Shown here piece by piece: positions 1 through 64,000 of a DNA stretch of 64,000 bases. The notes below the pieces were generated by a model. That model had not been told where the DNA came from, did not search any database, and saw only the letters and a list, made by a program, of their open reading frames with translations. Every line of letters starts with the position of its first letter. Position 1 is the first letter of the stretch. Both the position numbers and the translations under genes were made by a program. Source of the stretch: Dehalobacter restrictus DSM 9455. Its GTDB lineage: Bacteria; Bacillota; Desulfitobacteriia; Desulfitobacteriales; Syntrophobotulaceae. Location of the stretch: the NCBI RefSeq assembly GCF_000512895.1, contig NZ_CP007033.1, forward strand, positions 1,971,001 to 2,035,000. Reading direction: 5' to 3'.

Positions 1-860
1 TAATATTGGGGATCAATAAAGTCTTTGAATATTACATTTCCATAATTTTTATATGCTTCTTTCAGTCCCCGGCTTTCACTGCCTGAACCAACAATCAAAA
101 ACACAGCATCTTTTCTCTCTCGGTTTACTTTTATTAATTCAAATAGAAAGCTCAGTTCCTGATATTTGCCAATATTCCCTGCATAAAGGCATATTATTTT
201 ATCACCCAAACCAAACTCACTGCGAAAATCTCTTGCAATCTGTTTCCGATATGGAGAAAAGTCTATCCAGTTGTATAATAATTCAACTTTTTCGTTGTTC
301 AAGCCTTGCATTTGGCAGACAGACATTAAATCGCTTTGGGATTGAACTCCAATAAAGTCGGATACTTGATATAATTGTTTTTCCATTCTTTCAAAATAAC
401 TAAAAACAAGACCTTGTTTTATTGCCCCTACATCTTTGGCGCACTGTGGAAATACATCCCTCAAAACCAGATAGACTTTTGATCCATATCTCTTTTTCAT
501 CCTCTTAACTGTTCTCTCGAGTGTTATCGGTGGAGAATAAGAAATGATGATATCCGGCTTAACACTCCTTAAATACTTACAATAACCGAAATACAGTAAA
601 TAGGGCAATAATACTTCACTTAGTCCTCTACGAATCATTCCAACATCTTTCTTCTTAAAATTCTTAACTCTAAGTACTTTAACTCCATCTTCTTCCCTAA
701 TTGGTAAATCATTCTTCATCAAATGCACATTTGATTCTTTCAATGTTAAGACAAACACATCAATATCTTTTTTTTTGAAACTTTGAGCTAAATCTCTTAA
801 CAAAACTGCAGATGAATTTGCATTGGGTATATAAACATCGGTTATTATTAAGATGTTCAT
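1..860 (-). CDS. Glycosyltransferase family 4 (partial, C-terminus outside window)
   Basis: The reading frame starts at an ATG at 860, preceded on the minus strand by AAGGAG seven bases away, and runs open to the window edge, so about 286 N-terminal residues are present. It opens MNILIITDVYIPNANSSAVL, typical of the N-terminal Rossmann domain of GT-B glycosyltransferases of the WbuB / GT4 kind, and the last visible part (LYAGNIGKYQELSFLFELI, then LIVGSGSE) is the nucleotide-sugar-binding C-terminal domain. GT4 enzymes transfer a sugar from a nucleotide donor to a lipid-linked or growing glycan acceptor on the cytoplasmic face. The following gene in the same orientation lies at higher coordinates and is a sugar-1-phosphate transferase, so this is a capsule/exopolysaccharide locus. 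Donor and acceptor cannot be told from sequence. Confidence 0.85.
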   Translation of the reverse strand, partial: MNILIITDVYIPNANSSAVLLRDLAQSFKKKDIDVFVLTLKESNVHLMKNDLPIREEDGVKVLRVKNFKKKDVGMIRRGLSEVLLPYLLYFGYCKYLRSVKPDIIISYSPPITLERTVKRMKKRYGSKVYLVLRDVFPQCAKDVGAIKQGLVFSYFERMEKQLYQVSDFIGVQSQSDLMSVCQMQGLNNEKVELLYNWIDFSPYRKQIARDFRSEFGLGDKIICLYAGNIGKYQELSFLFELIKVNRERKDAVFLIVGSGSESRGLKEAYKNYGNVIFKDFIDPQY

Positions 861-905
861 CAATGACTCCTTGATTATTGAATTTATACAATAGGTAAAA
901 ATTGC

Positions 906-2303
906 TTAATACGCAGACTCTCTCCGAATAACAAGCAATACTGTTTTAAAAAGTATTGATATATCCAGCCATATAGACCATTTATCAATATACTGGGTAT
1001 CCAGCGCGACGATTTGTTCAAAATCTGTGATACTACTTCGGCCATTTATCTGCCAATTCCCAGTAATTCCAGGCTTTATACTTATTCGGCGCCAGTGCTC
1101 TGTATCATATTGAGCGACCTCATCCAAAGTCGGAGGTCTAGTCCCTACGAGACTCATGTCCCCCTTAAGAACATTAAAGAACTGTGGTAATTCATCCAAG
1201 CTCGTCTTGCGCAAAAATGCACCAACCTTGGTAATCCTGGGATCTTCTTTAATCTTAAAAAACAGTCCGTTTTGATATTCATTTTTATCCCGAAGCTCTT
1301 TCTTCTTCTCCTCAGCATCCACACACATTGTTCTAAACTTATAACAATAAAATATCCGACCATAGCGTCCAACTCTTTTTTGTTTAAACAGAATTGGACC
1401 TGATGAATCCATTTTTATCGCAGGTACTATATAAATAGCAATTATCAGTGTCAGAATGATACCTACGATCGCACCCAAGATATCCATAATGCGCTTTATC
1501 GCTTTGGAAACAGGATTTAAAGTCACCGTATGGAAAGTAAGCAATGGCATTGGCCCCAGCATTGAGCTATGTACTCTGGCAAATTTTAAATTGTAATTAA
1601 GAATACTTTGAACCGTAATTCCCATGCTTAGACATGTAGATATATAAGGTTCTACTTCTTGAGTGTATTCATTAGGCAGTGCAAAAACGATTAAATCAAC
1701 CATTTGCTTTTTGAGTATATCTTCAAAAGTATTTTTATCAATTTTCCCCAACGATTGAATATTATGATCAATGGTTCTATCATCAAATGATACGACACCG
1801 ATAATATTATAACGTATATGGGTTTTATTGAGGTACTTATTAAACAATTCATAGGTTTCAGGTGAACAAACTAAAATCATTCTGTTTTGTTCATTATATT
1901 TACTTTTTCCAATTAGTGGACTAATAAAAAATCTATCCAAAAGCATAACTATCAGACACAGCAGAAGAAAACATCCAATAAATATTCTGCTTGTGCTTGT
2001 TTCTTTTATAAAGAAAAATATTGCGGCTAAGATTATTCCCGAAAAGAGAGTCGCTAAAAAAACATTTCGCAGAACACGGTCTGGATAATAAAAGGTTGTT
2101 TTGTCATACATACCGCGAAAGTTCATAGTAGCAATCCATAGAGGAATAAATACAATAATAATCCACAAATACTCAGTTATTACACGCAAATTAGTGACTC
2201 TTCCTGCAATAAAATAAGCCAAATTGTACGTTAAGAATAAAAAAATTACATCAATAAGAATTTGAACGATATTTGCATATGCGAGTCTGTTAGTCCTATC
2301 CAT
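906..2303 (-). CDS. Polyprenyl-phosphate sugar-1-phosphate transferase (exopolysaccharide initiation)
   Basis: About 465 residues. Four or five hydrophobic segments in the first 130 residues and another near residue 280 (AIVGIILTLIIAIYIVPAIK) precede a cytoplasmic catalytic domain with the family signatures FKQKRVGRYGRIFYCYKFRTM, LDELPQFFNVLKGDMSLVGTRP and KPGITGNWQI. Proteins of this WbaP/PssY-like architecture add the first sugar-1-phosphate to undecaprenyl phosphate, starting capsule or exopolysaccharide repeat assembly. An in-frame ATG 16 codons upstream exists, but only the ATG at 2303 has a good ribosome binding site (GGAG, 6-base spacing), so I use the shorter form. It probably belongs to the same operon as the adjacent glycosyltransferase. 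Sugar specificity is unknown. Confidence 0.9.
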   Translation of the reverse strand: MDRTNRLAYANIVQILIDVIFLFLTYNLAYFIAGRVTNLRVITEYLWIIIVFIPLWIATMNFRGMYDKTTFYYPDRVLRNVFLATLFSGIILAAIFFFIKETSTSRIFIGCFLLLCLIVMLLDRFFISPLIGKSKYNEQNRMILVCSPETYELFNKYLNKTHIRYNIIGVVSFDDRTIDHNIQSLGKIDKNTFEDILKKQMVDLIVFALPNEYTQEVEPYISTCLSMGITVQSILNYNLKFARVHSSMLGPMPLLTFHTVTLNPVSKAIKRIMDILGAIVGIILTLIIAIYIVPAIKMDSSGPILFKQKRVGRYGRIFYCYKFRTMCVDAEEKKKELRDKNEYQNGLFFKIKEDPRITKVGAFLRKTSLDELPQFFNVLKGDMSLVGTRPPTLDEVAQYDTEHWRRISIKPGITGNWQINGRSSITDFEQIVALDTQYIDKWSIWLDISILFKTVLLVIRRESAY

Positions 2304-2351
2304 TCTTTTCTCCAAAAATTTAATAACTATAAAATTGCAATAATATGTCAA

Positions 2352-2723
2352 TTTTACGGCTGATTGATCGACATTTCTACACTCTATCTATAATGTCTTT
2401 TACAAATATAGAATTGATATTCTGCAATATTCTCATATTACAGTTAACATATTTCCTACTGTGAAATTCAATAATATCAAAAAAATCATTAAAGACTGAT
2501 TATGTTACTTAAAAAACTATAAGAACATCTTATCAGGATTATTAGCTTTTTATCATTTTCATTTTCTCAGGCCTTAATATATTTTTTTACATCTTAATTA
2601 TCTGTAAAAAAATATATGTTGAGTTTTACAACAATTTTTATTTTCGACAGTAAAAAAAAAATCCTTCTTTTTTAAATTAAAGGACTTACAAGATAATGTA
2701 AATAGCCCTATATTTTATCATTA
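2352..2723. other. AT-rich intergenic region, no gene seen
   Basis: This 370-base stretch is very AT-rich with many short stop-interrupted frames. It presumably carries the promoter of the exopolysaccharide gene below it. No hairpin with a U-run, no RNA gene and no coding remnant was recognised. Confidence 0.5.
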
Positions 2724-3017
2724 TTACTTCAAAGAATTACAAATGTAATAGGAAGGATGTAAAAGCAGCCACAACTCTACAATGAATTGATAACCATGAT
2801 TTCTGCATTCAATGGATTTCCCTTTTCGCATAATCGTCGTTACGTCAGCCAGCACATTTTCTTTCTCTATGGGACCTTTAATCCAGGTCTGGGCATCTCC
2901 GAGCATATAGTATGCACCTTTTTTTGCATGATAGATTCTGTGTAAGACATGTGCACCATTTTCTCTTCTGTAAAGAACAATGTCTCCTCGTTTTAGTTGT
3001 CTGAGCGAAACTGCCTC
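2724..3017 (-). pseudogene. 5'-truncated S26-type signal peptidase-like gene
   Basis: An open frame of about 97 codons without a plausible start reads RQLKRGDIVLYRRENGAHV, then HRIYHAKKGAYYMLGDAQTW. This matches the intact peptidase gene at 5822-6331 nearly residue by residue (LRRGDIVLYVRQDGTHVLHR, YYMFGDAQTWIEGP). The part carrying the catalytic serine (GLSMYPLL in the intact copy) is missing. The break at about 3017 abuts a kinase remnant on the opposite strand, so this looks like the scar of a deletion or inversion in a duplicated RiPP cassette. It cannot encode an active peptidase. Confidence 0.8.
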
Positions 3018-3019
3018 GA

Positions 3020-3233
3020 TGATTTATCTTCGCGGTTCCTTCGGGTATCGGAAAAACGACGCATATACAGCTCTGGCAAGATCACTTCGATGTGCGGATC
3101 TTAGACAGAGATGTCAGTGCATACCGCATGATTAATGGATACTGCACAAGAACTATCAAACATCGTGGATATTTACCTTTTAAAATGCCGCCCGAACATT
3201 GAGGCTGTCAAAATTGTGCAAAAAACAATTTGA
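3020..3233 (+). pseudogene. HprK-like kinase remnant with internal deletion
   Basis: The plus strand reads FAVPSGIGKTTHIQLWQDHF, a Walker A region matching the two intact kinases nearby (FTAPSGTGKSTQAQLW and FPAPSDTGKTTHTLLW). A frame change near 3150-3160 then leads into SNIVDIYLLKCRPNIEAVKI and a stop, which matches the extreme C-termini of those kinases (YLLQCRPDQEAVELV, YLLNCLPNQESVELV). Roughly 100 central codons and the N-terminal half are gone. It is a decayed third copy of the kinase and shows that this RiPP island has been duplicated and rearranged. Confidence 0.8.
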
Positions 3234-3299
3234 ATACATCCTCTACCGATATCTGACGTTTGTACCTGAAGGTATTAATCATTATCAGCTTCAGCACGG

Positions 3300-4394
3300 T
3301 TAATATACTCTTTGTGCAACCTTCAGGATGTTTCCGGTATTAGGAGAAACATAGTCAGTATCGCATCCTAAGCCAAAATAAAAGTCCCCATTCAGTTCCT
3401 CAAATGATCTGGCAAAGGTATCGGTATTGAATCTAAATACCTCATTCCAATTTTCAAGATCACTCGATTTGTAAATGATATTGGTGTAATTTTTGGATGC
3501 GGTCTTGATAAAAGTTAAGACGTAAATTGAAGAATCTCTATTCAGAATATCTGCCGGAACCGCCGAAATCTCAGGGAAAATAATTTTTCTTGATTTATCC
3601 AACGAAATGGCAGCATACATCGAATTCGGCTTCCAATTCGAAGCGATCCTGTTTTGACAAATAAATACGAGCTGATTATGAAATACAATGTTCTTTTTGA
3701 GGTAGTAACCATACCGAAGGTCTATTCCAGGTGCAAAATATTTTGAGTAAAGTTGTATTTGCGTATTATCACCATCTATCTCCACAAATCTGGCGTAGTT
3801 CCCACTGTTTCCTGCAAGCTCCGCTGGAGATAAAAAAAGCATTCTTCCTCCGGCATAGAGCTTTCCACCCAATTCAAATAACGATATTCCCCAATTTCCT
3901 GTAAACAGCCAGCTTGATGCATTGCCCGGGACTTGGCTTTGCCATGAAACCCCCATATCTTCTGATACTAAGACCTCTCCCCAACATGTTCTTGTTGTAC
4001 CTGTTACCGCATAAAGTTTACCATGATAATAAGCGATATCAAAAACATGAACTGCCTGAGGAACCGTTCTGTATTTTATCCAGCTATTATTACTTCCTAT
4101 GGCATAAATATTTCCAAAATTCCAGTCGTCTCTGGCGTCTATCCCTGGAATGAATAGTTTACCGTTAAGCACTCTGAATACGTTTATTTCTTCTTCATCC
4201 ACAGTAAAATGCGTCACAAATTTGCTTGTTGCAGGGTCAAAATAAATAACTGGAATTGGGCCTGAGCTTGTATTAAAATCTCCATGCCCCAGATATATAT
4301 GCCCGTTAAAGACTTGCATATCCCAAATATTTTTTGCAAAGGTTGATTTTGTTAACGGACTGCCCAATATTTGGACATTACTCGTAACATCCAT
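3300..4394 (-). CDS. Hypothetical beta-propeller / sialidase-fold-like protein
   Basis: A 364-residue protein that I do not recognise by family. It is rich in repeating short beta-strand units with aromatic-glycine turns: VFNGHIYLGHGDF, VLNGKLFIPGID, YHGKLYAVTGT, ELGGKLYAGGRM and ELNGDFYFGLGC, spaced about 45-60 residues, which is the pattern of a six- or seven-bladed propeller. One Asp-box-like piece (SEDMGVSWQS) is present, as in sialidases and BNR-repeat proteins. There is no signal peptide and no membrane segment. It stands alone on the minus strand between the RiPP remnants and the first precursor gene. It could be a cell-surface or phage-tail-type protein, but nothing in the sequence settles this. 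Confidence 0.5.
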   Translation of the reverse strand: MDVTSNVQILGSPLTKSTFAKNIWDMQVFNGHIYLGHGDFNTSSGPIPVIYFDPATSKFVTHFTVDEEEINVFRVLNGKLFIPGIDARDDWNFGNIYAIGSNNSWIKYRTVPQAVHVFDIAYYHGKLYAVTGTTRTCWGEVLVSEDMGVSWQSQVPGNASSWLFTGNWGISLFELGGKLYAGGRMLFLSPAELAGNSGNYARFVEIDGDNTQIQLYSKYFAPGIDLRYGYYLKKNIVFHNQLVFICQNRIASNWKPNSMYAAISLDKSRKIIFPEISAVPADILNRDSSIYVLTFIKTASKNYTNIIYKSSDLENWNEVFRFNTDTFARSFEELNGDFYFGLGCDTDYVSPNTGNILKVAQRVY

Positions 4395-4733
4395 AGATAA
4401 CCTTCCTTTTATATATTTTATTACATTATATGGTATAATTTCCAGCTTGTTCTACATTGAGATGACTAACAGAATGAAAGACAACTTATATTGCCTGAAG
4501 ACTTCTTTCTTCCCTTTACTGCATTTTTTTAAAGGCAACTGCAAAGCTATGGCTAAGGGGTAGAAGAAAAATATTTTATGAAATTAGATAATCCCATCCT
4601 TGCCAAATTGAATCCCATGTATTATTTCCTATTATATTAAAATGTCTATTTTTACAATTACATAGTAATCATTTGTCATTAACAATTTGTTAACTTTCAT
4701 TTAAGCTGTTTTTACTTAGAGAGGGTGATCCGA
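4395..4733. promoter_or_regulatory. Upstream region of precursor gene 1; short inverted repeat
   Basis: No gene is visible. A perfect 15-base inverted repeat, TTAACAA-T-TTGTTAA, lies at 4679-4693, about 40 bases before the precursor start, and could be an operator. A confident -35/-10 pair was not found in this AT-rich stretch. Confidence 0.35.
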
Positions 4734-4901
4734 ATGAAAAAAAACTATATCAAACCAGAAGGCTGGGTAACTTCATTAAGACCGGAAGAAAGATTTGCCG
4801 GAGGTTCCTTTTCCACGGAAGACTCAAAGAAATTAGCAGAAGATACTTTTGGTAAGATTTTATCTGCGATTGGTCTTGGCGACGGTATCAAAGGTTTTTA
4901 A
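4734..4901 (+). CDS. Putative RiPP precursor peptide 1 (55 residues)
   Basis: A short gene with ribosome binding site GAGGGTGAT four bases before the ATG. The peptide begins MKKNYIKPEGWVTSLRPEER, continues with a Gly/Ser patch (FAGGSFSTEDSKK) and ends in a Gly-rich hydrophobic tail (ILSAIGLGDGIKGF). The start MKK-x-Y-x-KP is shared with the second small peptide at 7231-7407 and resembles leader regions bound by PqqD-like RRE domains. It is followed by a terminator-like hairpin and then an HprK-like kinase on the same strand, the arrangement seen in kinase-containing RiPP clusters. It has no cysteines, so a thioether product is excluded for this peptide. The core sequence and modification are unknown. 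Confidence 0.6.
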   Translation: MKKNYIKPEGWVTSLRPEERFAGGSFSTEDSKKLAEDTFGKILSAIGLGDGIKGF

Positions 4902-4926
4902 TATCCGTATTGTAAAGTAATATTTT

Positions 4927-4953
4927 AAGAGCCTGACAGAATGCCAGGCTCTT
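4927..4953 (+). terminator. Hairpin between precursor 1 and kinase (attenuator)
   Basis: Nine-base-pair stem AAGAGCCTG / CAGGCTCTT with a nine-base loop, followed by TGTGTTATTT. Partial termination here would give more precursor transcript than kinase transcript, a common arrangement in RiPP operons. Confidence 0.6.
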
Positions 4954-4983
4954 GTGTTATTTATAGGATCGGAGATTTGCTTG

Positions 4984-5850
4984 ATGCGCTATGATATCGC
5001 GGGATTGATTATCGACTTTCAAACTGATTTAAAAAACATGCCCGAAGAATTTACGTCTTACGTATCTGAATCTGATGGAGCTGCGGACTGCGAGGTGGAT
5101 TTCCTGCAATGTTCCGAGGTGTCCCCTCCTCAGGGAAGGTTTCTATATGAAGACGGTTTAAAATGGTATACTCACGATGAAAATGAAGATGGATTTTCCG
5201 TTTATCTTTCCACCCCGCTCTACCCTTTCGGGCCTGTCTGCAAATTAACGGCTGCAGAGGACTGGCGGCAGGTATCTATCGAATACATCAAGGATCTCTC
5301 CGACCAGCAGCTTGCAGTTTTTAAGTTTTTCAGCAATATTGTGATCCGCAATCTGATTCTACTCCATCAAGGGATTATTCTCCATGCTTCCGCGATCAAG
5401 TGGCAGGATAAAGGAATTGCATTTACCGCTCCGTCCGGAACCGGAAAATCGACCCAAGCTCAGCTGTGGGAAGCCTATAGGGGGGCTGCTGTCATCAATG
5501 ATGACACCCCGATATTGAAACGATCTGCGGAAAAAATCACCATCCACGGAACTCCCTGGTGTGGTTCGAGTCATAAACACCTGAATACAAGCGCCCCGCT
5601 AAATACTATCATTGTCCTAGAGCAAAGTAATAAAAATAGTCTGCATCGACTCCAGGAACCGGAATTATCATCCTGCCTGCTGCCCCGTTTTCTTTTGCCT
5701 TACCATGATCAGCGTTTAATGGATCTGGCGCTCGGTCACATCGCCCGCATCATTGCTTCCACCCCTATTTACCTTTTACAATGCCGGCCGGATCAAGAAG
5801 CCGTCGAACTTGTGCATAAAGTTATTTTGAATGAATTGGACGCAGGATAA
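4984..5850 (+). CDS. HprK-like P-loop kinase, RiPP-associated (copy 1)
   Basis: A 288-residue protein with a Walker A loop at about residues 150-157 (APSGTGKST) and a following LPWCGSSH-type conserved stretch (GTPWCGSS). The N-terminal 130 residues are a variable domain, and the end is YLLQCRPDQEAVELVHKVI. This is the HPr-kinase/PEPCK-like fold group found in lasso-peptide (PadeK-type) and SynChlorMet-type peptide cassettes, where such enzymes are thought to phosphorylate peptides or act as tailoring factors. The ATG at 4984 is chosen because GGAG lies ten bases upstream. It follows precursor 1 and converges with the S26 peptidase gene, the two 3' ends overlapping by 29 bases. A near full-length paralogue lies on the other strand at 6313-7176. 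Confidence 0.7.
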   Translation: MRYDIAGLIIDFQTDLKNMPEEFTSYVSESDGAADCEVDFLQCSEVSPPQGRFLYEDGLKWYTHDENEDGFSVYLSTPLYPFGPVCKLTAAEDWRQVSIEYIKDLSDQQLAVFKFFSNIVIRNLILLHQGIILHASAIKWQDKGIAFTAPSGTGKSTQAQLWEAYRGAAVINDDTPILKRSAEKITIHGTPWCGSSHKHLNTSAPLNTIIVLEQSNKNSLHRLQEPELSSCLLPRFLLPYHDQRLMDLALGHIARIIASTPIYLLQCRPDQEAVELVHKVILNELDAG

Positions 5851-6331
5851 TATTCAATATTTTAACAATAATCGGTATACGATCAATGATTTTTAGGATC
5901 AAGGGTCTAGCAGGACGCATTACCATCCATATCTGGGATATAAACCGATATCCAAACGAATTGCATTCAATTGTTTTTCCCTTTCTGATCACTGAAATAG
6001 CAACTCCCAGAACATTATCTTGATTTATTGGACCTTCAATCCATGTCTGAGCATCACCAAACATATAGTAATTATTTAGGTTAACATGATGGATCCGATG
6101 CAAGACATGGGTCCCATCTTGTCGGACATATAGGACAATATCACCTCGTCGAAGTTTCTTACCTGTGACATCCGCCAGAAGCACTTCGTCCCTTCTCCCT
6201 ACAAGCAAAGGATACATACTTAACCCTTCAATAGGCAATCTCAGCAGATGCCCTTCAGCTAAAATAGGCAGCAACGCATTTGACCATACAATAGCCGGAA
6301 TAAAATTTCGGTTTATTGTTTTTTCAGGCAT
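5822..6331 (-). CDS. S26/S24-type signal peptidase-like protein (SipW-like), RiPP-associated
   Basis: About 169 residues. The catalytic serine motif IEGLSMYPLL is near residue 40, followed by RRGDIVLY and HVLHRIHH. The second motif carries histidine rather than the lysine of classical bacterial signal peptidase I, as in SipW/ER-type enzymes. A hydrophobic C-terminal stretch (LILKIIDRIPIIVKILNIIL) may anchor it to the membrane. It overlaps the end of kinase copy 2 by 19 bases and is translated from ATG 6331, although an upstream in-frame ATG at 6385 exists. Its place at the end of a precursor-modifying operon suggests it removes the leader peptide, an inference from context. A truncated paralogue lies at 2724-3017. 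Confidence 0.75.
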   Translation of the reverse strand: MPEKTINRNFIPAIVWSNALLPILAEGHLLRLPIEGLSMYPLLVGRRDEVLLADVTGKKLRRGDIVLYVRQDGTHVLHRIHHVNLNNYYMFGDAQTWIEGPINQDNVLGVAISVIRKGKTIECNSFGYRFISQIWMVMRPARPLILKIIDRIPIIVKILNIILRPIHSK

Positions 6332-7176
6332 TCCTTCACCAACTCTACTGATTCTTGGTTTGGCAGACAATTCAATAGATAACAACTAACTTTTCCTACA
6401 ATTCTTTGAATCGTATCTAAGTATTGATCCATCAATCTTTGGTTCCAAGGCAAAAGAAAACATCTTGCGGTAAGCCGCAGAAATGCTTCCTGAAAATCAA
6501 GCTTTATAATACTGTTCTCTTGAGACTGCTGAAGAAATACGATTGCCCCAAGAGGGACGCTGGCATTGATAAATTGACCCGATGTACCGCACCATGGAAG
6601 GCCATAGACTACCGGAGTATCATTATTAATCCTACAGGCAGTAACATCCCCATCCAAAACCGGTGTTTGATACATTTGCTGCCATAAGAGGGTATGTGTA
6701 GTTTTTCCGGTATCTGAAGGCGCAGGGAATACAATCCCCTTATCCTGCCAGATAATAGTGCTGGAATGAATAATTAAACCATTTTTTTGTGCCAATGCTC
6801 CAACTAGTAAATCGCGTAAAGATGCTAAAATTCCATTTTTAACTTTTTGAATAATCTCTTCATTATTTGGATTATTATACTCCGAATTAATATATATTTT
6901 ATACGTTGACCAATCCTTAGATGTTATGCTGTAAGCTTTTCTATCTCCGCTAATATTTAAGATATTTCCGTTTATTTCATATATTTTATTCTTAGGTGTT
7001 TCCATGATCAATTGAGCCCCTTCAACAGAAATATCCTGATGTTCCTGAAAAATAACCTGGCATTCGATATCAGGTTCTCCCTCTTTAGTCGTAAATAATT
7101 TAAAGTTTTCATGTATTGCCCAATCAGGAGCCAATATATTTATTATTAAATCTCCAATAGAGAACTTTGGCATCAT
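6313..7176 (-). CDS. HprK-like P-loop kinase, RiPP-associated (copy 2)
   Basis: A 287-residue paralogue of the kinase at 4984-5850, same length and layout. The Walker A is APSDTGKTT near residue 150, with Asp in place of the usual Gly at the third loop position, followed by GLPWCGTSGQ and the C-terminal YLLNCLPNQESVELVKECL. It sits directly downstream of precursor 2 in the operon PqqD - radical SAM - precursor - kinase - peptidase, after a terminator-like hairpin. The presumed role is ATP-dependent tailoring of the peptide, known only by analogy to kinases in lasso-peptide and SynChlorMet cassettes. Two ATG codons are adjacent at 7176 and 7173, and AGGGGA lies three to six bases upstream. Confidence 0.7.
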   Translation of the reverse strand: MMPKFSIGDLIINILAPDWAIHENFKLFTTKEGEPDIECQVIFQEHQDISVEGAQLIMETPKNKIYEINGNILNISGDRKAYSITSKDWSTYKIYINSEYNNPNNEEIIQKVKNGILASLRDLLVGALAQKNGLIIHSSTIIWQDKGIVFPAPSDTGKTTHTLLWQQMYQTPVLDGDVTACRINNDTPVVYGLPWCGTSGQFINASVPLGAIVFLQQSQENSIIKLDFQEAFLRLTARCFLLPWNQRLMDQYLDTIQRIVGKVSCYLLNCLPNQESVELVKECLKKQ

Positions 7177-7190
7177 TTATCCCCTTGTAA

Positions 7191-7214
7191 TTAAAAAAGA
7201 CACACAATGTGTGC
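7191..7214 (-). terminator. Hairpin between precursor 2 and kinase 2
   Basis: On the minus strand a CACAC-rich / GTGTG-rich hairpin is followed by TCTTTTTTAATT. Its position directly after the precursor and before the kinase repeats the layout seen after precursor 1, so it probably acts as an attenuator. Confidence 0.55.
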
Positions 7215-7230
7215 CTTTTTTGTTATTGAT

Positions 7231-7407
7231 TTATTTTGGTCCTTTTTGTTCACCAAATGCAGCATAAGATGAACCAGTTGGAGTCCAATCCGTAACATTG
7301 TCAATGCAGCCTACACCAGCATTTCCCTTGTTACAATCAGCAAATACACTTTCAAACTGAGCATACTCCTTGGCATCAAGCATTGGCTTAGTATATTCTT
7401 TTTTCAT
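7231..7407 (-). CDS. Putative radical-SAM RiPP precursor peptide 2 (58 residues)
   Basis: The ATG at 7407 has GAGGTG six bases upstream. An ATG three codons earlier has no ribosome binding site. The peptide starts MKKEYTKPMLDAKEYAQFE, the same leader pattern as precursor 1, and carries a core-like second half with two cysteines eight residues apart (DCNKGNAGVGCIDN) followed by DWTPTGSSYAAFGEQKGPK. It sits immediately downstream of the radical SAM gene, so the cysteines, Trp or Tyr are likely crosslinking sites (sactipeptide, ranthipeptide or C-C bond type). Which bond is formed cannot be told. A decapeptide-scale search of related genomes for the conserved C-x8-C core would define the family. 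Confidence 0.7.
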   Translation of the reverse strand: MKKEYTKPMLDAKEYAQFESVFADCNKGNAGVGCIDNVTDWTPTGSSYAAFGEQKGPK

Positions 7408-7474
7408 AGAAAACACCTCACAAAAAACATATAACTAAATTCAAACTATCATATAATCCAAATTCTGTCTAGTC

Positions 7475-8602
7475 CTATTTTAATTTTTTACGTCGTTTCG
7501 ACCGCTCTTGTGCAATTTCACAAATGTATGATGAAATTTTGTAAAAAGAACCTGACTCTGATTGAAGAATTGCTGGACAGTTGGAGCATTGTCCATTTAC
7601 ATATTCACACTTCATACATTCCTGTGGGAGTTTTATCTTCTCAAACAAAGTTGGCAACCGGTCCCAAGCAGATTGAAACCCCTCTTTAAAAGGTAATGTG
7701 TAAGGACTGGTGAACGAACCACATGGAAGCATTTTCCCATCCCAGGTAATCCAGTACATTGATTTTGCTGCAAGACAAGTAAGAATTTGAGGAGGAAGAT
7801 GAGAATGCTCTAGTGCATGAATATAATTATCAGTATCCATATTTTTTTCCAAAGCAAATTCTGTTTCACTATTTAGAGATCGATAATATTCCCCGTTCTC
7901 TTCAGCTAAATCAAATAACTGAGCTGGTGTTAGTCTGCAGTTTTCTGCATCGGAACAAGCTCCACGCACAGCCTTATTCACTTTTGTATTAATAGCAAAG
8001 CGTCTGGTGTAACGGTTAGCTATCTTACGAAGGGCATTTAATTCATGCCGATTGTCCTTAATAAAAGTTGTACGAACTTCGAGAACCGTTGGGATATCTG
8101 CTAACATTTCCAGACCGCTTATTGTATTGTAAAATGCTTCCCGGTTGCCGCAAATAGACTGATATGTTTCGGGAGTAGCCCCGTACAATGTTACATTTGT
8201 CGCAGTAGGTGGATATTTCTTAAAAAGTTTAAGTATTTCACTATTGATAAGTGTTGCATTGGTATTTAACGTAATAATAAATCCCATCATGGTCAACGCT
8301 GAATATATCTCTGCAAAATCAGGGCGCAATAGTGGTTCCCCGCCGGTAATCAATAGGTTTAGTGTTCCAGCTTGAATGGCTTCTTTTCCAAGGGTAATCC
8401 ACTCATCAGCGGTCTTTTCCCTGCCGATAAGATCTATCTGCGCTTTATCCAAGCGTATATAGCACATTTTACACTTTAGATTACATCGAGCCGTTAATTC
8501 AAAAGTCCCACCCAAAGGTACATGTCTTTGGGCAGCATATCCTGCCAGGGTCATTTCCGAGCTTTCCCACTTCCGGGCAATCTCGTTATTATTATTCTCC
8601 AT
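7475..8602 (-). CDS. Radical SAM/SPASM-type peptide-modifying enzyme
   Basis: 375 residues. The radical SAM CxxxCxxC motif is CNLKCKMCY near residues 41-49, and an LLITGGEPLLRPDF stretch follows. The C-terminal region has the cysteine-rich layout of SPASM/twitch domains (DGKMLPCGSF, then CMKCEYVNGQCSNCP) that hold one or two auxiliary 4Fe-4S clusters. Such enzymes install thioether or carbon-carbon crosslinks in RiPP precursors. It lies three bases after the PqqD-like gene and just before precursor 2, so the three form one unit. The protein is cytoplasmic and oxygen-sensitive by family. Its exact RiPP class is unassigned. Confidence 0.85.
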   Translation of the reverse strand: MENNNNEIARKWESSEMTLAGYAAQRHVPLGGTFELTARCNLKCKMCYIRLDKAQIDLIGREKTADEWITLGKEAIQAGTLNLLITGGEPLLRPDFAEIYSALTMMGFIITLNTNATLINSEILKLFKKYPPTATNVTLYGATPETYQSICGNREAFYNTISGLEMLADIPTVLEVRTTFIKDNRHELNALRKIANRYTRRFAINTKVNKAVRGACSDAENCRLTPAQLFDLAEENGEYYRSLNSETEFALEKNMDTDNYIHALEHSHLPPQILTCLAAKSMYWITWDGKMLPCGSFTSPYTLPFKEGFQSAWDRLPTLFEKIKLPQECMKCEYVNGQCSNCPAILQSESGSFYKISSYICEIAQERSKRRKKLK

Positions 8603-8604
8603 AT

Positions 8605-8871
8605 TTATTCCTCCAGCACTCCGCTTTCACGGGCACTCTGAATAAAATCATCCAGGTCCGCTTTGGCTGTGACCTCATCGATTTCATATTCATCCAAAAT
8701 AGAAGTCAACAATTGATTGTAAGATATATCTTCGGTCAGACACCGCCAAATAAAATTCCCTGTATCGTTAAGCGTCATAATCCCCTTGAATTCAATAACA
8801 CGTTCCCCGACTGGAACGACAATATAACAATCGGCAATTTCTCTGACCAAATACCCTTCTTTGATTTTCAT
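8605..8871 (-). CDS. PqqD-like RiPP recognition element protein
   Basis: An 88-residue protein of the PqqD fold: VRVIEFKGIMTLNDTGNFIW-type beta-strand then helix, here ERVIEFKGIMTLNDTGNFIW, followed by a helical end (LDDFIQSARESGVLEE). PqqD-like proteins bind the leader of the precursor peptide and present it to the radical SAM enzyme. The ATG at 8871 is preferred over one at 8895 because AGAGGA lies eight bases before it. The stop is three bases before the radical SAM start, indicating translational coupling. It probably recognises the Y-x-KP leader shared by both small peptides. Confidence 0.8.
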   Translation of the reverse strand: MKIKEGYLVREIADCYIVVPVGERVIEFKGIMTLNDTGNFIWRCLTEDISYNQLLTSILDEYEIDEVTAKADLDDFIQSARESGVLEE

Positions 8872-9048
8872 AATGCTTATCCTCTTCCCTATCATTTAAT
8901 AGTAAAATTTCTTTATTTATATTTTCTATAATTTATTGTATTATAACATAAGAATTATATCTGGAAATAGTTATTTAAAACAATGTCATAATGGTTCATC
9001 AAGACCTGAAAACGATATATCTTGAAAGGTAAAAAAGGGGAGGAAAAA

Positions 9049-10140
9049 ATGAAAAAACTAACAGGCCTCTTATTAATCATCGGAATGTTTTTTATTGCCG
9101 GTTGTGCCAATATTCCCAGCCCGGAATCAACGGTAACCTCCTTTATTGAGGCCGGCAAGAAGTTTGACTTACCCCAAATGGCTTCGATAGTGGATCCAAC
9201 AGACTCAAACAGTAAAACAAAAATTTTAGATCTCATGAGGGATGGCGAAGACGGTAAAAGCCAGTCTCAAAAATATTTTTTGGACTATTTCCAAGAAAAC
9301 GCGGCGAAAATTACATACACTGTAAAGGAGCCGAAAATAGAAAATGATCAAGCTACCCTCACTGTTGATATAAAGTATATGAACGGCGAACCCCTTCTTA
9401 AGGCAGTGCTGCAGGATGTATTTACTGAAGCTTTTACTTCAGCCATCACAGGTTCTGAGATAAAGGACGAAGAAATAGAACAAATGCTGATGTCTGCCAT
9501 GCAAAAACACAAGGCGACTATTCAAGAATCTTATGTGGAAAAATCTATCAATGTTCAATTAATCAAAGTTAATCGCCACTGGTATATCTCCCAACCAAGT
9601 GATGAGCTCTTAGATGTTTTTCTGTCTAATTTCATTTTGGTTACCAAGGAATTAAACAAGAATATCAATTCATCTTCTGATGGTGCCGGTCAGGGAACAA
9701 ACAGCTTCATGGAACAAGCTAAAAAAGAGAACTTGACTATTATCCCCAAAGCTGTTGGCGATGAAATCATCCTTACCTCGATTAAACTCAGAGTGAATCA
9801 TGTAGAAGAAAAACAAACAATCAGCTCAAAATATAGTTATGACAGAGCCGCCAAAGATGGCGCGAAGTTCGTGATCATTAATGCCGACGTCACCAACATG
9901 ACTAACAAAGCATTCACCTTTCCGCCTGATTTAATCGTGGTCGATCATAAAAACCGCGAGTATAAGACCTATGCCGACAGCACGAATACCATTGACAATT
10001 ATCTGGATTACCGGGAACTTTCTCCGGGCATCACAGAAAATGGGAATTGGGTATACGAATTGCCAGCAGACGCTGAAAGTTATAAGCTTTACGTTAAAAA
10101 ATCAGGAACCAGAGAGCTTTATGAGATTTTATTGAAATAA
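9049..10140 (+). CDS. DUF4352 lipoprotein with DUF4878-like N-terminal domain
   Basis: A 363-residue lipoprotein. The signal peptide ends in the lipobox FIAGC, so it should be lipidated and held on the outer face of the membrane. Residues about 25-190 look like an NTF2-fold lumazine-type domain (PESTVTSFIEAGKKFDLPQM), and the C-terminal 130 residues are a DUF4352 immunoglobulin-like domain (FVIINADVTNMTNKAFTFPP). The start at 9049 follows GGGGAGG by six bases. Function is unknown. A diverged, internally deleted copy lies downstream at 12659-12900 on the same strand. It ends in a good terminator at 10219. Confidence 0.75.
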   Translation: MKKLTGLLLIIGMFFIAGCANIPSPESTVTSFIEAGKKFDLPQMASIVDPTDSNSKTKILDLMRDGEDGKSQSQKYFLDYFQENAAKITYTVKEPKIENDQATLTVDIKYMNGEPLLKAVLQDVFTEAFTSAITGSEIKDEEIEQMLMSAMQKHKATIQESYVEKSINVQLIKVNRHWYISQPSDELLDVFLSNFILVTKELNKNINSSSDGAGQGTNSFMEQAKKENLTIIPKAVGDEIILTSIKLRVNHVEEKQTISSKYSYDRAAKDGAKFVIINADVTNMTNKAFTFPPDLIVVDHKNREYKTYADSTNTIDNYLDYRELSPGITENGNWVYELPADAESYKLYVKKSGTRELYEILLK

Positions 10141-10218
10141 GGTTGAATCAAGCCAAATTCTGACTTTAGCAAAATGTGATTGCTTTTCTCTGGTATATAC
10201 GATTTCTTAAGTTTTTTA

Positions 10219-10250
10219 GAGGCCCTCAGAAGGGCCTCATTTTTCTTTTT
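10219..10250 (+). terminator. Rho-independent terminator of the lipoprotein gene
   Basis: Stem GAGGCCCT / AGGGCCTC with a four-base loop at 10219-10238, followed on the plus strand by ATTTTTCTTTTT. Confidence 0.8.
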
Positions 10251-10347
10251 GGCTATACTGCATTTACGCCATACATACAGGTTGCTGAACGAGCCAGTTA
10301 TCTGTCAGCCCATTAAACTTGGTTCGTAAACTGGGTTTCTAGCGAAG

Positions 10348-11769
10348 TTACATTGCTACAGTTCTTCCAGTTTCAACCCAGTTTGTTCCATCGGTACAGA
10401 CGAAATTAACCACAAAAACTTTCGATGTGGTTGCACCAGTTGCTAATGTTCCCGTTGTCTTGAAGTTTGTCCCCCAGGTTAAGGTATATGATGTTGTCCC
10501 GCTAGTGGTAATAATAAAGCTGCATCTTTTCCCGGCGTAGCCACCTGATGCATTAAAGGTACACGTGCCGCCAGGAGTTATTGTGAAAACCTCGGAATCG
10601 GTCATTGTTACAGCAATTGTTCCGGAAGTTGCTAGAGCTATCGGGCTATTGCCTTTGTATTGGCTAAAATAAACAGAATTATTAAGTTTCTTCAGTACGG
10701 GGTTTCCTTGTGTGTTTACCTGGAAATAATCGCTTCCAATAAATAAATCTGAGCTATAGAAATCGACATAAATTCCTGCGCCAGCAATTTGAGTACTAGC
10801 ACCATAGAATCGCCTAAGCGTAGGCGATCCTGTTTTAGTATTGTTTCGCATTAGTACTGATTTGATAAATATTTTGGCATCGGTATCAATTTTAATAAAA
10901 CTGTAATCGGAAAAATTTGAGATATCAAAGGTATTAAATACAGCAGTTATAACATCGAAACAGATTGTGCCGCCACCTACATAGATCATTCCGTTATAAT
11001 CAACATTAGCAACATAACCTTCAAAATGGAGGCTGTTAAATTTTAGATTGTCGCAGACTACAGTTACCAATCCTTGGTCATAATAACCATGTTCTATATT
11101 AAGCTGACCTATGATACCATCAGTATACCCCCTAAGATAAACACCACAATCAGCAGATAGTTTTGTTCCAGCGTTGTAATCGTCCCAGTTTACCAGATAC
11201 ACATTTGAAATATAGCAACCGGTATTTCCAAGACCTCCAAGCCATAATCCTGAATGATTAAATCTGGTTATTCTAAGATCACGGATTGTCGTACTAAAAA
11301 CATTGTAGTTGTTACTATCACTGTTAAATATTCCGTCTGAGTTATTTTCAAGGTAGAGCCGTTCGATTACTGAACCATCCTGAACAGTTGATCCAACTTC
11401 AAGACCAGTAGCTAAAGGTGATGATGGTAGACTACTATGTCCAATATATAAATCAGCAATATGGCAAACGCCGCCGATATAAACAACTGGTTTTGTTAAA
11501 GTATCTTGAATAATTTTAGAAGTCAACCTGTCTGCGCCAAGTACGGTTTTTCCTTCAAAATTTAAAGTATCTGTAATTTTAAAAGTTGTGTTAGCTGGCA
11601 TAAATAGACAATCGTAATTTGTAAGTATTGTAGCTAGTACAGCATAATCATCTGTTACGCCATCGCCGATTGCCGCAGTTAAGGGAGATGGTGGATATAA
11701 AGGGTTGATGCCACGACTATTTGAAATAGATGATGCCTCGTTTGCCTTTGCAAGCGAAATAATATTCAT
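10348..11769 (-). CDS. Tail-spike-like protein with pectate-lyase-type beta-helix
   Basis: 473 residues. After about 20 residues a typical phage tail-spike/pectate-lyase-3 opening appears (AAIGDGVTDDYAVLATIL), followed by a long run of beta-helix-like repeats and a C-terminal beta-rich domain ending GTNWVETGRTVAM, as in many structural tail proteins. Such proteins bind or cleave surface polysaccharide. No signal peptide is present. It follows the gene at 11772-12335 by two bases, in the same direction, and forms a two-gene unit. No other phage structural genes surround it, so this is probably a prophage or tailocin remnant or an independent acquisition. The pair is bracketed by the two lipoprotein copies. 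Confidence 0.65.
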   Translation of the reverse strand: MNIISLAKANEASSISNSRGINPLYPPSPLTAAIGDGVTDDYAVLATILTNYDCLFMPANTTFKITDTLNFEGKTVLGADRLTSKIIQDTLTKPVVYIGGVCHIADLYIGHSSLPSSPLATGLEVGSTVQDGSVIERLYLENNSDGIFNSDSNNYNVFSTTIRDLRITRFNHSGLWLGGLGNTGCYISNVYLVNWDDYNAGTKLSADCGVYLRGYTDGIIGQLNIEHGYYDQGLVTVVCDNLKFNSLHFEGYVANVDYNGMIYVGGGTICFDVITAVFNTFDISNFSDYSFIKIDTDAKIFIKSVLMRNNTKTGSPTLRRFYGASTQIAGAGIYVDFYSSDLFIGSDYFQVNTQGNPVLKKLNNSVYFSQYKGNSPIALATSGTIAVTMTDSEVFTITPGGTCTFNASGGYAGKRCSFIITTSGTTSYTLTWGTNFKTTGTLATGATTSKVFVVNFVCTDGTNWVETGRTVAM

Positions 11770-11771
11770 TT

Positions 11772-12335
11772 TTATGCCACCACCCTTCCTTTAGCGGTTA
11801 CATTTCCACCTGCTACAGCCTGTAAATCCACGAAGACGGAGGATAAACCAGTAATATCAAACTGCCAGATTTCGCCCGTTCCTGTCGTACTAGAACCAGT
11901 GGACAGATCAGATAATCTTACACCCATAATCGCCCTGTCTGTTCCGCTTGGGCCTCTTCCGATGAAGGCAATGGTTCTGGATGTTGATGTGCCGTATATC
12001 TCAACCGTTAAAGTCTTGTATCCACCGACCGTTAGAATTGTTCCGTCTGCCGCTACTATTGCAGCATTGTGGAAGGTTACATCGTTCGCTAAACTCCCAA
12101 TTATCGAAACCCCATTATTTCCAGAGTCTATTCCGACTTTCCCAATTATATTTGACCCCGTTGGAAGTGAATCAGTTACCATAACTGGCATAGGATTAAG
12201 GTACCAAGATGAACCGTCAAAAATGAATACTTTCTTTGTATCAAGTTCGATAAATTTCGAGCCTGTTGTAACGTTAGTAGGTTTTGTGTCAGAAGATAAT
12301 CCTAGAAATTCCCTGGTAATCTGTGTGATTGACAT
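11772..12335 (-). CDS. Phage tail-associated hypothetical protein
   Basis: 187 residues, opening MSITQITREFLGLSSDTKPT and containing KFIELDTKKVFIFDGSSWYL, a short beta motif common in phage head-tail and tail-fibre accessory proteins that describe a printed value on a fibre domain. The rest is beta-rich with Gly/Thr/Ser runs (LSDLSTGSSTTGTGEIWQFD). It lies two bases upstream of the beta-helix tail-spike-like gene and is probably co-translated with it. It has no signal peptide or membrane segment. I infer a tail-fibre or baseplate role from composition and neighbour only. Confidence 0.5.
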   Translation of the reverse strand: MSITQITREFLGLSSDTKPTNVTTGSKFIELDTKKVFIFDGSSWYLNPMPVMVTDSLPTGSNIIGKVGIDSGNNGVSIIGSLANDVTFHNAAIVAADGTILTVGGYKTLTVEIYGTSTSRTIAFIGRGPSGTDRAIMGVRLSDLSTGSSTTGTGEIWQFDITGLSSVFVDLQAVAGGNVTAKGRVVA

Positions 12336-12658
12336 TTGAATTTACGCCTCTCTTTCTTTTTTAAAGTTAGAAAATGATACTTTTTTTAATTTGAACTTCC
12401 AATAAGATAATCCCCCCCTTGTTTTTTGGTGACGACTATAGGTTAAGTATAATTTCTTCAGCCTTAAATAATCGGCAAAAACTCGGCAAAAATTCGGAAA
12501 TATTTAAGCCCCCTAATGATAGAGGGCATTTGGATGCAAACTGGGTTTTTGCTGGTTTTCTAATGATCATAGGAATTATGAAGCAAATAATACAGGTAAT
12601 AGAACTTTTTCCCTTCATCAGACCGGTGCTTCCGGAGATCAATCCGAAAATTTCTATG

Positions 12659-12900
12659 CTGGTGTCTGCCATGCAAAAATACCAGAAAACAATTCAGGAA
12701 TCTTATGTGGAAAAATCAATCGATGTTCAATTGATTAAAGTTGACCGCCAATGGTATATTATCTGGATTACCGGGAACTTTCTCCGGGTATCACAGAAAA
12801 TGGGAATTGGGTATACGAATTGCCAGCAGACGCTGAAAGTTATAAGCTTTACGTTAAAAAATCAGGAACCAAGGAGCTTTATGAGATACGATTAAAATAA
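12659..12900 (+). pseudogene. Internally deleted duplicate of the DUF4352 lipoprotein gene
   Basis: Bases 12659-12760 match 9488-9590 of the lipoprotein gene (SAMQKYQKTIQESYVEKSI against SAMQKHKATIQESYVEKSI). They then jump directly to sequence matching 10002-10140, coding the C-terminus. About 410 bases of the parent are missing, and the join puts the second half out of frame with the first. The junction lies at a short TAT-rich identity. No intact start or lipobox region is recognisable before it. It is a decayed copy of a once-duplicated gene. Confidence 0.85.
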
Positions 12901-12995
12901 AACATTCTCATAAGGACAAGCTGAACCAGGGTGACGTTACCTCAAAAAAATTAAAACGCAGCTGTGTGTATTTCAGGCTGCGTCCCTACTTGTTG

Positions 12996-13337
12996 TTATT
13001 CAAATCTATTCAGCAGATCTTCAAGCTGTCTCATTAAATCCGGAATTTCTTTTTGCGATAAATTCCAAATAAGCTCCATTCTTAATTCACCATATCCATG
13101 TGCTACGATGTTTCTAAGATCAATAATCTTTCTCCACTGAATATCCTTGTACTCCGTCCACAACTCTCTTGTCAGGGCATTAGCATGCTCACCTATATTA
13201 AGAAGCGACATTGCCGTTGCCTTCTGGAAAATATCGCTTTTGAGAAACCCTTTTTCACCGATTTCATTTGTATACCGTATAACATCTTTGCATTCGGATA
13301 TGATTTTTTTCAGTAGTTGAATATCCCTATGCTTCAT
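12996..13337 (-). CDS. hepT: HepT-like toxin (HEPN RNase, type VII toxin-antitoxin)
   Basis: A 113-residue all-helical protein with the HEPN RNase signature R-x4-H-x-Y, here RNIVAHGY near residue 80. HepT proteins cleave RNA and are silenced by oligo-AMPylation carried out by the partner nucleotidyltransferase MntA. The gene overlaps the end of the MntA-like gene by 11 bases in the usual antitoxin-first order. The length fits the family. The pair sits in an accessory stretch of duplicated and phage-like sequence, consistent with horizontal transfer. Confidence 0.85.
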   Translation of the reverse strand: MKHRDIQLLKKIISECKDVIRYTNEIGEKGFLKSDIFQKATAMSLLNIGEHANALTRELWTEYKDIQWRKIIDLRNIVAHGYGELRMELIWNLSQKEIPDLMRQLEDLLNRFE

Positions 13338-13617
13338 AGATTCTTACCTTTTTGTCAATAGTGATGTAGCTATTCTCTTTAAGAGGTCCGGCAACTACAT
13401 CCACTTTGGTGTTCAATATATCCTGAATATCGAGCTTAAGTCCTGACACATCAAATAAACTTGCAACTTTTTCATCAAAGTATACAAGCAGGTCTACGTC
13501 CGAATCGTCTGTAGCCTCATCATTTGCATATGAGCCAAATAAATCAATATAAAGTACCGGATATGCAGATGCAACCTGACTAACTACCTCTTTTATATCT
13601 GTAATAGTCACGCTCAT
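13327..13617 (-). CDS. mntA: MntA-like minimal nucleotidyltransferase antitoxin
   Basis: About 96 residues with the minimal nucleotidyltransferase motif G-S-Y followed by D-x-D: DLFGSYANDEATDDSDVDLL. In characterised systems this enzyme transfers AMP to a tyrosine of HepT and so neutralises it. It is immediately upstream of and overlapping hepT. GTG at 13620, ATG at 13617 and GTG at 13611 are all possible starts. The Shine-Dalgarno-like AGAGGTGA overlaps the first two and is spaced best for 13611, so the exact start is uncertain. Confidence 0.85.
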   Translation of the reverse strand: MSVTITDIKEVVSQVASAYPVLYIDLFGSYANDEATDDSDVDLLVYFDEKVASLFDVSGLKLDIQDILNTKVDVVAGPLKENSYITIDKKVRIYEA

Positions 13618-13772
13618 CACCTCTGTATTTTATGGTAATGCTTTCTTTGATTCAATTATATCCTAATAATTGCCAACAGTCAAAAAGTCCATAATTAAGG
13701 CCATTGATGACAATCAATATCAGGAATTAATAAACCAGTTAAATAATTTGCTCACTTTCCCACCAGAATAAA
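13618..13772 (+). other. Possible 3' remnant of a lost plus-strand gene
   Basis: A short open stretch at about 13690-13770 reads AIDDNQYQELINQLNNLLTF and stops at TAA, with no start codon or upstream continuation. It looks like the last 25-30 codons of a protein whose remainder was lost. It is too short to assign. Confidence 0.3.
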
Positions 13773-14642
13773 TTAATAATTTTTATTCCACAACGTATCC
13801 CTCGTCCACTGAATCAGAGACTCATAGACATTGTTCTTATAAGCGACAAAGGTATCCGGATCGTCCGCACCGATCTGCTCCAGCTCCCACTTCAGTTCCT
13901 TAATGGTTCTTTCCAGGTTCTCGTAAAGAAAAGCGATTTTATTGGACTTCACCTTGACAGAAGCGCTGTCGAGGTCCTTTCTCAGCCGGTCGACGAAGCC
14001 GTAAGATGTGCTTTTTTTGAGCGAATCCAGCTCATTCTGCTGCTTACCGCTCTTTTTCTCGAGCTCGATATTGGCATTATACAACGCTTGCGCATTCTTG
14101 CTCAGATTGGTGTTCGCCTTGGTCAGCCGTTCGTTCTTCTCCTTTTCGTCATCCAGGGCTTGCCGGAGTTCCGCTTTCTGCTCCAAGGCCTTATTCTTTT
14201 CCTGCTCTGCCTGGGTCCGTTCATCAACCGCCTTTTGCAATTCACGGGTAGACATGTCTACGATATCAATTTCTGCGATGAACGCTTTCCGTTCCTCCTC
14301 CGGGACGCCTAAGAGGATGTATGCCTGCGTATAGCTTAGATTCGGAATTTCCTGCGATTGTTCGCCGGCGCTCTGGGCAAGGGGCTGCTTGTCGCCGTAA
14401 GCTTGGTAGAGACGCATCATTTTTTCGGCCGTGCTCTGGGAGTAGTTGACCGACTCCTTCAGCCATTTGCCCCATCCCCCATAGGGGATCAGCTTCTTGG
14501 CCTCCGTCAGCCGCCGCCCAATCTCGATGGTATTGGTAAGCACGATATGATTGGTCTGGTATTTGATCAGGTTAATCTCAGCCGCGATTAAATGCGGCGT
14601 ACGTTCTATCATCACATCGTTCATGTCTATCAAATGGCTCAT
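13773..14642 (-). CDS. DUF3102 coiled-coil protein
   Basis: 289 residues. The N-terminal 110 residues form the DUF3102 domain (LTEAKKLIPYGGWGKWLKES and SQSTAEKMMRLYQAYG), usually found on plasmids, phages and conjugative elements. Residues about 130-215 are a long coiled coil rich in Glu, Lys, Ala and Gln. The domain resembles ParB-like/KfrA-like DNA-binding helper proteins, so a DNA-binding role is plausible but unproven. It is read away from the DUF1659/DUF2922 pair. A 40-bp perfect palindrome lies between them, about 90 bases before its start. Base composition is clearly richer in GC than the neighbouring toxin-antitoxin genes. Confidence 0.75.
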   Translation of the reverse strand: MSHLIDMNDVMIERTPHLIAAEINLIKYQTNHIVLTNTIEIGRRLTEAKKLIPYGGWGKWLKESVNYSQSTAEKMMRLYQAYGDKQPLAQSAGEQSQEIPNLSYTQAYILLGVPEEERKAFIAEIDIVDMSTRELQKAVDERTQAEQEKNKALEQKAELRQALDDEKEKNERLTKANTNLSKNAQALYNANIELEKKSGKQQNELDSLKKSTSYGFVDRLRKDLDSASVKVKSNKIAFLYENLERTIKELKWELEQIGADDPDTFVAYKNNVYESLIQWTRDTLWNKNY

Positions 14643-14729
14643 GACAGCTTCAGGTCCTCGCTTTCAATTTCTCCTCACTTACAGAATATGAGGACAGGCT
14701 TACAAATGTGAAAAACCTCCTATAACAGG

Positions 14730-14769
14730 GTTGTCCAAGAATCTGAGGCGCCTCAGATTCTTGGACAAC
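14730..14769. repeat. Perfect 40-bp palindrome
   Basis: The two 20-base arms are exact reverse complements (left arm begins GTTGTCCAAGAATC, centre GAGGC|GCCTC). No U-run follows on either strand, and it lies between divergent genes, where a terminator is not expected. It could be an operator, a protein-bound cruciform or a trace of a mobile element. Confidence 0.85.
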
Positions 14770-14922
14770 TCCGGCCGGCGGCTGATATTAAGGTTAGAGC
14801 AGAAGTGTCACTTTTTTAATATATGCCTCCGGGGGTAACCGCCGGATATACTTCACCATAAACTATATTAGACAAGCCGTACAAGCCCGGCCTGTCAATC
14901 CTGAGGAAAGGAGCTGAGGGCA

Positions 14923-15153
14923 ATGGCAGCGATAGCGGTCTCTCTAAATTCGATACTTGCTGCGCGCTACCAGACCGGGGGGACTACACCCGCCGGCGAC
15001 CCGGAGATCAAAAAGAAAAGCATCAATTATGTGAAGCCTGATGCCGCGGTGCAGGACCTCTTCGATGTGATAACAGCCTTATACGGTCTGAGCCAGAATC
15101 CGGTATCGAATGTGCTGCTGCAGAAGAATTACGAATTGATTGACGAAGAATAA
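14923..15153 (+). CDS. DUF1659 family small protein
   Basis: 76 residues, matching the DUF1659 family by length, content and context: an N-terminal strand region (AIAVSLNSILAARYQTG) and a C-terminal helix (VQDLFDVITALYGLSQNPVS). These small Firmicute proteins have no known function and are nearly always followed by a DUF2922 gene, as here after 35 bases. AAGGAG lies nine bases before the ATG. The pair probably forms a two-gene transcript ending at the hairpin at 15501. Confidence 0.85.
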   Translation: MAAIAVSLNSILAARYQTGGTTPAGDPEIKKKSINYVKPDAAVQDLFDVITALYGLSQNPVSNVLLQKNYELIDEE

Positions 15154-15188
15154 ACACGCGCAAAATCTGCGGGAAAGGAGGTGAAAGC

Positions 15189-15425
15189 ATGGCTATTGTA
15201 AACAATAAATTTGTCAGATTAACCTTCCTGACCGCCGGTGGTAAAACGTTTGCCATCACGGTGCCCAATCCAAGGGCAGATATGACCAAGGCTGAGGCTG
15301 AGGCCGTGATGGATATGATCATTGCCCGCAATATTTTTAATACGCCCAGCGGTGAGCTTAGCTTAAAGCGAGATATCAGGGCGTTTGATAACACCACCAA
15401 CGATCTTTTCGATCCGGTGGTTTAA
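15189..15425 (+). CDS. DUF2922 family small protein
   Basis: 78 residues: an N-terminal strand pair (FVRLTFLTAGGKTFAITVPN) and a helix (EAEAVMDMIIARNIF), the usual DUF2922 pattern. AAGGAGGTG lies seven bases before the ATG, a very strong ribosome binding site. It follows the DUF1659 gene, its constant partner in spore-forming Firmicutes. Function is unknown. Confidence 0.85.
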   Translation: MAIVNNKFVRLTFLTAGGKTFAITVPNPRADMTKAEAEAVMDMIIARNIFNTPSGELSLKRDIRAFDNTTNDLFDPVV

Positions 15426-15500
15426 GCGCTAAAATAGGAGCTATCAAAAATACTGAAAACCGGTGAGCCAAAACGAAGTGAATTCTAACTGCGACAAGCG

Positions 15501-15528
15501 AAGGGCTGGGGATACCACCAGCCCTTCC
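15501..15528 (+). terminator. Terminator-like hairpin after the DUF1659/DUF2922 pair
   Basis: Ten-base-pair stem GAAGGGCTGG / CCAGCCCTTC with an eight-base loop. The T-run is weak. The remaining intergenic bases to 15811 are AT-rich and must hold the promoter of the next gene. Nothing else was recognised there. Confidence 0.6.
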
Positions 15529-15811
15529 TCATCAAACTTATCCCGACTTTTGATTTTCCCTCAAGCGGCTGTTGTGAGAATCATGTAAGTTAAAATCATA
15601 CTAATTGTAAAACTTTTGAAATTCAAAAAATCATTCTGCATTTTTTTTATACACTGCATGCACTTCCAGGTCAATCGAAGCGAACTTGGTACCATTATGG
15701 AGTTTAAAATGATCCGACCAAAAAAATTACTAAATATTTGAAAAAATATTACGATATATTAGTTACAGCTTGTTTTTTCGTTTTAAACAGTTTTTATAGG
15801 AGATTAGGAGT

Positions 15812-17236
15812 ATGAAACCAGATCAGGAATGGTTAAAAACGACGTTAGAATCGATCAGTGACGCTGTTATCTTGACGGATATTGAAGGCAATATACGATT
15901 ATTAAGCCAGAAGGCCGAATTGCTTACCGGCTGGACGAGCGAAGAAGCACTTCACAAACCGCTGACTGAGGTATTTCAGCTTTTGAACGCAGACACCCAT
16001 GAAGTGCTTGGCGGCAGCATGCTGAGTGTGCTTAAAACAGGCAAAAATGTTGTATTTGACAAAAATGCTGTCTTGCTCTCTAAAACGGGTGAAAAACGTC
16101 CGGTCAAGAGTAAGTCCAAACCGGTGAAGGACAAAGACAACTGCATCCAAGGTATCGTACTTGTATTTAAAGAACTGGCCAGGAAAAACAAAAAACTTGC
16201 CAAAGCTGAATTCTTAAGCTTTCACGATCCGCTTACGGGCTTATACAACCGTAAGTTTTTTGAGGAAGAATTTAAAAGACTGAATACGGAAAGAAATTTG
16301 CCGATCTCTCTGGCCATCATTGACATTGATTACCTGGACGAGGTAAAGAAATCCTTCGGCAATGCCGAAGGAGACAACCTAATCAAAAGAGTCGCTGAAA
16401 TAATTAAACAGGAATGCCGTGTTGACGATATCGTTGCCAGAGTCAGTGAAAATGAATTTATGATCTTGCTGCCAAAGACTAACTCCAAACAGGCCGATAT
16501 TCTTGTGAACCGGATTAATGACTTGGTTGATAAGGAAAAATTAGGCGCCCTGAACCTTCCTTTATCTTTCGGCTGTGAACCAACAAAGAAGAAAGAAAAT
16601 GAAATTGCCCTCATCTATAAAGAAGCTGCAGAAAAAACTCCTCCGCTTAAGAGCACAGCCAAAAACCTACCGACCAATGTTTTGATCGAAATCATCATGG
16701 AAACTCTGTACCATAAGAACGATATGGAAGAAAAAGAATCCGCCCAAGTAAGTAAGTTTTGTGCCGAAATCGGTCAAACCCTGGAATTGAGCGAGAAAAA
16801 CATTGAAAATCTTGAGATGTTCGGACTCATCAGAAACATTGGCAAGGTCAGCCTTGACAGCAGGATTCTTCACAAACCGGACAAGCTGACTGATTCCGAG
16901 ATGGCGGAAATTAAGCGTCATCCGGAGCTCGGCCATGAAATCCTCAGCACAATGAATGAGTATGCGCATCTCTCGGATTACGTCCTGGCCCATCATGAAC
17001 GATGGGACGGGAAGGGATATCCCAAGGGACTGAAAGGTGAGGAAATCCCATTGGAAGCCCGGATTGTTGCGATTGCTGATGCTTACAATGCGATGACCAG
17101 CAGCCGTCCATACCGAAAAGCCTTAGACGAGGAAACCGCTGCTGAAGAAATCCTAAAAAATGCTGGAACCCAGTTTGATCCTCATCTGGCCAAAGTATTT
17201 GTCGAGAAGGTGCTTGGGAAAGAACATATAAAATAG
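15812..17236 (+). CDS. PAS - GGDEF - HD-GYP signalling protein with degenerate motifs
   Basis: 474 residues: PAS domain (about 1-115), GGDEF-like domain (about 130-275) and HD-GYP domain (about 290-470). These domains normally sense a signal and make or break cyclic di-GMP. The GGDEF active-site loop reads RVSENEF rather than RYGGDEF, so cyclase activity is unlikely. In the HD-GYP domain the HD pair is replaced (GLIRNIGKV where LLHDIGKI is usual), while the second signature HHERWDGKGYP is intact. Loss of the metal-binding HD suggests weak or no phosphodiesterase activity. The protein may instead bind c-di-GMP or other partners. It has no membrane segment. Confidence 0.85.
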   Translation: MKPDQEWLKTTLESISDAVILTDIEGNIRLLSQKAELLTGWTSEEALHKPLTEVFQLLNADTHEVLGGSMLSVLKTGKNVVFDKNAVLLSKTGEKRPVKSKSKPVKDKDNCIQGIVLVFKELARKNKKLAKAEFLSFHDPLTGLYNRKFFEEEFKRLNTERNLPISLAIIDIDYLDEVKKSFGNAEGDNLIKRVAEIIKQECRVDDIVARVSENEFMILLPKTNSKQADILVNRINDLVDKEKLGALNLPLSFGCEPTKKKENEIALIYKEAAEKTPPLKSTAKNLPTNVLIEIIMETLYHKNDMEEKESAQVSKFCAEIGQTLELSEKNIENLEMFGLIRNIGKVSLDSRILHKPDKLTDSEMAEIKRHPELGHEILSTMNEYAHLSDYVLAHHERWDGKGYPKGLKGEEIPLEARIVAIADAYNAMTSSRPYRKALDEETAAEEILKNAGTQFDPHLAKVFVEKVLGKEHIK

Positions 17237-17262
17237 GTATCTGAATATCTATCTGATACAGG

Positions 17263-18129
17263 ATGGGTTTGGGATCGATGAAAAAAAAACATTGGATACC
17301 GTTATTGATCATCTTTGTATTTATCACTCTTGCCGGGGTGAAGTGGACCCTGATAAACAGTGAAGCTAACCAAAATAATCCGTTGCCGAAGGCACCGGAT
17401 TATTCTGGTGTTATTTCCGACAATCCTTCGACCCCGTCCGAGCCTTCAGCCGATACGTCGGTTTCTGATCAGGCGACTATCTTTTATGTCCCGCATCCGG
17501 ATGATGAGGTTTTAAACATGGGAGCTACTGTCCTGGAAGCACAAAACCACTACCAGCCCATCGTCCTAGTGCTTTTGACCAAAGGTGCCGCAAGTGGCGC
17601 TTTTAAAGAAGTAAACGACCGGCTCGCGGCATATACCCTTCCACCTATCACGCTTGCTGAATTCACAGAAGCGCGCGTCCGGGATTTCTATGAATCAGCC
17701 AGATACCTCGGCATCCAGACGGATAATATTTATGTCTATGACCTTCCAGACGGTCAGGTGACTCCGGCCTCGGTCCGCGAGATTATCCTGACCTTTGAAG
17801 CCAAGTATCCACAAGCACTTCATCAAGCAATGTCCCCAAGCGATACCCACCCGGATCATGCCGCCTCGGGAACCGCACTTCATGAGCTTCAGAATGAGAA
17901 CCTCGTATCCTCGTGCCGCTATATTATTTCCCGGCCGCTCTGGGACCTCAATCCAGCGGCAAATATAACGAGATCCGTCTCCCAGGAAAACATGATCCGA
18001 TATCAGAACGCCCTGAATGCTTATTACGTCTGGAACCCGGATGCCGGACGCTACAGTACCGGTATCCTATCAACGAGCTACAATTTCGGCCTGGCCCAGA
18101 AAATTTTAGAAACCCACTGGACTCGGTAG
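17263..18129 (+). CDS. Membrane-anchored PIG-L/LmbE-type deacetylase
   Basis: 288 residues. An N-terminal membrane helix or uncleaved signal (WIPLLIIFVFITLAGV) and a Pro/Ser-rich linker precede a PIG-L domain with the zinc motif PHPDDE at about residue 78 and the downstream SDTHPDH. Family members remove N-acetyl groups from GlcNAc-type sugars such as cell-wall or glycolipid units. The placement outside the membrane suggests extracellular glycan as substrate, an inference. An alternative start is the ATG at 17278 (MKKKHWIP). Neither start has a strong ribosome binding site. It follows the signalling gene by 26 bases. Confidence 0.8.
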   Translation: MGLGSMKKKHWIPLLIIFVFITLAGVKWTLINSEANQNNPLPKAPDYSGVISDNPSTPSEPSADTSVSDQATIFYVPHPDDEVLNMGATVLEAQNHYQPIVLVLLTKGAASGAFKEVNDRLAAYTLPPITLAEFTEARVRDFYESARYLGIQTDNIYVYDLPDGQVTPASVREIILTFEAKYPQALHQAMSPSDTHPDHAASGTALHELQNENLVSSCRYIISRPLWDLNPAANITRSVSQENMIRYQNALNAYYVWNPDAGRYSTGILSTSYNFGLAQKILETHWTR

Positions 18130-18230
18130 CCAGTAATATCATTGACATGTAAATATATAATAGAAATATATAATTAAATATATAATAAAAATGTATTAAA
18201 AATTACTCATTTTGATTAAAGGATAACGCT

Positions 18231-19337
18231 ATGAAAAGAATAACGAACCGGATTAAAGCCCTTGATTTTGCGCGGGCTCTGTCCGTACTGCTTTTGTTCC
18301 TGACCTTTGTTCCGGAAGGGCCTCTCTACGGGGCCTATATTACGCATGCTCCGTGGTTTGGTTATACCGCCATTGACTTTGCTTTTCCGGCCTTTGTGAC
18401 ACTTTCCGGAACCAGTATGGCGATTGTGTACCGCAAGCATGTGCCCTGGGTACGATTAATCAGAAGGTTTTTTGTGCTGCTTATCATTGGCCTGATTTTT
18501 AATTCCCTGGTATCCTGGGAATTTCAGCTTTCCGAGCTTCGCTTTACCGGAGTGCTTCAGGTTCTGGCTTTTACCGGAATTATGACAGCCCTGATCACCA
18601 GGGTATCTGGGAAATGGTTCTGGCCGTTCACTGCCGGACTACTTATTCTGGCTGCCTATCTTGGCATTCTCTTATATACAAGTCAATCTTTTCCGGGCAG
18701 TTTGCCCTCGCCGGACCATAATTTATCCGGAATGACTGATCCGTTTATTTTCACAAAGAGCCATCTTTATGTTCACGGCGATGCCGGATATGATCCGGAA
18801 GGAATATGTACACTTTTTTCCGCAATTGCCAGCACGCTTTTCGGTTATACGGCAGGTTTGTTTTTGAACAATAAAAACATTGGCCGAAATTTCTTGAAAA
18901 TCCTGGCTCTGGCTGCTGTTCTTCTGCTACTTACCCCGCTGCTGTCCAACTTTATCCCAATAGGTAAACGACTCTGGACGCCGTCCTTTGTGACGCTGTC
19001 ATCCGGTGCCACCATTCTTGTTTTGGCCTTTGCCCACTTGATCTGGGACCCGCAGATCCCGGTTATTAGGAAGCTCATGGCACCTTTCTACTGGCTGTTT
19101 GAGGCGATCGGCCGCAATGCGATCCTCCTGTATTTTGGTTCTTCGATGGTATTCTCCGCTATACATCATATGATCCTGAAAATGAATGGGAATACTCTCT
19201 CGGTTTTTGAATTTTCTTATAACTGGGTGAAATTCTGGAGTAGCAACCCTCAGCTTGGCTTTATTGCGATTTATACTGGACTCTGGGTCCTGCTAGCTGC
19301 CTTGCTGCACTGGCGTAAGCTTTATCTTACGGTGTGA
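18231..19337 (+). CDS. Heparan-alpha-glucosaminide N-acetyltransferase-like membrane protein (YeiB/DUF1624 group)
   Basis: 368 residues with roughly ten hydrophobic segments. The N-terminal signature RIKALDFARALSVLLLFLTF and the later YTAIDFAFPAFVTLSGTSMA fit the HGSNAT/DUF1624 membrane acyltransferase family, which moves acetyl groups across the membrane onto amino sugars. It follows the PIG-L deacetylase gene on the same strand. A deacetylase next to an acetyltransferase of amino sugars suggests that both act on the same extracellular glycan. This is context-based. GGATAACGCT precedes the ATG. Confidence 0.75.
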   Translation: MKRITNRIKALDFARALSVLLLFLTFVPEGPLYGAYITHAPWFGYTAIDFAFPAFVTLSGTSMAIVYRKHVPWVRLIRRFFVLLIIGLIFNSLVSWEFQLSELRFTGVLQVLAFTGIMTALITRVSGKWFWPFTAGLLILAAYLGILLYTSQSFPGSLPSPDHNLSGMTDPFIFTKSHLYVHGDAGYDPEGICTLFSAIASTLFGYTAGLFLNNKNIGRNFLKILALAAVLLLLTPLLSNFIPIGKRLWTPSFVTLSSGATILVLAFAHLIWDPQIPVIRKLMAPFYWLFEAIGRNAILLYFGSSMVFSAIHHMILKMNGNTLSVFEFSYNWVKFWSSNPQLGFIAIYTGLWVLLAALLHWRKLYLTV

Positions 19338-19387
19338 CTAATCCCTGCTTAACCGGTTTTGTATTTTAATAAGAAAACTTAATCCGA

Positions 19388-20233
19388 TCACCATTTGACA
19401 GGAATAATGACCTTATTCAGATCGCTTCCGTCCTTCATGCTGGCCTCGAATACTTCGAGCTGACCGCTTCCTGCTGCCGACGGCGTAAATGTCAGCGAGG
19501 CTTCAAAATCGCCTCGTCCTGGTGCCCCTGCTGCCGCCATTGTGTTACCTTCTGCCAGAATATTACCTTGTACATCCCTTAAGCGGTAGCTTACGACAGC
19601 TTCAAAGACCCGGGCATTGCCGGTGATCTTTAACGGGCTCGCTATGGTTTGTCCGTCCACAGGAGCCGTAACCCAGATCGCCGGTTCATAAACTGAGCTG
19701 AGATCCCTGGCAAAGGGTTGATTATAAAGACCAACGTGGCCCCACCAGTCCATGCCGTTTTCAGCCTTGCCGTTTACGGTGAACTGAACTTTTTTAATAG
19801 TCGGAAACTCCGTCAGTGTATTGACAATGCTGGCAATTCCAAGTGTTTCGCCGCTGGCACCAACGTTCGCATGCAGCACCTCTTCGGAAAAATCAATGGT
19901 TGCCAAACCGTTCTTGATATTAACTTCCAAAATTTTCGTGTCGGCGGGAAGTACCTTAAATGCGCCTGTCGTTACAGGGGTACCGTTAATTAGCTCCTCG
20001 AGAGCTGCCCGGGCAACACCTGTACTTTTCGGAATCTCATGCACCTCTCTAACCAGGTACATTTCATTATTACTATCCTTCAGATAATAGACCGCTACTT
20101 TCATCGTTTCAACAGCAGGGGGTTCAGGCTCCGGCGAAGGCTCCGGAGTTGGTCCTGTCTGGGACTGACACCCTGACAGGCTCACTAAAGCCAAAAACAT
20201 GAATGAAACGAAAAGATTCCTGATCACTTTCAT
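19388..20233 (-). CDS. GerMN / Gmad2 domain lipoprotein
   Basis: 281 residues. The signal peptide ends in the lipobox LSLSGC and a Pro/Glu-rich linker follows. Residues about 45-165 are a GerMN domain (LEELINGTPVTTGAFKVLP, ATIDFSEEV), and residues about 185-281 are a Gmad2 immunoglobulin-like domain (ITGNARVFEAVVSYRLRD). The same two-domain arrangement is seen in Firmicute lipoproteins related to the spore germination and cortex-associated protein GerM. The role in this organism is unknown. It is transcribed alone, converging with the acetyltransferase gene. Confidence 0.85.
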   Translation of the reverse strand: MKVIRNLFVSFMFLALVSLSGCQSQTGPTPEPSPEPEPPAVETMKVAVYYLKDSNNEMYLVREVHEIPKSTGVARAALEELINGTPVTTGAFKVLPADTKILEVNIKNGLATIDFSEEVLHANVGASGETLGIASIVNTLTEFPTIKKVQFTVNGKAENGMDWWGHVGLYNQPFARDLSSVYEPAIWVTAPVDGQTIASPLKITGNARVFEAVVSYRLRDVQGNILAEGNTMAAAGAPGRGDFEASLTFTPSAAGSGQLEVFEASMKDGSDLNKVIIPVKW

Positions 20234-20446
20234 CGCGTATTTGCCTCCTTGTCGTTATTCTCGAGTAGCTTGCGGTTACTGAGGGTTGAAATATGGCTTT
20301 AGTCATATCTTAACACAAAATCCCAGAGCAATGAATATCTGAAAATCAATTAATCCAAAGATTAGGCATAAGTAAACATTTTACATTTTCTATATATTTT
20401 ATACCTATTTTTAGATATACTAAAAGCATAAAGGGGGTTGTTAAAG

Positions 20447-20746
20447 TTGAATGCAAGCGATGAAATGAAAAAAGTCTTTCTTGCGGGAATTGGAGCGATA
20501 GCGACAACGGCCGAAAAAGCCAAGGAAGTCATTGACTCGTTCATTGAAAAAGGTGAGCTTACCGTCGAACAAGGCAAAGTCATCAATGAGGAATTAAAAC
20601 GCAACCTTTCTGAAAATCTGCATCATCATTCTTCCGCCCGTCACATGGAGGATCTTCTGCAAAAGGTTAACACGCTGAATGAAGAAGAGCTCTCTGTGCT
20701 CAAACAAAAGCTCGCAGAGATGGAGAAAAAGAATGACCCAAACTGA
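20447..20746 (+). CDS. Phasin-like / PhaF-type helical protein upstream of the AarF kinase
   Basis: About 99 residues. Translation probably starts at TTG 20447, since AAGGGGG lies nine bases before it, while the TTG at 20438 is too close. The sequence is helical: VFLAGIGAIATTAEKAKEVI, then IDSFIEKGELTVEQGKVINE and a heptad-rich C-terminus. This resembles phasin-superfamily proteins (PhaF/PhaI-like) found next to ABC1/AarF kinase genes in Firmicutes. The stop overlaps the start of the kinase gene by 14 bases, so the two are translationally coupled. Function is unknown. Confidence 0.7.
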   Translation: MNASDEMKKVFLAGIGAIATTAEKAKEVIDSFIEKGELTVEQGKVINEELKRNLSENLHHHSSARHMEDLLQKVNTLNEEELSVLKQKLAEMEKKNDPN

Positions 20747-22331
20747 GGTCAAACTATCATCCGCAGCCCGCTTGAAGGAAATGGTCACTGCGCTGAAACG
20801 CCATGGAATCATCCACGGCGTTTCTCCAGTCAAGCTAAAATTCATCCTTGAAGACCTCGGCCCGACGTATGTCAAGCTCGGTCAGATTATGTCTATGCGC
20901 ACAGATATGCTCCCGAAGAGTTACTGCGATGAACTGGCCGAGCTGCGAACCGATGTGAAACCGATGATTTATGAAGAAGTGCTTCAGGTCATCGCCTCGG
21001 AATACGGTTTCTCCGCAGAGGAAGCTTTTCAGGAAATTGACCCTGTGTGCATCGGCTCGGCATCGATTGCGCAGGTGCATAAAGCCGTGCTGAAAGACGG
21101 CAAAATCGTCGTGCTCAAGGTACAACGCCCCGGAATTTATCAAACGATGGAACGGGATATCCAACTGCTGAAAAAAGCAATCTCGCTGATCAAAGTCTTA
21201 AACATCAATGTCGGAGATATCGACTTTAGAATGTTTATCGATGAAATGTGGGCGACTGCCCAGCAGGAAATGAACTTTATTGCCGAAGCAAACTACATCA
21301 AAGAATTTACCGACCTGAATGCAAGCGTGAATTATATCTCTTTTCCGCTGATCGAACGTCAGCTGTGCACCCCAAGAGTACTTGTTATGGAATACATCGA
21401 CGGTGTTCAAATCGATGATCTTGATAAACTTCATGCACTTGGCTACGATCTAAATGAGATCGGGATAAAACTCGCCGAAAACTATGTCAAACAGATTGTC
21501 GATGACGGCTTGTTTCATGCGGATCCGCATCCGGGAAATATCTTTATCCGAGACGGGAAAATCGTCTGGCTCGATTTAGGGATGGTTGGAAAAATCAATA
21601 ATCATGACCGGCTGCTGTTGAAAAAAATCATCCTGGCTATCGTCCAACATGATATTGAAGGATTAAAAGAAGTATTTCTATTACTCGATACGATCAAAGG
21701 TAAGGTAAACCACACCAGGCTCTATGAAGACATTGAAAGCCTGTTGGAGCGCTATGGTGATTTGGATCTGTCTGAGCTGCATTTTGGCCAGATCATGGAA
21801 GAAGTCAAGAAAGTTCTGGATTTCCATCAGATATCCCTGCCGACAGGCTTCACGATACTCGGGCGCGGAGTCCTTACGATCGAGGGAGTACTCGCCGTAT
21901 GCTGCCCGAAAGTCAACTTCATTCAAATTATGGCCAACCACGTTTCCGGAAAACTCCTAAGTGAGTTGGATGCAAGACAGGAATTGGTTTCTGCGGGGCT
22001 TTCTCTGTACGGTTTTACCAAAAACAGTCTTGAATTGCCGGTTCAGTTCGCCAACATCCTCAAAATGGCAATGAGAGGACAGGCCAAGATCAATATTGAT
22101 CTGTCCAGCGCCGATGAACCCGTACGTCAGGCCGACATGATTATGGACAAGCTCGTCTTGAGCATTCTCAGTGCGGCCTTCCTGATCGGGGCCAGTCTGG
22201 TCTGTATGACGAGCATCACGCCCCGGCTACTTGGGATTCCGGTCATCAGCCTGATTGGCTATCTGATCGCACTTCTGATGGCAGGATGGCTGACCACCAA
22301 GATCATTCGCAACAGACAAAAGAGAAGATAA
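20733..22331 (+). CDS. AarF/UbiB-family (ABC1) atypical kinase
   Basis: About 532 residues. Start ATG 20733 has GGAG seven bases upstream. Motifs of the UbiB family are present: the KxGQ element (YVKLGQIMSMRTDMLP), an Ala-rich loop (CIGSASIAQVHKA), the invariant lysine (IVVLKVQRPG), the catalytic region (FHADPHPGNIF) and the metal-binding DLGMVG. Two membrane helices end the protein (LSILSAAFLIGASLV and VISLIGYLIALLMAGWL). UbiB kinases support isoprenoid quinone biosynthesis or lipid homeostasis. In an organism with menaquinone this could serve the respiratory quinone pool. It ends at a strong terminator at 22379. Confidence 0.9.
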   Translation: MTQTEVKLSSAARLKEMVTALKRHGIIHGVSPVKLKFILEDLGPTYVKLGQIMSMRTDMLPKSYCDELAELRTDVKPMIYEEVLQVIASEYGFSAEEAFQEIDPVCIGSASIAQVHKAVLKDGKIVVLKVQRPGIYQTMERDIQLLKKAISLIKVLNINVGDIDFRMFIDEMWATAQQEMNFIAEANYIKEFTDLNASVNYISFPLIERQLCTPRVLVMEYIDGVQIDDLDKLHALGYDLNEIGIKLAENYVKQIVDDGLFHADPHPGNIFIRDGKIVWLDLGMVGKINNHDRLLLKKIILAIVQHDIEGLKEVFLLLDTIKGKVNHTRLYEDIESLLERYGDLDLSELHFGQIMEEVKKVLDFHQISLPTGFTILGRGVLTIEGVLAVCCPKVNFIQIMANHVSGKLLSELDARQELVSAGLSLYGFTKNSLELPVQFANILKMAMRGQAKINIDLSSADEPVRQADMIMDKLVLSILSAAFLIGASLVCMTSITPRLLGIPVISLIGYLIALLMAGWLTTKIIRNRQKRR

Positions 22332-22378
22332 GCTTAATTTTTATAGCAAGGACAGTTACTCATATTTTAAAGAGCATA

Positions 22379-22411
22379 AGTAAAACGTTATCGTTTGGCG
22401 TTTTACTTTTT
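22379..22411 (+). terminator. Rho-independent terminator of the kinase operon
   Basis: Nine-base-pair stem AGTAAAACG / CGTTTTACT with an 11-base loop, then TTTTTG. The AT-rich 290 bases up to 22705 contain no gene that I can see. They lead into AGGAGGT-like TTGGAGGTC before the next start. Confidence 0.8.
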
Positions 22412-22705
22412 GTTCACTAAATGGGTCTTTCGCGAAGGTTAAACTTTACAATGGTTTATTATTACTTTTTCAACTTACAAACCATTATATCGAAAATTAG
22501 ACCTAAATGAGTTATCGTCAATCACAGTAGCCAATTATTTCAAATTAAATACATTATTTTATTTTTTAAGCATATATAACCTATTATTTTCCATATTATT
22601 ACATATTTTGATAAAGGGATCTAATTATTAATGTGGAATTTATTGTATAAGATCAGTGGCCACTGACTAAACAATTAAAAAACACAAAATTATTGGAGGT
22701 CAAAA

Positions 22706-23362
22706 ATGACTATAAGTAAATTCAAAAAGATTGTATCACTACTTCTGGTAGTAACCTTCTTAATTACCACATCATCTACTGTATTTGCCGCATCAAATAT
22801 TGATGTATCTTCTGTTAAATCTACAAATATATCGAAAGCTGATTATGACAAGGCTATTAATACCATTGAAACCAAATATTTAATCGTAAATGAAGATGGT
22901 ACTTTCTCAATTGATCCAGCAGCGAAAAAAGTTATAGACAATCAAATATTGAATGATTTGATAAGCGGTATGAATGGTATCAATACAATGATAGAAAAAG
23001 GAGACCTTTATACTGATAAATCATCTTCTGATCCAGTGGTAAAAAGAACAAAAAATAAGATGTCAATAATGACGGCAACGGTAACTTATATCTACCATTG
23101 GTATGGTTTTGATGCTATTGAAAATGCAGAAATGGCAGCAAGACAACAGTTAGTATTTGAACAAGCAGCAAATAATGCAGCTCTTCTTGCCATTCCACTT
23201 GGAATGGCCTGGACACCATCTTTGCTTGCATCAGGTTTACAAATTTGGATTATATCTACTTGGGCAAATACATGTGCTCAAGGTGCTCTTGCTAATGGTG
23301 TCATTGTGTTCTGTTTTGGTTCTCCATCAGCTCCCTTAATTTATTCAGTTCAACTAAGATAA
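22706..23362 (+). CDS. Secreted hydrophobic protein, possibly bacteriocin-like
   Basis: 218 residues with a classical signal peptide (KKIVSLLLVVTFLITTSST, cleavage near VFA-AS). The middle is polar and helical. The last 75 residues are hydrophobic (AALLAIPLGMAWTPSLLASG, LQIWIISTWANTCAQGALAN) with two cysteines 13 positions apart that could form a disulfide. I do not recognise the family. The layout (pro-region, then a hydrophobic Cys-containing tail, then a membrane protein of immunity type as the next gene) recalls secreted toxic peptides such as SdpC, but no sequence match is claimed. GGAGG is well placed eight bases before the ATG. Confidence 0.5.
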   Translation: MTISKFKKIVSLLLVVTFLITTSSTVFAASNIDVSSVKSTNISKADYDKAINTIETKYLIVNEDGTFSIDPAAKKVIDNQILNDLISGMNGINTMIEKGDLYTDKSSSDPVVKRTKNKMSIMTATVTYIYHWYGFDAIENAEMAARQQLVFEQAANNAALLAIPLGMAWTPSLLASGLQIWIISTWANTCAQGALANGVIVFCFGSPSAPLIYSVQLR

Positions 23363-23452
23363 GAAGCAAATTATGGTTTTTTAACATTAGCAATCACAGG
23401 TAAAATCCTGTGATTGCTAATTGATATATTCTTCTAGAAAGGGTGTTTTAAG

Positions 23453-23929
23453 TTGAATTATAGTATAATAGCATTTTTAATATTATTAAATATTGGAATT
23501 ATTGTTTTTTTCTGCGTTAGAAAGAGAATGGTCGGTAATATTTTGGAGAAAACGTCTTCATCAAAAAACAGATTTCTTTACTTGATGGCAGGATTATTTT
23601 TTGTTTTTGCGTTAGGAATTAGACAATTATATTTTTATATTTCTCTAAAAGGAAATCTATCTAATTTAGAGACAGAATTAGTCATAACCTTTATGTCAAC
23701 TGGGGTATTTTTCATAATTATGTTTTTTACTTCAAAAGTTTATTTTGGTTCAAAGGGTGTCTTTGTTCCTACGATACCTTTTTTTATACCGAGATATCAA
23801 ATTACTAATTACTCCGTATCTTCAAGTACTCTCATTATAGAAAGAAAAGAGAAAAAAACCTTTAGGCTTAAAATTGAACCTAAGGATGTTAATAAAATTG
23901 AATCTGCTATAGCTTTATTAAATAATTGA
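23453..23929 (+). CDS. Membrane protein with PH-like C-terminal domain (possible partner of the secreted protein)
   Basis: 158 residues: three hydrophobic segments (IIAFLILLNIGIIVFFCV, FLYLMAGLFFVFALGIRQLY and FMSTGVFFIIMFFTS) followed by a short beta-rich domain (VYFGSKGVFVPTIPFFIPRY, STLIIERKEKKTFRLKI). This is the layout of the DUF5673-type membrane proteins. It begins about 90 bases after the secreted protein. If that protein is toxic, this one could give self-protection, which is an inference only. The TTG start at 23453 follows AGAAAGGG. Confidence 0.5.
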   Translation: MNYSIIAFLILLNIGIIVFFCVRKRMVGNILEKTSSSKNRFLYLMAGLFFVFALGIRQLYFYISLKGNLSNLETELVITFMSTGVFFIIMFFTSKVYFGSKGVFVPTIPFFIPRYQITNYSVSSSTLIIERKEKKTFRLKIEPKDVNKIESAIALLNN

Positions 23930-24191
23930 TTATCTCTACCGAAGTTGTGACGAATAAACGTCATCAGACTGGTGAGAATGACAGATAGACGCTGCCCATC
24001 GCACAGCCAATACGCTGCAACAGAAACTCCTTGAACCCGCGCTAGAAGCTCCTCTTCGGACATTACAGCTAATTAAATTACACTGCCTGTGATGGCCTGG
24101 TCGGTCAGCAGAATTCCGAGCTCACGCCACGATCGCAGAGGCTGTGACGGCATGATCACCTATAATCAAAATCCTCTTCCCCTCTTGTCAA
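23930..24191. other. GC-richer intergenic stretch, no assignable gene
   Basis: Composition changes sharply from the AT-rich pair on the left. A minus-strand frame starting MSEEELLARVQGVSVAAYWL continues for about 84 codons but runs into the C-terminal end of the previous gene and has no clear ribosome binding site. It may be a decayed gene fragment. Nothing else was recognised. Confidence 0.3.
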
Positions 24192-24491
24192 TCAGCAGCA
24201 TCCCCCGCTGCTGCCTCCGGAACAGTCGCAGCTTGGTTCTGTCCCTGTAAGCCACCCTGTGATAACGGCTGAAGCGCAGCCCACACCGGACTTCACATCG
24301 ATCGCCTCAAACGGACAATTGCGGGCGCAAGCGCCGCATTCCATGCAGAGATCTATATCCAGTATCTCTGCTTTTTTGCATTTTAAACCCAGGACCTGAT
24401 GCGGACAGACCTCGAGACATCTTCCGCAGCCGGTGCATTTTTCCGTCTTAAGCGTAAGCGTCGAAACATTTTTCAAATAGCGGTGCTTCAT
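24192..24491 (-). CDS. hgcB: Mercury-methylation ferredoxin HgcB
   Basis: 99 residues. Two 4Fe-4S motifs CTGCGRCLEVCP and CMECGACARNCP fit the HgcB ferredoxin, and the chain ends in a cysteine-rich tail SCDCSGGSSGGCC with a vicinal Cys pair, a feature of HgcB thought to bind or deliver Hg(II). It lies 15 bases downstream of hgcA on the same strand, the standard hgcA-hgcB order. HgcB reduces the corrinoid of HgcA to Co(I) so that it can accept a methyl group. Length matches the family (about 95 residues). Confidence 0.92.
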   Translation of the reverse strand: MKHRYLKNVSTLTLKTEKCTGCGRCLEVCPHQVLGLKCKKAEILDIDLCMECGACARNCPFEAIDVKSGVGCASAVITGWLTGTEPSCDCSGGSSGGCC

Positions 24492-24506
24492 ATATCGGCC
24501 TCCCCC

Positions 24507-25664
24507 TCACATCCTGAATAAGGCGTTCAGTAAAATGAGCGTAACTCCAACGCCGATGGTAACCACAATAGTCGGAACAGCGGTTTTCATCTCCTTCATA
24601 ACGCCGGAAAATGAAGTATACGTTGATGCTCCTGTAAAATTCATGGCATAGAATGCAGAAATTGACGGAAGAACGAGCAGATACCCTAATGCCCTCAGCC
24701 AGCTGTAGGAAAGCTCTCCCGGCCAGCCGTTCAGCACATTCACTGCTGCCGCCCAAAGCAAACCCAGGAGCCATCCCTTCCAGGCAAACGCTTTTCCAGG
24801 AATCCACGGCAACAAAACCGGGGTCAGGACACAGCCCACAATCAGCGCCCCGGCATAGGCATAAAAGTCGGTGATTCCAAAAGCTCCTGGCCGGATCAGA
24901 TTCAAGATAAATAAAATGCCTAAAATCATCAAGGACATCTTAAATGTACCGGTAAGTTCCATCGGCGTAAGTACCAACCGGTCATACGCTGTAAACTTCA
25001 CGGTTCGCATTTCGGCTGTCGCTTTCCTTCCGGAAGCGACAAATTCACGGATATCCCAAGCTCTGACCGGACCATACACGACGTTGAAACCGGTTTGTTT
25101 GTGGACTTGATGCGCACTTACCCCAGGAGCGCCGAGCTGCGGCAGAAGCAATGTCCTGTGGGACACAATCTGGGAAAGTCTGGTCTTCCCGATCCGACTG
25201 CTGAGCTCTGCCGTTCCGAATGTCCCTTTGCCTGCCGCGCACCAGACATTAATGCCTTTGGTGTCAAGCACCAGGATCCAGGCCTGGAGTCCGGCCAGCT
25301 CCTTACGAAGGGCATCAAAGGTCATTTTGTAATTAGCCGTTACCAGAACCTCGGAATGTTCATCCGGATTGCCGACAGCATAAAGTCCGGGATTGATTTT
25401 ATAATTCATCCGGTTGATGCCCCAACGGGCTTTCCATCCGCCCAGGATATCCAAAGCTGTTAAGTTCGTCGAAATCTGAGGCACCAGCCCTGCTGGTGTT
25501 TTTATTTCACCTGTAATCCAGCCGCATTCCGTGTCATAAACGGTTACAGACCCTGCTAAACTGTCATCCCCGCAGCAGCATGACTGCGGGTCAAATATCT
25601 TAAGCTCTGCCTTGTTATTAGCATTTTGATTATTCTGATTCGGATCAAAACTTATTTCTCCCAA
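24507..25664 (-). CDS. hgcA: Mercury-methylating corrinoid protein HgcA
   Basis: 385 residues. The cap-helix motif is exact, NVWCAAGKGTFGT, with the cysteine that acts as lower axial ligand to cobalt. The N-terminal domain (about 40-230) binds the corrinoid, and the C-terminal third has about five membrane segments (MSLMILGILFILNLI and following). HgcA transfers a methyl group from methylcorrinoid to Hg(II). Translation most likely starts at TTG 25664: GGAGG lies seven bases before it, and the upstream TTG at 25706 lacks a site. The N-terminus carries a CCCG cluster (SCCCGDD) not needed for catalysis in known homologues. It is followed by hgcB. A pair of structured elements lies upstream. Confidence 0.93.
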   Translation of the reverse strand: MGEISFDPNQNNQNANNKAELKIFDPQSCCCGDDSLAGSVTVYDTECGWITGEIKTPAGLVPQISTNLTALDILGGWKARWGINRMNYKINPGLYAVGNPDEHSEVLVTANYKMTFDALRKELAGLQAWILVLDTKGINVWCAAGKGTFGTAELSSRIGKTRLSQIVSHRTLLLPQLGAPGVSAHQVHKQTGFNVVYGPVRAWDIREFVASGRKATAEMRTVKFTAYDRLVLTPMELTGTFKMSLMILGILFILNLIRPGAFGITDFYAYAGALIVGCVLTPVLLPWIPGKAFAWKGWLLGLLWAAAVNVLNGWPGELSYSWLRALGYLLVLPSISAFYAMNFTGASTYTSFSGVMKEMKTAVPTIVVTIGVGVTLILLNALFRM

Positions 25665-25784
25665 ATATAACACCTCCAAAAGGTTTGGCAGGATAAAAGA
25701 AGCCAATTCCTAACAAGCATATGATTCGTATAGCGTTCAATTCTCTGCTCAAATAATTCATGCAAGGTTGATTACCCCAAATTA

Positions 25785-25891
25785 GGTCTGGGGGTCACAA
25801 TTCCAGCGTTAAGCGGAGCATGGAGGCGGAGCGCGGCTGTTTGCGTCAAGGAGGACGCAACAGCCGAAAGCGGAATTGTGGCACACAGACC
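25785..25891. repeat. Structured element copy 1 (107 nt, tandem pair upstream of hgcA)
   Basis: Outer stem GGTCTG / CAGACC, inner stem CACAATTCC / GGAATTGTG, and a central hairpin GGCTGTTTGCGTC / GACGCAACAGCC with loop AAGGAG. It is about 83 percent identical to copy 2 and exactly the same length. It could be a structured RNA leader on the minus strand or a DNA repeat. It matches none of the common riboswitch consensus sequences that I know. Confidence 0.75.
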
Positions 25892-25930
25892 AACCAGGGA
25901 GTCTAAGGCAAATTTCAAGAATGTTTTATT

Positions 25931-26037
25931 AGTCTGCGTGTCACAGTTCCGCGACAAGCGGAGCCTGGATGGCGAAGCGCGGCCTTTTGCGTCAAGGAGG
26001 ACGCAACGGCCGAAAGTGGTACTGTGGCACGCAGACC
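25931..26037. repeat. Structured element copy 2 (107 nt)
   Basis: Outer stem GTCTGCGTG / CACGCAGAC, inner stem CACAGT / ACTGTG, central hairpin GGCC..GCGTC / GACGC..GGCC, with loop AAGGAG kept. Compared with copy 1 several paired positions change on both sides (A-T to G-C in the inner stem, T-A to C-G in the hairpin), which supports a conserved fold. The 39 bases between copies and the 66 bases to the next gene show nothing further. Confidence 0.75.
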
Positions 26038-26103
26038 GACCCGTAATTATTTATCCTCCGGTTTTTTCTAACATTACAAAACGCGGTACTATGAACCTAA
26101 GCG

Positions 26104-27441
26104 TTATAGCCTGCACACCTTCACTTTGGCAATCCTTTTTTCATCCACTTCCTCAACCTTAAACATCAAACTGTTGAATTCTAAGGAAGACTTATCATCT
26201 CTTCCGGGGATTCTTCCGAGCTGTCCAACCAGAAAACCGCTTAGGGTCTCATATTCTTCAATCGGCAGTTCTACGTCGAGATAATCTTGGACCGCATCAA
26301 GGCTCGTCGCCCCGTTAATCATATAGGTATTTTCATCGATTTTTTCAAATTCCAGTTCGATTTCATCATCCTCGTCAAAGATGTTGCCGACAATTTCCTC
26401 AATAAGATCCTCCAGCGTCACAATACCAGCCGTCCCGCCATATTCGTCTATGATAACAGCCAAATGTGTCTTGTTCTGCTGAAGTTCTTTGAATAATTCA
26501 TCAGTACGTTTCGAATCCGGTACATAATAGGGTTTCCGGACAACGTCCCGCAGATGAAATGTCTCCGAATTGCTGTTGTTCGTTAAATACTGGAAAAGGT
26601 ATTTGGATTGCAGCACCCCGACAATATTGTCGATATTCTCTTCATAGACGGGTATCCTGGAATACTTCTCATGATTGATAAAGGCAATGACTTCACTTAA
26701 GCTTGCTTCAATCGGCAGCGCCGCAATATCCGTGCGATGTGTCATGACTTCGGAAACCGTTTTATTGTTAAATTCAAAAATATTGTTAATCATCAGTTTT
26801 TCTGTTTCATGGATGGCACCTTTTTCCTCACCGACATCAACCATCATGCGGATTTCTTCTTCCGTGACCTGCTCGTTCTCCGCATTGGGATCTACCCCGA
26901 AAAGCCTTACAAACACGTTCATTGATGCCGTAAGCATTTTAACGAACGGTGAGGCAATTTTCGACAGGATATACAGCGGGTTTGCGGCAAACCAAGCAAT
27001 CTTTTCAGCTTTATTCATCGCAATTCTTTTCGGCACGAGCTCTCCGAGCACCAGCGTGAAGTAGGATAAAATAATGGTAATTAGAATAACGGCTATAGTC
27101 TTCAGCAAGGATGCTGAAACGGGGGCCCCGAGCTTAATCAGCAGTGAAACCAGCGGATCGGAAAAATTTTCTGAAGCAAACGCACTGGCCAGAAAGCCTG
27201 CCAGCGTTATCCCAATCTGGATCGTCGCAAGAAATTTGCTCGGCTCACCCAGCAAATTGGTTAAAATTCTGGCCTTCTTGTCGCCATCTTCCGCCATCAT
27301 TCTGATTTTATTGTCATTCAGGGAGATCAAAGCAATCTCCGAGGCAGCGAAAAAGGCATTGAGCGCAATCAGCACGACTAAAAACAAAATCCCGGTAATC
27401 AATGATTGTTCCTCCTGATAATAATAAAAAGGCAGAATCAT
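26104..27441 (-). CDS. CorC/HlyC-family membrane protein (CNNM + CBS pair + CorC domain)
   Basis: 445 residues. A DUF21/CNNM membrane domain (about 1-200, starting LIALNAFFAASEIALISLND) is followed by two CBS domains (VSEVMTHRTDIAALPIEASL and following, to LEDLIEEIVGNIFDEDDE) and a C-terminal CorC_HlyC domain (INGATSLDAVQDYLDVELPI). This is the common three-part architecture of Mg/Co homeostasis proteins and hemolysin-C-type accessory transporters. The CBS pair senses adenine nucleotides. It is a single-gene unit, and its 3' end faces hgcA's upstream elements. Ion specificity cannot be predicted. Confidence 0.9.
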   Translation of the reverse strand: MILPFYYYQEEQSLITGILFLVVLIALNAFFAASEIALISLNDNKIRMMAEDGDKKARILTNLLGEPSKFLATIQIGITLAGFLASAFASENFSDPLVSLLIKLGAPVSASLLKTIAVILITIILSYFTLVLGELVPKRIAMNKAEKIAWFAANPLYILSKIASPFVKMLTASMNVFVRLFGVDPNAENEQVTEEEIRMMVDVGEEKGAIHETEKLMINNIFEFNNKTVSEVMTHRTDIAALPIEASLSEVIAFINHEKYSRIPVYEENIDNIVGVLQSKYLFQYLTNNSNSETFHLRDVVRKPYYVPDSKRTDELFKELQQNKTHLAVIIDEYGGTAGIVTLEDLIEEIVGNIFDEDDEIELEFEKIDENTYMINGATSLDAVQDYLDVELPIEEYETLSGFLVGQLGRIPGRDDKSSLEFNSLMFKVEEVDEKRIAKVKVCRL

Positions 27442-27711
27442 TCCTTATACAGGATTGTCAAAGCCTTTTACCAAATCCTATTAATAAGTCATTTGAAATA
27501 ATACTACTTCGTATATCTCCGGCATTTTCCTCCATATCTTACTCTCTCCCTTTCTTGATTCTACATCTATTTTAATTTACCCGATGATAAATTGCAATGT
27601 CCTGTGTTGTTCTGCAGAAATCAGCGAATAAACCAGAAACGAATTGAGCAAGTAAAAAATGGATATGCTAGAATTGGCTGTGCCAGTCAATAGAACAGGA
27701 AGGGCAAATCT

Positions 27712-29205
27712 ATGAAAATTTTACTTGTTTACCCGCAAATACCGCTGACTTATTGGAGTTTCCAGTACGCGTTAAAGTTCATATCCAAGAAAGCTGGATC
27801 TCCGCCCCTGGGGCTACTTTCCGTAGCTGCTATGCTGCCGGAGCATTATGATAAGCGTCTTGTGGATATGAATGTAACGAAACTCAAGGATCGGGATATT
27901 TTATGGGCCGATTATGTCTGGATCAGCGCGATGGTCGTCCAGAAAGAATCTGTCAGGGAAGTTATTAACCGCTGTCATGCCCTCGGAGTCAAAACGACTG
28001 CAGGCGGTCCCCTCTTTACTTCCGAACCTGAGGAGTATGATGATGTAGATTATCTCGTCCTGAATGAAGGGGAGAACACTGTACCTGCCTTTGTGCGTGA
28101 CCTTGAGAACGGATCGGCAGCGCACATTTACACAACGGAAGAATGGGCGGATATCAGAAATACCCCTGTGCCTTTGTGGGACCTTATCGATATGAAACAC
28201 TACGCAACAATGAATATTCAATATTCACGCGGATGCCCATTCCATTGCGATTTCTGCAACATTACATCTTTATACGGTCACGAGCCCCGTACCAAGACCT
28301 CTCCGCAGCTCCTGTCAGAATTGGATTCCCTTTATCGGGCCGGATGGCGCGGAGGCATCTTCCTGGTCGATGATAATTTTATCGGCAACAAAAAAAAATT
28401 AAAGGATGATATCCTGCCTGCGTTGATCAGCTGGATGAAACAAAGAAATTATCCGTTTACGTTTATCACAGAGGCCTCAATCAATCTGGCTGATGATGAC
28501 AGCCTTATGAATCTGATGGTCAAGGCGGGGTTTATGACTGTATTTATCGGAATTGAAACCATGGATGAAGACAGCCTGGTTGAGTGCAATAAAATTCAGA
28601 ATAAAAACCGCGATCTGATTGCGTGTGTCAAAAAAATTCAGAAATTCGGCCTTCAGGTTCAGGGCGGCTTTATTGTCGGGTTCGACAACGACAATGCCTC
28701 TATTTTTGACAAACTGGTAACCTTTATTCAGGAAAGCGGGATCGTTACCGCGATGGTCGGGCTGCTGAATGCGCCGAAAGGAACGAAACTATATCAGCGT
28801 CTGGCAGCGGAAGGCCGACTGTTAAAAAGCATCAGCGGCGACAACACCGACTTTTCGATGAACTTCATACCAAAAATGGAAAGCCGCCTGTTGATCAAAG
28901 GCTATCAAAGAATTGTCGATACGATCTACTCGCCAAGAAAATATTATGAGCGGGTCCTGACATTTTTAGAGCAGTACGAACCTGCTGGATTTACGGCTCA
29001 GCGGATCGACCGTTGTCAGGTGCTCGCGTTTATCAGATCGGTATTCCGTTTGGGAATTATCGGCCAGGAAAGACGATACTACTGGAAACTGATCATTTGG
29101 TCTCTGCGGAAACGCCGTAATGTATTTCCGCTGGCAGTAACCCTGTCCATATACGGTTTTCATTTCCGAAAAGTATTCCGCCGGACTGAGGAAATATTAA
29201 AATAA
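27712..29205 (+). CDS. B12-binding radical SAM enzyme with DUF4070 (HpnP-like group)
   Basis: 497 residues. Residues about 1-140 are a B12-binding Rossmann domain without the usual DxHxxG loop (MKILLVYPQIPLTYWSFQYA). The radical SAM core has CPFHCDFCNI (CxxxCxxC) near residue 175, and the C-terminal part from about 300 matches DUF4070 (DKLVTFIQESGIVTAMVGLL). Relatives include HpnP, the hopanoid C2-methylase, and other membrane-lipid or natural-product methylases, so a methylation or cyclisation role is likely but not specific. It is a single-gene unit. This is one of several corrinoid-using enzymes in the window. Confidence 0.85.
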   Translation: MKILLVYPQIPLTYWSFQYALKFISKKAGSPPLGLLSVAAMLPEHYDKRLVDMNVTKLKDRDILWADYVWISAMVVQKESVREVINRCHALGVKTTAGGPLFTSEPEEYDDVDYLVLNEGENTVPAFVRDLENGSAAHIYTTEEWADIRNTPVPLWDLIDMKHYATMNIQYSRGCPFHCDFCNITSLYGHEPRTKTSPQLLSELDSLYRAGWRGGIFLVDDNFIGNKKKLKDDILPALISWMKQRNYPFTFITEASINLADDDSLMNLMVKAGFMTVFIGIETMDEDSLVECNKIQNKNRDLIACVKKIQKFGLQVQGGFIVGFDNDNASIFDKLVTFIQESGIVTAMVGLLNAPKGTKLYQRLAAEGRLLKSISGDNTDFSMNFIPKMESRLLIKGYQRIVDTIYSPRKYYERVLTFLEQYEPAGFTAQRIDRCQVLAFIRSVFRLGIIGQERRYYWKLIIWSLRKRRNVFPLAVTLSIYGFHFRKVFRRTEEILK

Positions 29206-29232
29206 TTCTACTTGGGTGGAGGATTTTGATCT

Positions 29233-30291
29233 TTAAGCTTCTTTATGGAAAAGATCAACGCCGAAACGGCTGCCTGAGATGACCCTGTTCTTCCCTGCTG
29301 TTTTGGCAGCGTAAAGTGCTTTATCCGCAATCTCAATATTTTCGGTCAGCGAGCAGCCTTTTTGATAGAGACAGACACCGGCACTCACGGTCAGTGGCTT
29401 ATCAAAATAACTGTTAAGTGCAAATTCTTCCCTGATTTTATCCGCTTTCAGGCAGGCGTCCTCCAGGCCGCAGCCATAAAGAATAATTAGAAACTCCTCA
29501 CCGCCGTAACGGCAGATGAAATCAGTGGCCCTGGCATTTGTTTTTAAAACACGGGCTAAAACCAGCAAAACCTTGTCGCCAAAGACATGTCCCTTCTGAT
29601 CATTTATCTTTTTAAAATTATCAATATCAAAAATGGCAATGCAAAAAGGCTGCCCTGTCCTCTGATAATTGGATACAGCCTTCTGAAAACTCTTTTCCAA
29701 CAGCAGGCGGTTCGGAAGCCCCGTCAGCGGATCTCTGGCCGCCTGATTTTTGGCCTTTCTGAACTGATATTGGCTGATATTCAGCAAACTGTTGACTTCA
29801 AATACAATGATAAAACCGAAGGCTAGGAGCAGAAGGCTGAACAGATAGATATTCACGGATACAAACAGATCCGAGATTTTGAATGACGTAATGAATAAAG
29901 AGGCTACGCTTTCGGCAGCAGCAATGATCAAACCCGGAATCCCATAACGCATGCCGTGAAAAGAAACAAAGAAGAAATAGGAAAAAAAGAGCATATTCAG
30001 TAATCCAACATTTCCTGCCATCAACAGGGTACAAACAGGAATATCAAGCACTAAGCAGAGTCGCATCATTTTCTCGGCCCGGGTGTCCTTGCTGAAGACA
30101 CAAACGGAAATAAATGCATTATATAGAAGGGCGATAAAGAAACCAACAAAAAACACGCCCGTGAAAGAGCCCTGAAAACGGATCAGCTCAGCCAGGGCAA
30201 CAATAAGCAGTCCCCACCTAAAGAGCAGGAATTTTCGTTCCAGCGGTTTATATTTGATCAAATCAAACTTTCTGACCAACTGTTTCACCAC
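29233..30291 (-). CDS. Membrane diguanylate cyclase (GGDEF)
   Basis: 352 residues: about six membrane segments in the first 170 residues, then a GGDEF domain. The active-site loop is YGGEEFLIIL, a functional variant, and five residues before it is the RATD inhibitory I-site (RATDFICRYGGEEF), so product feedback inhibition is expected. The metal-binding aspartate is in FDIDNFKKIN. It should make cyclic di-GMP in response to a membrane or extracellular cue sensed by the N-terminal part, which belongs to no sensor family that I can name. It is convergent with the B12 radical SAM gene. Confidence 0.9.
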   Translation of the reverse strand: MVKQLVRKFDLIKYKPLERKFLLFRWGLLIVALAELIRFQGSFTGVFFVGFFIALLYNAFISVCVFSKDTRAEKMMRLCLVLDIPVCTLLMAGNVGLLNMLFFSYFFFVSFHGMRYGIPGLIIAAAESVASLFITSFKISDLFVSVNIYLFSLLLLAFGFIIVFEVNSLLNISQYQFRKAKNQAARDPLTGLPNRLLLEKSFQKAVSNYQRTGQPFCIAIFDIDNFKKINDQKGHVFGDKVLLVLARVLKTNARATDFICRYGGEEFLIILYGCGLEDACLKADKIREEFALNSYFDKPLTVSAGVCLYQKGCSLTENIEIADKALYAAKTAGKNRVISGSRFGVDLFHKEA

Positions 30292-30397
30292 ATTTTGCGA
30301 ATTACGTAAATATTATACCATAATTTTCTATTCATCCAAAGAAAATTTTTGCCATTTTTGCCATTTGATAAACACAATAAGGTTTCCTAGAAGTACC

Positions 30398-32932
30398 TTA
30401 GGCAGTTTCAATACTGTTGTCGGCCTGAAGGTTTAACTTTTCGACCGCGTTTTCGCGCATTTTATATTTCATAATTTTGCCTGCGGCATTCATCGGGAAT
30501 TCTGCGACAAAGTCAATATAACGCGGTGTTTTGTGCTTGGCCATGTGGGTGCGGACAAAATCCTTCAGCTCATCAGCGGTCAGTTCGACACCGTCCTTCA
30601 GTATGACACAGGCCATAATCTCTTCCCCATATTGTTTGTCAGGGACACCAATAACCTGAACGTCCTTGACCTTTGGATGGGTATAAATAAAATCTTCGAT
30701 TTCTTTCGGATAGATGTTTTCCCCGCCGCGAATGATCATGTCCTTGATACGTCCGGTAATTTTATAGTATCCGTTCTCATCGCGTCTGGCCAGGTCGCCG
30801 GTGTGCAGCCAGCCGTTCTCATCAATCGCCGCAGCGGTGGCTTCGGGCATTTTATAATAGCCTTTCATGATATTGTAGCCCCTGGCAACAAATTCGCCGT
30901 CCTCATTATCCGGAAGATCTTCCCCGGTCTTCGGATCCACGATCTTGCACTCAACTCCTGGCAAAGCACGGCCCACAGTGGCAACCCGCAGTTCGACGGA
31001 ATCGTCGACACGGCTCTGGGTGCAGCCGGGTGAAGATTCGGTCTGTCCGAAGACAATGGTGATTTCATTCATATTCATCTTCTCGACGACATCCTGCATG
31101 ACCTTCACAGGACACGGGCTTCCTGCCATGATTCCGGTCCGCATGTAGGAAAAGTCTGTTTTCGGAAAATCTTCATGCTCGAGCATCGCAATAAACATGG
31201 TCGGAACACCGTGGAAGGCGGTGATTTTTTCCCTGTTGATGCAATCCAGCGATATCTTCGGCGAAAACGCCGGTATCGGGGACATGGTCACCCCATGGGT
31301 CATGGACGCAGTCATCGCCAGCACCATCCCGAAGCAATGGAACATCGGGACATGAATCATCATGCGGTCGGCTGTGGAAAGATCCATGCAGTCGCCAATA
31401 TTTTTACCGTTATTCACGACATTATAGTGTGTCAGCATAACGCCTTTCGGGAACCCTGTGGTTCCTGAGGTATACTGCATGTTGCAGACATCATGACGGT
31501 TAAGGGAAAGCGCACGGCGGTATACTTCCTCAACGGGGACTTTGTCAGCCAGGGTAATCGCATCTTCCCAGGTCAGACAGCCGTTCTGCCTGGAATCAAC
31601 CGTGACAATATTGCGTAAGAAAGGCAGCCGTTTGATATGCAGCGGCTTTCCGGCCTCGGCAGTCTCCAACTCGGGGCAAAGCTCCTTGATAATGCCGACA
31701 TAATCGGAGTCCTTATATCCGTCGATCATGACCAGCGTATGTGTATCCGACTGGCGCAGCAGATATTCTGCCTCATAAATCTTATACGCGGTGTTTACGG
31801 TTACCAGCACAGCGCCAATCTTGGTCGCCGCCCAAAAGGTAATGTACCACTGCGGAACGTTGGTGGCCCAGGTCGCAACATGGTCCCCGGGTCTGACACC
31901 CATCGCGATCAGAGCGCGTGCAAATGTGTCAACATCGTCCCGGAATTCTTTATACGTACGGGTATAATCCATGGTCGTATAACGGAAAGCATACTGATCC
32001 GGGAACTCATCCACCATCCGGTCAAGCACCTGGGGGAAGGTCAGATCAATCAGCGTGTCTTTTTGCCAGATATATTTTCCGGTCTTGGCATTGTTATCGT
32101 ACAAATGACCTTTCACCGATGTTTTTTCCGTGTAACGGCTCATATATTCTGCAAAATTCGGGAAAACAACGCCGGCATCATCCAGGTCCGCCGCCCAGCG
32201 TTTGACCCATTCCAGGGAAACATAACCTTCATAGTTAATCGAATGCAGGGCCCGCATCATCTCATCGATGGGTAAATCTCCTTCTCCCATCATGCGGTAC
32301 CGGGTGGTGCCGTTCTCTACAACGGAATCCTTGATATGTACATATTTAATGTAGGCACCAAGGTTCTGAACAGTCTTTCCAGGTGTCTCATCTGCAAAAC
32401 GGTAAGGGTGATGCATATCCCACAAGGCACCAACATTGTCACTTGCAACATCATTTAACAGCCGACATAAACGGGAAGTATCTGCATAGACGCCATTCGT
32501 TTCGACCAGGAGGGTGACGCCTTTTTCTTCCGCCAGAGGTACCAGACGGTTTAACGCAGCAAGCACCACCTCGTCATCGACTTCACCAGCCAGCTGCGGT
32601 GCAATATCGGCAAGGATACGGATATACGGGGTTCCTAGCTTGGAGGCTAATTCAATATACTGAACGATCTCCTGATGATTCTGTTCCGCTTTCTCAGCAT
32701 ACTTTAGACAACAGCCGGAAGACAGACAAGGAATTTGAATACGGAGTTCGGATAACTTTTTTATGGTTTGCGGCAACTGAGACTCAGTAAAAGGCTGGGC
32801 CTGCACTGCAAATATCTCACTGCCCAGACCGCGGATTTCAATGCCGTCAAAACCAAAGTCCTTGGCCATGGAATAGATATCGGTCCAGCTGAAATCCGGG
32901 CAACCCAGGGTTGAAAACGCAAGTTTCAACAT
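30398..32932 (-). CDS. Fusion of a sugar-isomerase/AP-endonuclease-type TIM barrel to an acyl-CoA synthetase
   Basis: 844 residues in one frame. Residues 1-270 are a xylose isomerase-like/AP endonuclease 2 TIM barrel (LAFSTLGCPDFSW, GIEIRGLGSEI, LVETNGVYAD, KYVHIKDSVVENG). Residues about 285-835 are a complete AMP-forming ligase with the P-loop YTSGTTGFPKGVML, FGQTESSPG, the ADP/AMP loop GWLHTGDLARRDENGYYKI, and the C-terminal lysine region NAAGKIMKYKM. The synthetase part resembles medium-chain fatty acyl-CoA synthetases, and the barrel part resembles 3-dehydroshikimate dehydratase or hydroxypyruvate isomerase-like proteins. The link suggests that an acid made or isomerised by the barrel is activated to a CoA thioester. 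The substrate is unknown. Confidence 0.88.
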   Translation of the reverse strand: MLKLAFSTLGCPDFSWTDIYSMAKDFGFDGIEIRGLGSEIFAVQAQPFTESQLPQTIKKLSELRIQIPCLSSGCCLKYAEKAEQNHQEIVQYIELASKLGTPYIRILADIAPQLAGEVDDEVVLAALNRLVPLAEEKGVTLLVETNGVYADTSRLCRLLNDVASDNVGALWDMHHPYRFADETPGKTVQNLGAYIKYVHIKDSVVENGTTRYRMMGEGDLPIDEMMRALHSINYEGYVSLEWVKRWAADLDDAGVVFPNFAEYMSRYTEKTSVKGHLYDNNAKTGKYIWQKDTLIDLTFPQVLDRMVDEFPDQYAFRYTTMDYTRTYKEFRDDVDTFARALIAMGVRPGDHVATWATNVPQWYITFWAATKIGAVLVTVNTAYKIYEAEYLLRQSDTHTLVMIDGYKDSDYVGIIKELCPELETAEAGKPLHIKRLPFLRNIVTVDSRQNGCLTWEDAITLADKVPVEEVYRRALSLNRHDVCNMQYTSGTTGFPKGVMLTHYNVVNNGKNIGDCMDLSTADRMMIHVPMFHCFGMVLAMTASMTHGVTMSPIPAFSPKISLDCINREKITAFHGVPTMFIAMLEHEDFPKTDFSYMRTGIMAGSPCPVKVMQDVVEKMNMNEITIVFGQTESSPGCTQSRVDDSVELRVATVGRALPGVECKIVDPKTGEDLPDNEDGEFVARGYNIMKGYYKMPEATAAAIDENGWLHTGDLARRDENGYYKITGRIKDMIIRGGENIYPKEIEDFIYTHPKVKDVQVIGVPDKQYGEEIMACVILKDGVELTADELKDFVRTHMAKHKTPRYIDFVAEFPMNAAGKIMKYKMRENAVEKLNLQADNSIETA

Positions 32933-32992
32933 AATCTCCTCCTAGCATTTTATATCTTATAAACTATAGAAAACTTTACTGGTGCCATGTCT

Positions 32993-33208
32993 CTAGTACC
33001 TTGTCAACCTTAAAACTGTAATATAATGGGGAGCAGATTTCTTTTAAGACAAGGCGGAGGATTGAGGCATACCGAGCGTATGGTGATTGAAGTCCACGGA
33101 TGGACAAATGTCGCGGATGCCATGGATGGCATAGGAGCGACAAGACAACGCAGTATTAACAGAAATCTGCCGCCAGGATATATAGATTTAGGGTTGACAT
33201 GGTACTAG
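32993..33208. mobile_element. MITE-like element, 216 bp, with 22-bp terminal inverted repeats
   Basis: The ends match as inverted repeats in 20 of 22 positions: left CTAGTACCTTGTCAACCTTA, right reverse complement CTAGTACCATGTCAACCCTA. A second internal stem (GCAGATTTCT at 33032-33041 against AGAAATCTGC at 33161-33170) makes the whole unit fold into one branched hairpin. It encodes no transposase. A 60-codon open frame inside is not credible as a protein. A related shorter unit with the same tip sequence lies at 52498-52576. It fills most of the space between the fusion gene and the GlsB-like gene. Confidence 0.75.
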
Positions 33209-33460
33209 CTGCACCTAGAGATATCAGAAAGTGCTTAGACTTTTTCTGATATACCAAAAAAGCCTTCACCCCTTAGCATTTCTGTTAAAGACGAATGCTT
33301 TATACTGTCATGGTACAGCCTTTAAATATAAAACTGTATGATATAATTTTAGGTAATGCTATCAAATTTTCGAATATTTGTCAAGTGTTGTGGATCAGTA
33401 TGCACTGAGACAGAACTGTGCTAAGTCAGTTGTGCTGGGTTGATTTGGCTGCTAAATAAA

Positions 33461-33488
33461 AAACGGCTGGAGATTTACTCCGCCGTTT
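33461..33488 (-). terminator. Terminator of the GlsB-like gene
   Basis: On the minus strand a GC-rich hairpin (AAACGGC / GCCGTTT, then GGAG / CTCC, with one unpaired base) is followed by TTTTTATTT. The remaining bases between the mobile element and this hairpin hold a second AT-rich hairpin near 33222-33252 and nothing coding. Confidence 0.75.
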
Positions 33489-33517
33489 CTGGCATCCATC
33501 AAAATCCGGGATAACGT

Positions 33518-33793
33518 TTACGACTGATACTGATTGTGATGTTTCCTGCCCGTTAAGGCATTGACGATGGACAACAGGATCACCGCACCGAGTAGAGCAA
33601 CCAAGAAACTCCAGATATTAAATCCATTGATCCCTATTCCTCCGAAAATGTTGACGATCCATCCACCGATGAACGCCCCGATGATCCCGACAACAATATT
33701 CATTCCAACGCCCATTTTGGCATCACGGCCTGTAATCATGCTGGCAATCCACCCCGCAAGGCCGCCTAAAATAATCCAGCCGATAACACTCAA
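33518..33793 (-). CDS. GlsB/YeaQ/YmgE family small membrane protein
   Basis: 91 residues with three hydrophobic Gly-rich segments (GWIILGGLAGWIASMITG, GVGMNIVVGIIGAFIGGWIV, IWSFLVALLGAVILLSIVNA), the standard pattern of the transglycosylase-associated YeaQ/YmgE family. These are stress-related membrane proteins of unresolved function. It is a single-gene unit with AAAAGGAGG before the ATG and a terminator after the stop. Confidence 0.88.
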   Translation of the reverse strand: MSVIGWIILGGLAGWIASMITGRDAKMGVGMNIVVGIIGAFIGGWIVNIFGGIGINGFNIWSFLVALLGAVILLSIVNALTGRKHHNQYQS

Positions 33794-33928
33794 GACAATT
33801 CCTCCTTTTCATCAAATATTTTAAAGCAATTTGTTTTCATCATTAATCTGCCCAAAATAAAAATATTTACCCGAACCTGTCTTCAATACGAATGTTTTCA
33901 TTAACGTTTGCATTGAAAATTTTTACAT

Positions 33929-34858
33929 CTAAATTAAGAAGCCAAAACCGGTTTTATCCAGATAGCCTTCCTCTTGATTCTCTCTGGTAATGACTTTAAG
34001 TTTGGCGGGCTCAACAGTGACTCTTAACGGAAAATCAAACCCTTTTTCTCCGTCTAAATCCGTACCAATCGATTCCCGACAGTTGATTGTCAGCTCTGCC
34101 GTCTGGAAGTAGTCTACATATGGGCTCTCCGCATGTTCACCGTTCGCCACTTTGATAACCAGCGGGATCAGTTCGAGAACTGGACATGGTTTAAAAATAT
34201 ACACATCAAGCAGACCATCGCTAATAGAAGCCAACGGCGCTATCCTCTTAAAACCGCCTGCCGATTTGCCATTCATAATCAAGATGAAATACACTTCATC
34301 GTCGCGGTTGGCTTCCCGGCTCCGAATACTAACTTTCACCGGCTTCATATTGGCGAATTCTTCAACACCCTTTAAATAATAGGCGAGAGCCCCAAAACTT
34401 TGTTTGATTCTTTTGGGAGTTTTTTGGCTGACATCGATCAGAAAACCCAGACTGGCCACATTTAAAAAATAGCGGCCATTGGCGACCCCGATATCGCAAA
34501 CTGTAAAATGATCCTGAAGCAGAATCTCCGTCATTTCATTGACCCGCTCCGGAAAATGAAAATAACGGGCAAAGTCATTGGCAGTTCCTACCGGATATAT
34601 TCCAACCGGGATCTGGCAATCATAACAAAAAAGAACATTGATGACCTGGTGGATCGTCCCGTCGCCCCCGGCAATCCAGATCCTGTTGAAACTGTTGATA
34701 TCCGCTGAGGAGACCATTTTTTCCAGGGCTTCCGTAGTGCTGACCCTGTAAGGGACCAAATAATAGCCTTTATCTTGGACAGCTTCAATAATGCTGTCCA
34801 AGTGATTATTAAAGCTGCCGTTTCCGGCAAGCGGATTATAGATTAATAATATTTGCAT
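33929..34858 (-). CDS. Diacylglycerol/lipid kinase (YegS/DgkB-type)
   Basis: 309 residues. The nucleotide-binding GGDGTIHQVINVLFCYD and the preceding YNPLAGNGSFNNHLDSI are signatures of the DAGK catalytic domain. Later MNGKSAGGFKRIAPLASISD and the terminal beta-domain (DLDGEKGFDFPLRVTVEPAK) complete the family. The enzyme phosphorylates diacylglycerol or a related lipid with ATP at the inner membrane face, recycling lipid from teichoic-acid or similar synthesis. It is a monocistronic unit. Specificity among DAG, sphingoid base or other lipids cannot be told from sequence. Confidence 0.88.
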   Translation of the reverse strand: MQILLIYNPLAGNGSFNNHLDSIIEAVQDKGYYLVPYRVSTTEALEKMVSSADINSFNRIWIAGGDGTIHQVINVLFCYDCQIPVGIYPVGTANDFARYFHFPERVNEMTEILLQDHFTVCDIGVANGRYFLNVASLGFLIDVSQKTPKRIKQSFGALAYYLKGVEEFANMKPVKVSIRSREANRDDEVYFILIMNGKSAGGFKRIAPLASISDGLLDVYIFKPCPVLELIPLVIKVANGEHAESPYVDYFQTAELTINCRESIGTDLDGEKGFDFPLRVTVEPAKLKVITRENQEEGYLDKTGFGFLI

Positions 34859-35052
34859 TGTCTACCCCCTGAAAACAATTCATAGCAAAGAATCATGGAA
34901 TAACCTTAAACTTACCTGATAACACCACAATACTACGGTATCGGTCTTTTCGCAAATATCCACTACACTATTCCTGGGAAGACTTCAATCGGGCATTTTT
35001 GCTGGACAATTCCGGAAAGATAGTGTATTCATTAATACGGGAGTTGATATTC

Positions 35053-35823
35053 TTGAACCCTATTGCATTTGAAATGGGTCCTTTTTCTGTTCATTGGTAC
35101 GGTATACTGATCGCTCTGGCGTTTTGCGCCGGACTCATTCTCGCAAACTATCATACGAACTATCGCAGGCTGGACCCGGACAAATTTTTTAATCTGCTGA
35201 TTGTTATGATTCCCGCTGCTCTGATCGGCGCCAGACTGTATTATGTCCTGTTCAATTTGCATTATTACATCGCTTATCCGGCGGAAATCGTGGCTGTCTG
35301 GCATGGCGGATTAGCCATTCACGGTGGAATTATCGGCGGTTTTCTGGCGGTCTTAGTGGTTACCCGCAGAGATCCGGATTTAAAATTCTGGTCTGTGGCC
35401 GATGTTATCGCGCCAAGTCTGGTTATCGGCCAGGCGATTGGCAGATGGGGCAACTTTCTTAATCAGGAAGCACATGGCGGCCCGGTTAGTGAATCCTTTA
35501 TCAGTGAATTCCCGCATTTTATTCAGCAAGGCATGTATATTGACGGCCAATATTACCATCCGACTTTTTTATATGAGTCTTTATGGGATACTTTGATCTT
35601 TTTGTTCTTGTTCTGGCTGATCAGGAAGAAATCAACACCTGACGGCATCATTTTCTTGCTTTATTTATTGCTGTACTCGGCAGGCCGTTTTATTATTGAA
35701 AGTCTCAGAACCGATAGTCTGATGCTTGGTTCATTTAAAATAGCCCAAGTCATCAGTATTGCAGCAATTTTGCTTTCGGTCGTTCTTCTCTTTGTAAAAC
35801 TTAGAAAAAAGAAACCAATTTAG
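35053..35823 (+). CDS. lgt: Prolipoprotein diacylglyceryl transferase
   Basis: About 256 residues with seven membrane segments. Key motifs are HWYGILIALAFCAGL, the Lgt signature HGGLAIHGGIIGGFLAVL and the region IGRWGNFLNQEAHG with the essential Arg/Asn/Glu residues. Lgt adds diacylglycerol to the lipobox cysteine of prolipoproteins, such as the lipoproteins encoded at 9049 and 19388 in this window. TTG 35053 follows GGGAG at a usable distance, giving the usual Lgt start (LNPIAFEMGPFSVHWYG); an ATG 18 codons upstream is in frame but unlikely. Two purine/nucleotide genes follow. Confidence 0.95.
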   Translation: MNPIAFEMGPFSVHWYGILIALAFCAGLILANYHTNYRRLDPDKFFNLLIVMIPAALIGARLYYVLFNLHYYIAYPAEIVAVWHGGLAIHGGIIGGFLAVLVVTRRDPDLKFWSVADVIAPSLVIGQAIGRWGNFLNQEAHGGPVSESFISEFPHFIQQGMYIDGQYYHPTFLYESLWDTLIFLFLFWLIRKKSTPDGIIFLLYLLLYSAGRFIIESLRTDSLMLGSFKIAQVISIAAILLSVVLLFVKLRKKKPI

Positions 35824-35914
35824 TCATTTCCAGCGTTCCGACGCTAATTGGCCTGGTATGGTATAATAATCTGAGGACTGAACCGGTATCATTACTGCTG
35901 TGGGGGTGACTGAT

Positions 35915-36844
35915 TTGGTATTTCTTACGATTTCCAGACAAACAGGAAGCCTGGGGAAAGAAATATCTGGGCTCCTCGCCAAGAAATTGGATCTGCCTCT
36001 GATTACACACGATTTTGTTATGAACCAATGGCTGCCGGAGATTGCCGACAAGCATGAGCTACATATGCTGAAAGAAAGCCCTGGCTTTTATTTGAATCTG
36101 TCCTCTCAAGGCCTTACCTTTGCCGAGCATATTGAAAACAGATTAAAAAGTTATATTTCTGAACAGCCTGCTATCATCTTCGGTCTCGGCGCTCAGATTA
36201 TTTTCTCCCGCCATCCTGAAGCGATCCATGTCAGAATCATAGCTTCAGATGAAGTTCGAACCGGCCGGGTCATGCATAATCTCCATCTGGACCGCTCCAA
36301 TGCCGAAAGATTCCTGGAGCTGACCGACCGCAAGCACAAACGGTATATTTCCACCATTTATCATAGAGACTGGTCTGATCCTTCTCTTTACGGTATTACG
36401 CTGAACACAGATTTTTTCGGCATCGAAGAAGGTGCTGCGCTTCTGGAGTACTATGCCAGAAACAAGCAACTCTACTCCCCTGCAGCTGAATATCCTTCTC
36501 AGGACGGTAAAAAACCGGTCACTTTCAAGCATCCATCCGAAGAGGAATTTGCCGGAATCCTGGATATGTACCACCTTGACTGGGAGTACGAGCCCCGTAC
36601 GTTCCCGATTCAATGGGATGAAGAGGGCAATGTTACCATGGCGTTTTCACCTGATTTTTACCTACCTAGATTTAATACGTTCATTGAACTGACCACGATG
36701 AACCAAAAATATGCTTCAGAAAAAAAGAAAAAGGTTGAGCTGCTCAAACGGCTCTATCCTGGCACCAACATTAACATTGTCTTTAAAAATGATTTTTATT
36801 CCCTTTTGGAGAGATTCGGCATTAAGAAAGGATCTGCACAATGA
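35915..36844 (+). CDS. Cytidylate-kinase-like protein with additional C-terminal domain
   Basis: About 310 residues. The first 190 residues are an AAK6/cytidylate-kinase-like P-loop domain (FLTISRQTGSLGKEISGLLA), widespread in clostridia and of unknown substrate. The last 110 residues form a separate domain reading FSPDFYLPRFNTFIELTTMN and INIVFKNDFYSLLERFG, which resembles a small PD-(D/E)XK-type fold but I cannot assign it. Translation likely starts at TTG 35915, with GGGGGTGA five bases before it, although GTG codons upstream are possible. The gene overlaps the HPRT gene by four bases (ATGA), so the two are coupled. Confidence 0.7.
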   Translation: MVFLTISRQTGSLGKEISGLLAKKLDLPLITHDFVMNQWLPEIADKHELHMLKESPGFYLNLSSQGLTFAEHIENRLKSYISEQPAIIFGLGAQIIFSRHPEAIHVRIIASDEVRTGRVMHNLHLDRSNAERFLELTDRKHKRYISTIYHRDWSDPSLYGITLNTDFFGIEEGAALLEYYARNKQLYSPAAEYPSQDGKKPVTFKHPSEEEFAGILDMYHLDWEYEPRTFPIQWDEEGNVTMAFSPDFYLPRFNTFIELTTMNQKYASEKKKKVELLKRLYPGTNINIVFKNDFYSLLERFGIKKGSAQ

Positions 36845-37374
36845 ATGCTAATGCTGTTGGGAAGATCATTTTCACTGCAGAGGAGATTCAACGGAAAGTC
36901 GCCGAAACCGGGCGAATCATTGATACCGACTATCAGGGCAAGGAGCTGGTTGTGATCAGCGTCCTAAAAGGATCGTTTTACTTTTTGGCTGACCTGACCC
37001 GGCACCTGACGATACCCTTAAGCCTTGATTTTCTGTCGATCAGGGCCTTCCCTGATGAAACGAATAAAACTGGCATTGTAAGATTTGCGAAAGATCTTGA
37101 CCTTTCGATCACCGGCAAACATGTTCTTTTAGTAGAAGATGTGGTCGGAACCGGACTTACGCTTGCTTATATCTGCCAGCACCTCGAAGCTGCGAAGCCC
37201 GCTAGTCTAAAAATATGCACCCTGCTGGACAATCCCTCGGAAAGGCTCCTCACCATTAACATCGATTATTGCTGTTTTCTTATGCCGGACCAATTTGTAG
37301 TCGGGTATGGCCTCGATTACCAGGAAAAGTACCGAAACCTTCCGTATATCGCAGCCTACAAGCGCGAAAAATAG
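36841..37374 (+). CDS. hpt: Hypoxanthine-guanine phosphoribosyltransferase
   Basis: 177 residues. The PRPP-binding motif VLLVEDVVGTGLTLAYI (two acids, then GTGLT) and the N-terminal VISVLKGSFYFLADL are standard for HPRT. It converts hypoxanthine or guanine plus PRPP to the nucleotide, the purine salvage step. ATG overlaps the preceding stop codon (ATGA). Length and motifs fit the family. The catalytic flexible-loop stretch (SIRAFPDETNKTGIVRF) is more divergent than usual. Confidence 0.92.
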   Translation: MNANAVGKIIFTAEEIQRKVAETGRIIDTDYQGKELVVISVLKGSFYFLADLTRHLTIPLSLDFLSIRAFPDETNKTGIVRFAKDLDLSITGKHVLLVEDVVGTGLTLAYICQHLEAAKPASLKICTLLDNPSERLLTINIDYCCFLMPDQFVVGYGLDYQEKYRNLPYIAAYKREK

Positions 37375-37846
37375 AAAACGAGCTCCAACGAACCTTTATC
37401 AATGTATCCCCAGTATTACCCTCAATTTCGTTTCCCGCTATCCATCTTCCTAAAAAGACCTTCGTCTACAGATATTCCGTTTACTCATTACCCACTTCAG
37501 TCTGATTTCATTTCAGAATTTGCCTCTTAAAAATTCTTTTTACAGATTTTCTTGAACCAAACCTTCATTTCTATCAATCCCGTTGCAGACTCTTTTCTTC
37601 GAAACTCTCCAGATATAGTGAACCTTTTCGTTCACCGACCTAATCATCCAATGATAACGTTTTGTTCCCATTTTGGGCTTCACTGGTATTCCATCTTAGG
37701 AATTCCTTGGAGCTTGTTATTATCATACACAAAATACAGGCTTTCGGTCAACCTGCAAATATCGTGATTTAGGGTGAAATTAATAAAATGTTACGAATTT
37801 TCAGTCTATTATAACGGTTTTTCTTTAGCTCAAAAAGAATTACTTG
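37375..37846. other. Intergenic region without recognisable gene
   Basis: This 470-base stretch between convergent genes shows only short frames without ribosome binding sites. No hairpin with a U-run stands out, and no RNA gene or repeat was recognised. Confidence 0.5.
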
Positions 37847-39004
37847 CTAAAAGGAATCAAATCCCACGGATCCTCCCAAATCCGCTTTTTTATTCTTTTT
37901 TTGGCTGTACATCAGATTGTCAACATGGTTGAGAAATTGCTCAATGCTGGCATATCTCATATCAAAGATGTCAGTCCCAAAGCTTCCTTCCAGCCTGTAA
38001 CGCTTTCCGGAAGTTTTATTATACGCTTCAAAAGACACATTGATTCTCTCAATTGTTTTCTCCAGAGCTTCTTTGCTGTCACATTCCATAATTACCGCGA
38101 ATTCATCGCCACCCATCCTGGCAATAATGTCTGTTTTTCTTAGGACACTTCTTATTAGCCCAACAGCAGTCTGGATCGCTTTGTCCCCTTCGGAATGCCC
38201 ATATTGGTCATTAATTTGTTTCAGTCCGTCAAGGTCGGCATAAATAAGCCCAAATTTATCATCGGCCTTATGGTGGATCCTTCGGGAAATGTAATAGTCA
38301 AAAGATCCTCTCGTCCATACGCCGGTCAAGTTATCCAGATGAGCCATTCTTTGCTGCAGAAAATAATAAATAATCACGAGGGAAAATGCCGTACAGCTCC
38401 ACATCAGAAGCACACCATAAAACATCGACTGAAGAATCCCTCCGATAATCGGCAGTATTCCAAATGCTATTAAAGGAATCCATTCCTGCTTAATGATTTT
38501 CCCTTTTCTTTTAAATATCTGTATCAGACTGATTATCAGATAAAAATAGGTAATTACAGCTGAAACGAGAAAAAGTGATCCCCGGTGGTAGACATTCGCA
38601 CTGTCTATATCGAAGATAAAACCATAAATAGGCGATAAAACGGTCAGTACCGTATTGATGACAATCGGAATGAAATACAGGATTTTCCTGGTTTTAAAAA
38701 TTGTGCTGTCTGGTTCAGTCCAGCTATAATTAAATTTGTACCACGAATAGGTTAACAGCGGCGCCGTAATAAACAAACATATGTGCATCAGCTCCGACAC
38801 CGGGATCAACCATAACTCAGGGCGTCTGTTGATCATGCAGGTCAGCGTTTCAAAAACAAGCTCCAGCATAATGACTAAAGACGTAGTCAGAAATTTTTTA
38901 TTGATACTATCCTGCCGGTCAAGACTCTGGTAAGCAATCAAAAATACTACCCCTAACAACACCAGGGCAGCAAGATTAATATCAATCCGTAAAAATACCT
39001 GCAT
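37847..39004 (-). CDS. Membrane diguanylate cyclase (7TM + GGDEF)
   Basis: 385 residues. Seven or eight hydrophobic segments fill the first 215 residues, an MHYT/7TMR-like sensor of unknown ligand. The C-terminal 160 residues form a GGDEF domain with an intact active site ARMGGDEFAVIM and an I-site RKTD (RKTDIIARMGGDEF), so product feedback inhibition is expected. YADLDGLKQIND is the metal-binding region. It should make cyclic di-GMP. It is the second complete diguanylate cyclase in the window, alongside the enzyme at 29233-30291 and the degenerate hybrid at 15812. Confidence 0.9.
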   Translation of the reverse strand: MQVFLRIDINLAALVLLGVVFLIAYQSLDRQDSINKKFLTTSLVIMLELVFETLTCMINRRPELWLIPVSELMHICLFITAPLLTYSWYKFNYSWTEPDSTIFKTRKILYFIPIVINTVLTVLSPIYGFIFDIDSANVYHRGSLFLVSAVITYFYLIISLIQIFKRKGKIIKQEWIPLIAFGILPIIGGILQSMFYGVLLMWSCTAFSLVIIYYFLQQRMAHLDNLTGVWTRGSFDYYISRRIHHKADDKFGLIYADLDGLKQINDQYGHSEGDKAIQTAVGLIRSVLRKTDIIARMGGDEFAVIMECDSKEALEKTIERINVSFEAYNKTSGKRYRLEGSFGTDIFDMRYASIEQFLNHVDNLMYSQKKNKKADLGGSVGFDSF

Positions 39005-39226
39005 ACTTTTTACCAGCCTTTATGTCTAAGATCAACGCATGAAAACATTATAGCATAATTTTGTGGAATAATTCACGTAACGTAACGTGATCTAGCAGTC
39101 CAAGTGAACATGGATGTGAAACGCAGCTAGGTCATGCTAAATGTGCAAAAAAAAGGGGCTATTAACACCCAAAATGAAATGCTGCCAACATAGTGTCAGC
39201 AGCATTCGGATTGACGGTGATCCCTT

Positions 39227-40789
39227 TTATTTAGCCAGAATGGCTGTTAAATCATTCTCTGGTGTAGAGATCGGTGTGATATTGAATTTTTCAACCAAAA
39301 CGTTGCGTACATTGGAAGAGAAAAAAGCTGGAATGGATGGTCCGATATAGATATTCTTTATGCCCAGGGCCAAAAGGGTCAACAGAATGCAGACCGCTTT
39401 TTGTTCATACCAGGAGAGCACCAGTGTTAATGGCAGATCGTTTACGCCGCATTCAAAGGCCTGGGCCAGCGCAACAGCAACCTGGATAGCGGAATAAGCA
39501 TCGTTGCATTGTCCCATATCCATCAGCCGCGGCAGTCCCCCAATTTCTCCAATGTTCAGATCATTAAAGCGGTATTTTCCGCAGGCAAGTGTCAGTACGA
39601 CCGTATCCATAGGCGTCTGCTTCACAAACTCGGTATAGTAGTTTCTGCCGGGCTTTGCACCATCACAGCCACCAACCAGGAAGAAATGCTTGATTGCTCC
39701 GCCCTTGACGGCATCGATCACTTTATCCGCAACTCCGAGAACAGTATTCCGGGCAAAACCTGTCATCAGCTCATTTCCGCCGTTGATCCCTGTCCTGTAT
39801 TGATCTTCGCTGTAGCCGCCAAGTTCAAGCGCCTGCTTAATCAGGGGCGAGAAGTCCTTGACTTTGGCATCCGGGATATGCTTCATTTCCGGATAACCGA
39901 CGACGGATGTCGTATAAACCCTGTCAGCGTAACTGGCTTTGGGTGGCATCAGACAGTTCGTCGTAAAAAAGATCGGAGCCGGAATATTGTCAAATTCCTT
40001 TTGCTGGTTCTGCCAAGCCGTTCCGAAATTGCCCTTCAGATGCACATATTTTTTAAATTCAGGATAGGCGTGAGCTGGGAGCATTTCACCATGGGTATAA
40101 ATATTGATTCCTTTTCCTTCTGTCTGTTCCAGCAATTGTTTCAGATCGAGCAGGTCATGGCCGGTGATCACAATGAATGGGCCTTTTTCTATGATTGTTG
40201 TAACTTTGGTTGGCACCGGATGACCATAAGCCGAAGTATTCGCTTCATCGAGTAGCGCCATGCAGGCAAGATTGGTTTTGCCGAATTCCATCAGCAACTC
40301 CAGCCATTCATCGACGGAATGATCTTCCCCGATAGCTTTCAATCCTTTATAAAAGCAGGCGGTGACTTGAGGATCCTGCTTGCCTAGAACATACGCATGC
40401 CAGGCATATGCTGCCATTCCGCGTATCCCTAACAGCAAGGTCGAACGCAGCGAGACGATGTCCGGATCGCCATGGAACAAAGCTTCAGGTGCAAAATCTT
40501 CCGCCCCGCCAAGTTTGTTTTTCTCTTCATTTACCTTTTGTATGAAGGCATCAAAATCTTGAGGATCAAAATTAACATTGGTCACTGTGGCAAACAGGCT
40601 CTGCATCACCAAAGCATCTGTTTCCGGTGTAGTTTTCTGACCGGATGCCGCTCTGGCCAATCCAATCAGGGTACAAGTAAGCTCATCATGCTTATTAGCC
40701 ACTTCCGGTTTCTTTCCGCAGACCCCTGCGTTCGTGCATCCTTTTCCGCCGGCAGTTTGTTCACATTGAAAACAGAACATTTGAGACAT
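39227..40789 (-). CDS. hcp: Hybrid-cluster protein / hydroxylamine reductase
   Basis: 520 residues with the N-terminal cluster motif of class I Hcp, C-x2-C-x8-C-x5-C (CFQCEQTAGGKGCTNAGVCG), and the hybrid-cluster ligands in HGEMLPAHAYPEFK, CLMPPKASYADRVYTTSVVG and VVLTLACGKYRFNDL. Hcp reduces nitric oxide or hydroxylamine and protects against nitrosative stress. AGGAGG lies nine bases before the ATG. The gene stands alone, with a hairpin at about 39178-39208 after it. Expression in such organisms is commonly under redox/NO control, but no operator is obvious in the long upstream region. Confidence 0.95.
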   Translation of the reverse strand: MSQMFCFQCEQTAGGKGCTNAGVCGKKPEVANKHDELTCTLIGLARAASGQKTTPETDALVMQSLFATVTNVNFDPQDFDAFIQKVNEEKNKLGGAEDFAPEALFHGDPDIVSLRSTLLLGIRGMAAYAWHAYVLGKQDPQVTACFYKGLKAIGEDHSVDEWLELLMEFGKTNLACMALLDEANTSAYGHPVPTKVTTIIEKGPFIVITGHDLLDLKQLLEQTEGKGINIYTHGEMLPAHAYPEFKKYVHLKGNFGTAWQNQQKEFDNIPAPIFFTTNCLMPPKASYADRVYTTSVVGYPEMKHIPDAKVKDFSPLIKQALELGGYSEDQYRTGINGGNELMTGFARNTVLGVADKVIDAVKGGAIKHFFLVGGCDGAKPGRNYYTEFVKQTPMDTVVLTLACGKYRFNDLNIGEIGGLPRLMDMGQCNDAYSAIQVAVALAQAFECGVNDLPLTLVLSWYEQKAVCILLTLLALGIKNIYIGPSIPAFFSSNVRNVLVEKFNITPISTPENDLTAILAK

Positions 40790-41203
40790 ACAAATTTACC
40801 TCCTCTATATTTTTTTTTTAATCGTGGTCTTATCTTTTTAATCATACGTAAAAAACTGCCAGAAATCGGTATCCAAGGTTACAAAAATCAGATGCCATTT
40901 TCTTAATATTCTGATAATATTTAATCCGCATATCCGCAGTTATATTCTCTCTTTGAATCATGGAATCATCGTTGAAATTGATAGCAAATTAATTGTGGAT
41001 AATTGTGTGAATATTGTGAATTATATATACGCAATACGCTTGTTTATTTCATGGAATCAATGGCAATATGTTCGGAGGATCGTGGGTATTGCTAAGAGGG
41101 TTTAATAATTTAAACATTCTGTCATTTTAAAGGATTTGTATACTATTTCTAGATAAGTTAAGAAATTCCTACCATTCGACAAATTTTTCAAAATATGCGG
41201 GCA
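40790..41203. other. Long AT-rich intergenic region upstream of hcp
   Basis: A sigma-A-like -10 (TATGAT) lies on the minus strand near 40842-40847, about 60 bases before the hcp start, but a matching -35 is not clear. The remaining AT-rich sequence holds no gene or repeat that I can name. Confidence 0.4.
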
Positions 41204-42034
41204 TTAGATTTGGCTGTCGGAGGTGCCAACCAGCCTTTCCGGGCAGGCATAAACAGTGCCTTTGCCTCCTCTGACATAGCCGAGAAGTGTAATGTTATAT
41301 TCTCGGGCAAGCCTGATGGTCGCTGTTGTGGGCGTCGATTTGGAAACTACCACGGGTGCTCCAAGCCTGATCATTTTCATGAGCATTTCCGAAGTAAGTC
41401 TGCCGCTGATAAAAACCATGCCATTTGCAGCTAGTTCCATCTTGTTTGCCTTCATCAGTATTCCTGTCATTTTATCGAAACAGTTGTGCCGGCCAATGTC
41501 TTCATTTAGCACTTCAAATCCTTCAGTGTGAAATAAGACACTGTGGACGCCTCCAATCGTATGAAATATCTCAGACTGTTCAATGAACTTATCCATGATT
41601 GTCAAGATATTTCCTGCGGAAAAAGTGGATTTGTTCGTGCTGACGGCGTACTGCGTCTTTTTCAGCGGATTAATGTAGGTATAACACTTGCCACAGCCGG
41701 AAGTGATGCTTCTCAGACTTTCGCGTCTGTCAATAACGACTCCTTCTCTAAGTTCAATCAGCACTGCCAGCATTTTCTCATTGTATTCGATGCTTTCAAT
41801 ATCTTCATAAGAACCAATAACACCCTCATTATATAGAAAACCCAGGGCCAACTCCTCGTGATGCCGGTTCAGACAGAGAACGGAAACAAGCTCCTGTCCA
41901 TTGACTATCATTTTAAGGGACACTTCGGCGATAACCTTTCTCACCGCTTCTTTCATCACAATGGCATCATTTTCTCTTTGGATTTCTACTACCTCAAATT
42001 CTTCGTAGATGATTCCTTCGTCAGCAGCATTCAT
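41204..42034 (-). CDS. fdhD: Formate dehydrogenase accessory sulfurtransferase FdhD
   Basis: 276 residues. The CxxC persulfide loop TSGCGKC, the following VSTNKSTFSAGNILTIMDKF and the downstream VLNEDIGRHNCFDKMTG, then PVVVSKSTPTTATIRLA, are standard FdhD features. FdhD passes sulfur from IscS to the molybdenum or tungsten bis-MGD cofactor of formate dehydrogenase. No formate dehydrogenase gene lies in the window. The gene is monocistronic. Confidence 0.93.
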   Translation of the reverse strand: MNAADEGIIYEEFEVVEIQRENDAIVMKEAVRKVIAEVSLKMIVNGQELVSVLCLNRHHEELALGFLYNEGVIGSYEDIESIEYNEKMLAVLIELREGVVIDRRESLRSITSGCGKCYTYINPLKKTQYAVSTNKSTFSAGNILTIMDKFIEQSEIFHTIGGVHSVLFHTEGFEVLNEDIGRHNCFDKMTGILMKANKMELAANGMVFISGRLTSEMLMKMIRLGAPVVVSKSTPTTATIRLAREYNITLLGYVRGGKGTVYACPERLVGTSDSQI

Positions 42035-42303
42035 TATTTACCCTCCAAGCAGCAATATTGCATTTGTATCCTCCAACAGTATCGGAGTTGGTCTTTCTTA
42101 CCTGCAGCGATCTCCTGGCTGAAAGCCCCACCCTATTTTACCACTAAAATAAGATTTACTGAAATTAATAGGGCATGATTCATGATCAATCCGAATAGAT
42201 TTCAGTATATTTGCAAGGCATTTTATCAATAATAGAATAGACTGAAAGACTTCTTTCAGTACAAGCATCAAGACATTGAGTCAGTCAGGTGGTGGAATAA
42301 AAT

Positions 42304-42753
42304 CTGGATACTGACGGAATCATCGCAAAGCTCAACTGGTTTTACAGCCTGGAACTGAACCAGGTTGATCTTTATATGGCGCAAAGTAAATTGGTCGAAG
42401 ATATCTATATCAGCAAAGTATTGGAACGGTCATCTTATATTGAACAGCAGCATGTCGATAACATTGCCGCCCAAATACGGAAATACAATAGGGAACCGAC
42501 CATTTTGGGGGATATTGTTTCCCCGCTTCTGGGAAAGACCGCCGGGAATATTACGGCTGCGTTTGGAATAGTCCCCCTGCTAAAAGCTGATATTCTTCTG
42601 GAGAAAAAAGCAATGAGTGATTATAAAGACTTGATTTTGAAAATCGGAAAAGATCATACGTTGTTTTCTGTCCTGTGGGCCAATCTAATTGACGAAGATC
42701 TGCACACGGCCTGGTTTTCAAATAAAGTTCAGGAACTAGAGGCTTGCCGCTAA
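42304..42753 (+). CDS. Ferritin-like COQ7-type protein (CTG start inferred)
   Basis: About 149 residues of a helical bundle of the COQ7/ferritin-like group: LNWFYSLELNQVDLYMAQSK, then SSYIEQQHVDNIAAQI with E-x-x-H-type metal ligands, and a third helix ending LIDEDLHTAWF. An ATG exists at 42376, but starting there would remove the first conserved helix. The frame is open back to a TAA at 42298 and the only reasonable initiator is CTG 42304, nine bases after GGTGG. Related clostridial proteins are of unknown function, probably di-iron electron or oxygen-scavenging proteins. Confidence 0.6.
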   Translation: MDTDGIIAKLNWFYSLELNQVDLYMAQSKLVEDIYISKVLERSSYIEQQHVDNIAAQIRKYNREPTILGDIVSPLLGKTAGNITAAFGIVPLLKADILLEKKAMSDYKDLILKIGKDHTLFSVLWANLIDEDLHTAWFSNKVQELEACR

Positions 42754-42784
42754 ATTTTTTATTTTTAGGCAGGATTGACCAAGA

Positions 42785-44278
42785 TCATTCTGGCTTTTTG
42801 TCTGCCTGAGAATCCGCTTTTTCTATTAAATCTCTGGAGAATTCTACGGACAATTTCGTTTTACAAGTATTATGGTTTAATCGTTTATTATTGGCTCTAT
42901 TAGCGTCATTTGTTTGTAATTTATTGATCCGGGTTAGAAACATATAGAGGACATAAAACACAGCAATCATGATGATCCCTGCAATAAGACCTGTTCCCTG
43001 CCCGGAGATAAATGGCATACTTAGGATAATCATGATCAGACTCAGAAAAACAATCCAGGTAGAATAGGGGTATAAAGGCATCTGACACTTGCCTGATGGC
43101 GGACACCCATATTTCTTTCGAAAGCGTAAGTGAGTCGCCATAATTACTGCATACGTAAATAACAAAGCAAACCCACCGGAGCTTATCAAAAACAAGTATA
43201 CACTTGGGAGCAAAAGACCAATGCCCAATCCTGCAAGCATGGCTAAACCAGAAATCAGTATTCCCCGATACGGGACATTTCCTTGATCCTTTAACCAACT
43301 GGGTGCCTGACCTTCTTCGGCAAGAGACCGCATCATTCTGCCCAGACCAAACATCGCTGCCAGCATGGTAGAAAGTATCGCTGTTATGAGTACAAAATTA
43401 ATGGCGTTGCCCGCCCAGCCAATTCCCCATCTATCAAGCGCAGCTACCATGGGACTGAATTTTTCACTTAGACTGGAGGTGGGGATTAACGGAAGCAGCA
43501 CAGCAATAGAGACAATATAAAATCCTATCAGAATTAATACTGTATGGGAAATTGCTTTGGGAATCGTTTTTGTTGGATTGTCGGCTTCCGAAGCAGCCAG
43601 TCCAATAATTTCAAAACCTGCATAGGAAAATATGACGATAAGCATACTCCCTGCTATCCCTTTAATCCCCGCCGGCATCAAAGGTTCCCTGACTAATTCT
43701 CCGGCACCTATTTGGGAGACAGTCGGAAATAATCCCAGGATTAAAAGTAAGGCGATGATGATAAATGAAGCCAGGGCTAACAGCTTGACGGCAGCCAGAC
43801 CACTCTCGAGCTTACTTAATTTATCAGCTCCCAATAAATTTAGCAGCGTGACACTTACAATAATTAAGCTTCCCAATCCGGCTATGGAACTATTGGGAAC
43901 CCATTCACGCATCAGGATCGATACAGCGGTAGCCTCACTGGACATAGCCAAAACCATCCCAGCCCAGTATACCCAACCAACTACAAAACCGGTTCCTTTG
44001 CCAAAGGTTTGGGCTGCAAAAGTACGAAAGGAACCAACATCAGGATTCGCAACCGTCATTTCGGACAAGGCAAAAAGGATAAAATAAACGATGACTCCGC
44101 CAAGAATAAAGGAAACGATAATCGAAGGTCCTGCAGCATTAATAGCTACCGATGAGCCCAGAAAAAAGGAACCCCCGATTACTGTTCCCAAAGCCATCAT
44201 TGTAAGCTGCCAAACTGATAATCCCTTATGTTTTTTCTTCATCATTGTATTCTCCATATTCAGGTTTGTGATTTCCAT
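42785..44278 (-). CDS. APC-family amino acid/amine permease
   Basis: 497 residues with 12 hydrophobic segments. The N-terminal GLSVWQLTMMALGTVIGGSF and the later FSYAGFEIIGLAASEADNPT are APC-superfamily signatures. The C-terminal 40 residues are polar. These secondary transporters carry amino acids or amines by proton or antiport coupling. It is the last gene of the riboswitch-led operon, 72 bases after the DUF2284 fusion gene, so it may import or export the substrate or product of that pathway. The exact substrate is unknown. It could instead have its own promoter in the gap. Confidence 0.85.
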   Translation of the reverse strand: MEITNLNMENTMMKKKHKGLSVWQLTMMALGTVIGGSFFLGSSVAINAAGPSIIVSFILGGVIVYFILFALSEMTVANPDVGSFRTFAAQTFGKGTGFVVGWVYWAGMVLAMSSEATAVSILMREWVPNSSIAGLGSLIIVSVTLLNLLGADKLSKLESGLAAVKLLALASFIIIALLLILGLFPTVSQIGAGELVREPLMPAGIKGIAGSMLIVIFSYAGFEIIGLAASEADNPTKTIPKAISHTVLILIGFYIVSIAVLLPLIPTSSLSEKFSPMVAALDRWGIGWAGNAINFVLITAILSTMLAAMFGLGRMMRSLAEEGQAPSWLKDQGNVPYRGILISGLAMLAGLGIGLLLPSVYLFLISSGGFALLFTYAVIMATHLRFRKKYGCPPSGKCQMPLYPYSTWIVFLSLIMIILSMPFISGQGTGLIAGIIMIAVFYVLYMFLTRINKLQTNDANRANNKRLNHNTCKTKLSVEFSRDLIEKADSQADKKPE

Positions 44279-44350
44279 TATTGTTTCTCAAAATCACAAA
44301 ACCATTCTGTTTGGAGATAACAATTCAATCCATCTAAAGAAACCTATCAT

Positions 44351-45631
44351 TTACTCCAGAAGCAACAACCCAAAGTATTTAACGAATTCCTGTTTATCTT
44401 TTAAGGTTCGCATTGTAAAGCCTTGCTTAGAAACGGTAGCAAAAACATCAATGCCGGCGCTTTCCATAGAGGGACGGGTCACTGTACACTTTTTGGGCGG
44501 TGCTGGCGGTTTGCACTCGCTGCAAATATGGCATGGTCCTGCCCAAAAAGAGAACGCTTTATAAAAACCTTGTTTAAAAACCATTTTTTCCGCATTCAGC
44601 ATCAGTTTTTGAAAATCCCTTGTCGGCGGTTGGCCTTCAATCAGAAAAGCTTTGGTATAGCCGTCTAATTTCACCCTCGTTTCCTCATAGGAGGGGCTAT
44701 TTGGCGGACAGCACTTTTCCCCATAGCTGGAGCATCCATAGCGGCAATGATCTTTTGTCCAGTGGGCCATAACCACATCCTGAGGATTGATCATCGTGAT
44801 GGACTGAATAGGCAGTCTTTTTAATCTTGCGTAAATTTGCGCTTCTTTTGTTATGTCCAGCTCTTCTAATTTATGCCTATTCTTGGATGCAAAAATCACT
44901 GAGATATCACCTGTAAGGGGTAATAAAGGCGTTTGATGCATATGCCTCTTCTCAAAAAATCCAGAGACATCTTTAGCAGAAAAGATGTTCGCCGAAAGCA
45001 CGGAACTGTCTTTTTGAAGAAGGTAATTTTCATATAGGTTAATAGCCGTATATAAAGAATATTCTTCAGAATACCGACCCATGACAGCAATTACTGCGTC
45101 ATCGTTAATGGTTTCCGCGTGTTTTTCATAATTTGCGCCTGTGATGATCAGATCATAGGGCAATTGATCATTAAAAGAAATCCCCCTACATTGCTTCATC
45201 ATAAACTTTTGAATTGATAGAGAAAAAACATCAGGAGAAATCCTATCAAGGAAGACATTCCCCCTAAAATATTCTAACATGGACGTAAGTCTTTCAGCGA
45301 TAAAGATATGGCTGATTTCACCGTTTTTTAAAGCGTCCAGGCTAAAAAAAGGACTAGTTGCCGAAAGATATTTGGCGCTGACAGGGGCATTGCACAGATA
45401 GCCTTCTTTCCTAATGATTAAACCCATTTTGTCTAAAACGTCGAGGAAAAGAAACGTTCCTTTCTCATCGAGATGAAGGCAATTGGTCAGATCACCGAAA
45501 GATTTTCCTTCTTCAATCGCGGTAAAAATATCGCATGCCATCGCCTTCTGAAGAATCGCTGCTGTTTGCTGTTCCGCTTTGACTTGCAATAAAAAGTCAT
45601 AGTCATTGTTTTGATAATCAATTTTGTTCAT
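44351..45631 (-). CDS. Fusion: methyltransferase-dimerisation-like N-terminus + DUF2284 metal-binding C-terminus
   Basis: 426 residues. Residues about 10-95 look like the winged-helix dimerisation region of O-methyltransferases (AMACDIFTAIEEGKSFGDL, LDVLDKMGLI). The middle (about 100-250) is Rossmann-like but lacks a GxGxG SAM loop. Residues about 290-426 are DUF2284, a predicted metal-binding domain rich in cysteines (CRYGCSSYGEKCCPPNSPSY and GPCHICSECKPPAPPKKC). DUF2284 proteins are often near corrinoid methyltransferase genes. The gene follows the LpdD-like gene by 14 bases. It could bind an iron-sulfur cluster and serve the UbiD/hydantoinase pathway, but no enzyme activity can be assigned. 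Confidence 0.7.
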   Translation of the reverse strand: MNKIDYQNNDYDFLLQVKAEQQTAAILQKAMACDIFTAIEEGKSFGDLTNCLHLDEKGTFLFLDVLDKMGLIIRKEGYLCNAPVSAKYLSATSPFFSLDALKNGEISHIFIAERLTSMLEYFRGNVFLDRISPDVFSLSIQKFMMKQCRGISFNDQLPYDLIITGANYEKHAETINDDAVIAVMGRYSEEYSLYTAINLYENYLLQKDSSVLSANIFSAKDVSGFFEKRHMHQTPLLPLTGDISVIFASKNRHKLEELDITKEAQIYARLKRLPIQSITMINPQDVVMAHWTKDHCRYGCSSYGEKCCPPNSPSYEETRVKLDGYTKAFLIEGQPPTRDFQKLMLNAEKMVFKQGFYKAFSFWAGPCHICSECKPPAPPKKCTVTRPSMESAGIDVFATVSKQGFTMRTLKDKQEFVKYFGLLLLE

Positions 45632-45645
45632 GCCGGTCTCATCCT

Positions 45646-46011
45646 TTAATTTGTTTTGCTATCAGTTCTCTTTGCATAGTTCTCTTTCAAATACGCGACG
45701 ACTTTTCGGATCCCTTGTCGATGATTTTGCAGTACAATTTCAATTTCTTCTTTAGCAAGGTTGTCTTGATGAAATCCTGCAGATACCAAGCAAATACAGT
45801 TAAAAAGCTTGGAAACTTCCTGTGCCAGAGGTTCGGCCAGGGCGTCATCACGGTGGCCTTCTACGGTATACTGTGTAACCGTACCGCAGTTTCCGACCGC
45901 TATGCTGCCGATATGCTGTTTCCCTCCGGTAACGATAATTACAATGTCGTGTCCAATTATCGATATGTCGTAGGACAGGGCGAGCTTGTCTTGTCCGATA
46001 TCTATGTTCAT
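45646..46011 (-). CDS. LpdD-like small protein (prenylated-flavin-associated)
   Basis: 121 residues; ISIIGHDIVIIVTGGKQHIG and SIAVGNCGTVTQYTVEGHRD suit the LpdD/VdcD group of small subunits encoded beside UbiD and UbiX genes of gallate and hydroxybenzoate decarboxylases, believed to help install or protect prenylated FMN. The assignment rests on length, the TGG-x-x-HIG motif and context, so I am moderately sure. Its ATG overlaps the ubiX stop codon (ATGA), and the DUF2284 fusion follows after 14 bases. Confidence 0.65.
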   Translation of the reverse strand: MNIDIGQDKLALSYDISIIGHDIVIIVTGGKQHIGSIAVGNCGTVTQYTVEGHRDDALAEPLAQEVSKLFNCICLVSAGFHQDNLAKEEIEIVLQNHRQGIRKVVAYLKENYAKRTDSKTN

Positions 46012-46568
46012 TGGTCACTTCTCCATCTTTCAAAGAGATTGTGCGGAATCTTCAGCAAATCCAACACCTTGCCAACACTTTGATTCACAATATCGTCAAT
46101 GGTTTTGGGCCGGTGGTAGAAGGCAGGCATGGGAGGGATGAGTATTCCGCCTGCTTCCGTTACGGTCGTCATATTTTTCAGATGAATTGAAGAGAGCGGT
46201 GTCTCTCTTACCATCAAAAAGAGAGGACGACGCTCTTTTAAGGCCACGTCGGAAGCGCGCACAATGAGGTTATCGCTATAACCGTTGGCAATTGCCGACA
46301 GCGTTTTCATGCTGCAAGGTGCGACAATGGTTGCGTCTATCCCGTAAGAACCGCTGGCAACAGCCGCGGCCAAGTCATTATTGTCGTATACGGTATCTGC
46401 TAAAGACTGAATGTAATCTACCGAATAGTCTGTTTCAAGCGAGAGAGTTTCTTTAGCCCACCCGCTCATGATCAGCGAAACGCGATGTTCTGTTTCTTTC
46501 AGAACCTCCAATAAACGTACACCGTAGATCACCCCGGTTGCCCCTGTCATGGCTAAAAGAATTTTCAT
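46008..46568 (-). CDS. ubiX: Flavin prenyltransferase UbiX
   Basis: 186 residues, start ATG 46568 with AAGGA seven bases before it; an ATG nine codons upstream is unlikely. MKILLAMTGATGVIYGVRLL, the SMKTLSAIANGYSDNLIVRA stretch and RPLFLMVRETPLSSIHLKNM are UbiX signatures. UbiX makes prenylated FMN from FMN and dimethylallyl phosphate, the cofactor needed by UbiD-type decarboxylases. Its presence in the operon makes a functional UbiD likely. It is coupled to the LpdD-like gene by an ATGA overlap. Confidence 0.95.
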   Translation of the reverse strand: MKILLAMTGATGVIYGVRLLEVLKETEHRVSLIMSGWAKETLSLETDYSVDYIQSLADTVYDNNDLAAAVASGSYGIDATIVAPCSMKTLSAIANGYSDNLIVRASDVALKERRPLFLMVRETPLSSIHLKNMTTVTEAGGILIPPMPAFYHRPKTIDDIVNQSVGKVLDLLKIPHNLFERWRSDQ

Positions 46569-46652
46569 TTTTTCATTCCTTATTTCATTCGTCATTCTTT
46601 ATTACCGTATTCTGTATTACCTAATTCTCTATAACCGTATTTTGATTACACA

Positions 46653-48401
46653 TTAATTCTTACACAATTTTTTACCGTTTCTCAATTTATTCGTTTTATC
46701 GTAATCAATTCCTTCTTCTGTGATAACAACACCATAAATATCTACAGCCGTTTTGATTGTGATGATCTCATCCAAGACATCATCGTACACTTTTTCGGCA
46801 GGGCGGTCTAAGGGATTACCCCATCCGCCGCCACCGCTGGAGTTCAGAATAACCTGATCGCCTTTGGCAACACGTCTAGGAGCTTCTTTACTCTCCATGA
46901 TAACTGGTTTTTCCGTATGAAGAAAGACACCTTTGTTTAAGCTCCCTTGATGTCCTCCGTTTAAACCATAGGGAGCAAATTTCATCCCATCACCAAAATT
47001 CACGATATGGCTGCCTTCATCGTATAGTTCAAACGCGTACCGCATCCCTGCGCCACCCCGGTATTCGCCGGCGCCTGCAGTATCCGTTTCCATTTCATGA
47101 TAACGTGTGATGTGGGGATATTGGATTTCGTTGGATTCAATATTAGGCGTTCTAACCCCTCCGAAATTGGACATGGCAGACATATAGGATTTTCCGTCAC
47201 TTCCTTTCATGGCGCCGCCGCTCCCGGTCGAACAGAAAGAAAATCCCACATAATAGCGGTTATTTCTGGGATCCTTACCGTAATAGGAAGGTCCTGCATA
47301 GCGCGCATATCCTGCAGGAACCTTACCGGGGCCTGCTTGACCCAAGGCTTGAAAAATGGTGCCGATAATTTCGCTGGCCGGAGTCAAGGTACAAAGCGTT
47401 ACAGGCGCCGGTTCATAAGGGTTTACCAAAGAACCTTTGGGCAAATTGACATCGATGCAGCGGAATGCTCCACCGTTTCTTGGAATATCAGAGCCTAAAA
47501 ACCAAAGAACAGCAATGCCCGAAGCCGTCGTCGCTGTGACAACAGAAGTATTGATAAAACCTTTAACCTGCTTATCTGTACCTTCGAAATCGACCAAGAG
47601 ACGGTCTCCTTCTACCTTTACGGCAATTTCAATTTTGACGGGTTCTTCTTGATAACCATCATCATCGATATATTCGGTCGCCCGGTAAATGCCATCGGGC
47701 ACCTCTCTGATCCGCTTTCTCGTCAGCATTTCAGTTTGTTCCAAGGTTTCAGCAATAGCTTTGTTCACGACAGCGGGCGTATAAGCTTCCACCATCTCCA
47801 GGATACGCTTAACGGCAACTTTATTGGCGCCGATTTGGGCTAGAAGGTCGCTTTTCAGCATTTTCGGATTCCGAGTATTGATGAGAATCATATCTAAAAC
47901 TTCAATAATAAATTCGTTGTTGCTCATCAATTTTGTTGGGGGAATGCGGATCCCTTCCTGGAATATCTCAGTCGCTTTGGGGTTATAGCTCCCGGCGGTA
48001 GAACCGCCGATATCCCCGTGATGGGCGCGGCTGACACAGAAGAACATCAAACTTTCCTCAAAAAAAACAGGTGTAATAATCCCGATGTCCGGCAGGTGAT
48101 TCCCTCCGTCATAGGGGTCGTTGATGATAAAAACATCCCCGTTTTTGATGTTATCCTTATATTTTCTTAAAACAGATTGGACGCTGAAGGAACCTGCCGT
48201 TGCCAGAATCGGAATACCGCTTAACTGAGAAACCAGCTCGCCGTCTTTGTCACAGATGCAGCAGGCAAAGTCGCAGGCTTCTGCGAAAATGGGGGAATGG
48301 GCGGAATGCTCCAAAGCAAGCCCCATTTCTTTAGTGATACTGTCGAGACGATTGGCAATAACGGTGCGATTAATAAGTTCTTCCGTATTTGTCCTTGTCA
48401 T
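46653..48401 (-). CDS. Hydantoinase B/acetone carboxylase alpha-like subunit (HyuB)
   Basis: 582 residues. The HyuB domain covers the whole protein: LEHSAHSPIFAEACDFACCI near the N-terminus, FIINDPYDGGNHLPDIGIIT with metal-ligand residues, and GDIGGSTAGSYNPKATEIFQ. HyuB subunits of N-methylhydantoinases, 5-oxoprolinases and acetone/acetophenone carboxylases carry the hydrolase or carboxylase half-reaction, with HyuA doing the ATP-dependent step. The start overlaps the end of hyuA by four bases. Its neighbourhood with UbiD and UbiX suggests a ring-opening or carboxylating step on an aromatic or heterocyclic compound, an inference. Confidence 0.88.
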   Translation of the reverse strand: MTRTNTEELINRTVIANRLDSITKEMGLALEHSAHSPIFAEACDFACCICDKDGELVSQLSGIPILATAGSFSVQSVLRKYKDNIKNGDVFIINDPYDGGNHLPDIGIITPVFFEESLMFFCVSRAHHGDIGGSTAGSYNPKATEIFQEGIRIPPTKLMSNNEFIIEVLDMILINTRNPKMLKSDLLAQIGANKVAVKRILEMVEAYTPAVVNKAIAETLEQTEMLTRKRIREVPDGIYRATEYIDDDGYQEEPVKIEIAVKVEGDRLLVDFEGTDKQVKGFINTSVVTATTASGIAVLWFLGSDIPRNGGAFRCIDVNLPKGSLVNPYEPAPVTLCTLTPASEIIGTIFQALGQAGPGKVPAGYARYAGPSYYGKDPRNNRYYVGFSFCSTGSGGAMKGSDGKSYMSAMSNFGGVRTPNIESNEIQYPHITRYHEMETDTAGAGEYRGGAGMRYAFELYDEGSHIVNFGDGMKFAPYGLNGGHQGSLNKGVFLHTEKPVIMESKEAPRRVAKGDQVILNSSGGGGWGNPLDRPAEKVYDDVLDEIITIKTAVDIYGVVITEEGIDYDKTNKLRNGKKLCKN

Positions 48402-50473
48402 ACTTGCGTACCTTCTTTTGTTAATGTCAGAACACCATTTTTGACCGCTTTGCCTACAAAGCCAGCGGGAATTAAAACCGTGGTGTATTCAAAATCAATC
48501 AAAGCGGGACCAGTGATATTTTTTGTACCATCACCAATGAAATCACCGGCGTGATAAACGGGGACAGAAATTTCACCTGCTTGTCCAAACGGTTCTCCTG
48601 CCACTGTTCTTTCTGTTAAGGGAAGCTTGTTTTCAGCAAACGGAAAGAGCGTGTTTTCCTTTTCTGTTTCCATACAAGCCAGATGGATATTGATGATTTC
48701 CCATTCCCTGTCTCTTTCTGCATATTCATAGATGCTTTCGTGGGTATGATTAAAGGCTATGTCTAAAGCATCCCTGCTCTCACGCGTAAAAGTTCCTTGC
48801 CAGGGTACGGATATCTCATGGTGCTGTCCAATATAGCGCATTTCAAGAGTAAGGCGGAAATCCTGCTCATTTTCCGGTACACCTAAATGAATGAGCTCTG
48901 CTTTTCCTTCTTCTTTCATATCCTTGATCGCAGCATTGATTTTTGCGGGATTCCATTGTCCCCTTTCCATAAAGAAACTTCTGATGAAATCGCTGCGGCG
49001 AGATGCTCCTAACATGCCCCAGGCGCAGAATACCGGTCCGGTAACGGGAAACAAAACTTCGTTCATATGGAGAGTGTCCATCATATTGGCTGCAAACAGA
49101 GGGAATGCTCCTCCCGCACTTATCAACCTGTATTTTCTGGGGTCATTGCCTTTTTGTACCGTGACAAGGCGAACAGCATCCGCCATCATCTCTGTCGCAA
49201 TACGGTAGATGATCGTCGCTCCTTCCGTCACCGGGACATTTAACGCTTTCGCAACTTTATCGTCAATCGCTTTTTCAGCCAGTATTTTATTTAAGCGCAT
49301 GCTGCCGCCCAGGAAGTTTTCTTCATCAATCAAACCGAGAACAACCAAAGCATCTGTAACGGTGGGTTCCGTTCCTCCTAAACCATAGCAAGCGGGACCT
49401 GGAACTGATCCGGCAGAGTCCGGACCCACCAGAATTCTTCCGCTTTCATCCACCTGGGCAATACTGCCGCCACCGGCACCAATGGAAGTGATATCAATGG
49501 TCGGAATCGCTAGGGGGTATCCTGCTATTTCAGATTGGGGAATAAGCCGATTTTCGTTGCCCGCCACATGCACATCAAAACTGGTTCCACCCATATCAGC
49601 CAACACAGTATAGGGATTTTTCATCATTTTTCCCATGGCTTCGTTACCGCAGGCACCCCCGGCCGGTCCTGAAAGAAGGGTTTTAACGGCGAAACGTGCC
49701 ATGGCATCCGTATCGCTTAAACCGCCGCTGTTCATCATCATATTAATGGGTTTATCCCAACCATATTGCCCAAGTTCTTTTTTTATGATTTTGAGATAAT
49801 TTGTTAGAACCGGTGTCAGATAAGCATTAAGTACGGTGGTAGACGTTCTTTCATATTCCCTGATTTTTGGCGCTACTTCCGAAGACAGGGATACGAATAC
49901 ATCGGGAAGTTCTTCCTGAATGATTTCAGCCGTTCTTTTTTCATGTTCCGGATTCAGAAATGAAAAAAGGTAGCAGACAGCAATACTCTGCACACCGTAC
50001 TCTTTACATTTCCGGCAAGCAGATCTTACAGTGTTTTCATCCAATTCTTTGATGGTATCACCTTGATAGTCCATTCTCTGCGTTATTCCTAACCGCAGTC
50101 TGCGGGGGACCAATAATTCCGGCATTTCCGCTGTTAGATCCCATTGATTTTCCAATTGAGAACGTCGTATTTCCAGCGCGTCACGGAATCCCTCCGTGGT
50201 GAAAAGCGCGGTAACCGAACCTTTTTTCTCTAAAATGGCGTTCAAAGCTAAGGTGGTACCGTGAATGATTTGTTCCGTTTCCGCAAGGAGTGGTTCTAAA
50301 TCCGTATGCCAGGCAGCTGCCAATTTTTCCAAGCCAGCGATCATCCCCTGGGCAGGATTCTTATGATTGGTAGGATTTTTTACAAAGATCGTTTTGGTTT
50401 CACTGTTTTGAAACGTCCCTACCGCGGTGTAGTCGGTGAAAGTACCTCCTGTATCAATGGCAATTTTAATCAT
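48398..50473 (-). CDS. Hydantoinase A/acetone carboxylase beta-like subunit (HyuA)
   Basis: 691 residues with the ASKHA/HyuA N-terminal signature IAIDTGGTFTDYTAVGTF, the FTTEGFRDALEIRRSQLEN region, and PACYGLGGTEPTVTDALVVL, ending in the HyuA C-terminal domain. In the family this subunit uses ATP to phosphorylate a carbonyl or amide oxygen so that its partner can hydrolyse or carboxylate. It overlaps hyuB by four bases and follows ubiD by 40 bases. The conserved residues fit acetophenone carboxylase/hydantoinase, not oxoprolinase alone. Substrate is unknown. Confidence 0.9.
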   Translation of the reverse strand: MIKIAIDTGGTFTDYTAVGTFQNSETKTIFVKNPTNHKNPAQGMIAGLEKLAAAWHTDLEPLLAETEQIIHGTTLALNAILEKKGSVTALFTTEGFRDALEIRRSQLENQWDLTAEMPELLVPRRLRLGITQRMDYQGDTIKELDENTVRSACRKCKEYGVQSIAVCYLFSFLNPEHEKRTAEIIQEELPDVFVSLSSEVAPKIREYERTSTTVLNAYLTPVLTNYLKIIKKELGQYGWDKPINMMMNSGGLSDTDAMARFAVKTLLSGPAGGACGNEAMGKMMKNPYTVLADMGGTSFDVHVAGNENRLIPQSEIAGYPLAIPTIDITSIGAGGGSIAQVDESGRILVGPDSAGSVPGPACYGLGGTEPTVTDALVVLGLIDEENFLGGSMRLNKILAEKAIDDKVAKALNVPVTEGATIIYRIATEMMADAVRLVTVQKGNDPRKYRLISAGGAFPLFAANMMDTLHMNEVLFPVTGPVFCAWGMLGASRRSDFIRSFFMERGQWNPAKINAAIKDMKEEGKAELIHLGVPENEQDFRLTLEMRYIGQHHEISVPWQGTFTRESRDALDIAFNHTHESIYEYAERDREWEIINIHLACMETEKENTLFPFAENKLPLTERTVAGEPFGQAGEISVPVYHAGDFIGDGTKNITGPALIDFEYTTVLIPAGFVGKAVKNGVLTLTKEGTQV

Positions 50474-50513
50474 ACGCTCATCCCTTAATCGGTATATTTA
50501 GAACACACAACCC

Positions 50514-51881
50514 TTATTTGGCATATTTAAGAAGCCGTTGCACTGCTTCTCTTACTTCATCGTCCAATTGGATTTTAGGGGCGAAACCGCTTAAGGGCTT
50601 TGTGGCATCAATCCCCATTTTGGACGTACGGCTTAATTCATCCGTTGAGGGGTCAAGGGTCACACCCATTCCCAGGTGCTGCGGTAAAATGGAAACCCCT
50701 TTGTCCGCCTGTAATCTTGTGGCAAGTGCCCATAGGACTTCCTCTTCGTTAAAGACATCAACATCTTCATCCACCACAATGACCATCTTGATATTGTGGT
50801 CGACTGCAAAAGCGGCGTAAATGGCTTGCATAGGCTGCCCTTCGGCAATTTTTTTCATAGAAATATAGCAATGAAACAATCCGCAGGCCGAAAAAGGTGC
50901 ATGAACTGCTTTGATATTCGGCAAAGTCTGATGCAACGCATTTATGACGTCGCCCTCTCTCTGAATGGCTACAACCGTGATATGTTCACTGCTCATCCCA
51001 GGTGTCAAGTCATGATAAAAAGCATTTTGCCGGTAGCGGATGGCTTTGACTTTGAAGACATTTTCCGTACTTCGATAGCAGGCATAATTCGTAAATTCAG
51101 CGAAAGGACCTTCCTTTTCCCGCACATCAGCCAGTATTTCACCTTCCAGGACAATTTCCGCATAGGCCGGAACCTGTAAATTCACAGTAGCGCAGGGCGC
51201 AACTTCCAAAGGCTCACCAAAAAGCCCTGCAATTGCCCCATATTTGCCCTGGTCATACGGGACAAGGGCCATAGATCCCAGGGCAATATTGGGATGAACG
51301 CCAATCACGATGGCGGCTTCCAAGCTTTGCCCTTTTTCTTCGCTTCTTCGAAAATATTCCCAGAGTCTTTGACGGGAATGGAGTGAAATCCCTAAGGTAT
51401 TCTTGTTTTTTAACTGCATGCGGTGGAAACCTAAGGTTTCCACACCGCTTACAGGGTCTTTGGCAACACACAGTCCAGAGGTTACATAGGGCCCGGCGTC
51501 AATCGGAAAATGAATTGGGATTGGAAGCTTATAGAGATCGATGTCATCGCCAGTGATACAATGTTCGGCAAAAGGAGGGTTCTTAATAACTTTGACCTCT
51601 TCGATCCGTTTTTTGATACGTTCGGCATAGGTTTCAGAAACTTTAGACGCTTCGACACCCAGTCCTTTGCCAAACCGTTCTCTGGTGCTTAAGATACTGG
51701 TCACCACAGGAAACGCACTGTTCTCTACCTTATCGAAAACCATGACGGGATAACGGTGCTCTTTTTCCAGTTCCATAATGAGGGTACTGATTTCATACGC
51801 TCTTTTAACTTCTTCTGTGACATGCTTCACTTCACCCTCTCGCTCCAGCCGCTTCAGAAAATCTCTCAAGTCCTGGCTCAT
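50514..51881 (-). CDS. UbiD-family prenylated-FMN-dependent decarboxylase
   Basis: 455 residues: DLRDFLKRLEREGEVKHVTE at the N-terminus, ILSTRERFGKGLGVEASKVS, then the conserved R/E pairs (CYRSTENVFKVKAIRYR, HDLTPGMSSEHITVVAIQRE) and PFAEFTNYACYRSTE. UbiD enzymes decarboxylate (or reversibly carboxylate) unsaturated or aromatic acids by a 1,3-dipolar mechanism with prenylated FMN. Sub-family specificity (4-hydroxybenzoate, gallate, phenylphosphate and so on) cannot be told here. It starts the enzymatic part of the operon, 45 bases after the ECF S-component. It works with ubiX at 46008. Confidence 0.92.
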   Translation of the reverse strand: MSQDLRDFLKRLEREGEVKHVTEEVKRAYEISTLIMELEKEHRYPVMVFDKVENSAFPVVTSILSTRERFGKGLGVEASKVSETYAERIKKRIEEVKVIKNPPFAEHCITGDDIDLYKLPIPIHFPIDAGPYVTSGLCVAKDPVSGVETLGFHRMQLKNKNTLGISLHSRQRLWEYFRRSEEKGQSLEAAIVIGVHPNIALGSMALVPYDQGKYGAIAGLFGEPLEVAPCATVNLQVPAYAEIVLEGEILADVREKEGPFAEFTNYACYRSTENVFKVKAIRYRQNAFYHDLTPGMSSEHITVVAIQREGDVINALHQTLPNIKAVHAPFSACGLFHCYISMKKIAEGQPMQAIYAAFAVDHNIKMVIVVDEDVDVFNEEEVLWALATRLQADKGVSILPQHLGMGVTLDPSTDELSRTSKMGIDATKPLSGFAPKIQLDDEVREAVQRLLKYAK

Positions 51882-51926
51882 ATCCTAACCTCTTTTCTTA
51901 ATTGCATTGTCTAACTCAAATTTTTC

Positions 51927-52463
51927 TTATCTGACTAAACCTGATTTTTTGATGCTATCATATATTAATTTTGTGATCACCGTGGAAAGAGGCCAACAGA
52001 TAGCGATGGTAATCAATGCTTCAATTACGGCAACCTTGATGGGTAACTGGTAAATATTGATTAATCCAATACAAACAACAGCATTCCCTAAAACATTGCA
52101 GAGAAATTGGGCGAGAATGTGGTGCCACCATTTTTCCATGGAGCACTTGGCTGCGACGAATGATACGGCAAGTGACCCGATGGCATTCGCGAAGATAAAA
52201 GCAATCCACAGCGGGCTGTACCACATGGAAATTAATGCTTCGACTTCCCCTGCAATCATTCCGGCAGGCTGTTTATAAAGCAGGACGATGAGTGCCGTAA
52301 AGGAAGCCCAGACCGTACCGTTAATTAAGTACATGCCTGCTTTGCCTGTGGGAAGAAGATTGTCAATAAATCCTGTAGCTTGACAGGCTATGACAAAGAC
52401 AATACCTAAAAGAATGGATCCTACGAGTGCTTTGGTGTCGGTTCTGAAAAATTTGTTGTTCAT
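51927..52463 (-). CDS. ECF transporter S-component, YkoE-like (substrate binding)
   Basis: 178 residues with five hydrophobic segments: ALVGSILLGIVFVIACQATG, then WASFTALIVLLYKQPAGMIAGEVEALISMW (starting at 'WASF'), and others. The motif KQPAG-x2-AGE-x3-AL and the segment order are like YkoE, the S-component of thiamine-precursor-type ECF transporters. AGGAGG is placed seven bases before the ATG. The gene follows ecfT with 102 bases between, a space occupied by a small repeat. With a YkoD-like ATPase and YkoC-like T-component it forms a complete dedicated ECF transporter. The substrate is unknown; the riboswitch upstream suggests a corrinoid-related compound. Confidence 0.75.
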   Translation of the reverse strand: MNNKFFRTDTKALVGSILLGIVFVIACQATGFIDNLLPTGKAGMYLINGTVWASFTALIVLLYKQPAGMIAGEVEALISMWYSPLWIAFIFANAIGSLAVSFVAAKCSMEKWWHHILAQFLCNVLGNAVVCIGLINIYQLPIKVAVIEALITIAICWPLSTVITKLIYDSIKKSGLVR

Positions 52464-52497
52464 AATGTCCTCCTAAAATAAAATATTTTTTATATTT

Positions 52498-52576
52498 TAG
52501 TACCAGGTCAACCCTAAATCTACTTGTTCCCTCTCGTTAAATTGTTTACATGTGTTTTGGAGTTATCAAGGTACTA
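52498..52576. repeat. Short MITE-like repeat between ecfT and the S-component gene
   Basis: 79 bases ending in the same inverted tips as the 216-bp element at 32993 (TAGTACC at the left, GGTACTA at the right). One end shares the longer stretch GTCAACCCTAAATCT. It has lost the central part. The right tip runs into the end of ecfT. Confidence 0.65.
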
Positions 52577-53291
52577 AGTTAACTGTAATGAAAAATAAGA
52601 CAAGAACCATCATGTTGATCATTTCCCAGCTTTTTAAATGCAATTGTTTGCTAAAAGTTCGCTGCTTGCTTCGGCCATAGCCTTTTAATTCCATCGAAAG
52701 AGCAATATCTGAAGTATGCCGGACTGTACGATATAGCAACGGCATAAACGTTAACGGAAGATTTTTTATTCTATTTTTAATCCCTTCAGAGGGATAACCC
52801 CGAACAGATTGACTCTCTGAAATTGCCAGATATTCCTTTTGCATCAGAGGGAAAAACCGCTTTGTCATAACGACCAACATGGCATAGCGATAAGGAACAT
52901 GCCATGATATGAGCATTAAAGCAGCATCTGTGGCAGAAGTCCAGGTCATAAACTGAACAGCAGCAAAGGTCACGGCAGCAGTGCGGGAAATACCTAAAGC
53001 AGCAGCCGGAATAGCGCCAGTATAAACAGATACGATTCCCCACTGCCAAAGAAGTTCTCCATCCCGGCAGAACAAAAGCTGTATGACAATAATTTGCGAG
53101 GCAACTAAAAGCATTACAGGTACTAGTATTTTATATTTTTTTAAATGGTTAGAAAAAATACAATCCGTAATCATTACCAATGCAATCATCCCAATTTCCT
53201 GGATCAGATTCTGCGAAAGTAAAGCTGTAAGGATCAGTGTTAAACACCATACCAATTTCGTGCGCGGATCAATTTTTTCAATGAAGGCCAT
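52566..53291 (-). CDS. ECF transporter T-component (EcfT/CbiQ-like)
   Basis: 241 residues. The EcfT membrane protein shows four to five hydrophobic segments, the SWHVPYRYAMLVVMTKRFFP segment and the coupling-helix region SESQSVRGYPSEGIKNRIKN, ending FMPLLYRTVRHTSDIALSME. T-components connect the ATPase to the S-component. The start is ATG 53291, with AAGGAGGG eight bases before it; the preceding TTG is too close. It overlaps the ATPase gene by 14 bases. The final residues (LVP and the stop) fall inside the small repeat, so the natural C-terminus may have been changed. Confidence 0.88.
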   Translation of the reverse strand: MAFIEKIDPRTKLVWCLTLILTALLSQNLIQEIGMIALVMITDCIFSNHLKKYKILVPVMLLVASQIIVIQLLFCRDGELLWQWGIVSVYTGAIPAAALGISRTAAVTFAAVQFMTWTSATDAALMLISWHVPYRYAMLVVMTKRFFPLMQKEYLAISESQSVRGYPSEGIKNRIKNLPLTFMPLLYRTVRHTSDIALSMELKGYGRSKQRTFSKQLHLKSWEMINMMVLVLFFITVNLVP

Positions 53292-54774
53292 TAGCAATGC
53301 CCTCCTTCTGAAAATCTAACCCGATGTCCTTCAATGTTTTTTCAAAAGAACCAATTTCTTGGGTCGGAATATCCAATACCAGACGGTGCTTATGCATCGC
53401 CACAATACGATTGGTATATTGTTTTGCCAAACCCAGGTCATGGGTAACGAGAATAACCGTTTTACCTTGTTGCTGAAATGCAGAAAGCAGCTCCATAATC
53501 AGGGCACTTTGTTCTTCATCTAAGCCTGAGGTCGGTTCATCAGCTATGATAATCTCAGGATCTCCTACTAAAACAGAGGCAATTGCCAGTTTCTGACGCT
53601 GGCAGCGGCTGAGCCTGTGAGGATGGATATCGGCGTATGCTAACAGCCCGACTTCAGCTAGAATTCCATTTACCTTCTCTTCAATTTCCCCTTCCGGCAG
53701 TTTTCTTTTTCTTAAAATAAATGCTACCTCGTCTTTTACTGTGTTTGCAAAGATTTGAAGATCAGGGTTTTGAAACAGAAAACCTATTTGACTGCGTATG
53801 GTTGCTAAATTTCTTTTGGTTAGGGGTTTGCCAAATATTTGAATCGCACCCGCATCCGGGACAAGCAAACCTTCTATTAACTTTAAGAGCGTCGTTTTCC
53901 CTGAACCATTGAGTCCAATCAACCCAATAAAATCACCGTGATTAATCGCCAAATCAATTTTTTCACATCCCTTAAAATCCCCTTTATAGGTAAAGGTTAG
54001 ATCCTTCACTTCAATTATTGTTTCATCTGTTGCTGTAATATTTTTTGCTGGGCTGATTTTTTTATTTAACCGTTCTAGATAGTCATCAGGGCTGCATTCT
54101 TCTTGAATGGCTCCTTCAGCCATGATAAGAATACGATTGGTATAAGGGAGAATATCGCAGGCCCGGTCCATCACCATAATCACGGTAACTCCTTTTTCTC
54201 TGTTTAAATAAGCGATATGAGAATAGAGGTCTTGTTTTCCCTTTCCGTCTAATTCTGCGGTGGGCTGATCTAAAACAAGAATGGGAGTTTCCATCGCTAG
54301 AACACTTGCCAATACCACTCTTTGGGCTTGGCCGCCGGACAGTCCATCCGTATTTCTTTGTTCAAAACCCTCCAGTCCAACGAATTGTAAAGTTTTTTTG
54401 ACTCTATGCTTAATTTCCTCCCAAGGAAGTTCCATATTGGCAATACCGAAAGCAACTTCTTCTTCTACCGTGATACTGACAATCTGATTTTGCGGCTCCT
54501 GCATCATATAGCCGATGTGATCGCACATTTTTGCTAAGGGGATTTCATTAATGTTTTTCCCCATCACCTTAATGGTGCCGTTTAACTGTCCATTGAAAAA
54601 TTGAGGCGCTGCTCCGGTGATGCTATGGAGCAACATCGATTTGCCCGATGCAGCTTCCCCTGTAATGGCAATGAAATCTCCTTTATTAATGGTTAAGTCG
54701 ATATCTTTTAATACTTTTTTTGTTTCCGGTGGAAAAGTAAGAGCTTCTATTTTAAGCTGTACCACAGGTTCCAT
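53278..54774 (-). CDS. Fused double ECF ATPase (YkoD-like)
   Basis: 498 residues with two ABC domains in one chain. NBD1: Walker A GEAASGKS, signature LSGGQAQRVVLAS, Walker B LVLDQPTAELD. NBD2: Walker A GLNGSGKTT, signature LSRCQRQKLAIAS, Walker B IIADEPTSGLD. NBD1 has Gln in place of the catalytic glutamate, and NBD2 has a weak signature (LSRCQ). In a head-to-tail pair these two lie in the same ATP site, so one site should be degenerate and one fully catalytic. This protein powers the ECF transporter with the T- and S-components. It is the first gene after the IS element. Confidence 0.9.
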   Translation of the reverse strand: MEPVVQLKIEALTFPPETKKVLKDIDLTINKGDFIAITGEAASGKSMLLHSITGAAPQFFNGQLNGTIKVMGKNINEIPLAKMCDHIGYMMQEPQNQIVSITVEEEVAFGIANMELPWEEIKHRVKKTLQFVGLEGFEQRNTDGLSGGQAQRVVLASVLAMETPILVLDQPTAELDGKGKQDLYSHIAYLNREKGVTVIMVMDRACDILPYTNRILIMAEGAIQEECSPDDYLERLNKKISPAKNITATDETIIEVKDLTFTYKGDFKGCEKIDLAINHGDFIGLIGLNGSGKTTLLKLIEGLLVPDAGAIQIFGKPLTKRNLATIRSQIGFLFQNPDLQIFANTVKDEVAFILRKRKLPEGEIEEKVNGILAEVGLLAYADIHPHRLSRCQRQKLAIASVLVGDPEIIIADEPTSGLDEEQSALIMELLSAFQQQGKTVILVTHDLGLAKQYTNRIVAMHKHRLVLDIPTQEIGSFEKTLKDIGLDFQKEGIANGLH

Positions 54775-54814
54775 AGGATGAAAACCTCCATATTAAATGC
54801 AATAAATACAAAGT

Positions 54815-55485
54815 CATGACCACCCGTAAAACGGGTGGCATGCTCTAGCCCTATAAGGGCTTATTGCAAGCCTGCACCTAAAAGTGCTGGCTTGCACTTC
54901 GTTCAAGCCATTCAGCATTTATTACCTGGCTAACCCCTGAAGGGGTCTTCTAACTCTTTGACACTTACCTTATCATTTATCTGATCATGCAGTTCCTGTT
55001 CTCTTACATATTTTGCTATGGTCGCTTCATTTAGTCCCACAGTACTGACATAGTACCCGGTTGCCCAGAAATGGCGATTGCCAAACTTATATTTCAAATT
55101 GGCATGCCGATCAAATATCATCATTGCGCTTTTTCCCTTCAAATACCCCATGAAACTTGATACGCTCATCTTCGGTGGAATTGATACAAGCAGGTGGATA
55201 TGATCGGGCATTGCATGCCCTTCGATTATCTCTACACCTTTATATTTACAAAGCTCCTTTATTATCTGCGTTATATCTGACTTGATCTGCTTATATATTA
55301 CCTGCCTCCTATACTTTGGTGTAAATACTATGTGGTATTTACACATCCATTTTGTGTGTGCTAAACTTTTATCCATAGAAATTCCCCTTCCTTTTTGCTT
55401 TTTGATGGCTTGAACATTCATCATTATAGCGGAAGGTGAATTTCTTTTTTATAATTCTTTGTCTCCACCCGTGTAACGGGTGGTT
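54815..55485 (-). mobile_element. IS200/IS605-type element with single tnpA
   Basis: About 670 bases containing a complete tnpA and bracketed by near-identical hairpins CCACCCGT-loop-ACGGGTGG at 54820-54838 and 55465-55483, the subterminal hairpins that TnpA recognises. No tnpB, no inverted repeat ends, as expected for this family. It lies between the riboswitch terminator and the ATPase gene of the ECF operon. Ends are given to within a few bases. Confidence 0.8.
54930..55376 (-). CDS. tnpA: IS200/IS605-family transposase TnpA (Y1 HUH)
   Basis: 148 residues. The start at 55376 is favoured by AGGAAGGGG eight bases upstream; the frame opens earlier at 55424 but lacks a site. HIVFTPKYRRQVIYKQIKSD, the HUH pair HAMPDHIHLLVSI and a tyrosine region (ATGYYVSTVGLNEATIAKYV) are the IS200 TnpA features. 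It catalyses single-strand transposition with the catalytic tyrosine. It is not accompanied by TnpB. It separates a riboswitch from its operon. Confidence 0.93.
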   Translation of the reverse strand: MDKSLAHTKWMCKYHIVFTPKYRRQVIYKQIKSDITQIIKELCKYKGVEIIEGHAMPDHIHLLVSIPPKMSVSSFMGYLKGKSAMMIFDRHANLKYKFGNRHFWATGYYVSTVGLNEATIAKYVREQELHDQINDKVSVKELEDPFRG

Positions 55486-55489
55486 TTGT

Positions 55490-55513
55490 GTTCAAAACGT
55501 ATACGTTTTGAAC
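55490..55513. repeat. Perfect 24-bp palindrome next to the IS element
   Basis: The arms GTTCAAAACGTA / TACGTTTTGAAC are exact. It lies seven bases beyond the IS200 hairpin and 20 bases from the riboswitch terminator. It may belong to the element's insertion site or be a separate operator-like sequence. Confidence 0.8.
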
Positions 55514-55532
55514 TTGCTGAAGCATTAATAAA

Positions 55533-55576
55533 AAAGTTTCAGTTTGAGGGACTCTAATCCCTCAAACTGAAACTTT
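55533..55576 (-). terminator. Riboswitch-linked intrinsic terminator
   Basis: Perfect 19-bp stem (55533-55551 with 55558-55576) and a six-base loop, followed on the minus strand by TTTTTATTAATG. It comes about 25 bases after the riboswitch aptamer, so it is the probable expression platform that stops transcription when corrinoid is bound. Confidence 0.85.
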
Positions 55577-55600
55577 ACCGTCGCTTCATTACGTATCTTT

Positions 55601-55740
55601 ATTGGCAGGTCTTCTGACTCATAGTTTTAACCGACTTCTGTGCCTTCCCAATTTCTCAGTGGCATTGTACAGTCATCACAACTATTTACAGCGGTGGGTC
55701 CGTCCAGGATTTGCACCTGATTCCCTATTCTTCTCCATAA
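55601..55740 (-). promoter_or_regulatory. Cobalamin riboswitch (adenosylcobalamin class)
   Basis: On the minus strand the conserved elements occur in order: GGGAATCAGGTGCAAATCC, GACGGACCCACCGCTGTAA, ATGCCACTG with GGGAAGGC, and GAGTCAGAAGACCTGCC. This matches the cobalamin aptamer core closely. It is followed by a terminator at 55533 and preceded by a sigma-A promoter at 55776. It should switch off the downstream transporter/UbiD/hydantoinase operon when corrinoid is plentiful. Confidence 0.95.
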
Positions 55741-55775
55741 GAGACACCAAAAAGAATATATGATTATTACGTATT

Positions 55776-55803
55776 ATTCTAAATGAAATTGGAGAAAAGT
55801 CAA
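55776..55803 (-). promoter_or_regulatory. Sigma-A-type promoter of the riboswitch operon
   Basis: On the minus strand TTGACT (798-803) and TAGAAT (776-781) are separated by 16 bases. It starts transcription about 30 bases before the riboswitch core. Confidence 0.7.
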
Positions 55804-55823
55804 GAGAAAAGATGGTGCAGATT

Positions 55824-56024
55824 TTAACATTTGCAGCCAGGACTACATTTCCCAGATGAACAGGCTTTACCACCTTTGACTCCATAGGCATTAACCGTTG
55901 TAAACCGCTGAGTTATATTATCATCAGTGCACTGCGGACATATTTGTTTGTCTCTTGAACTTACACTACAAAAAATTGAAAACTTGTGACCACACTTTTC
56001 GCAAATAAAGTCATAAGTTGGCAT
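55824..56024 (-). CDS. FmdB-family zinc ribbon protein
   Basis: 66 residues with the FmdB zinc ribbon (MPTYDFICEKCGHKFSIFCS, then QICPQCTDDN) and a Gly/Cys tail (GGKACSSGKCSPGCKC). These small proteins are thought to act in regulation or metal-cofactor handling. Strong AGGAGG seven bases before ATG. It is the last gene of the reductive dehalogenase cluster and might be involved in its expression or maturation, an inference from place only. Confidence 0.85.
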   Translation of the reverse strand: MPTYDFICEKCGHKFSIFCSVSSRDKQICPQCTDDNITQRFTTVNAYGVKGGKACSSGKCSPGCKC

Positions 56025-56090
56025 TTAATAACCTCCTAAAATATCATTTCTTCATCAATAATAAATTCATTTAGTCTAAATTGTAGATCT

Positions 56091-56756
56091 TTAAATATGT
56101 TTCTGCCAGTTTTTTAGGCGGCTATAATCCTGTATAATGATCCCTCCATATATTGGCCGTATAATGTTCTCAGATTTTAAGTCGCGAAATAATTTTGACA
56201 CCGTTACTCTTGTTGTATCTGCAAGTTCAGCCAAATCTTGTTGATTGATAAACAGTTGCATCCCTTGTTGATCTGCAAGTGCACACAAAGTTTCGATAAT
56301 TCTATGGTCTACTTTGTAAGTGTAATGTTTTTGCAGCCGACTTATGTGGTTATTACTTTTCATTGAAAGGTCGTAGAGCAACTCTTCAGTAAGCGTAAAA
56401 TCAGACTTCATCAAACTTTTCATTTCCTGAATTGAAATTGCAGCTGCTACTGTGTCTTCTACAGCCGTAAATGAACCGAGAGGGGGAATACCGGTAAACA
56501 ATGGAGCAATCATAAATAAATTATTTGCACCCAATACATCAATGAGAACCTCATTGCCTTCTTCGTCAACTTTCGAATATTCAACCGTCCCTGTAAAAAT
56601 ATATAATAGTTTCTCAATAGTGATGCCTTGTTTAATAATAATGCTTCCTTTGGGATATAACAATCTTTCTCTATGCGCAAAAACTTTCTTCCATCCATCT
56701 ATTGGCGACCGGAATAATTTTGTGTGTTTCAGCCACGGTAGATCATTATCACTCAT
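56091..56756 (-). CDS. rdhK: CRP/FNR-family regulator, RdhK/CprK-like
   Basis: 221 residues. N-terminal cyclic-nucleotide-like effector domain (LYPKGSIIIKQGITIEKLLY), a central helix and a C-terminal winged helix whose recognition region is LAELADTTRVTVSKLFRDLK. In Desulfitobacterium the CprK/RdhK proteins bind chlorinated aromatics and activate dehalogenase genes through a TTAAT-N4-ATTAA-type box. No conserved redox cysteines of CprK are visible. It follows rdhC on the same strand. AAGGGAG lies seven bases before the ATG. A clean dehalobox was not found upstream of rdhA or of this gene. Confidence 0.85.
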   Translation of the reverse strand: MSDNDLPWLKHTKLFRSPIDGWKKVFAHRERLLYPKGSIIIKQGITIEKLLYIFTGTVEYSKVDEEGNEVLIDVLGANNLFMIAPLFTGIPPLGSFTAVEDTVAAAISIQEMKSLMKSDFTLTEELLYDLSMKSNNHISRLQKHYTYKVDHRIIETLCALADQQGMQLFINQQDLAELADTTRVTVSKLFRDLKSENIIRPIYGGIIIQDYSRLKNWQKHI

Positions 56757-57074
56757 GATTACACTCCCTTGTACTTAGCCTTATACTTAGACTAATTAAT
56801 ATGTGAAAATGTAATTATGTTGTTTCCTTGTCTACCTAAATCTCCTGATAATTAGAGATATAGGCAGACAGAACTACCCTCATTTAATTATTTATTATTT
56901 TTTCTTCGTGGATACTGTATGCAGATAATGAACATGCTTTTTTTGCGTTATTTAATTCAACGCTGATGAATAGTTATAAAAGTTGTTTTATGTTGCTAAA
57001 TAGTAAGACCATAACTAAAAATAAGATTGTCGCTGTCAAAGTACAGAAAAATACTTCCTTAGAGCCAAGGTTCC
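56757..57074. promoter_or_regulatory. Intergenic region rdhC-rdhK with imperfect inverted repeat
   Basis: A 15-bp imperfect inverted repeat (13 of 15 paired; GTCTACCTAAATCTC with GAGATATAGGCAGAC) lies at 56830-56869. There is no U-run. A TTAATTAGTCTAAG-type sequence just upstream of rdhK might be a weak regulator site. No gene is visible. Confidence 0.5.
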
Positions 57075-58304
57075 TCATAGTGTCCTTCCTTTATTCGTTA
57101 GAATACCTTGTTCCTGTTTCTTTTGGAAAAGGGAATTTACGAACCGTCTTGCTTTAATGATGATTTCATTGATCACCCCGACCGGACAAAAGTATAAACA
57201 CCAAAATCTTCTGATAAACAGCGATACAACCAGGATAATGCTGAGCAGTATCCATTGCACACTCACACCCTGAAATCCGAACAGGACTCCAAAGGGCTCA
57301 TAACTGCCACCTACACTCGGTGATTTAAAGCAAAAGCTTAAAATCAGCACGATCCAAACTAACATGTATTTAATTTTTTGCAGCCATGTTCCTATATTAT
57401 GATTACATTTTAGTTTTCCGCCTCCGATTTTTGCCAGTATCTCCTGAATTCCTCCAAAAGGACATAACCAATAACAATATAGATTCTTTCCGCTTAAGAA
57501 AATAATTAATGGAATCCCGACGATCAAAATATACCAAAAAAGATTTTGTTTAAAAGCTGGGAAGAATCCCATTAATCCGCTGGCAATGTTTGCAAGTGAA
57601 ATTGAGCAGTTAAACCAGAAACCTGTAAAAAATATACTGCATATAATAACTACCCAGCGCAGCTTATTGATTTTCAAACGCACTCCTATAATCGTTGCAA
57701 ATATTAATAAAGCCAAACCTATTTCTTTAATCCCCAAATTAATATTCTCCGAAGGCTCAGAAATATTCAAGGCAAATTGGTTTCTACCCAGCCCATGACT
57801 AGCCTGGCGGACTGCATCGGTAATTCCTCTTGATGATAGCGTAGCACTGGTCACCTTGTCGATATCCCGTCCAATTTCCAGCGGTTCATCTACAGATTTA
57901 CCTATAAATTGCTTCAGAAAATCCCCTCTCAAAACTGATTGAATATAGGATGGTGTTTCCGTAGCATACCCTACAACCCGAACTTTTAAAATGTTACCGT
58001 TGGGGTCTGTAGCCGTTAAAACAGATACAGGACCGCCATAGCCGCTTCCTTGGCCAAAAACTACGTATCCCTGCAGCGTATCCTGACCGTTGATATTCTT
58101 ATAGCCTGCATAGGTCAGAGGATGAGTTTCAATTACTTCAAACTCCTGAGCATTGCTCAGCATTGAGGGTAAGAATTGCTGGACATCCATCTGTCTGCCC
58201 TTAAAACTAAACAATAATGCGATCATTAAAGATCCATAAAACATAAATAAGAACAGTTTTTTTAAATGAGCTTTAGACAAATTACACATCTCCCGGTATA
58301 CCAT
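57075..58304 (-). CDS. rdhC: RdhC/PceC-type FMN-binding polyferredoxin-like membrane protein (NosR/VpsR group)
   Basis: 409 residues. A single N-terminal helix, then an FMN-binding domain (GYKNINGQDTLQGYVVFGQG and DKVTSATLSS, the Thr/Ser flavinylation motif), then about five membrane helices with two CxxxCP motifs, CYWLCPFGGI and CLYFCPVGVI. RdhC/PceC proteins belong to the NosR/NapH-like group, thought to pass electrons or to maintain the dehalogenase. It follows rdhB in the order rdhA-B-C-K. The start could be ATG 58304 or, with GGGAG nine bases before it, TTG 58280. Confidence 0.88.
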   Translation of the reverse strand: MVYREMCNLSKAHLKKLFLFMFYGSLMIALLFSFKGRQMDVQQFLPSMLSNAQEFEVIETHPLTYAGYKNINGQDTLQGYVVFGQGSGYGGPVSVLTATDPNGNILKVRVVGYATETPSYIQSVLRGDFLKQFIGKSVDEPLEIGRDIDKVTSATLSSRGITDAVRQASHGLGRNQFALNISEPSENINLGIKEIGLALLIFATIIGVRLKINKLRWVVIICSIFFTGFWFNCSISLANIASGLMGFFPAFKQNLFWYILIVGIPLIIFLSGKNLYCYWLCPFGGIQEILAKIGGGKLKCNHNIGTWLQKIKYMLVWIVLILSFCFKSPSVGGSYEPFGVLFGFQGVSVQWILLSIILVVSLFIRRFWCLYFCPVGVINEIIIKARRFVNSLFQKKQEQGILTNKGRTL

Positions 58305-58537
58305 CGTTTATTATATCCGCACTACGTGCCTTTCTCAGCACTTCCCACCTTAATTGAAACATAGTGCATATAGTTCCAAGTCTTGTTGGATCCGGCTACA
58401 AGAGTGTCCCTCAAATTTTCTTAAACTGCTAACCACGCTTTTACGACAAACGGTTTGACTGCCCAGCGATTATATTTTTGTTTTCTCTCTGGGCAGCAAA
58501 CCATTCAGCCTTACCTTAAAACTGAGAACAAAAATAA

Positions 58538-58843
58538 TTACATTTTAGATGCATTATCAATTATTTTTGCTTTCGGTACAGTAAAAAACCAACGCCAGAT
58601 CCCGACTCCTGAAATTACAGTGATTGCAGTCAAAAAGACTCCGCCCATTAAAGCCGCACGAGACTCATTTTCACCGAGACTAGTGAAAATAAATATATCC
58701 GTTAAAAAGAGTAATAAAACCCACGCACAAACGACTAACCATTTCCACCAATTTAAGCTTTGACCACGTTGCTTCGACCATGAATACAACCAATACACAG
58801 CTACTGCTGTTCCCATTCCTGCAATGAACGAATAAAGGCTCAT
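58538..58843 (-). CDS. rdhB: Reductive dehalogenase membrane anchor RdhB
   Basis: 101 residues with three membrane helices (YSFIAGMGTAVAVYWLYSWS, WLVVCAWVLLLFLTDIFIFT, GGVFLTAITVISGVGIWRWF), the standard RdhB pattern. It anchors RdhA to the outer face of the cytoplasmic membrane. It lies 12 bases after the rdhA stop on the same strand. The 230 bases between its stop and rdhC hold no gene. It is intact even though rdhA is frameshifted. Confidence 0.93.
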   Translation of the reverse strand: MSLYSFIAGMGTAVAVYWLYSWSKQRGQSLNWWKWLVVCAWVLLLFLTDIFIFTSLGENESRAALMGGVFLTAITVISGVGIWRWFFTVPKAKIIDNASKM

Positions 58844-58855
58844 CCGCTATCCCTC

Positions 58856-60396
58856 CTATTTCTTAAAGATGCCTTCCGGTATTCCGTCAAAGAACATATC
58901 CGTTCTCATCCACCAAGGCACGTCTTTATAAGTCGCCCACGTCGGAGCATTATAATCGTCCTTTGACGGACTCGGATAAAAGCTCTTTTGCCCCCATAGC
59001 ATGATTTGATGTGCTATTCCGGTTCGATCTCTTACAGCCAATTCACGGCTATACTTATGCAACGCATTGTCAAATCTGCGCCACGGACACACAGAATAAC
59101 AAACACCACACATATGTCTGACGGGAACAGAAGCATAATAGTTCTGACATTTTTCTCTGTCTGACATCCAACGTACCACGCCATCGTCCTGCAGTTCGGG
59201 TTGTCCGCTTGGAATAGAGCCACCAGGACATTTTTCCGCGCAAATACCACACTTGTCGCAGAAATCCTTTAATCCCATGTTGATTGGCCGATCCGGCTCC
59301 ATAGGAAGATTGGTCAGTACAACAGCCAATTTTACCGAGGGTCCAAATTCAGGTGTAACCAATATGCCGGGCCTTCCCATCTCACCTAATCCGGCATCAA
59401 TTGCTAACGGTGTGGGTAAAAGTTCATCCCACCCTATAATTGGGTTTCCGTTATATCTGGCAGGATACCCCAAAGCTTTAATAAAACCCGTAAGTCTTGC
59501 AGCAGCAAGACCTGACCGCGTATATGCCTCAAATGGACTGTAAAAAAGCGGTGTTGCTTCTATTAAATTAGGTTCATGGGGTACAGCAATGACAATTGCA
59601 TATTGCCACCAATCCGGGATGTCTATGGGACCACCTCTTACCCCTCTTGGCGTTATTGGATCGATTCCTACCGCAGCTAAAATTGGAAGCATCCTAGGGT
59701 CCACGCCACCACCCCAGCCCAAGATCCACCTCGGATTGACTTTCGTAATACCCACTAAAGTCCCACCAAAGAGGCCTGCCATTTTTTAATAAGTTTGCTT
59801 GTTTCTTTTGGATCCTTAACTTTTAATGGTTCTTTGATTACACCCTTAAAGTCCCACTCTTTTGGGTCCCCTACTAAGGGAGCAAGCATGCTGGTCCAAG
59901 CCTTGTTCCATGCAGTTGCAATCCCCCACATATCCTTATTCATTTTTTTCTCTTCTTCAGCGAGGTTCGGAAGAAGTTTGGTGAACCATGCTCTATCGCT
60001 TTCCAGTTTATCAGGATGCTTTGCGTAATATTCCTTCAATCTGGGCATTAAATTTTCTTCGCCTTTTTTGCTTAATAAGGCATCTTCCTGATAGTACAGA
60101 CGACGAAAGGTTGGCGAATCAACGTCTTGATCCACACGATTGACTGGTCCTTTAATCTCATAACCAGGCTTATCTACTCTAAATGGCTCACGATTAAAAT
60201 ATACTTCCCCTTGTTCTGATTCCCATCCCATCATCGTATCAATGGACTTTGCATCACCAAAGCTGCTGGCAGCAATTCCCCCGAGTGCCGCTACCCCTCC
60301 AGCAAGCCCGGCAAATTTAAATAAAGAACGTCTGCTGATCTGAACAGATTTAATCTTGTCTGCTACCGAGCCATTTTCTAACTGGTTATTTTCCAT
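58856..60396 (-). pseudogene. rdhA: Reductive dehalogenase catalytic subunit RdhA, split by a -1 frameshift
   Basis: Two overlapping frames add to about 512 residues, the normal RdhA length. The first carries the Tat signal SRRSLFKFAG and a normal N-terminal domain up to LIKKWQASLVGL and a stop at about 59719. The second begins within that overlap (LIKK then MAGLFGGTLVGITKVNPRW) and includes both iron-sulfur motifs, CDKCGICAEKCPG and HMCGVCYSVCPW, and the corrinoid-binding core. The frames join perfectly if the A6 tract at 59782-59787 (minus strand) had seven A's. A start at ATG 60396 follows GGAG by eight bases. This is a mutation, an assembly error or slippage site; sequence cannot decide. 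Confidence 0.9.
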
Positions 60397-60490
60397 CCTG
60401 TTCACTCCATTCCAATTTGTGAAAATAAAAAAGATAATGTTAAAAGTCCCTTAGATGCTAAACATTTGCGCTATGAAGTTCTGGTTTTTT

Positions 60491-60506
60491 TAGACTTGTG
60501 AGTCTA
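60491..60506. promoter_or_regulatory. Dyad TAGACT-N4-AGTCTA upstream of rdhA
   Basis: Perfect 6-bp arms with a four-base centre, the spacing of CRP/FNR-family operators. It lies about 95 bases before the rdhA start. It differs from the published dehalobox, so its role as an RdhK site is a guess. A strong AAAGGAGG lies just before it on the minus strand, without a usable start codon. Confidence 0.55.
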
Positions 60507-60549
60507 TACCTTTCCTCCTTTACTTTAAAATACAGATCATATCTTAAAC

Positions 60550-60561
60550 ACGAGCGCTCGT
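60550..60561. promoter_or_regulatory. 12-bp palindrome upstream of rdhA
   Basis: ACGAGCGCTCGT is a perfect palindrome about 155 bases before the rdhA start, GC-rich amid AT-rich sequence. Possible operator. Confidence 0.45.
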
Positions 60562-60603
60562 ATTCAGTGTATAGCAGTCAACTTTTTGTGTATGTTAAAC
60601 AAA

Positions 60604-60629
60604 TACTTTTCTGAATATTCAGAAAAGTA
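60604..60629. promoter_or_regulatory. Perfect 26-bp palindrome upstream of rdhA
   Basis: Arms TACTTTTCTGAAT / ATTCAGAAAAGTA are exact. It lies about 210 bases before the rdhA start and 70 bases from the insertion sequence. No U-run terminator pattern fits either strand well; an operator is a reasonable interpretation. Confidence 0.75.
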
Positions 60630-60698
60630 AAAGTAAAACTAGCTTTGATCAAATGATGTATTCCTTTAGGATAAGCCCCATTCTGACAACCCTAAGTA

Positions 60699-62359
60699 GG
60701 GGCTGCTGAATAACGGTAAAATCAGCATAAACACTGGGTTTTAACCCCGACTTTTGGTAAAATAGTACATGTAAACATAAATATTATGTTAAAAAACCTT
60801 GCACTTGGGAGCGTGTTTTCATGTACAAACCTACCGAACAGCAGATTACATTTCCGCACGAATTCTTTCTGCCTTTTGGCGGGAACTTAAACCCGGACAA
60901 TAAATGGTGTAAGCTCGCATTAATGATCCCCTGGGCCGAAGTTGAGAAGAAGTATGCCAGAAGTTTTCCTGTCAGTCGCGGACAAAAAGCCTATTCGGTG
61001 CGTTTGGCACTCGGATCTCTGATCATTCAAAATGTGAAATCATTATCTGACCGTGACACGGTCGAAGAGATCACAGAAAATCCGTACATGCAATATTTCA
61101 TTGGCCTAAGTGCATTTGTAGATAAACCGCCATTCAATCATTCACTCATGACCCATTTCCGCAAACGTTTGGACAAGGATATTATCAACGAAATCAACGA
61201 GATTACTAGCAGACTAGCCGGAGAACATGAATATCCAGAAAACCCAGATGACCTAGATGACCCAGATGACTCAGATGGCTCAGACGACACCCCTCCTTCT
61301 GATGGTGAAGACTCTGATGATACAGGACAAGAAGAGAAAACGAATGAAGAACCTTCAGAAACCAAGAACTCAGGCAAGCTGATCCTGGATGCAACCTGCA
61401 CCCCTGCGGATATTCACTATCCTACAGATATCTGGCTTTTGAACACAACCCGGCAGGCTTTGGAAGAAATCATTGATGTACTGCATGCACCGCATGCCGG
61501 GATTCTCAAGAAACCCAGATCCTACCGTCGCAATGCACGCAAAAGCTATCTGAACATTGATAAAAAGAAACATAAGACTGCTAAGATGATCCGCAAAGGA
61601 ATCGGAGGACAGCTGCGATATATTCGACGGGATCTGAAAAACATTAAGACTCTTGCTGAAAAAAGTTCGCTGACTCTCTTAACTAAACGCCAATACCGCA
61701 ATCTGCTCGTCAGTCAAGAAATCTACCGGCAACAGCTGGAAATGTACAAACAGGGTAAACATTCGGTAGAAGATCGCATCGTCAGCCTGCATATGCCTTT
61801 TGTCAGACCCATAGTACGAGGCAAGTCAAACGCAGATGTAGAATTTGGAGCTAAGCTTGCCATCAGTGTTGTGAACGGATTCAGTTATATGGAGAGCTTG
61901 AGCTTTGACGCTTTCAATGAAAGCAAGACACTCATGCAATCGGTTGAAAACTACTACCAAAGGTATGGTTTTTATCCAGAAGCCGTGATGGCAGACAAGA
62001 TCTACCGGAACAGAGATAACCTTAACTACTGCAAGAAACTGGGCATTCGATTGAGCGGTCCACCGCTCGGCAGACCAGCCAAAGATCAGGAACTATTAAG
62101 AGAACAAAAGAAACAAGAACGGCTGGATGCTGGAATACGAAACGCTGTTGAAGGAAAATTCGGAGAAGGTAAGCGGTTTTATGGGCTCGGACGTATCATG
62201 GCACGTCTCAAAGAAACCAGTGAGACTGTTATCGCCATGCAGCTGTTGGTAATGAACCTGGAGCGCAGGCTCCGGATTCTTATACTCAATTTTATTAGAG
62301 AGAATTTCGGGCTGATCAGGTTAGCTTATTGAGAAAATAACATCCTGTTCAGCAGCCCC
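60699..62359 (+). mobile_element. Complete DDE insertion sequence, 1661 bp, with 6-bp target duplication
   Basis: Ends are inverted repeats GGGGCTGCTGAATA at the left and, reverse complemented, GGGGCTGCTGAACA at the right. The same six bases TAAGTA flank it at 60693-60698 and 62360-62365. It carries one transposase gene. Family resembles IS1182/IS5-type DDE elements. It lies between the rdhA control region and the HxlR regulator. Confidence 0.88.
60821..62332 (+). CDS. DDE transposase (IS1182/IS5-like)
   Basis: 503 residues. The N-terminal DUF772-type domain (MIPWAEVEKKYARSFPVSRG, LALGSLIIQNVKSLSDRDTV) is followed by an unusual Asp-rich linker (about residues 147-180, repeats of PDD/SDD) and the DDE catalytic domain: ILDATCTPADI with the first Asp, VMADKIYRNRDNLNYCKKLG with the second, and the C-terminal RNAVEGKFGEGKRFYGLGRI with the Glu. 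The gene is intact. It is read away from rdhA toward the HxlR gene. Whether the IS is IS1182 or another IS5-superfamily group would need a database match. Confidence 0.9.
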   Translation: MYKPTEQQITFPHEFFLPFGGNLNPDNKWCKLALMIPWAEVEKKYARSFPVSRGQKAYSVRLALGSLIIQNVKSLSDRDTVEEITENPYMQYFIGLSAFVDKPPFNHSLMTHFRKRLDKDIINEINEITSRLAGEHEYPENPDDLDDPDDSDGSDDTPPSDGEDSDDTGQEEKTNEEPSETKNSGKLILDATCTPADIHYPTDIWLLNTTRQALEEIIDVLHAPHAGILKKPRSYRRNARKSYLNIDKKKHKTAKMIRKGIGGQLRYIRRDLKNIKTLAEKSSLTLLTKRQYRNLLVSQEIYRQQLEMYKQGKHSVEDRIVSLHMPFVRPIVRGKSNADVEFGAKLAISVVNGFSYMESLSFDAFNESKTLMQSVENYYQRYGFYPEAVMADKIYRNRDNLNYCKKLGIRLSGPPLGRPAKDQELLREQKKQERLDAGIRNAVEGKFGEGKRFYGLGRIMARLKETSETVIAMQLLVMNLERRLRILILNFIRENFGLIRLAY

Positions 62360-62468
62360 TAAGTATTTTTGTATAATGCAAACAAAGGAGCAATAGACTA
62401 TTTCAGACTAATGCTCCCCAAAATATTCGCCTTATTATTTTATACAACATATATTATCGGGGCATTTC

Positions 62469-62843
62469 TTAGTTTTTGTTCAATGTGTATTCAGACTCTT
62501 GAACCTGAATTCCCCAATGTGCGAGTTGTTTTAGAATCGGCATCAGGTCACTGCAAAGGTCCGTCAATGCATATTCAACCCTCACCGGCATCTCCATATA
62601 TTGTTTACGGCAGATAAGACCGTCTTCTTCCAATTCCTTCAATGAGCTCGCTAACATGGTATTTGTTATGCCTCTAATCTTACGTTTCAGTTCATTATAC
62701 CTTGTTATCCCGTCTTGATTAAGCGCGCATAAAATAGGCACTTTCCATTTTCCGCCTATTAACCTTAGTGCGCTTCCCAATGGACAATCCTCCATACATG
62801 GGCAGTTATCTCTGCATGCGCTGTTGTTTTGATCGTTTTTCAT
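62469..62843 (-). CDS. HxlR-family transcriptional regulator with Cys-rich N-terminus
   Basis: 124 residues. The winged-helix HxlR domain is LGSALRLIGGKWKVPILCAL, then YNELKRKIRGITNTMLASSL and LEEDGLICRKQYMEMPVRVE. Four cysteines in the first 20 residues (CRDNCPCMEDC) could sense redox or electrophiles, like YodB/HypR-type HxlR regulators. It is divergently oriented from the flavin split-barrel gene at 62970, the usual layout for a regulator and its target. Its 3' side faces the insertion sequence. Confidence 0.85.
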   Translation of the reverse strand: MKNDQNNSACRDNCPCMEDCPLGSALRLIGGKWKVPILCALNQDGITRYNELKRKIRGITNTMLASSLKELEEDGLICRKQYMEMPVRVEYALTDLCSDLMPILKQLAHWGIQVQESEYTLNKN

Positions 62844-62969
62844 AGTCAGTTTTTCCTTACCTACTCATCATTTTCTGCGTACTTGAAAAATAAAATCCAG
62901 GTGGTAATATTGTACTAGGTAGCAAAACTAAAGTAAAGACTATCAAAAAAATACTAAGGAGATGGCGAG

Positions 62970-63275
62970 ATGGTTATTAATGAAGGGGTCAAAGCAGTCA
63001 TTGAGGGTTCGGCCTTTCTCTCTCTTGTCACACTGGGTGCAGATGGCATTCCTCACCCAATTATTGTTGGCAAAGGCGAAGTTGTCGGTGACACAGTAGT
63101 CTTCGGCATTTACAAAATGGACGTAACACAACAGAATTTAGCAGCTGACAAAAACATATGGGTTGTTGCAGCCACAATGGACGGTGGTCCTAAAGGCTAT
63201 CGTCTCAATGGTACAGCTGAGGTCAAGGATAAACAGCTTATTTTTACCCCAGCAGAAGTCGATGCTCTGATATAG
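62970..63275 (+). CDS. Pyridoxamine 5'-phosphate oxidase-like flavin-binding split-barrel protein
   Basis: 101 residues with a flavin-binding split-barrel pattern (AFLSLVTLGADGIPHPIIVG, then VFGIYKMDVTQQNLAADKNI and VVAATMDGGPKGYRLNGTAE). It is short compared with the usual 125-150 residues, so the last strand or helix may be missing. AAGGAG precedes the ATG by seven to eight bases. Its probable regulator is the divergent HxlR protein. Likely an F420 or FMN reductase-like or degradative function; not resolvable. Confidence 0.75.
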   Translation: MVINEGVKAVIEGSAFLSLVTLGADGIPHPIIVGKGEVVGDTVVFGIYKMDVTQQNLAADKNIWVVAATMDGGPKGYRLNGTAEVKDKQLIFTPAEVDALI

Positions 63276-63339
63276 ACCTTCTTTCTAGGAGCTATTGACA
63301 CTAATGTAAATAAATTAAGGTAATATGAGTCCCATCTCT

Positions 63340-63376
63340 AACGCTTCAATATTATTTTGAGGCGTTTTCCTTTTTT
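63340..63376 (+). terminator. Terminator after the split-barrel gene
   Basis: Stem AACGCTTCA / TGAGGCGTT (one G-T pair) with a nine-base loop, then TTCCTTTTTT. The bases from 63276 to 63584 otherwise hold no gene. Confidence 0.75.
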
Positions 63377-63462
63377 CTCGGGCAGCGCAGACGCATACAA
63401 GATACTCCGCAGGATACTCCACTCACAACGTTCTCGCAGCTACAATATTTGAAGTGATAAAA

Positions 63463-63483
63463 AGCCAGGATTTTCTCCTGGCT
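63463..63483 (-). terminator. Terminator of the minus-strand end-of-window genes
   Basis: Stem AGCCAGGA / TCCTGGCT with a five-base loop, followed on the minus strand by TTTTATC. Confidence 0.7.
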
Positions 63484-63584
63484 CGAGACTGTAGTAATCT
63501 TCTATGACATTAAATAAAACAGCCTGAAATTGACCTATTAACTTATTTCGGTTATTTTTTCTTAGTTTCCCTTATTCTCCTTGT

Positions 63585-63728
63585 TTAAAAGAGCGCCAGA
63601 AAAGTTACATAGGCGAAAATCATTTCCTGTCCGATATCCCAATTCATACCCATCGCAGGATCTTTGTCTGCGAGCTCCGGATGCTCTTTTACGATATCAC
63701 TCCAAGAGATCAACAATTGTTCTTCCAC
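63585..63728 (-). CDS. Small protein (47 residues) of unknown function
   Basis: A GTG start at 63728 lies seven bases after AGGAGGTG, a very good site. The peptide reads EEQLLISWSDIVKEHPELAD, then KDPAMGMNWDIGQEMIFAYV and TFLALF. It follows the UroD-family gene by 16 bases. I do not recognise it. The strong ribosome binding site and the lack of overlap with other genes suggest a real gene. Confidence 0.5.
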   Translation of the reverse strand: MEEQLLISWSDIVKEHPELADKDPAMGMNWDIGQEMIFAYVTFLALF

Positions 63729-63744
63729 CGTGAAGCACCTCCTA

Positions 63745-64000
63745 TTAATAAATACCATACTCCATGACAAACTTGTTTACGGCGATGATATTTTCCGCCT
63801 TGCCGTCAGCTGCCGAAAGAAGTTCCTTATCGGTAGAGAAAATATATCCTCCGCCAGGAGCCAGATCATCCAATAATTCTTTCGCTTTAGTAATACATTC
63901 TTCCTTCGTGCCATATTGTAACAACGTTAACGGAAAAAGACCTAGTATACACATGGTATTTCCAAGCTTTTGTTTAAGCTCTTTAGGATCTCCGTGTTCG
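63745..64000 (-). CDS. Uroporphyrinogen decarboxylase-family protein (partial, C-terminus)
   Basis: The last 84 residues are present; the gene continues beyond the window edge. The end reads TLLQYGTKEECITKAKELLD, then DLAPGGGYIFSTDKELLSAA, ending KFVMEYGIY, the C-terminal pattern of the UroD/MtbA/MtaA superfamily (APGGG-I/F). In anaerobes without much haem, such proteins are usually corrinoid-dependent methyltransferases rather than haem-pathway decarboxylases, an inference. A 47-codon gene follows it. Confidence 0.7.
   Translation of the reverse strand, partial: EHGDPKELKQKLGNTMCILGLFPLTLLQYGTKEECITKAKELLDDLAPGGGYIFSTDKELLSAADGKAENIIAVNKFVMEYGIY

Follow-up and report, generated by a model that had tools for sequence, protein, structure and literature searches.

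A probable radical SAM variant of the LPP cassette beside a second precursor-kinase pair in Dehalobacter restrictus

The island described here probably combines a radical SAM-containing cassette of the LPP (Linear Polyphosphorylated Peptides) type, built around the precursor P2, with a second, LPP-like precursor-kinase pair formed by P1 and HprK1 (Table 1). The genes and their order, the catalytic and RRE-contact residues, their conservation and the hairpins are established from sequence, in the window (the whole stretch of 64,000 nucleotides that was analysed) and by comparison with related loci. From these we infer that the two precursors are substrates of these enzymes, as well as the thioether, the modified sites, the order of the steps and what the hairpins and the product do.

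Table 1. Features of the island and of the gene debris near it (positions in the window).
Feature	Position	Strand	Details
Debris of a further S26 gene	2748-3023	-	51% identity, query residues 69-160, catalytic Ser absent
Debris of a further HprK gene, two out-of-frame pieces	3020-3227	+	46% and 41% identity
Precursor P1	4734-4901	+	55 aa, MKKNYIKP..., no Cys; leader YIKPEGWVTSLRPEERFA; core GGSFSTEDS...; S25 candidate phospho-Ser
P1-HprK1 spacer with stable hairpin	4902-4983	+	-27.3 kcal/mol, z -4.43
HprK1, HprK/LppK-like kinase	4984-5850	+	P-loop APSGTGKST, NDD
S26B (SipW/SEC11-type) leader peptidase, LppS-like	5822-6385	-	likely start ATG at 6331
HprK2, HprK/LppK-like kinase	6313-7176	-	P-loop APSDTGKTT, DGD
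P2-HprK2 spacer with terminator-like hairpin	7177-7230	-	-14.1 kcal/mol, z -4.11
Precursor P2	7407-7231	-	58 aa, MKKEYTKP..., C25-x8-C34; leader YTKPMLDAKEYAQFESVFA
Radical SAM/SPASM maturase	7475-8602	-	C40/C44/C47; C276, C294, C329, C332, C339, C342, C361
PqqD-family RRE	8605-8871	-	N35, D72 at LppB N33/D70 positions

Both precursors start with MKK-x-Y-x-KP, have E19 in common and are immediately preceded by a good Shine-Dalgarno sequence, and the pattern ATGAARAARNNNTAYNNNAARCCN occurs at only two sites in the genome of 2,943,336 bases, namely P1 and P2, and at none when read backwards. The two precursors with a common leader start and different cores that the first-pass annotation had described were thus confirmed in position; its shared leader holds for MKK-x-Y-x-KP, but the shared stretch is short. 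The P1 leader is on average identical at 9.4, 10.2 and 10.8 of 18 residues to the leaders of groups B, C and noC (P1 itself belonging to noC) and at 7.3 to those of group K, and at 6.0 of 18, with one gap allowed, to those of P2's group A. Its closest match is the L026 precursor (57% over residues 1-28, E 0.0011), and its nearest kin, like that of HprK1, is in Peptococcaceae UBA2264. The P2 leader and its CxKGN..C segment are kept in the relatives L017 and L061, and representative precursors matched no Pfam or NCBIfam family. As the annotation had also said, each precursor is followed on its 3' side by a hairpin and then by an HprK-like kinase (z scores in Table 1): for either spacer, 0/200 shuffles folded as well as the real sequence, and a similar hairpin lies at the position matching the P2-HprK2 spacer in L017 and L061. 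These hairpins may allow more precursor than kinase to be made. A promoter scan was uninformative (21 found vs 15.7 expected).

The identities of the PqqD, radical SAM and S26 proteins were borne out, with E values of 9.6e-15 (Pfam), 7e-20 and 7.5e-8 (NCBIfam TIGR02228, below its cut-off), respectively. Thermincola ferriacetica holds the nearest kin of P2, HprK2, S26, radical SAM and PqqD alike (54-77% identity for P2 and its enzymes), with 77% identity to the L017 protein for PqqD, 76% for radical SAM, 59% for HprK2 and 54% for S26. In the radical SAM protein C47, C276, C294, C329, C332, C339 and C342 are invariant (43/43 sequences), and C40, C44 and C361 are conserved in at least 90% of the 43. 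The S26B catalytic residues S56, H96 and D111 (Ser/His/Asp) are invariant in 28/28 sequences, and in the RRE D72 is found in 16/16 rows and N35 in 7/16, with Ser in its place in 9/16; the solved structures nearest to it are TbiB1, TfuB1, PbaB1 and LppB. As in LPP clusters, an S26B/SpI-like peptidase accompanies a discrete RRE, and the proposal that these genes form a RiPP cassette whose RRE binds the leader is supported at the level of sequence.

Neither kinase reaches the HPr-kinase cut-offs in sequence profiles. HprK1 matches Pfam Hpr_kinase_C with an E value of 0.16 and NCBIfam HprK_rel_B with 5.3e-6, and HprK2 has no Pfam Hpr_kinase_C match; an AlphaFold2 model of HprK2 (pLDDT 95.6) has its structural matches among PEP carboxykinases and HPr kinase/phosphorylases. 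The HprK-like identity given at first is upheld by the predicted fold (of HprK2) and the P-loops but not by the profiles. The DGD and SDTGKTT motifs of HprK2 look degenerate compared with HprK1, and a dead enzyme was considered and rejected because NGD and a variety of P-loops occur in most relatives. In a kinase tree (L038 excluded), HprK1 groups with the L026 HprK (support 100/99), and HprK1 and HprK2 fall into separate supported clades. Among 35 rows, the NDD kinases went with precursors having no terminal Ser/Thr (10/10) and the other kinases with a terminal Ser/Thr (21/25); this apparent association of the NDD/NxD motif of the kinase with the position of the acceptor Ser was discarded, since the tree shows a single change of motif, with one independent pair, so that the association provides no independent evidence.

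Genome mining for PqqD, radical SAM, HprK and S26 cassettes, a check that the annotation had proposed, revealed a conserved set around 46 related radical SAM loci (L017-L062), which we compared with 34 unrelated control loci (L063-L096), both sets coming from the best 80 of 220 relatives. Within these best 80 of 220, HprK lies within 3 kb of the radical SAM gene at 44/46 related loci versus 0/34 controls within 11 kb, and PqqD within 3 kb at 42/46 versus 1/34 within 11 kb; within 11 kb, S26 was found at 31/46 versus 1/34, and the same comparison gave 25/46 versus 2/34 for ABC and 23/46 versus 0/34 for NTP_transf_5 (controls within 11 kb). The combination of HprK-like kinase and radical SAM enzyme, initially called an uncommon pairing, is hence common among these relatives. 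Precursors with a YxxP leader were recognised at 41/46 related loci (best 80 of 220 relatives), and L018, L060 and L062 have the enzymes and no recognised YxxP precursor; of all ORFs of 40-130 aa at those loci, 87/3,658 have Y..P near the N-terminus, precursors included. The precursor table (47 peptides) was compiled with a YxxP-like motif filter followed by filling of gaps by inspection; it contains the near-duplicates L033/L038 and the pair L034/L036 from one MAG, and L054 was dropped from the tables as a repeat of L016. By eye, the cassettes flank exopolysaccharide genes. No relatives of the radical SAM protein were found in viral contigs.

All 40 tabulated precursors adjacent to a radical SAM gene (best 80 of 220 relatives) have at least two Cys after residue 20, and in most the first Cys is near the leader end. 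P1 has none. These observations argue against the alternative, which we regard as rather doubtful, that the radical SAM enzyme makes something other than a thioether (a C-C or C-O link, or an epimerisation) or that the Cys residues serve metal binding or disulphides. That alternative draws on the mixed best full-length NCBIfam matches of the enzyme, all below cut-off (heme b synthase AhbD 88 bits, PapB 62); PapB (62.3/340 bits) and StsB (55.6/625) are among the curated maturase models whose cut-offs it does not reach, so that a thioether is a candidate for its chemistry.

We propose the following course for P2. The PqqD/RRE would bind the leader through Y5-x-x-P8, by analogy with LppB, and the radical SAM/SPASM enzyme would act on the Cys core, most likely forming a thioether from C25 and/or C34. 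HprK2 would phosphorylate a Ser/Thr, S26B, presented with the RRE-bound leader, would cut near F18-E19-S20/A23, and export would fall to an ABC exporter encoded outside the island. The case for phosphorylation is weaker for P2, since it has neither acceptor site of its relatives (a Ser just behind the leader; a terminal Ser/Thr, as in the C-terminal Ser of 20/23 group D/E peptides). P1, being without Cys, is probably no radical SAM substrate; it would be phosphorylated by HprK1, the best candidate being S25, which lies three residues beyond A22 and so corresponds in position to S3 of LppA. P2 has no Ser at that place. P1 may then be released by an S26B protease.

That the two peptides would be modified differently, as first suggested, fits Peptococcaceae UBA6116 and Desulfosporosinus sp. 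HMP52, in which precursors that bear Cys neighbour the radical SAM gene and those with few Cys or none neighbour a kinase of their own. In both, a single RRE/S26/ABC set has on one side precursors with one Cys or none, together with a kinase, and on the other side Cys precursors accompanied by a second kinase. Such an arrangement speaks for the reading, somewhat unlikely in our view, that the island PqqD, S26B and (for P2) radical SAM enzyme serve P1 and P2 together, each with a private kinase, and so do the common MKK-x-Y-x-KP and E19 and the Y-type contacts of the island RRE, YxxP being the main binding determinant in LppB according to the text of PMC13381572. Against it, the P1 leader resembles those of groups B, C and noC more than those of group A, and the kinases belong to different clades. 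Moreover, the genome contains a second full cassette (L004) 32 kb from the island, with its own RRE/S26/ABC set, whose RRE goes with group B leaders, which are more P1-like. The single PqqD, radical SAM and S26 genes of the first-pass annotation are thus single inside the island but not in the genome, and its one module for two peptides, favoured by the common YxxP start, is unproven because of this second set and doubtful given the separate lineages.

P1 and HprK1 could conversely belong functionally to L004, the island being a working P2 cassette with a transplanted pair. An IS21-type pair at 10793-13040 lies between the one-Cys precursor of L004 (13579-13415, minus strand) and its kinase, which the precursor has thus lost, the P1 leader is more like those of groups B and C, and HprK1 overlaps the 3' end of the convergent S26 gene by 29 bases, as it might after a rearrangement. 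We judge this reading, too, somewhat unlikely. HprK1 groups with L026, apart from the K' kinases found in UBA6116 and HMP52; it therefore did not arise by relocation of a copy of the L004 K' kinase, and a place for P1 in the K' pairs of these two genomes was ruled out. Returning to the preferred reading of two distinct cassette parts, P1 and P2 are, as far as sequence comparison goes, of different lineage, the P2 set being Thermincola-like and P1 and its kinase near another Peptococcaceae cassette. In Thermincola itself (L017), an LPP-like cassette with the leader YVKPMIINETEIQFETLVS adjoins the radical SAM cassette.

The region also bears traces of loss: gene debris and the IS-broken kinase indicate that it decays. 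That the island makes nothing seems quite improbable, as all seven genes are open with catalytic residues intact and the hairpins and start signals are kept. Pointing the other way are the debris at 2748-3227, the transposases and broken kinase of the sister cassette L004, the absence of any close relative of the radical SAM protein from the 4 further genomes of the genus that were searched, and the lack of an exporter in the island, which holds neither an ABC gene nor an NTP transferase gene; elsewhere the genome has one NTP_transf_5 gene (1957059-1957814) and one ABC gene, in L004.

More broadly, and tentatively, these loci may represent a widespread clostridial class of RiPPs in which a radical SAM/SPASM enzyme cross-links, and an HprK-type kinase phosphorylates, the same small peptide, phosphorylation licensing a signal-peptidase-like cleavage; lineages would have moved the acceptor from behind the leader to a C-terminal Ser, and some hosts, D. 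restrictus included, would run a Cys-less phosphopeptide alongside. Two RiPP chemistries, radical SAM cross-linking and phosphorylation, would then be joined in one conserved cassette, for which RRE, SPASM, HprK, S26B and a YxxP leader offer a search signature. If so, two-peptide islands provide a natural test of RRE discrimination inside one genome.

The nearest described system is the lpp cluster of Paenibacillus alginolyticus (Nat Commun 2026; PMC13381572), for which the article text reports Y/P-dependent RRE binding, kinase-dependent phosphorylation and RRE-dependent S26B cleavage by LppA/B/K/S, with LppB N33 and D70 fixing the leader Pro and Tyr and multiple phosphates on core Ser3 of LppA. 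In common with LPP as described there, the island has a stand-alone PqqD-type RRE that carries the N33/D70 contacts, a YxxP leader, an HprK-like kinase, an S26B peptidase and an exopolysaccharide neighbourhood, and such cassettes are likewise patchily distributed in Bacillota. The MsbA-like ABC protein and the NTP transferase of LPP clusters have counterparts outside the island in the Dehalobacter genome, and in the cassettes of many relatives. The island differs in having an extra radical SAM/SPASM enzyme inside the operon and Cys cores, whereas LPP are presented as linear, with no primary cross-linking enzyme; its leaders lack the HQxIxFET of the LPP leader (YxxPxVLxHQxIxFETxxS), the candidate phospho-sites differ, and the relatives here are mostly Clostridia. 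The published search motif Px9Fx[T/A] is absent from P1 (no F there) and from P2 (Px9F-E-S), both of which have YxxP; it fits just two of 49 peptides, L035 and the LPP control of L017, and would miss nearly all of these precursors. The article text does not use the term 'radical SAM', and radical SAM LPP clusters could be in its supplementary data.

Supplements aside, the open-access literature yielded no account of an HprK, PqqD and radical SAM precursor cassette, of radical SAM with signal peptidase, RRE and kinase, or of SynChlorMet; HPr kinase, radical SAM and RiPP were mentioned together only with the kinase in lasso clusters, and for Dehalobacter restrictus, radical SAM and peptide only unrelated work was found. 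The gene set is thus apparently an undescribed, widespread LPP variant with a radical SAM enzyme. Cassettes in which radical SAM proteins accompany a kinase-like protein are already implied by the NCBIfam SynChlorMet models. These models resemble the island in pairing a kinase-like protein with radical SAM/SPASM, with weak, below cut-off matches to its kinases and radical SAM protein (ScmC 23.3/125 bits, ScmE 66.5/400, ScmF 57.3/400), and differ in having two radical SAM models against one radical SAM protein.

As in sactipeptides and ranthipeptides (PapB, StsB, AlbA), a radical SAM/SPASM gene adjoins a Cys precursor; the SPASM cysteines are present, but none of the curated models for these systems scores over cut-off, and a kinase and an S26B protease are not known to be among their components. 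A lasso peptide proper was rejected, PF13471 (the B2 transglutaminase-like leader peptidase) having no match anywhere in the genome. Paeninodin-like lasso systems have a Trp-type leader where the island has a Tyr-type one, and no lasso cyclase was seen in the stretches read; they share with it the leader-RRE logic and an HprK kinase, and with the genome an NTP transferase and an ABC protein, and the nearest RRE structures are lasso B1 proteins. If our reading is true, the LPP family would be a single branch within a wider leader system, lasso-like in kind, whose core-modifying enzymes are exchanged.

Two precursors sharing a leader, each followed by a hairpin and an HprK-like kinase, with a single PqqD, radical SAM protein and S26 peptidase, had been described in the first-pass annotation, and this anatomy was correct, every gene being found as placed (see the table for coordinates). 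The 3' ends of the S26 (-) and HprK1 (+) genes overlap. In a genome-wide DNA search (a single contig of 2,943,336 bases, of which the window covers 1971001-2035000), MKK-x-Y-x-KP matched only P1, the Cys-less precursor, and P2, the C25-x8-C34 precursor; the looser MK-x-Y-x-KP added one precursor of the sister cassette (L004), one precursor at genome position 1951578 (-) and one unrelated site. The hairpins of the P1-HprK1 and P2-HprK2 spacers have z-scores of -4.43 and -4.11, respectively. Among the 17 precursor-kinase spacers folded in comparison, the same kind of hairpin occupies the same place at both Thermincola loci (L017, z -3.0; L061, z -1.6), and likewise at L016 (z -3.0), L042 (z -4.0) and L004 (z -2.2); no such stability (z > -1) was seen in the spacers of L056, L023, L024, L025, L026, L044, L021 and L028. 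That P1 and P2 share the leader motif and their hairpins is not chance.

Coordinates of features (window numbering unless a locus is named)
Feature	Position	Strand	Context
P1	4734-4901	+	hairpin next, then HprK1
HprK1	4984-5850	+	3' of P1 hairpin
PqqD, radical SAM, P2, hairpin, HprK2, S26 (in this order)	from 8871 downward	-	
P2	7407-7231	-	
S26 debris (-) abutting HprK debris (+)	2748-3227		
Propeller-like protein	3300-4394	-	
Propeller-like protein, sister cassette	L004:4333-6123	+	Golvesin_C domain at its end
One-Cys precursor	L004:13579-13415	-	
Truncated kinase	L004:10716-10168	-	
Interrupted stretch	L004:10793-13579		insertion of an IS21-type pair
Third PqqD	L006:8250-8615	-	within L006:5939-8615
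Another radical SAM protein	L006:5939-7144	-	transposase ORF between it and third PqqD
Lasso-type cluster	L024:13353-17365		Clostridium polyendosporum
HgcA	24507-25706	-	NF040863
Ferredoxin-like ORF	24192-24491	-	after HgcA gene
Split reductive dehalogenase gene	58856-60405	-	pieces 60405-59755 and 59782-58856

Elsewhere in the window, a recombination scar bears S26 and HprK debris, left over from another cassette. Mutually related propeller-like proteins, read from sequence, adjoin both D. restrictus cassettes, and a profile search of the other loci examined found none. The window also encodes the mercury-methylation corrinoid protein HgcA (NCBIfam, 494.8 bits, cut-off 275), followed by an ORF that by eye looks like HgcB, and a reductive dehalogenase gene broken into two ORFs that overlap but lie in different frames (second piece, TIGR02486, 146.7 bits, cut-off 160.35), downstream of which lie an FMN-binding/ferredoxin membrane protein and a Crp-type regulator.

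Scanning a three-row radical SAM alignment (A4) against one genome per species (84,980 species) returned 220 relatives, the best 80 of which were examined: 46 loci (L017-L062), nearly all from Clostridia, form one radical SAM family, and 34 (L063-L096) carrying other radical SAM proteins served as controls. Among these best 80 of 220, HprK lay within 3 kb of the radical SAM gene at 44 of the 46 family loci (the misses, L058 and L059, both reach a contig end) and PqqD at 42/46; within 11 kb, S26 was present at 31/46, ABC at 25/46 and NTP_transf_5 at 23/46, compared with 0 (HprK), 1 (PqqD), 1 (S26), 2 (ABC) and 0 (NTP_transf_5) of the 34 controls. The rarity of the HprK-radical SAM pairing, which the first-pass annotation had called uncommon, was thus overrated. 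Within the window's order a close radical SAM relative occurs in 7 of 73 genomes (5 of 22 genera), and none was found in the four other genomes of the genus searched, so the radical SAM cassette is an accessory, patchy trait. In C. polyendosporum a lasso-type cluster directly adjoins the radical SAM-HprK cassette, with PqqD, HprK and, named by eye, a transglutaminase-like ORF, an asparagine-synthetase-like ORF and a precursor with terminal Ser.

Identity to the Thermincola ferriacetica locus L017 is 77% for PqqD, 76% for radical SAM, 59% for HprK2 and 54% for S26 (next best in each alignment, 52, 49, 32 and 39%), and P2 and its enzymes are all Thermincola-like. The P1 leader is nearest to that of L026 from Peptococcaceae UBA2264 (12/18 positions identical), the one further match obtained when 82 genomes of the class were searched (genome G068, E 0.0011) fell on the contig stretch corresponding to L026, and in the tree HprK1 and the L026 kinase form a pair (support 100/99). 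Because P2 and its enzymes resemble Thermincola and the P1 leader and HprK1 lie nearest L026, the island is a composite of mixed ancestry. The sister cassette, 32 kb upstream, holds PqqD, radical SAM, two Cys precursors, HprK, S26, VanZ and ABC; its one-Cys precursor is parted by the insertion from a truncated kinase that seems to be its partner. Neither this cassette nor the mixed ancestry was within view of the first reading, whose anatomy stands. P1 may use the window's RRE, the PqqD encoded with P2, whose leader motif it shares, or that of the sister cassette, which has its own PqqD; we hold both readings to be doubtful, and equally so, the rest of the probability going to promiscuity or no function. 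At L006, no precursor was recognised beside the third PqqD and its radical SAM neighbour.

Leaders were recognised at 41 of the 46 family loci (among the best 80 of 220); inspection of L018, L060 and L062 revealed no recognisable leader or precursor, and L058 and L059 are cut. The 47 tabulated peptides share the frame Y1-x-x-P4 ... A18, where group A, to which P2 belongs, has A or T at position 19, and in most of them Cys or Ser closely follows A18. Two or more Cys lie beyond residue 20 in every one of the 40 peptides adjoining a radical SAM gene. Ser is terminal in 20 of 23 group D/E peptides, where their own composition predicts 1.7 (p <= 5e-5, 20,000 draws, a test that does not correct for kinship); in 13 of the 15 Cys-less, one-Cys and B-group peptides a Ser lies no more than five residues beyond A18, the misses being the two L004 peptides. 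In Linear Polyphosphorylated Peptides (LPP), the phospho-Ser is the third core residue, according to PMC13381572. P1 fits this pattern of Ser behind the leader with A22-G-G-S25 (candidate site Ser25). P2 fits neither acceptor pattern, Ser behind the leader or C-terminal Ser/Thr, and ends in Lys where its Thermincola relatives end in Thr.

As for the enzymes, PqqD is certainly an RRE: a PDB search with its family profile retrieved the lasso B1 proteins TbiB1 and TfuB1 together with the paeninodin-type and LPP RREs of PMC13381572. The SPASM cysteines are all present in the radical SAM protein, an enzyme that the curated models do not classify. Thioethers are a common outcome for SPASM enzymes adjoining Cys precursors. 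The S26 protein belongs to the Ser-His type, its G-x-S-M-x-P, HR and GD motifs being invariant in 28/28 aligned rows; SEC11 provides both its closest solved sequences and its top structural match (model pLDDT 87.7). HprK2 is predicted to adopt an HPr kinase/PEPCK-type fold, and its profile search reached HPr kinases (E 1.7e-4).

As described in PMC13381572, LPP sets near capsule loci comprise a SpI-like peptidase, a discrete RRE, an HprK kinase, an NTP transferase and an MsbA-like ABC transporter; core Ser3 phosphorylation is kinase-dependent, cleavage by the SpI-like protease is RRE-dependent, and leader binding depends on Y and P via LppB N33 and D70. The term "radical SAM" does not appear in that paper's text. 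Both kinds of cassette occur together at L017, since the radical SAM cassette is immediately followed downstream by one that lacks radical SAM and has a precursor reading YVKPMIINETEIQFETLVS. Of 49 peptides, two carry the LPP authors' motif Px9Fx[T/A], the L017 LPP control being one of them, and we infer that this may explain why the radical SAM branch went unnoticed. The island is a real, conserved variant of this recently described RiPP family, undescribed as far as literature searches show. The RRE contact positions are alike, N35 and D72 in the window aligning with N33 and D70 of LppB, and by analogy with these homologues the mechanism proposed for the island would be that of LPP with an added radical SAM step.

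Follow-up and report, generated by a model that had tools for sequence, protein, structure and literature searches.

Dehalobacter restrictus PER-K23 carries a complete hgcAB gene pair that we take, with a probability of about 95%, to be functional, so that mercury methylation by this strain is predicted. The pair was examined within a stretch of 64,000 nucleotides, referred to here as the window, and all positions below are counted from its first letter.

Identification of hgcA and hgcB

24507..25664, minus strand: hgcA, assigned from NCBIfam NF040863, Pfam CdhD, invariant alignment columns and an AlphaFold model
24192..24491, minus strand: hgcB, encoding a 2x[4Fe-4S] ferredoxin, assigned from NCBIfam NF040864, an alignment of 18 HgcB sequences and the cysteine positions

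The hgcB gene is located directly 3' of hgcA on the same strand, with a gap of 15 nt between the two. Translation of hgcA most plausibly begins with TTG at 25664, which is closely preceded by a GGAGG ribosome-binding site; this position is also the end coordinate given for the gene in the preliminary description of this DNA. The reading frame stays open to 25706, where no comparable ribosome-binding site is found. HgcA has 385 residues when counted from the TTG, and the full open reading frame has 399. The protein scores 494.8 bits (E 1e-148) against the NCBIfam equivalog model NF040863, for which the cut-off is 275.

The cap helix of HgcA reads NVWCAAGK and agrees with the test pattern N(V/I)WC(A/S)(A/S)GK, which includes the cobalt-ligating cysteine. 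This cysteine is residue 142, at the position equivalent to Cys93 of the enzyme from strain ND132 (Pseudodesulfovibrio mercurii, Desulfovibrio desulfuricans). Residues N139, V140, W141, C142, A143 and K146 are invariant in an alignment of 39 HgcA sequences, and the exact motif NVWCAAGK occurs in 100 of the 102 loci having a detectable cap motif. Changed residues after the cap-helix cysteine, in the forms CAAAK, CAAGA, CAASK and CAAGE, are seen in HgcA relatives at loci L103 (genome G013), L040, L046, L051 and L066. The AlphaFold model of HgcA (mean pLDDT 82.7) consists of a corrinoid-type α/β domain and five long C-terminal helices, with predicted membrane helices at residues 226-257, 264-283, 293-311, 322-346 and 352-383. 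When this model was searched with Foldseek, the published HgcAB model 9a0b came out as the top PDB match (E 2e-20), ahead of structures of the corrinoid iron-sulfur protein (CFeSP); the matches 9a0b, 4c1n, 2ycl, 2h9a and 4djd indicate a corrinoid-binding fold like that of the CFeSP C-terminal domain.

HgcB is a protein of 99 residues starting from the ATG at 24491, and its score against the equivalog model NF040864 is 134.2 bits (E 1.1e-39, cut-off 99). The motif CxxCxxCxxxCP is present twice, with Cys19/22/25/29 and Cys49/52/55/59. An extra cysteine, Cys72 in GVGCA, is the counterpart of ND132 Cys73 in the alignment of 18 HgcB sequences, and the C-terminal cysteine pair is formed by Cys98 and Cys99. 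The cap helix, both 4Fe-4S motifs and the vicinal terminal cysteines claimed in the preliminary description are thus all present, in proteins far above their NCBIfam cut-offs. At some HgcA loci of relatives (L004, L009, L012, L036, L037, L047, L048 and others) a simple motif scan returned no HgcB.

A profile search of the whole 2,943,336-bp genome found one HgcA and one HgcB over the cut-offs. Comparison with two sister Dehalobacter strains gave dN/dS values of 0.11 for hgcA and 0.03-0.13 for hgcB, similar to those of neighbouring genes. Purifying selection at this level, with dN/dS of about 0.03-0.13, points to a working pair that has been retained. Chance is excluded as a source of the identification. 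Promoter and terminator scans at the locus performed no better than on shuffled sequences. Support for the earlier claim that a complete hgcAB predicts methylmercury formation comes from the family models, the residue set, the structure and the pattern of selection.

Proposed mechanism of methylation

The chemical steps proposed here are taken over from work on ND132; our own results concern the presence of the pair, its residue set, fold, single copy and selection. HgcA would act as a membrane-anchored corrinoid protein, with Cys142 of the cap helix as the expected cobalt ligand. The two 4Fe-4S clusters of HgcB would reduce the HgcA corrinoid to Co(I), which would then receive a methyl group from S-adenosylmethionine to give methyl-Co(III) on HgcA. 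Hg(II), thought to be delivered by the C-terminal cysteine pair of HgcB, would accept the methyl group and leave as methylmercury. Biochemistry from 2024 found S-adenosylmethionine to be the methyl donor in vitro for ND132 HgcAB (PMC11588087). In ND132, replacement of HgcA Cys93 by Ala or Thr abolished methylation, as did replacement of HgcB Cys73 by Ala, and the loss of both tail cysteines of HgcB cost 95% of it (PMC7305189). Gene carriage does not guarantee activity, since one of nine hgcAB-carrying methanogens assayed did not exceed the controls (PMC5893877). A limited search of the literature for measured methylmercury formation by D. restrictus PER-K23 returned none.

Corrinoid supply and distant loci of the window

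The preliminary description spoke of a corrinoid-rich organism. This has to be corrected, as the strain is corrinoid-dependent and auxotrophic for corrinoids; 101 bp of its cbiH are deleted (PMC4285132). Because cbiH is broken, cobamide must be taken up, and judging from the genome the cobamide of HgcA would be salvaged. Two further loci in the window had been read as meaningful company for hgcAB:

55587-55766, minus strand: riboswitch of the cobalamin type
58856-60405, minus strand: gene for a reductive dehalogenase, divided between two reading frames with the break at about 59755-59782

That reading does not hold, as the riboswitch is 30 kb and the dehalogenase 33 kb from hgcAB; both belong to other gene clusters and are not linked to the pair. 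Downstream of the riboswitch are an IS200-type transposase (54930-55424) and an ECF transporter/UbiD/hydantoinase-like cluster, and a functional tie to hgcAB was rejected. The genome contains seven cobalamin riboswitches. Five have been described, all belonging to corrinoid operons (PMC4285132), and the one at 55587-55766 seems to be additional to these. A tie between hgcAB and the dehalogenase was likewise rejected, the dehalogenase gene being frameshifted; it fits Dehre_2012, which is listed with an annotated frameshift (PMC3910700). Elsewhere in the window (44351-45631, minus strand), a gene encodes a protein whose C-terminal domain is of the metal-binding DUF2284 type and which weakly matches arsenite-methyltransferase/DUF2284 fusion families.

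Gene neighbourhood and absence of arsR

26104..27441, minus strand: CNNM/CorC-type transporter, the upstream neighbour of hgcAB, also found upstream of arsR-hgcAB in the congener G003
25785..25891, no strand assigned: palindromic dispersed repeat of 107 nt, copy 1, in the interval where the congener has arsR
25932..26037, no strand assigned: palindromic dispersed repeat, copy 2, 85% identical to copy 1

Most Firmicutes relatives have an ArsR-family gene (PF01022) next to hgcA. Among 67 non-redundant relatives, 39 have it a short distance upstream, or 43 when genes anywhere nearby are counted, these loci being mutually related so that the counts are not independent. An ArsR-type regulator upstream of hgcAB is thus a frequent trait and not a defining one. 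No arsR is found beside hgcA in D. restrictus, nor at loci L095 and L100. In one relative from the family (L130, genome G015; 7198-8280 and 9686-10102), arsR is directly 5' of hgcA and a transporter of the SBF family (bile acid/arsenite type) is directly 3' of hgcB.

The locus of congener G003 (L126) has the order CNNM - arsR - hgcA - hgcB - P-type ATPase - UbiB, and its HgcA, which is 64-67% identical, has no N-terminal CC. D. restrictus and two sister strains have the same CNNM and UbiB flanks around hgcAB, but without arsR and without the P-type ATPase gene. In the comparison with Dehalobacter hgcAB, proposed as a check in the preliminary description, the sisters G001 and G004 share the flanks and have HgcA proteins 94% identical to that of D. 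restrictus, with no arsR and with the repeat in the upstream interval. Two small genes (22706-23929) between hgcB and the UbiB gene of D. restrictus are missing in both sisters. In a further congener, G002, no hgcA was seen, but the copy of the CNNM gene there stops at a contig edge.

The simplest reading of these gene orders is that arsR was lost in the D. restrictus lineage. Horizontal gain of hgcAB after the split from G003 is not supported, as both flanking genes match; the pair may have been replaced since that split, a depth that the HgcA tree does not settle. The upstream repeat of about 107 nt has 45 matches genome-wide in D. restrictus, two of them upstream of hgcA, and folds strongly (z-score -7.0). 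It was found in all five Dehalobacter genomes, with at least 40 matches in each, and was absent from both genomes of other genera that were searched; among these seven genomes it is genus-specific.

In ND132, control of hgcAB by an ArsR-family protein has been demonstrated and is arsenic-responsive, as cited in PMC10349881. With no arsR beside hgcA, control of the pair would have to differ in D. restrictus, and we infer from the genome that expression is independent of a neighbouring ArsR.

A cysteine-rich N-terminal leader in HgcA

25530..25664, minus strand: coding sequence of the HgcA N-terminal leader, which holds SCCCGDD and lies outside the family model

The match to the family model begins only at residue 75 of the 399-residue HgcA open reading frame. 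Among the 67 relatives, with leader starts picked by a simple ribosome-site score, CC is present in the leader of 35 and CCC in that of 23. Cysteine accounts for 5.4% of leader residues versus 0.8% of core residues in these proteins, and CC never occurs in the core. The cluster cannot be essential, because most Desulfosporosinus-type HgcA sequences are without it. The resemblance of the leader to the HgcB tail suggests a putative arm for thiophilic metals. We offer as a speculative and rather doubtful proposal that in D. restrictus and its sisters, which would have lost arsR, the SCCCGDD leader may serve as a second Hg/As-binding arm feeding the corrinoid in the manner of the HgcB tail. If true, the leader would be an undescribed and dispensable part of HgcAB, alongside a differently regulated pair. 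A limited literature search found no description of a cysteine-rich HgcA leader, which is weak evidence of novelty.

Alternative explanations

The pair could be expressed and yet be selected for another function, in metal(loid) or corrinoid metabolism, mercury methylation then being a secondary activity. The frequency of arsR beside hgcAB, the SBF-family transporter found there in one family relative and the arsenic-responsive control reported for ND132 all point in this direction, but no arsenic gene adjoins hgcAB in the D. restrictus genome, and we regard such a role as possible though not probable.

We consider it unlikely that the pair is intact but silent, decaying or unexpressed after loss of the ArsR regulator and the adjoining transporter gene. 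Such a state would agree with the arrangement in G003, which retains both arsR and the P-type ATPase gene between the flanks where D. restrictus and its two sisters have neither, and with the palindromic repeats that occupy the gap upstream of hgcA. However, both genes are open, with dN/dS of about 0.1 in three strains, and the ribosome-binding site is intact. Moreover, ArsR-family proteins are typically repressors, and loss of one such as that controlling hgcAB in ND132 would rather free expression.

It is extremely improbable that the protein is a relative without mercury-methylating activity, whether an HgcA-like paralogue, a member of the HgcAB-like fusion family or a CFeSP fragment: the equivalog score of 495 bits stands against 193.5 bits for the fusion model (far under its cut-off of 285) and 70 bits for the ACS gamma subunit model (cut-off 306), the cap-helix cysteine and membrane domain are present, and a CFeSP-like locus is found separately in the genome at C1:138324 (38.9 bits), so that the scores and the residue set rule out the fusion-type and CFeSP readings. 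A functional hgcAB pair is the interpretation that we retain.

Distribution and significance

HgcA exceeded the cut-off in 28 of the 61 genomes searched (D. restrictus and 60 relatives), and the published number of putative methylators is close to 1,000, spread over 30 phyla (PMC7438021). The statement that hgcAB is seldom found beyond sulfate reducers, methanogens and a few Firmicutes is therefore outdated. D. restrictus PER-K23 has been treated as a potential methylating taxon on the basis of the ORNL (Oak Ridge) list of hgcAB strains (PMC5888151), and a Dehalobacter HgcA is included in a published reference set (PMC7573106). The hgcAB genes of D. restrictus were therefore already known, and the pair is largely known biology. 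What goes beyond the preliminary description is the missing arsR, the genus-specific repeat in the gap and the cysteine-rich HgcA leader; the leader and the loss of arsR bear on the metal supply and the control of hgcAB. As a bacterium that dechlorinates solvents, D. restrictus matters at chlorinated-solvent sites. If hgcAB is active, cobalamin-supplemented dechlorination where mercury is also present could yield methylmercury, a concern that is not new.

Comparison with known systems

The D. restrictus pair resembles that of ND132 in the domain order and cap-helix cysteine of HgcA, in the adjacency of hgcA and hgcB, and in an HgcB that is a dicluster ferredoxin with an extra cysteine and a C-terminal cysteine pair. 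It differs from ND132 in having no ArsR gene beside hgcA and in a cobamide that must be salvaged. A long N-terminal leader containing CCC is present in the D. restrictus HgcA; the comparison with ND132 covers the protein outside the N-terminus. The large subunit of CFeSP (AcsC/CdhE; PDB 2h9a and 4djd) shares the corrinoid-binding fold with HgcA. Unlike this subunit, HgcA has the cap-helix cysteine and a membrane domain, and it lacks the TIM barrel that makes up the remainder of the subunit.
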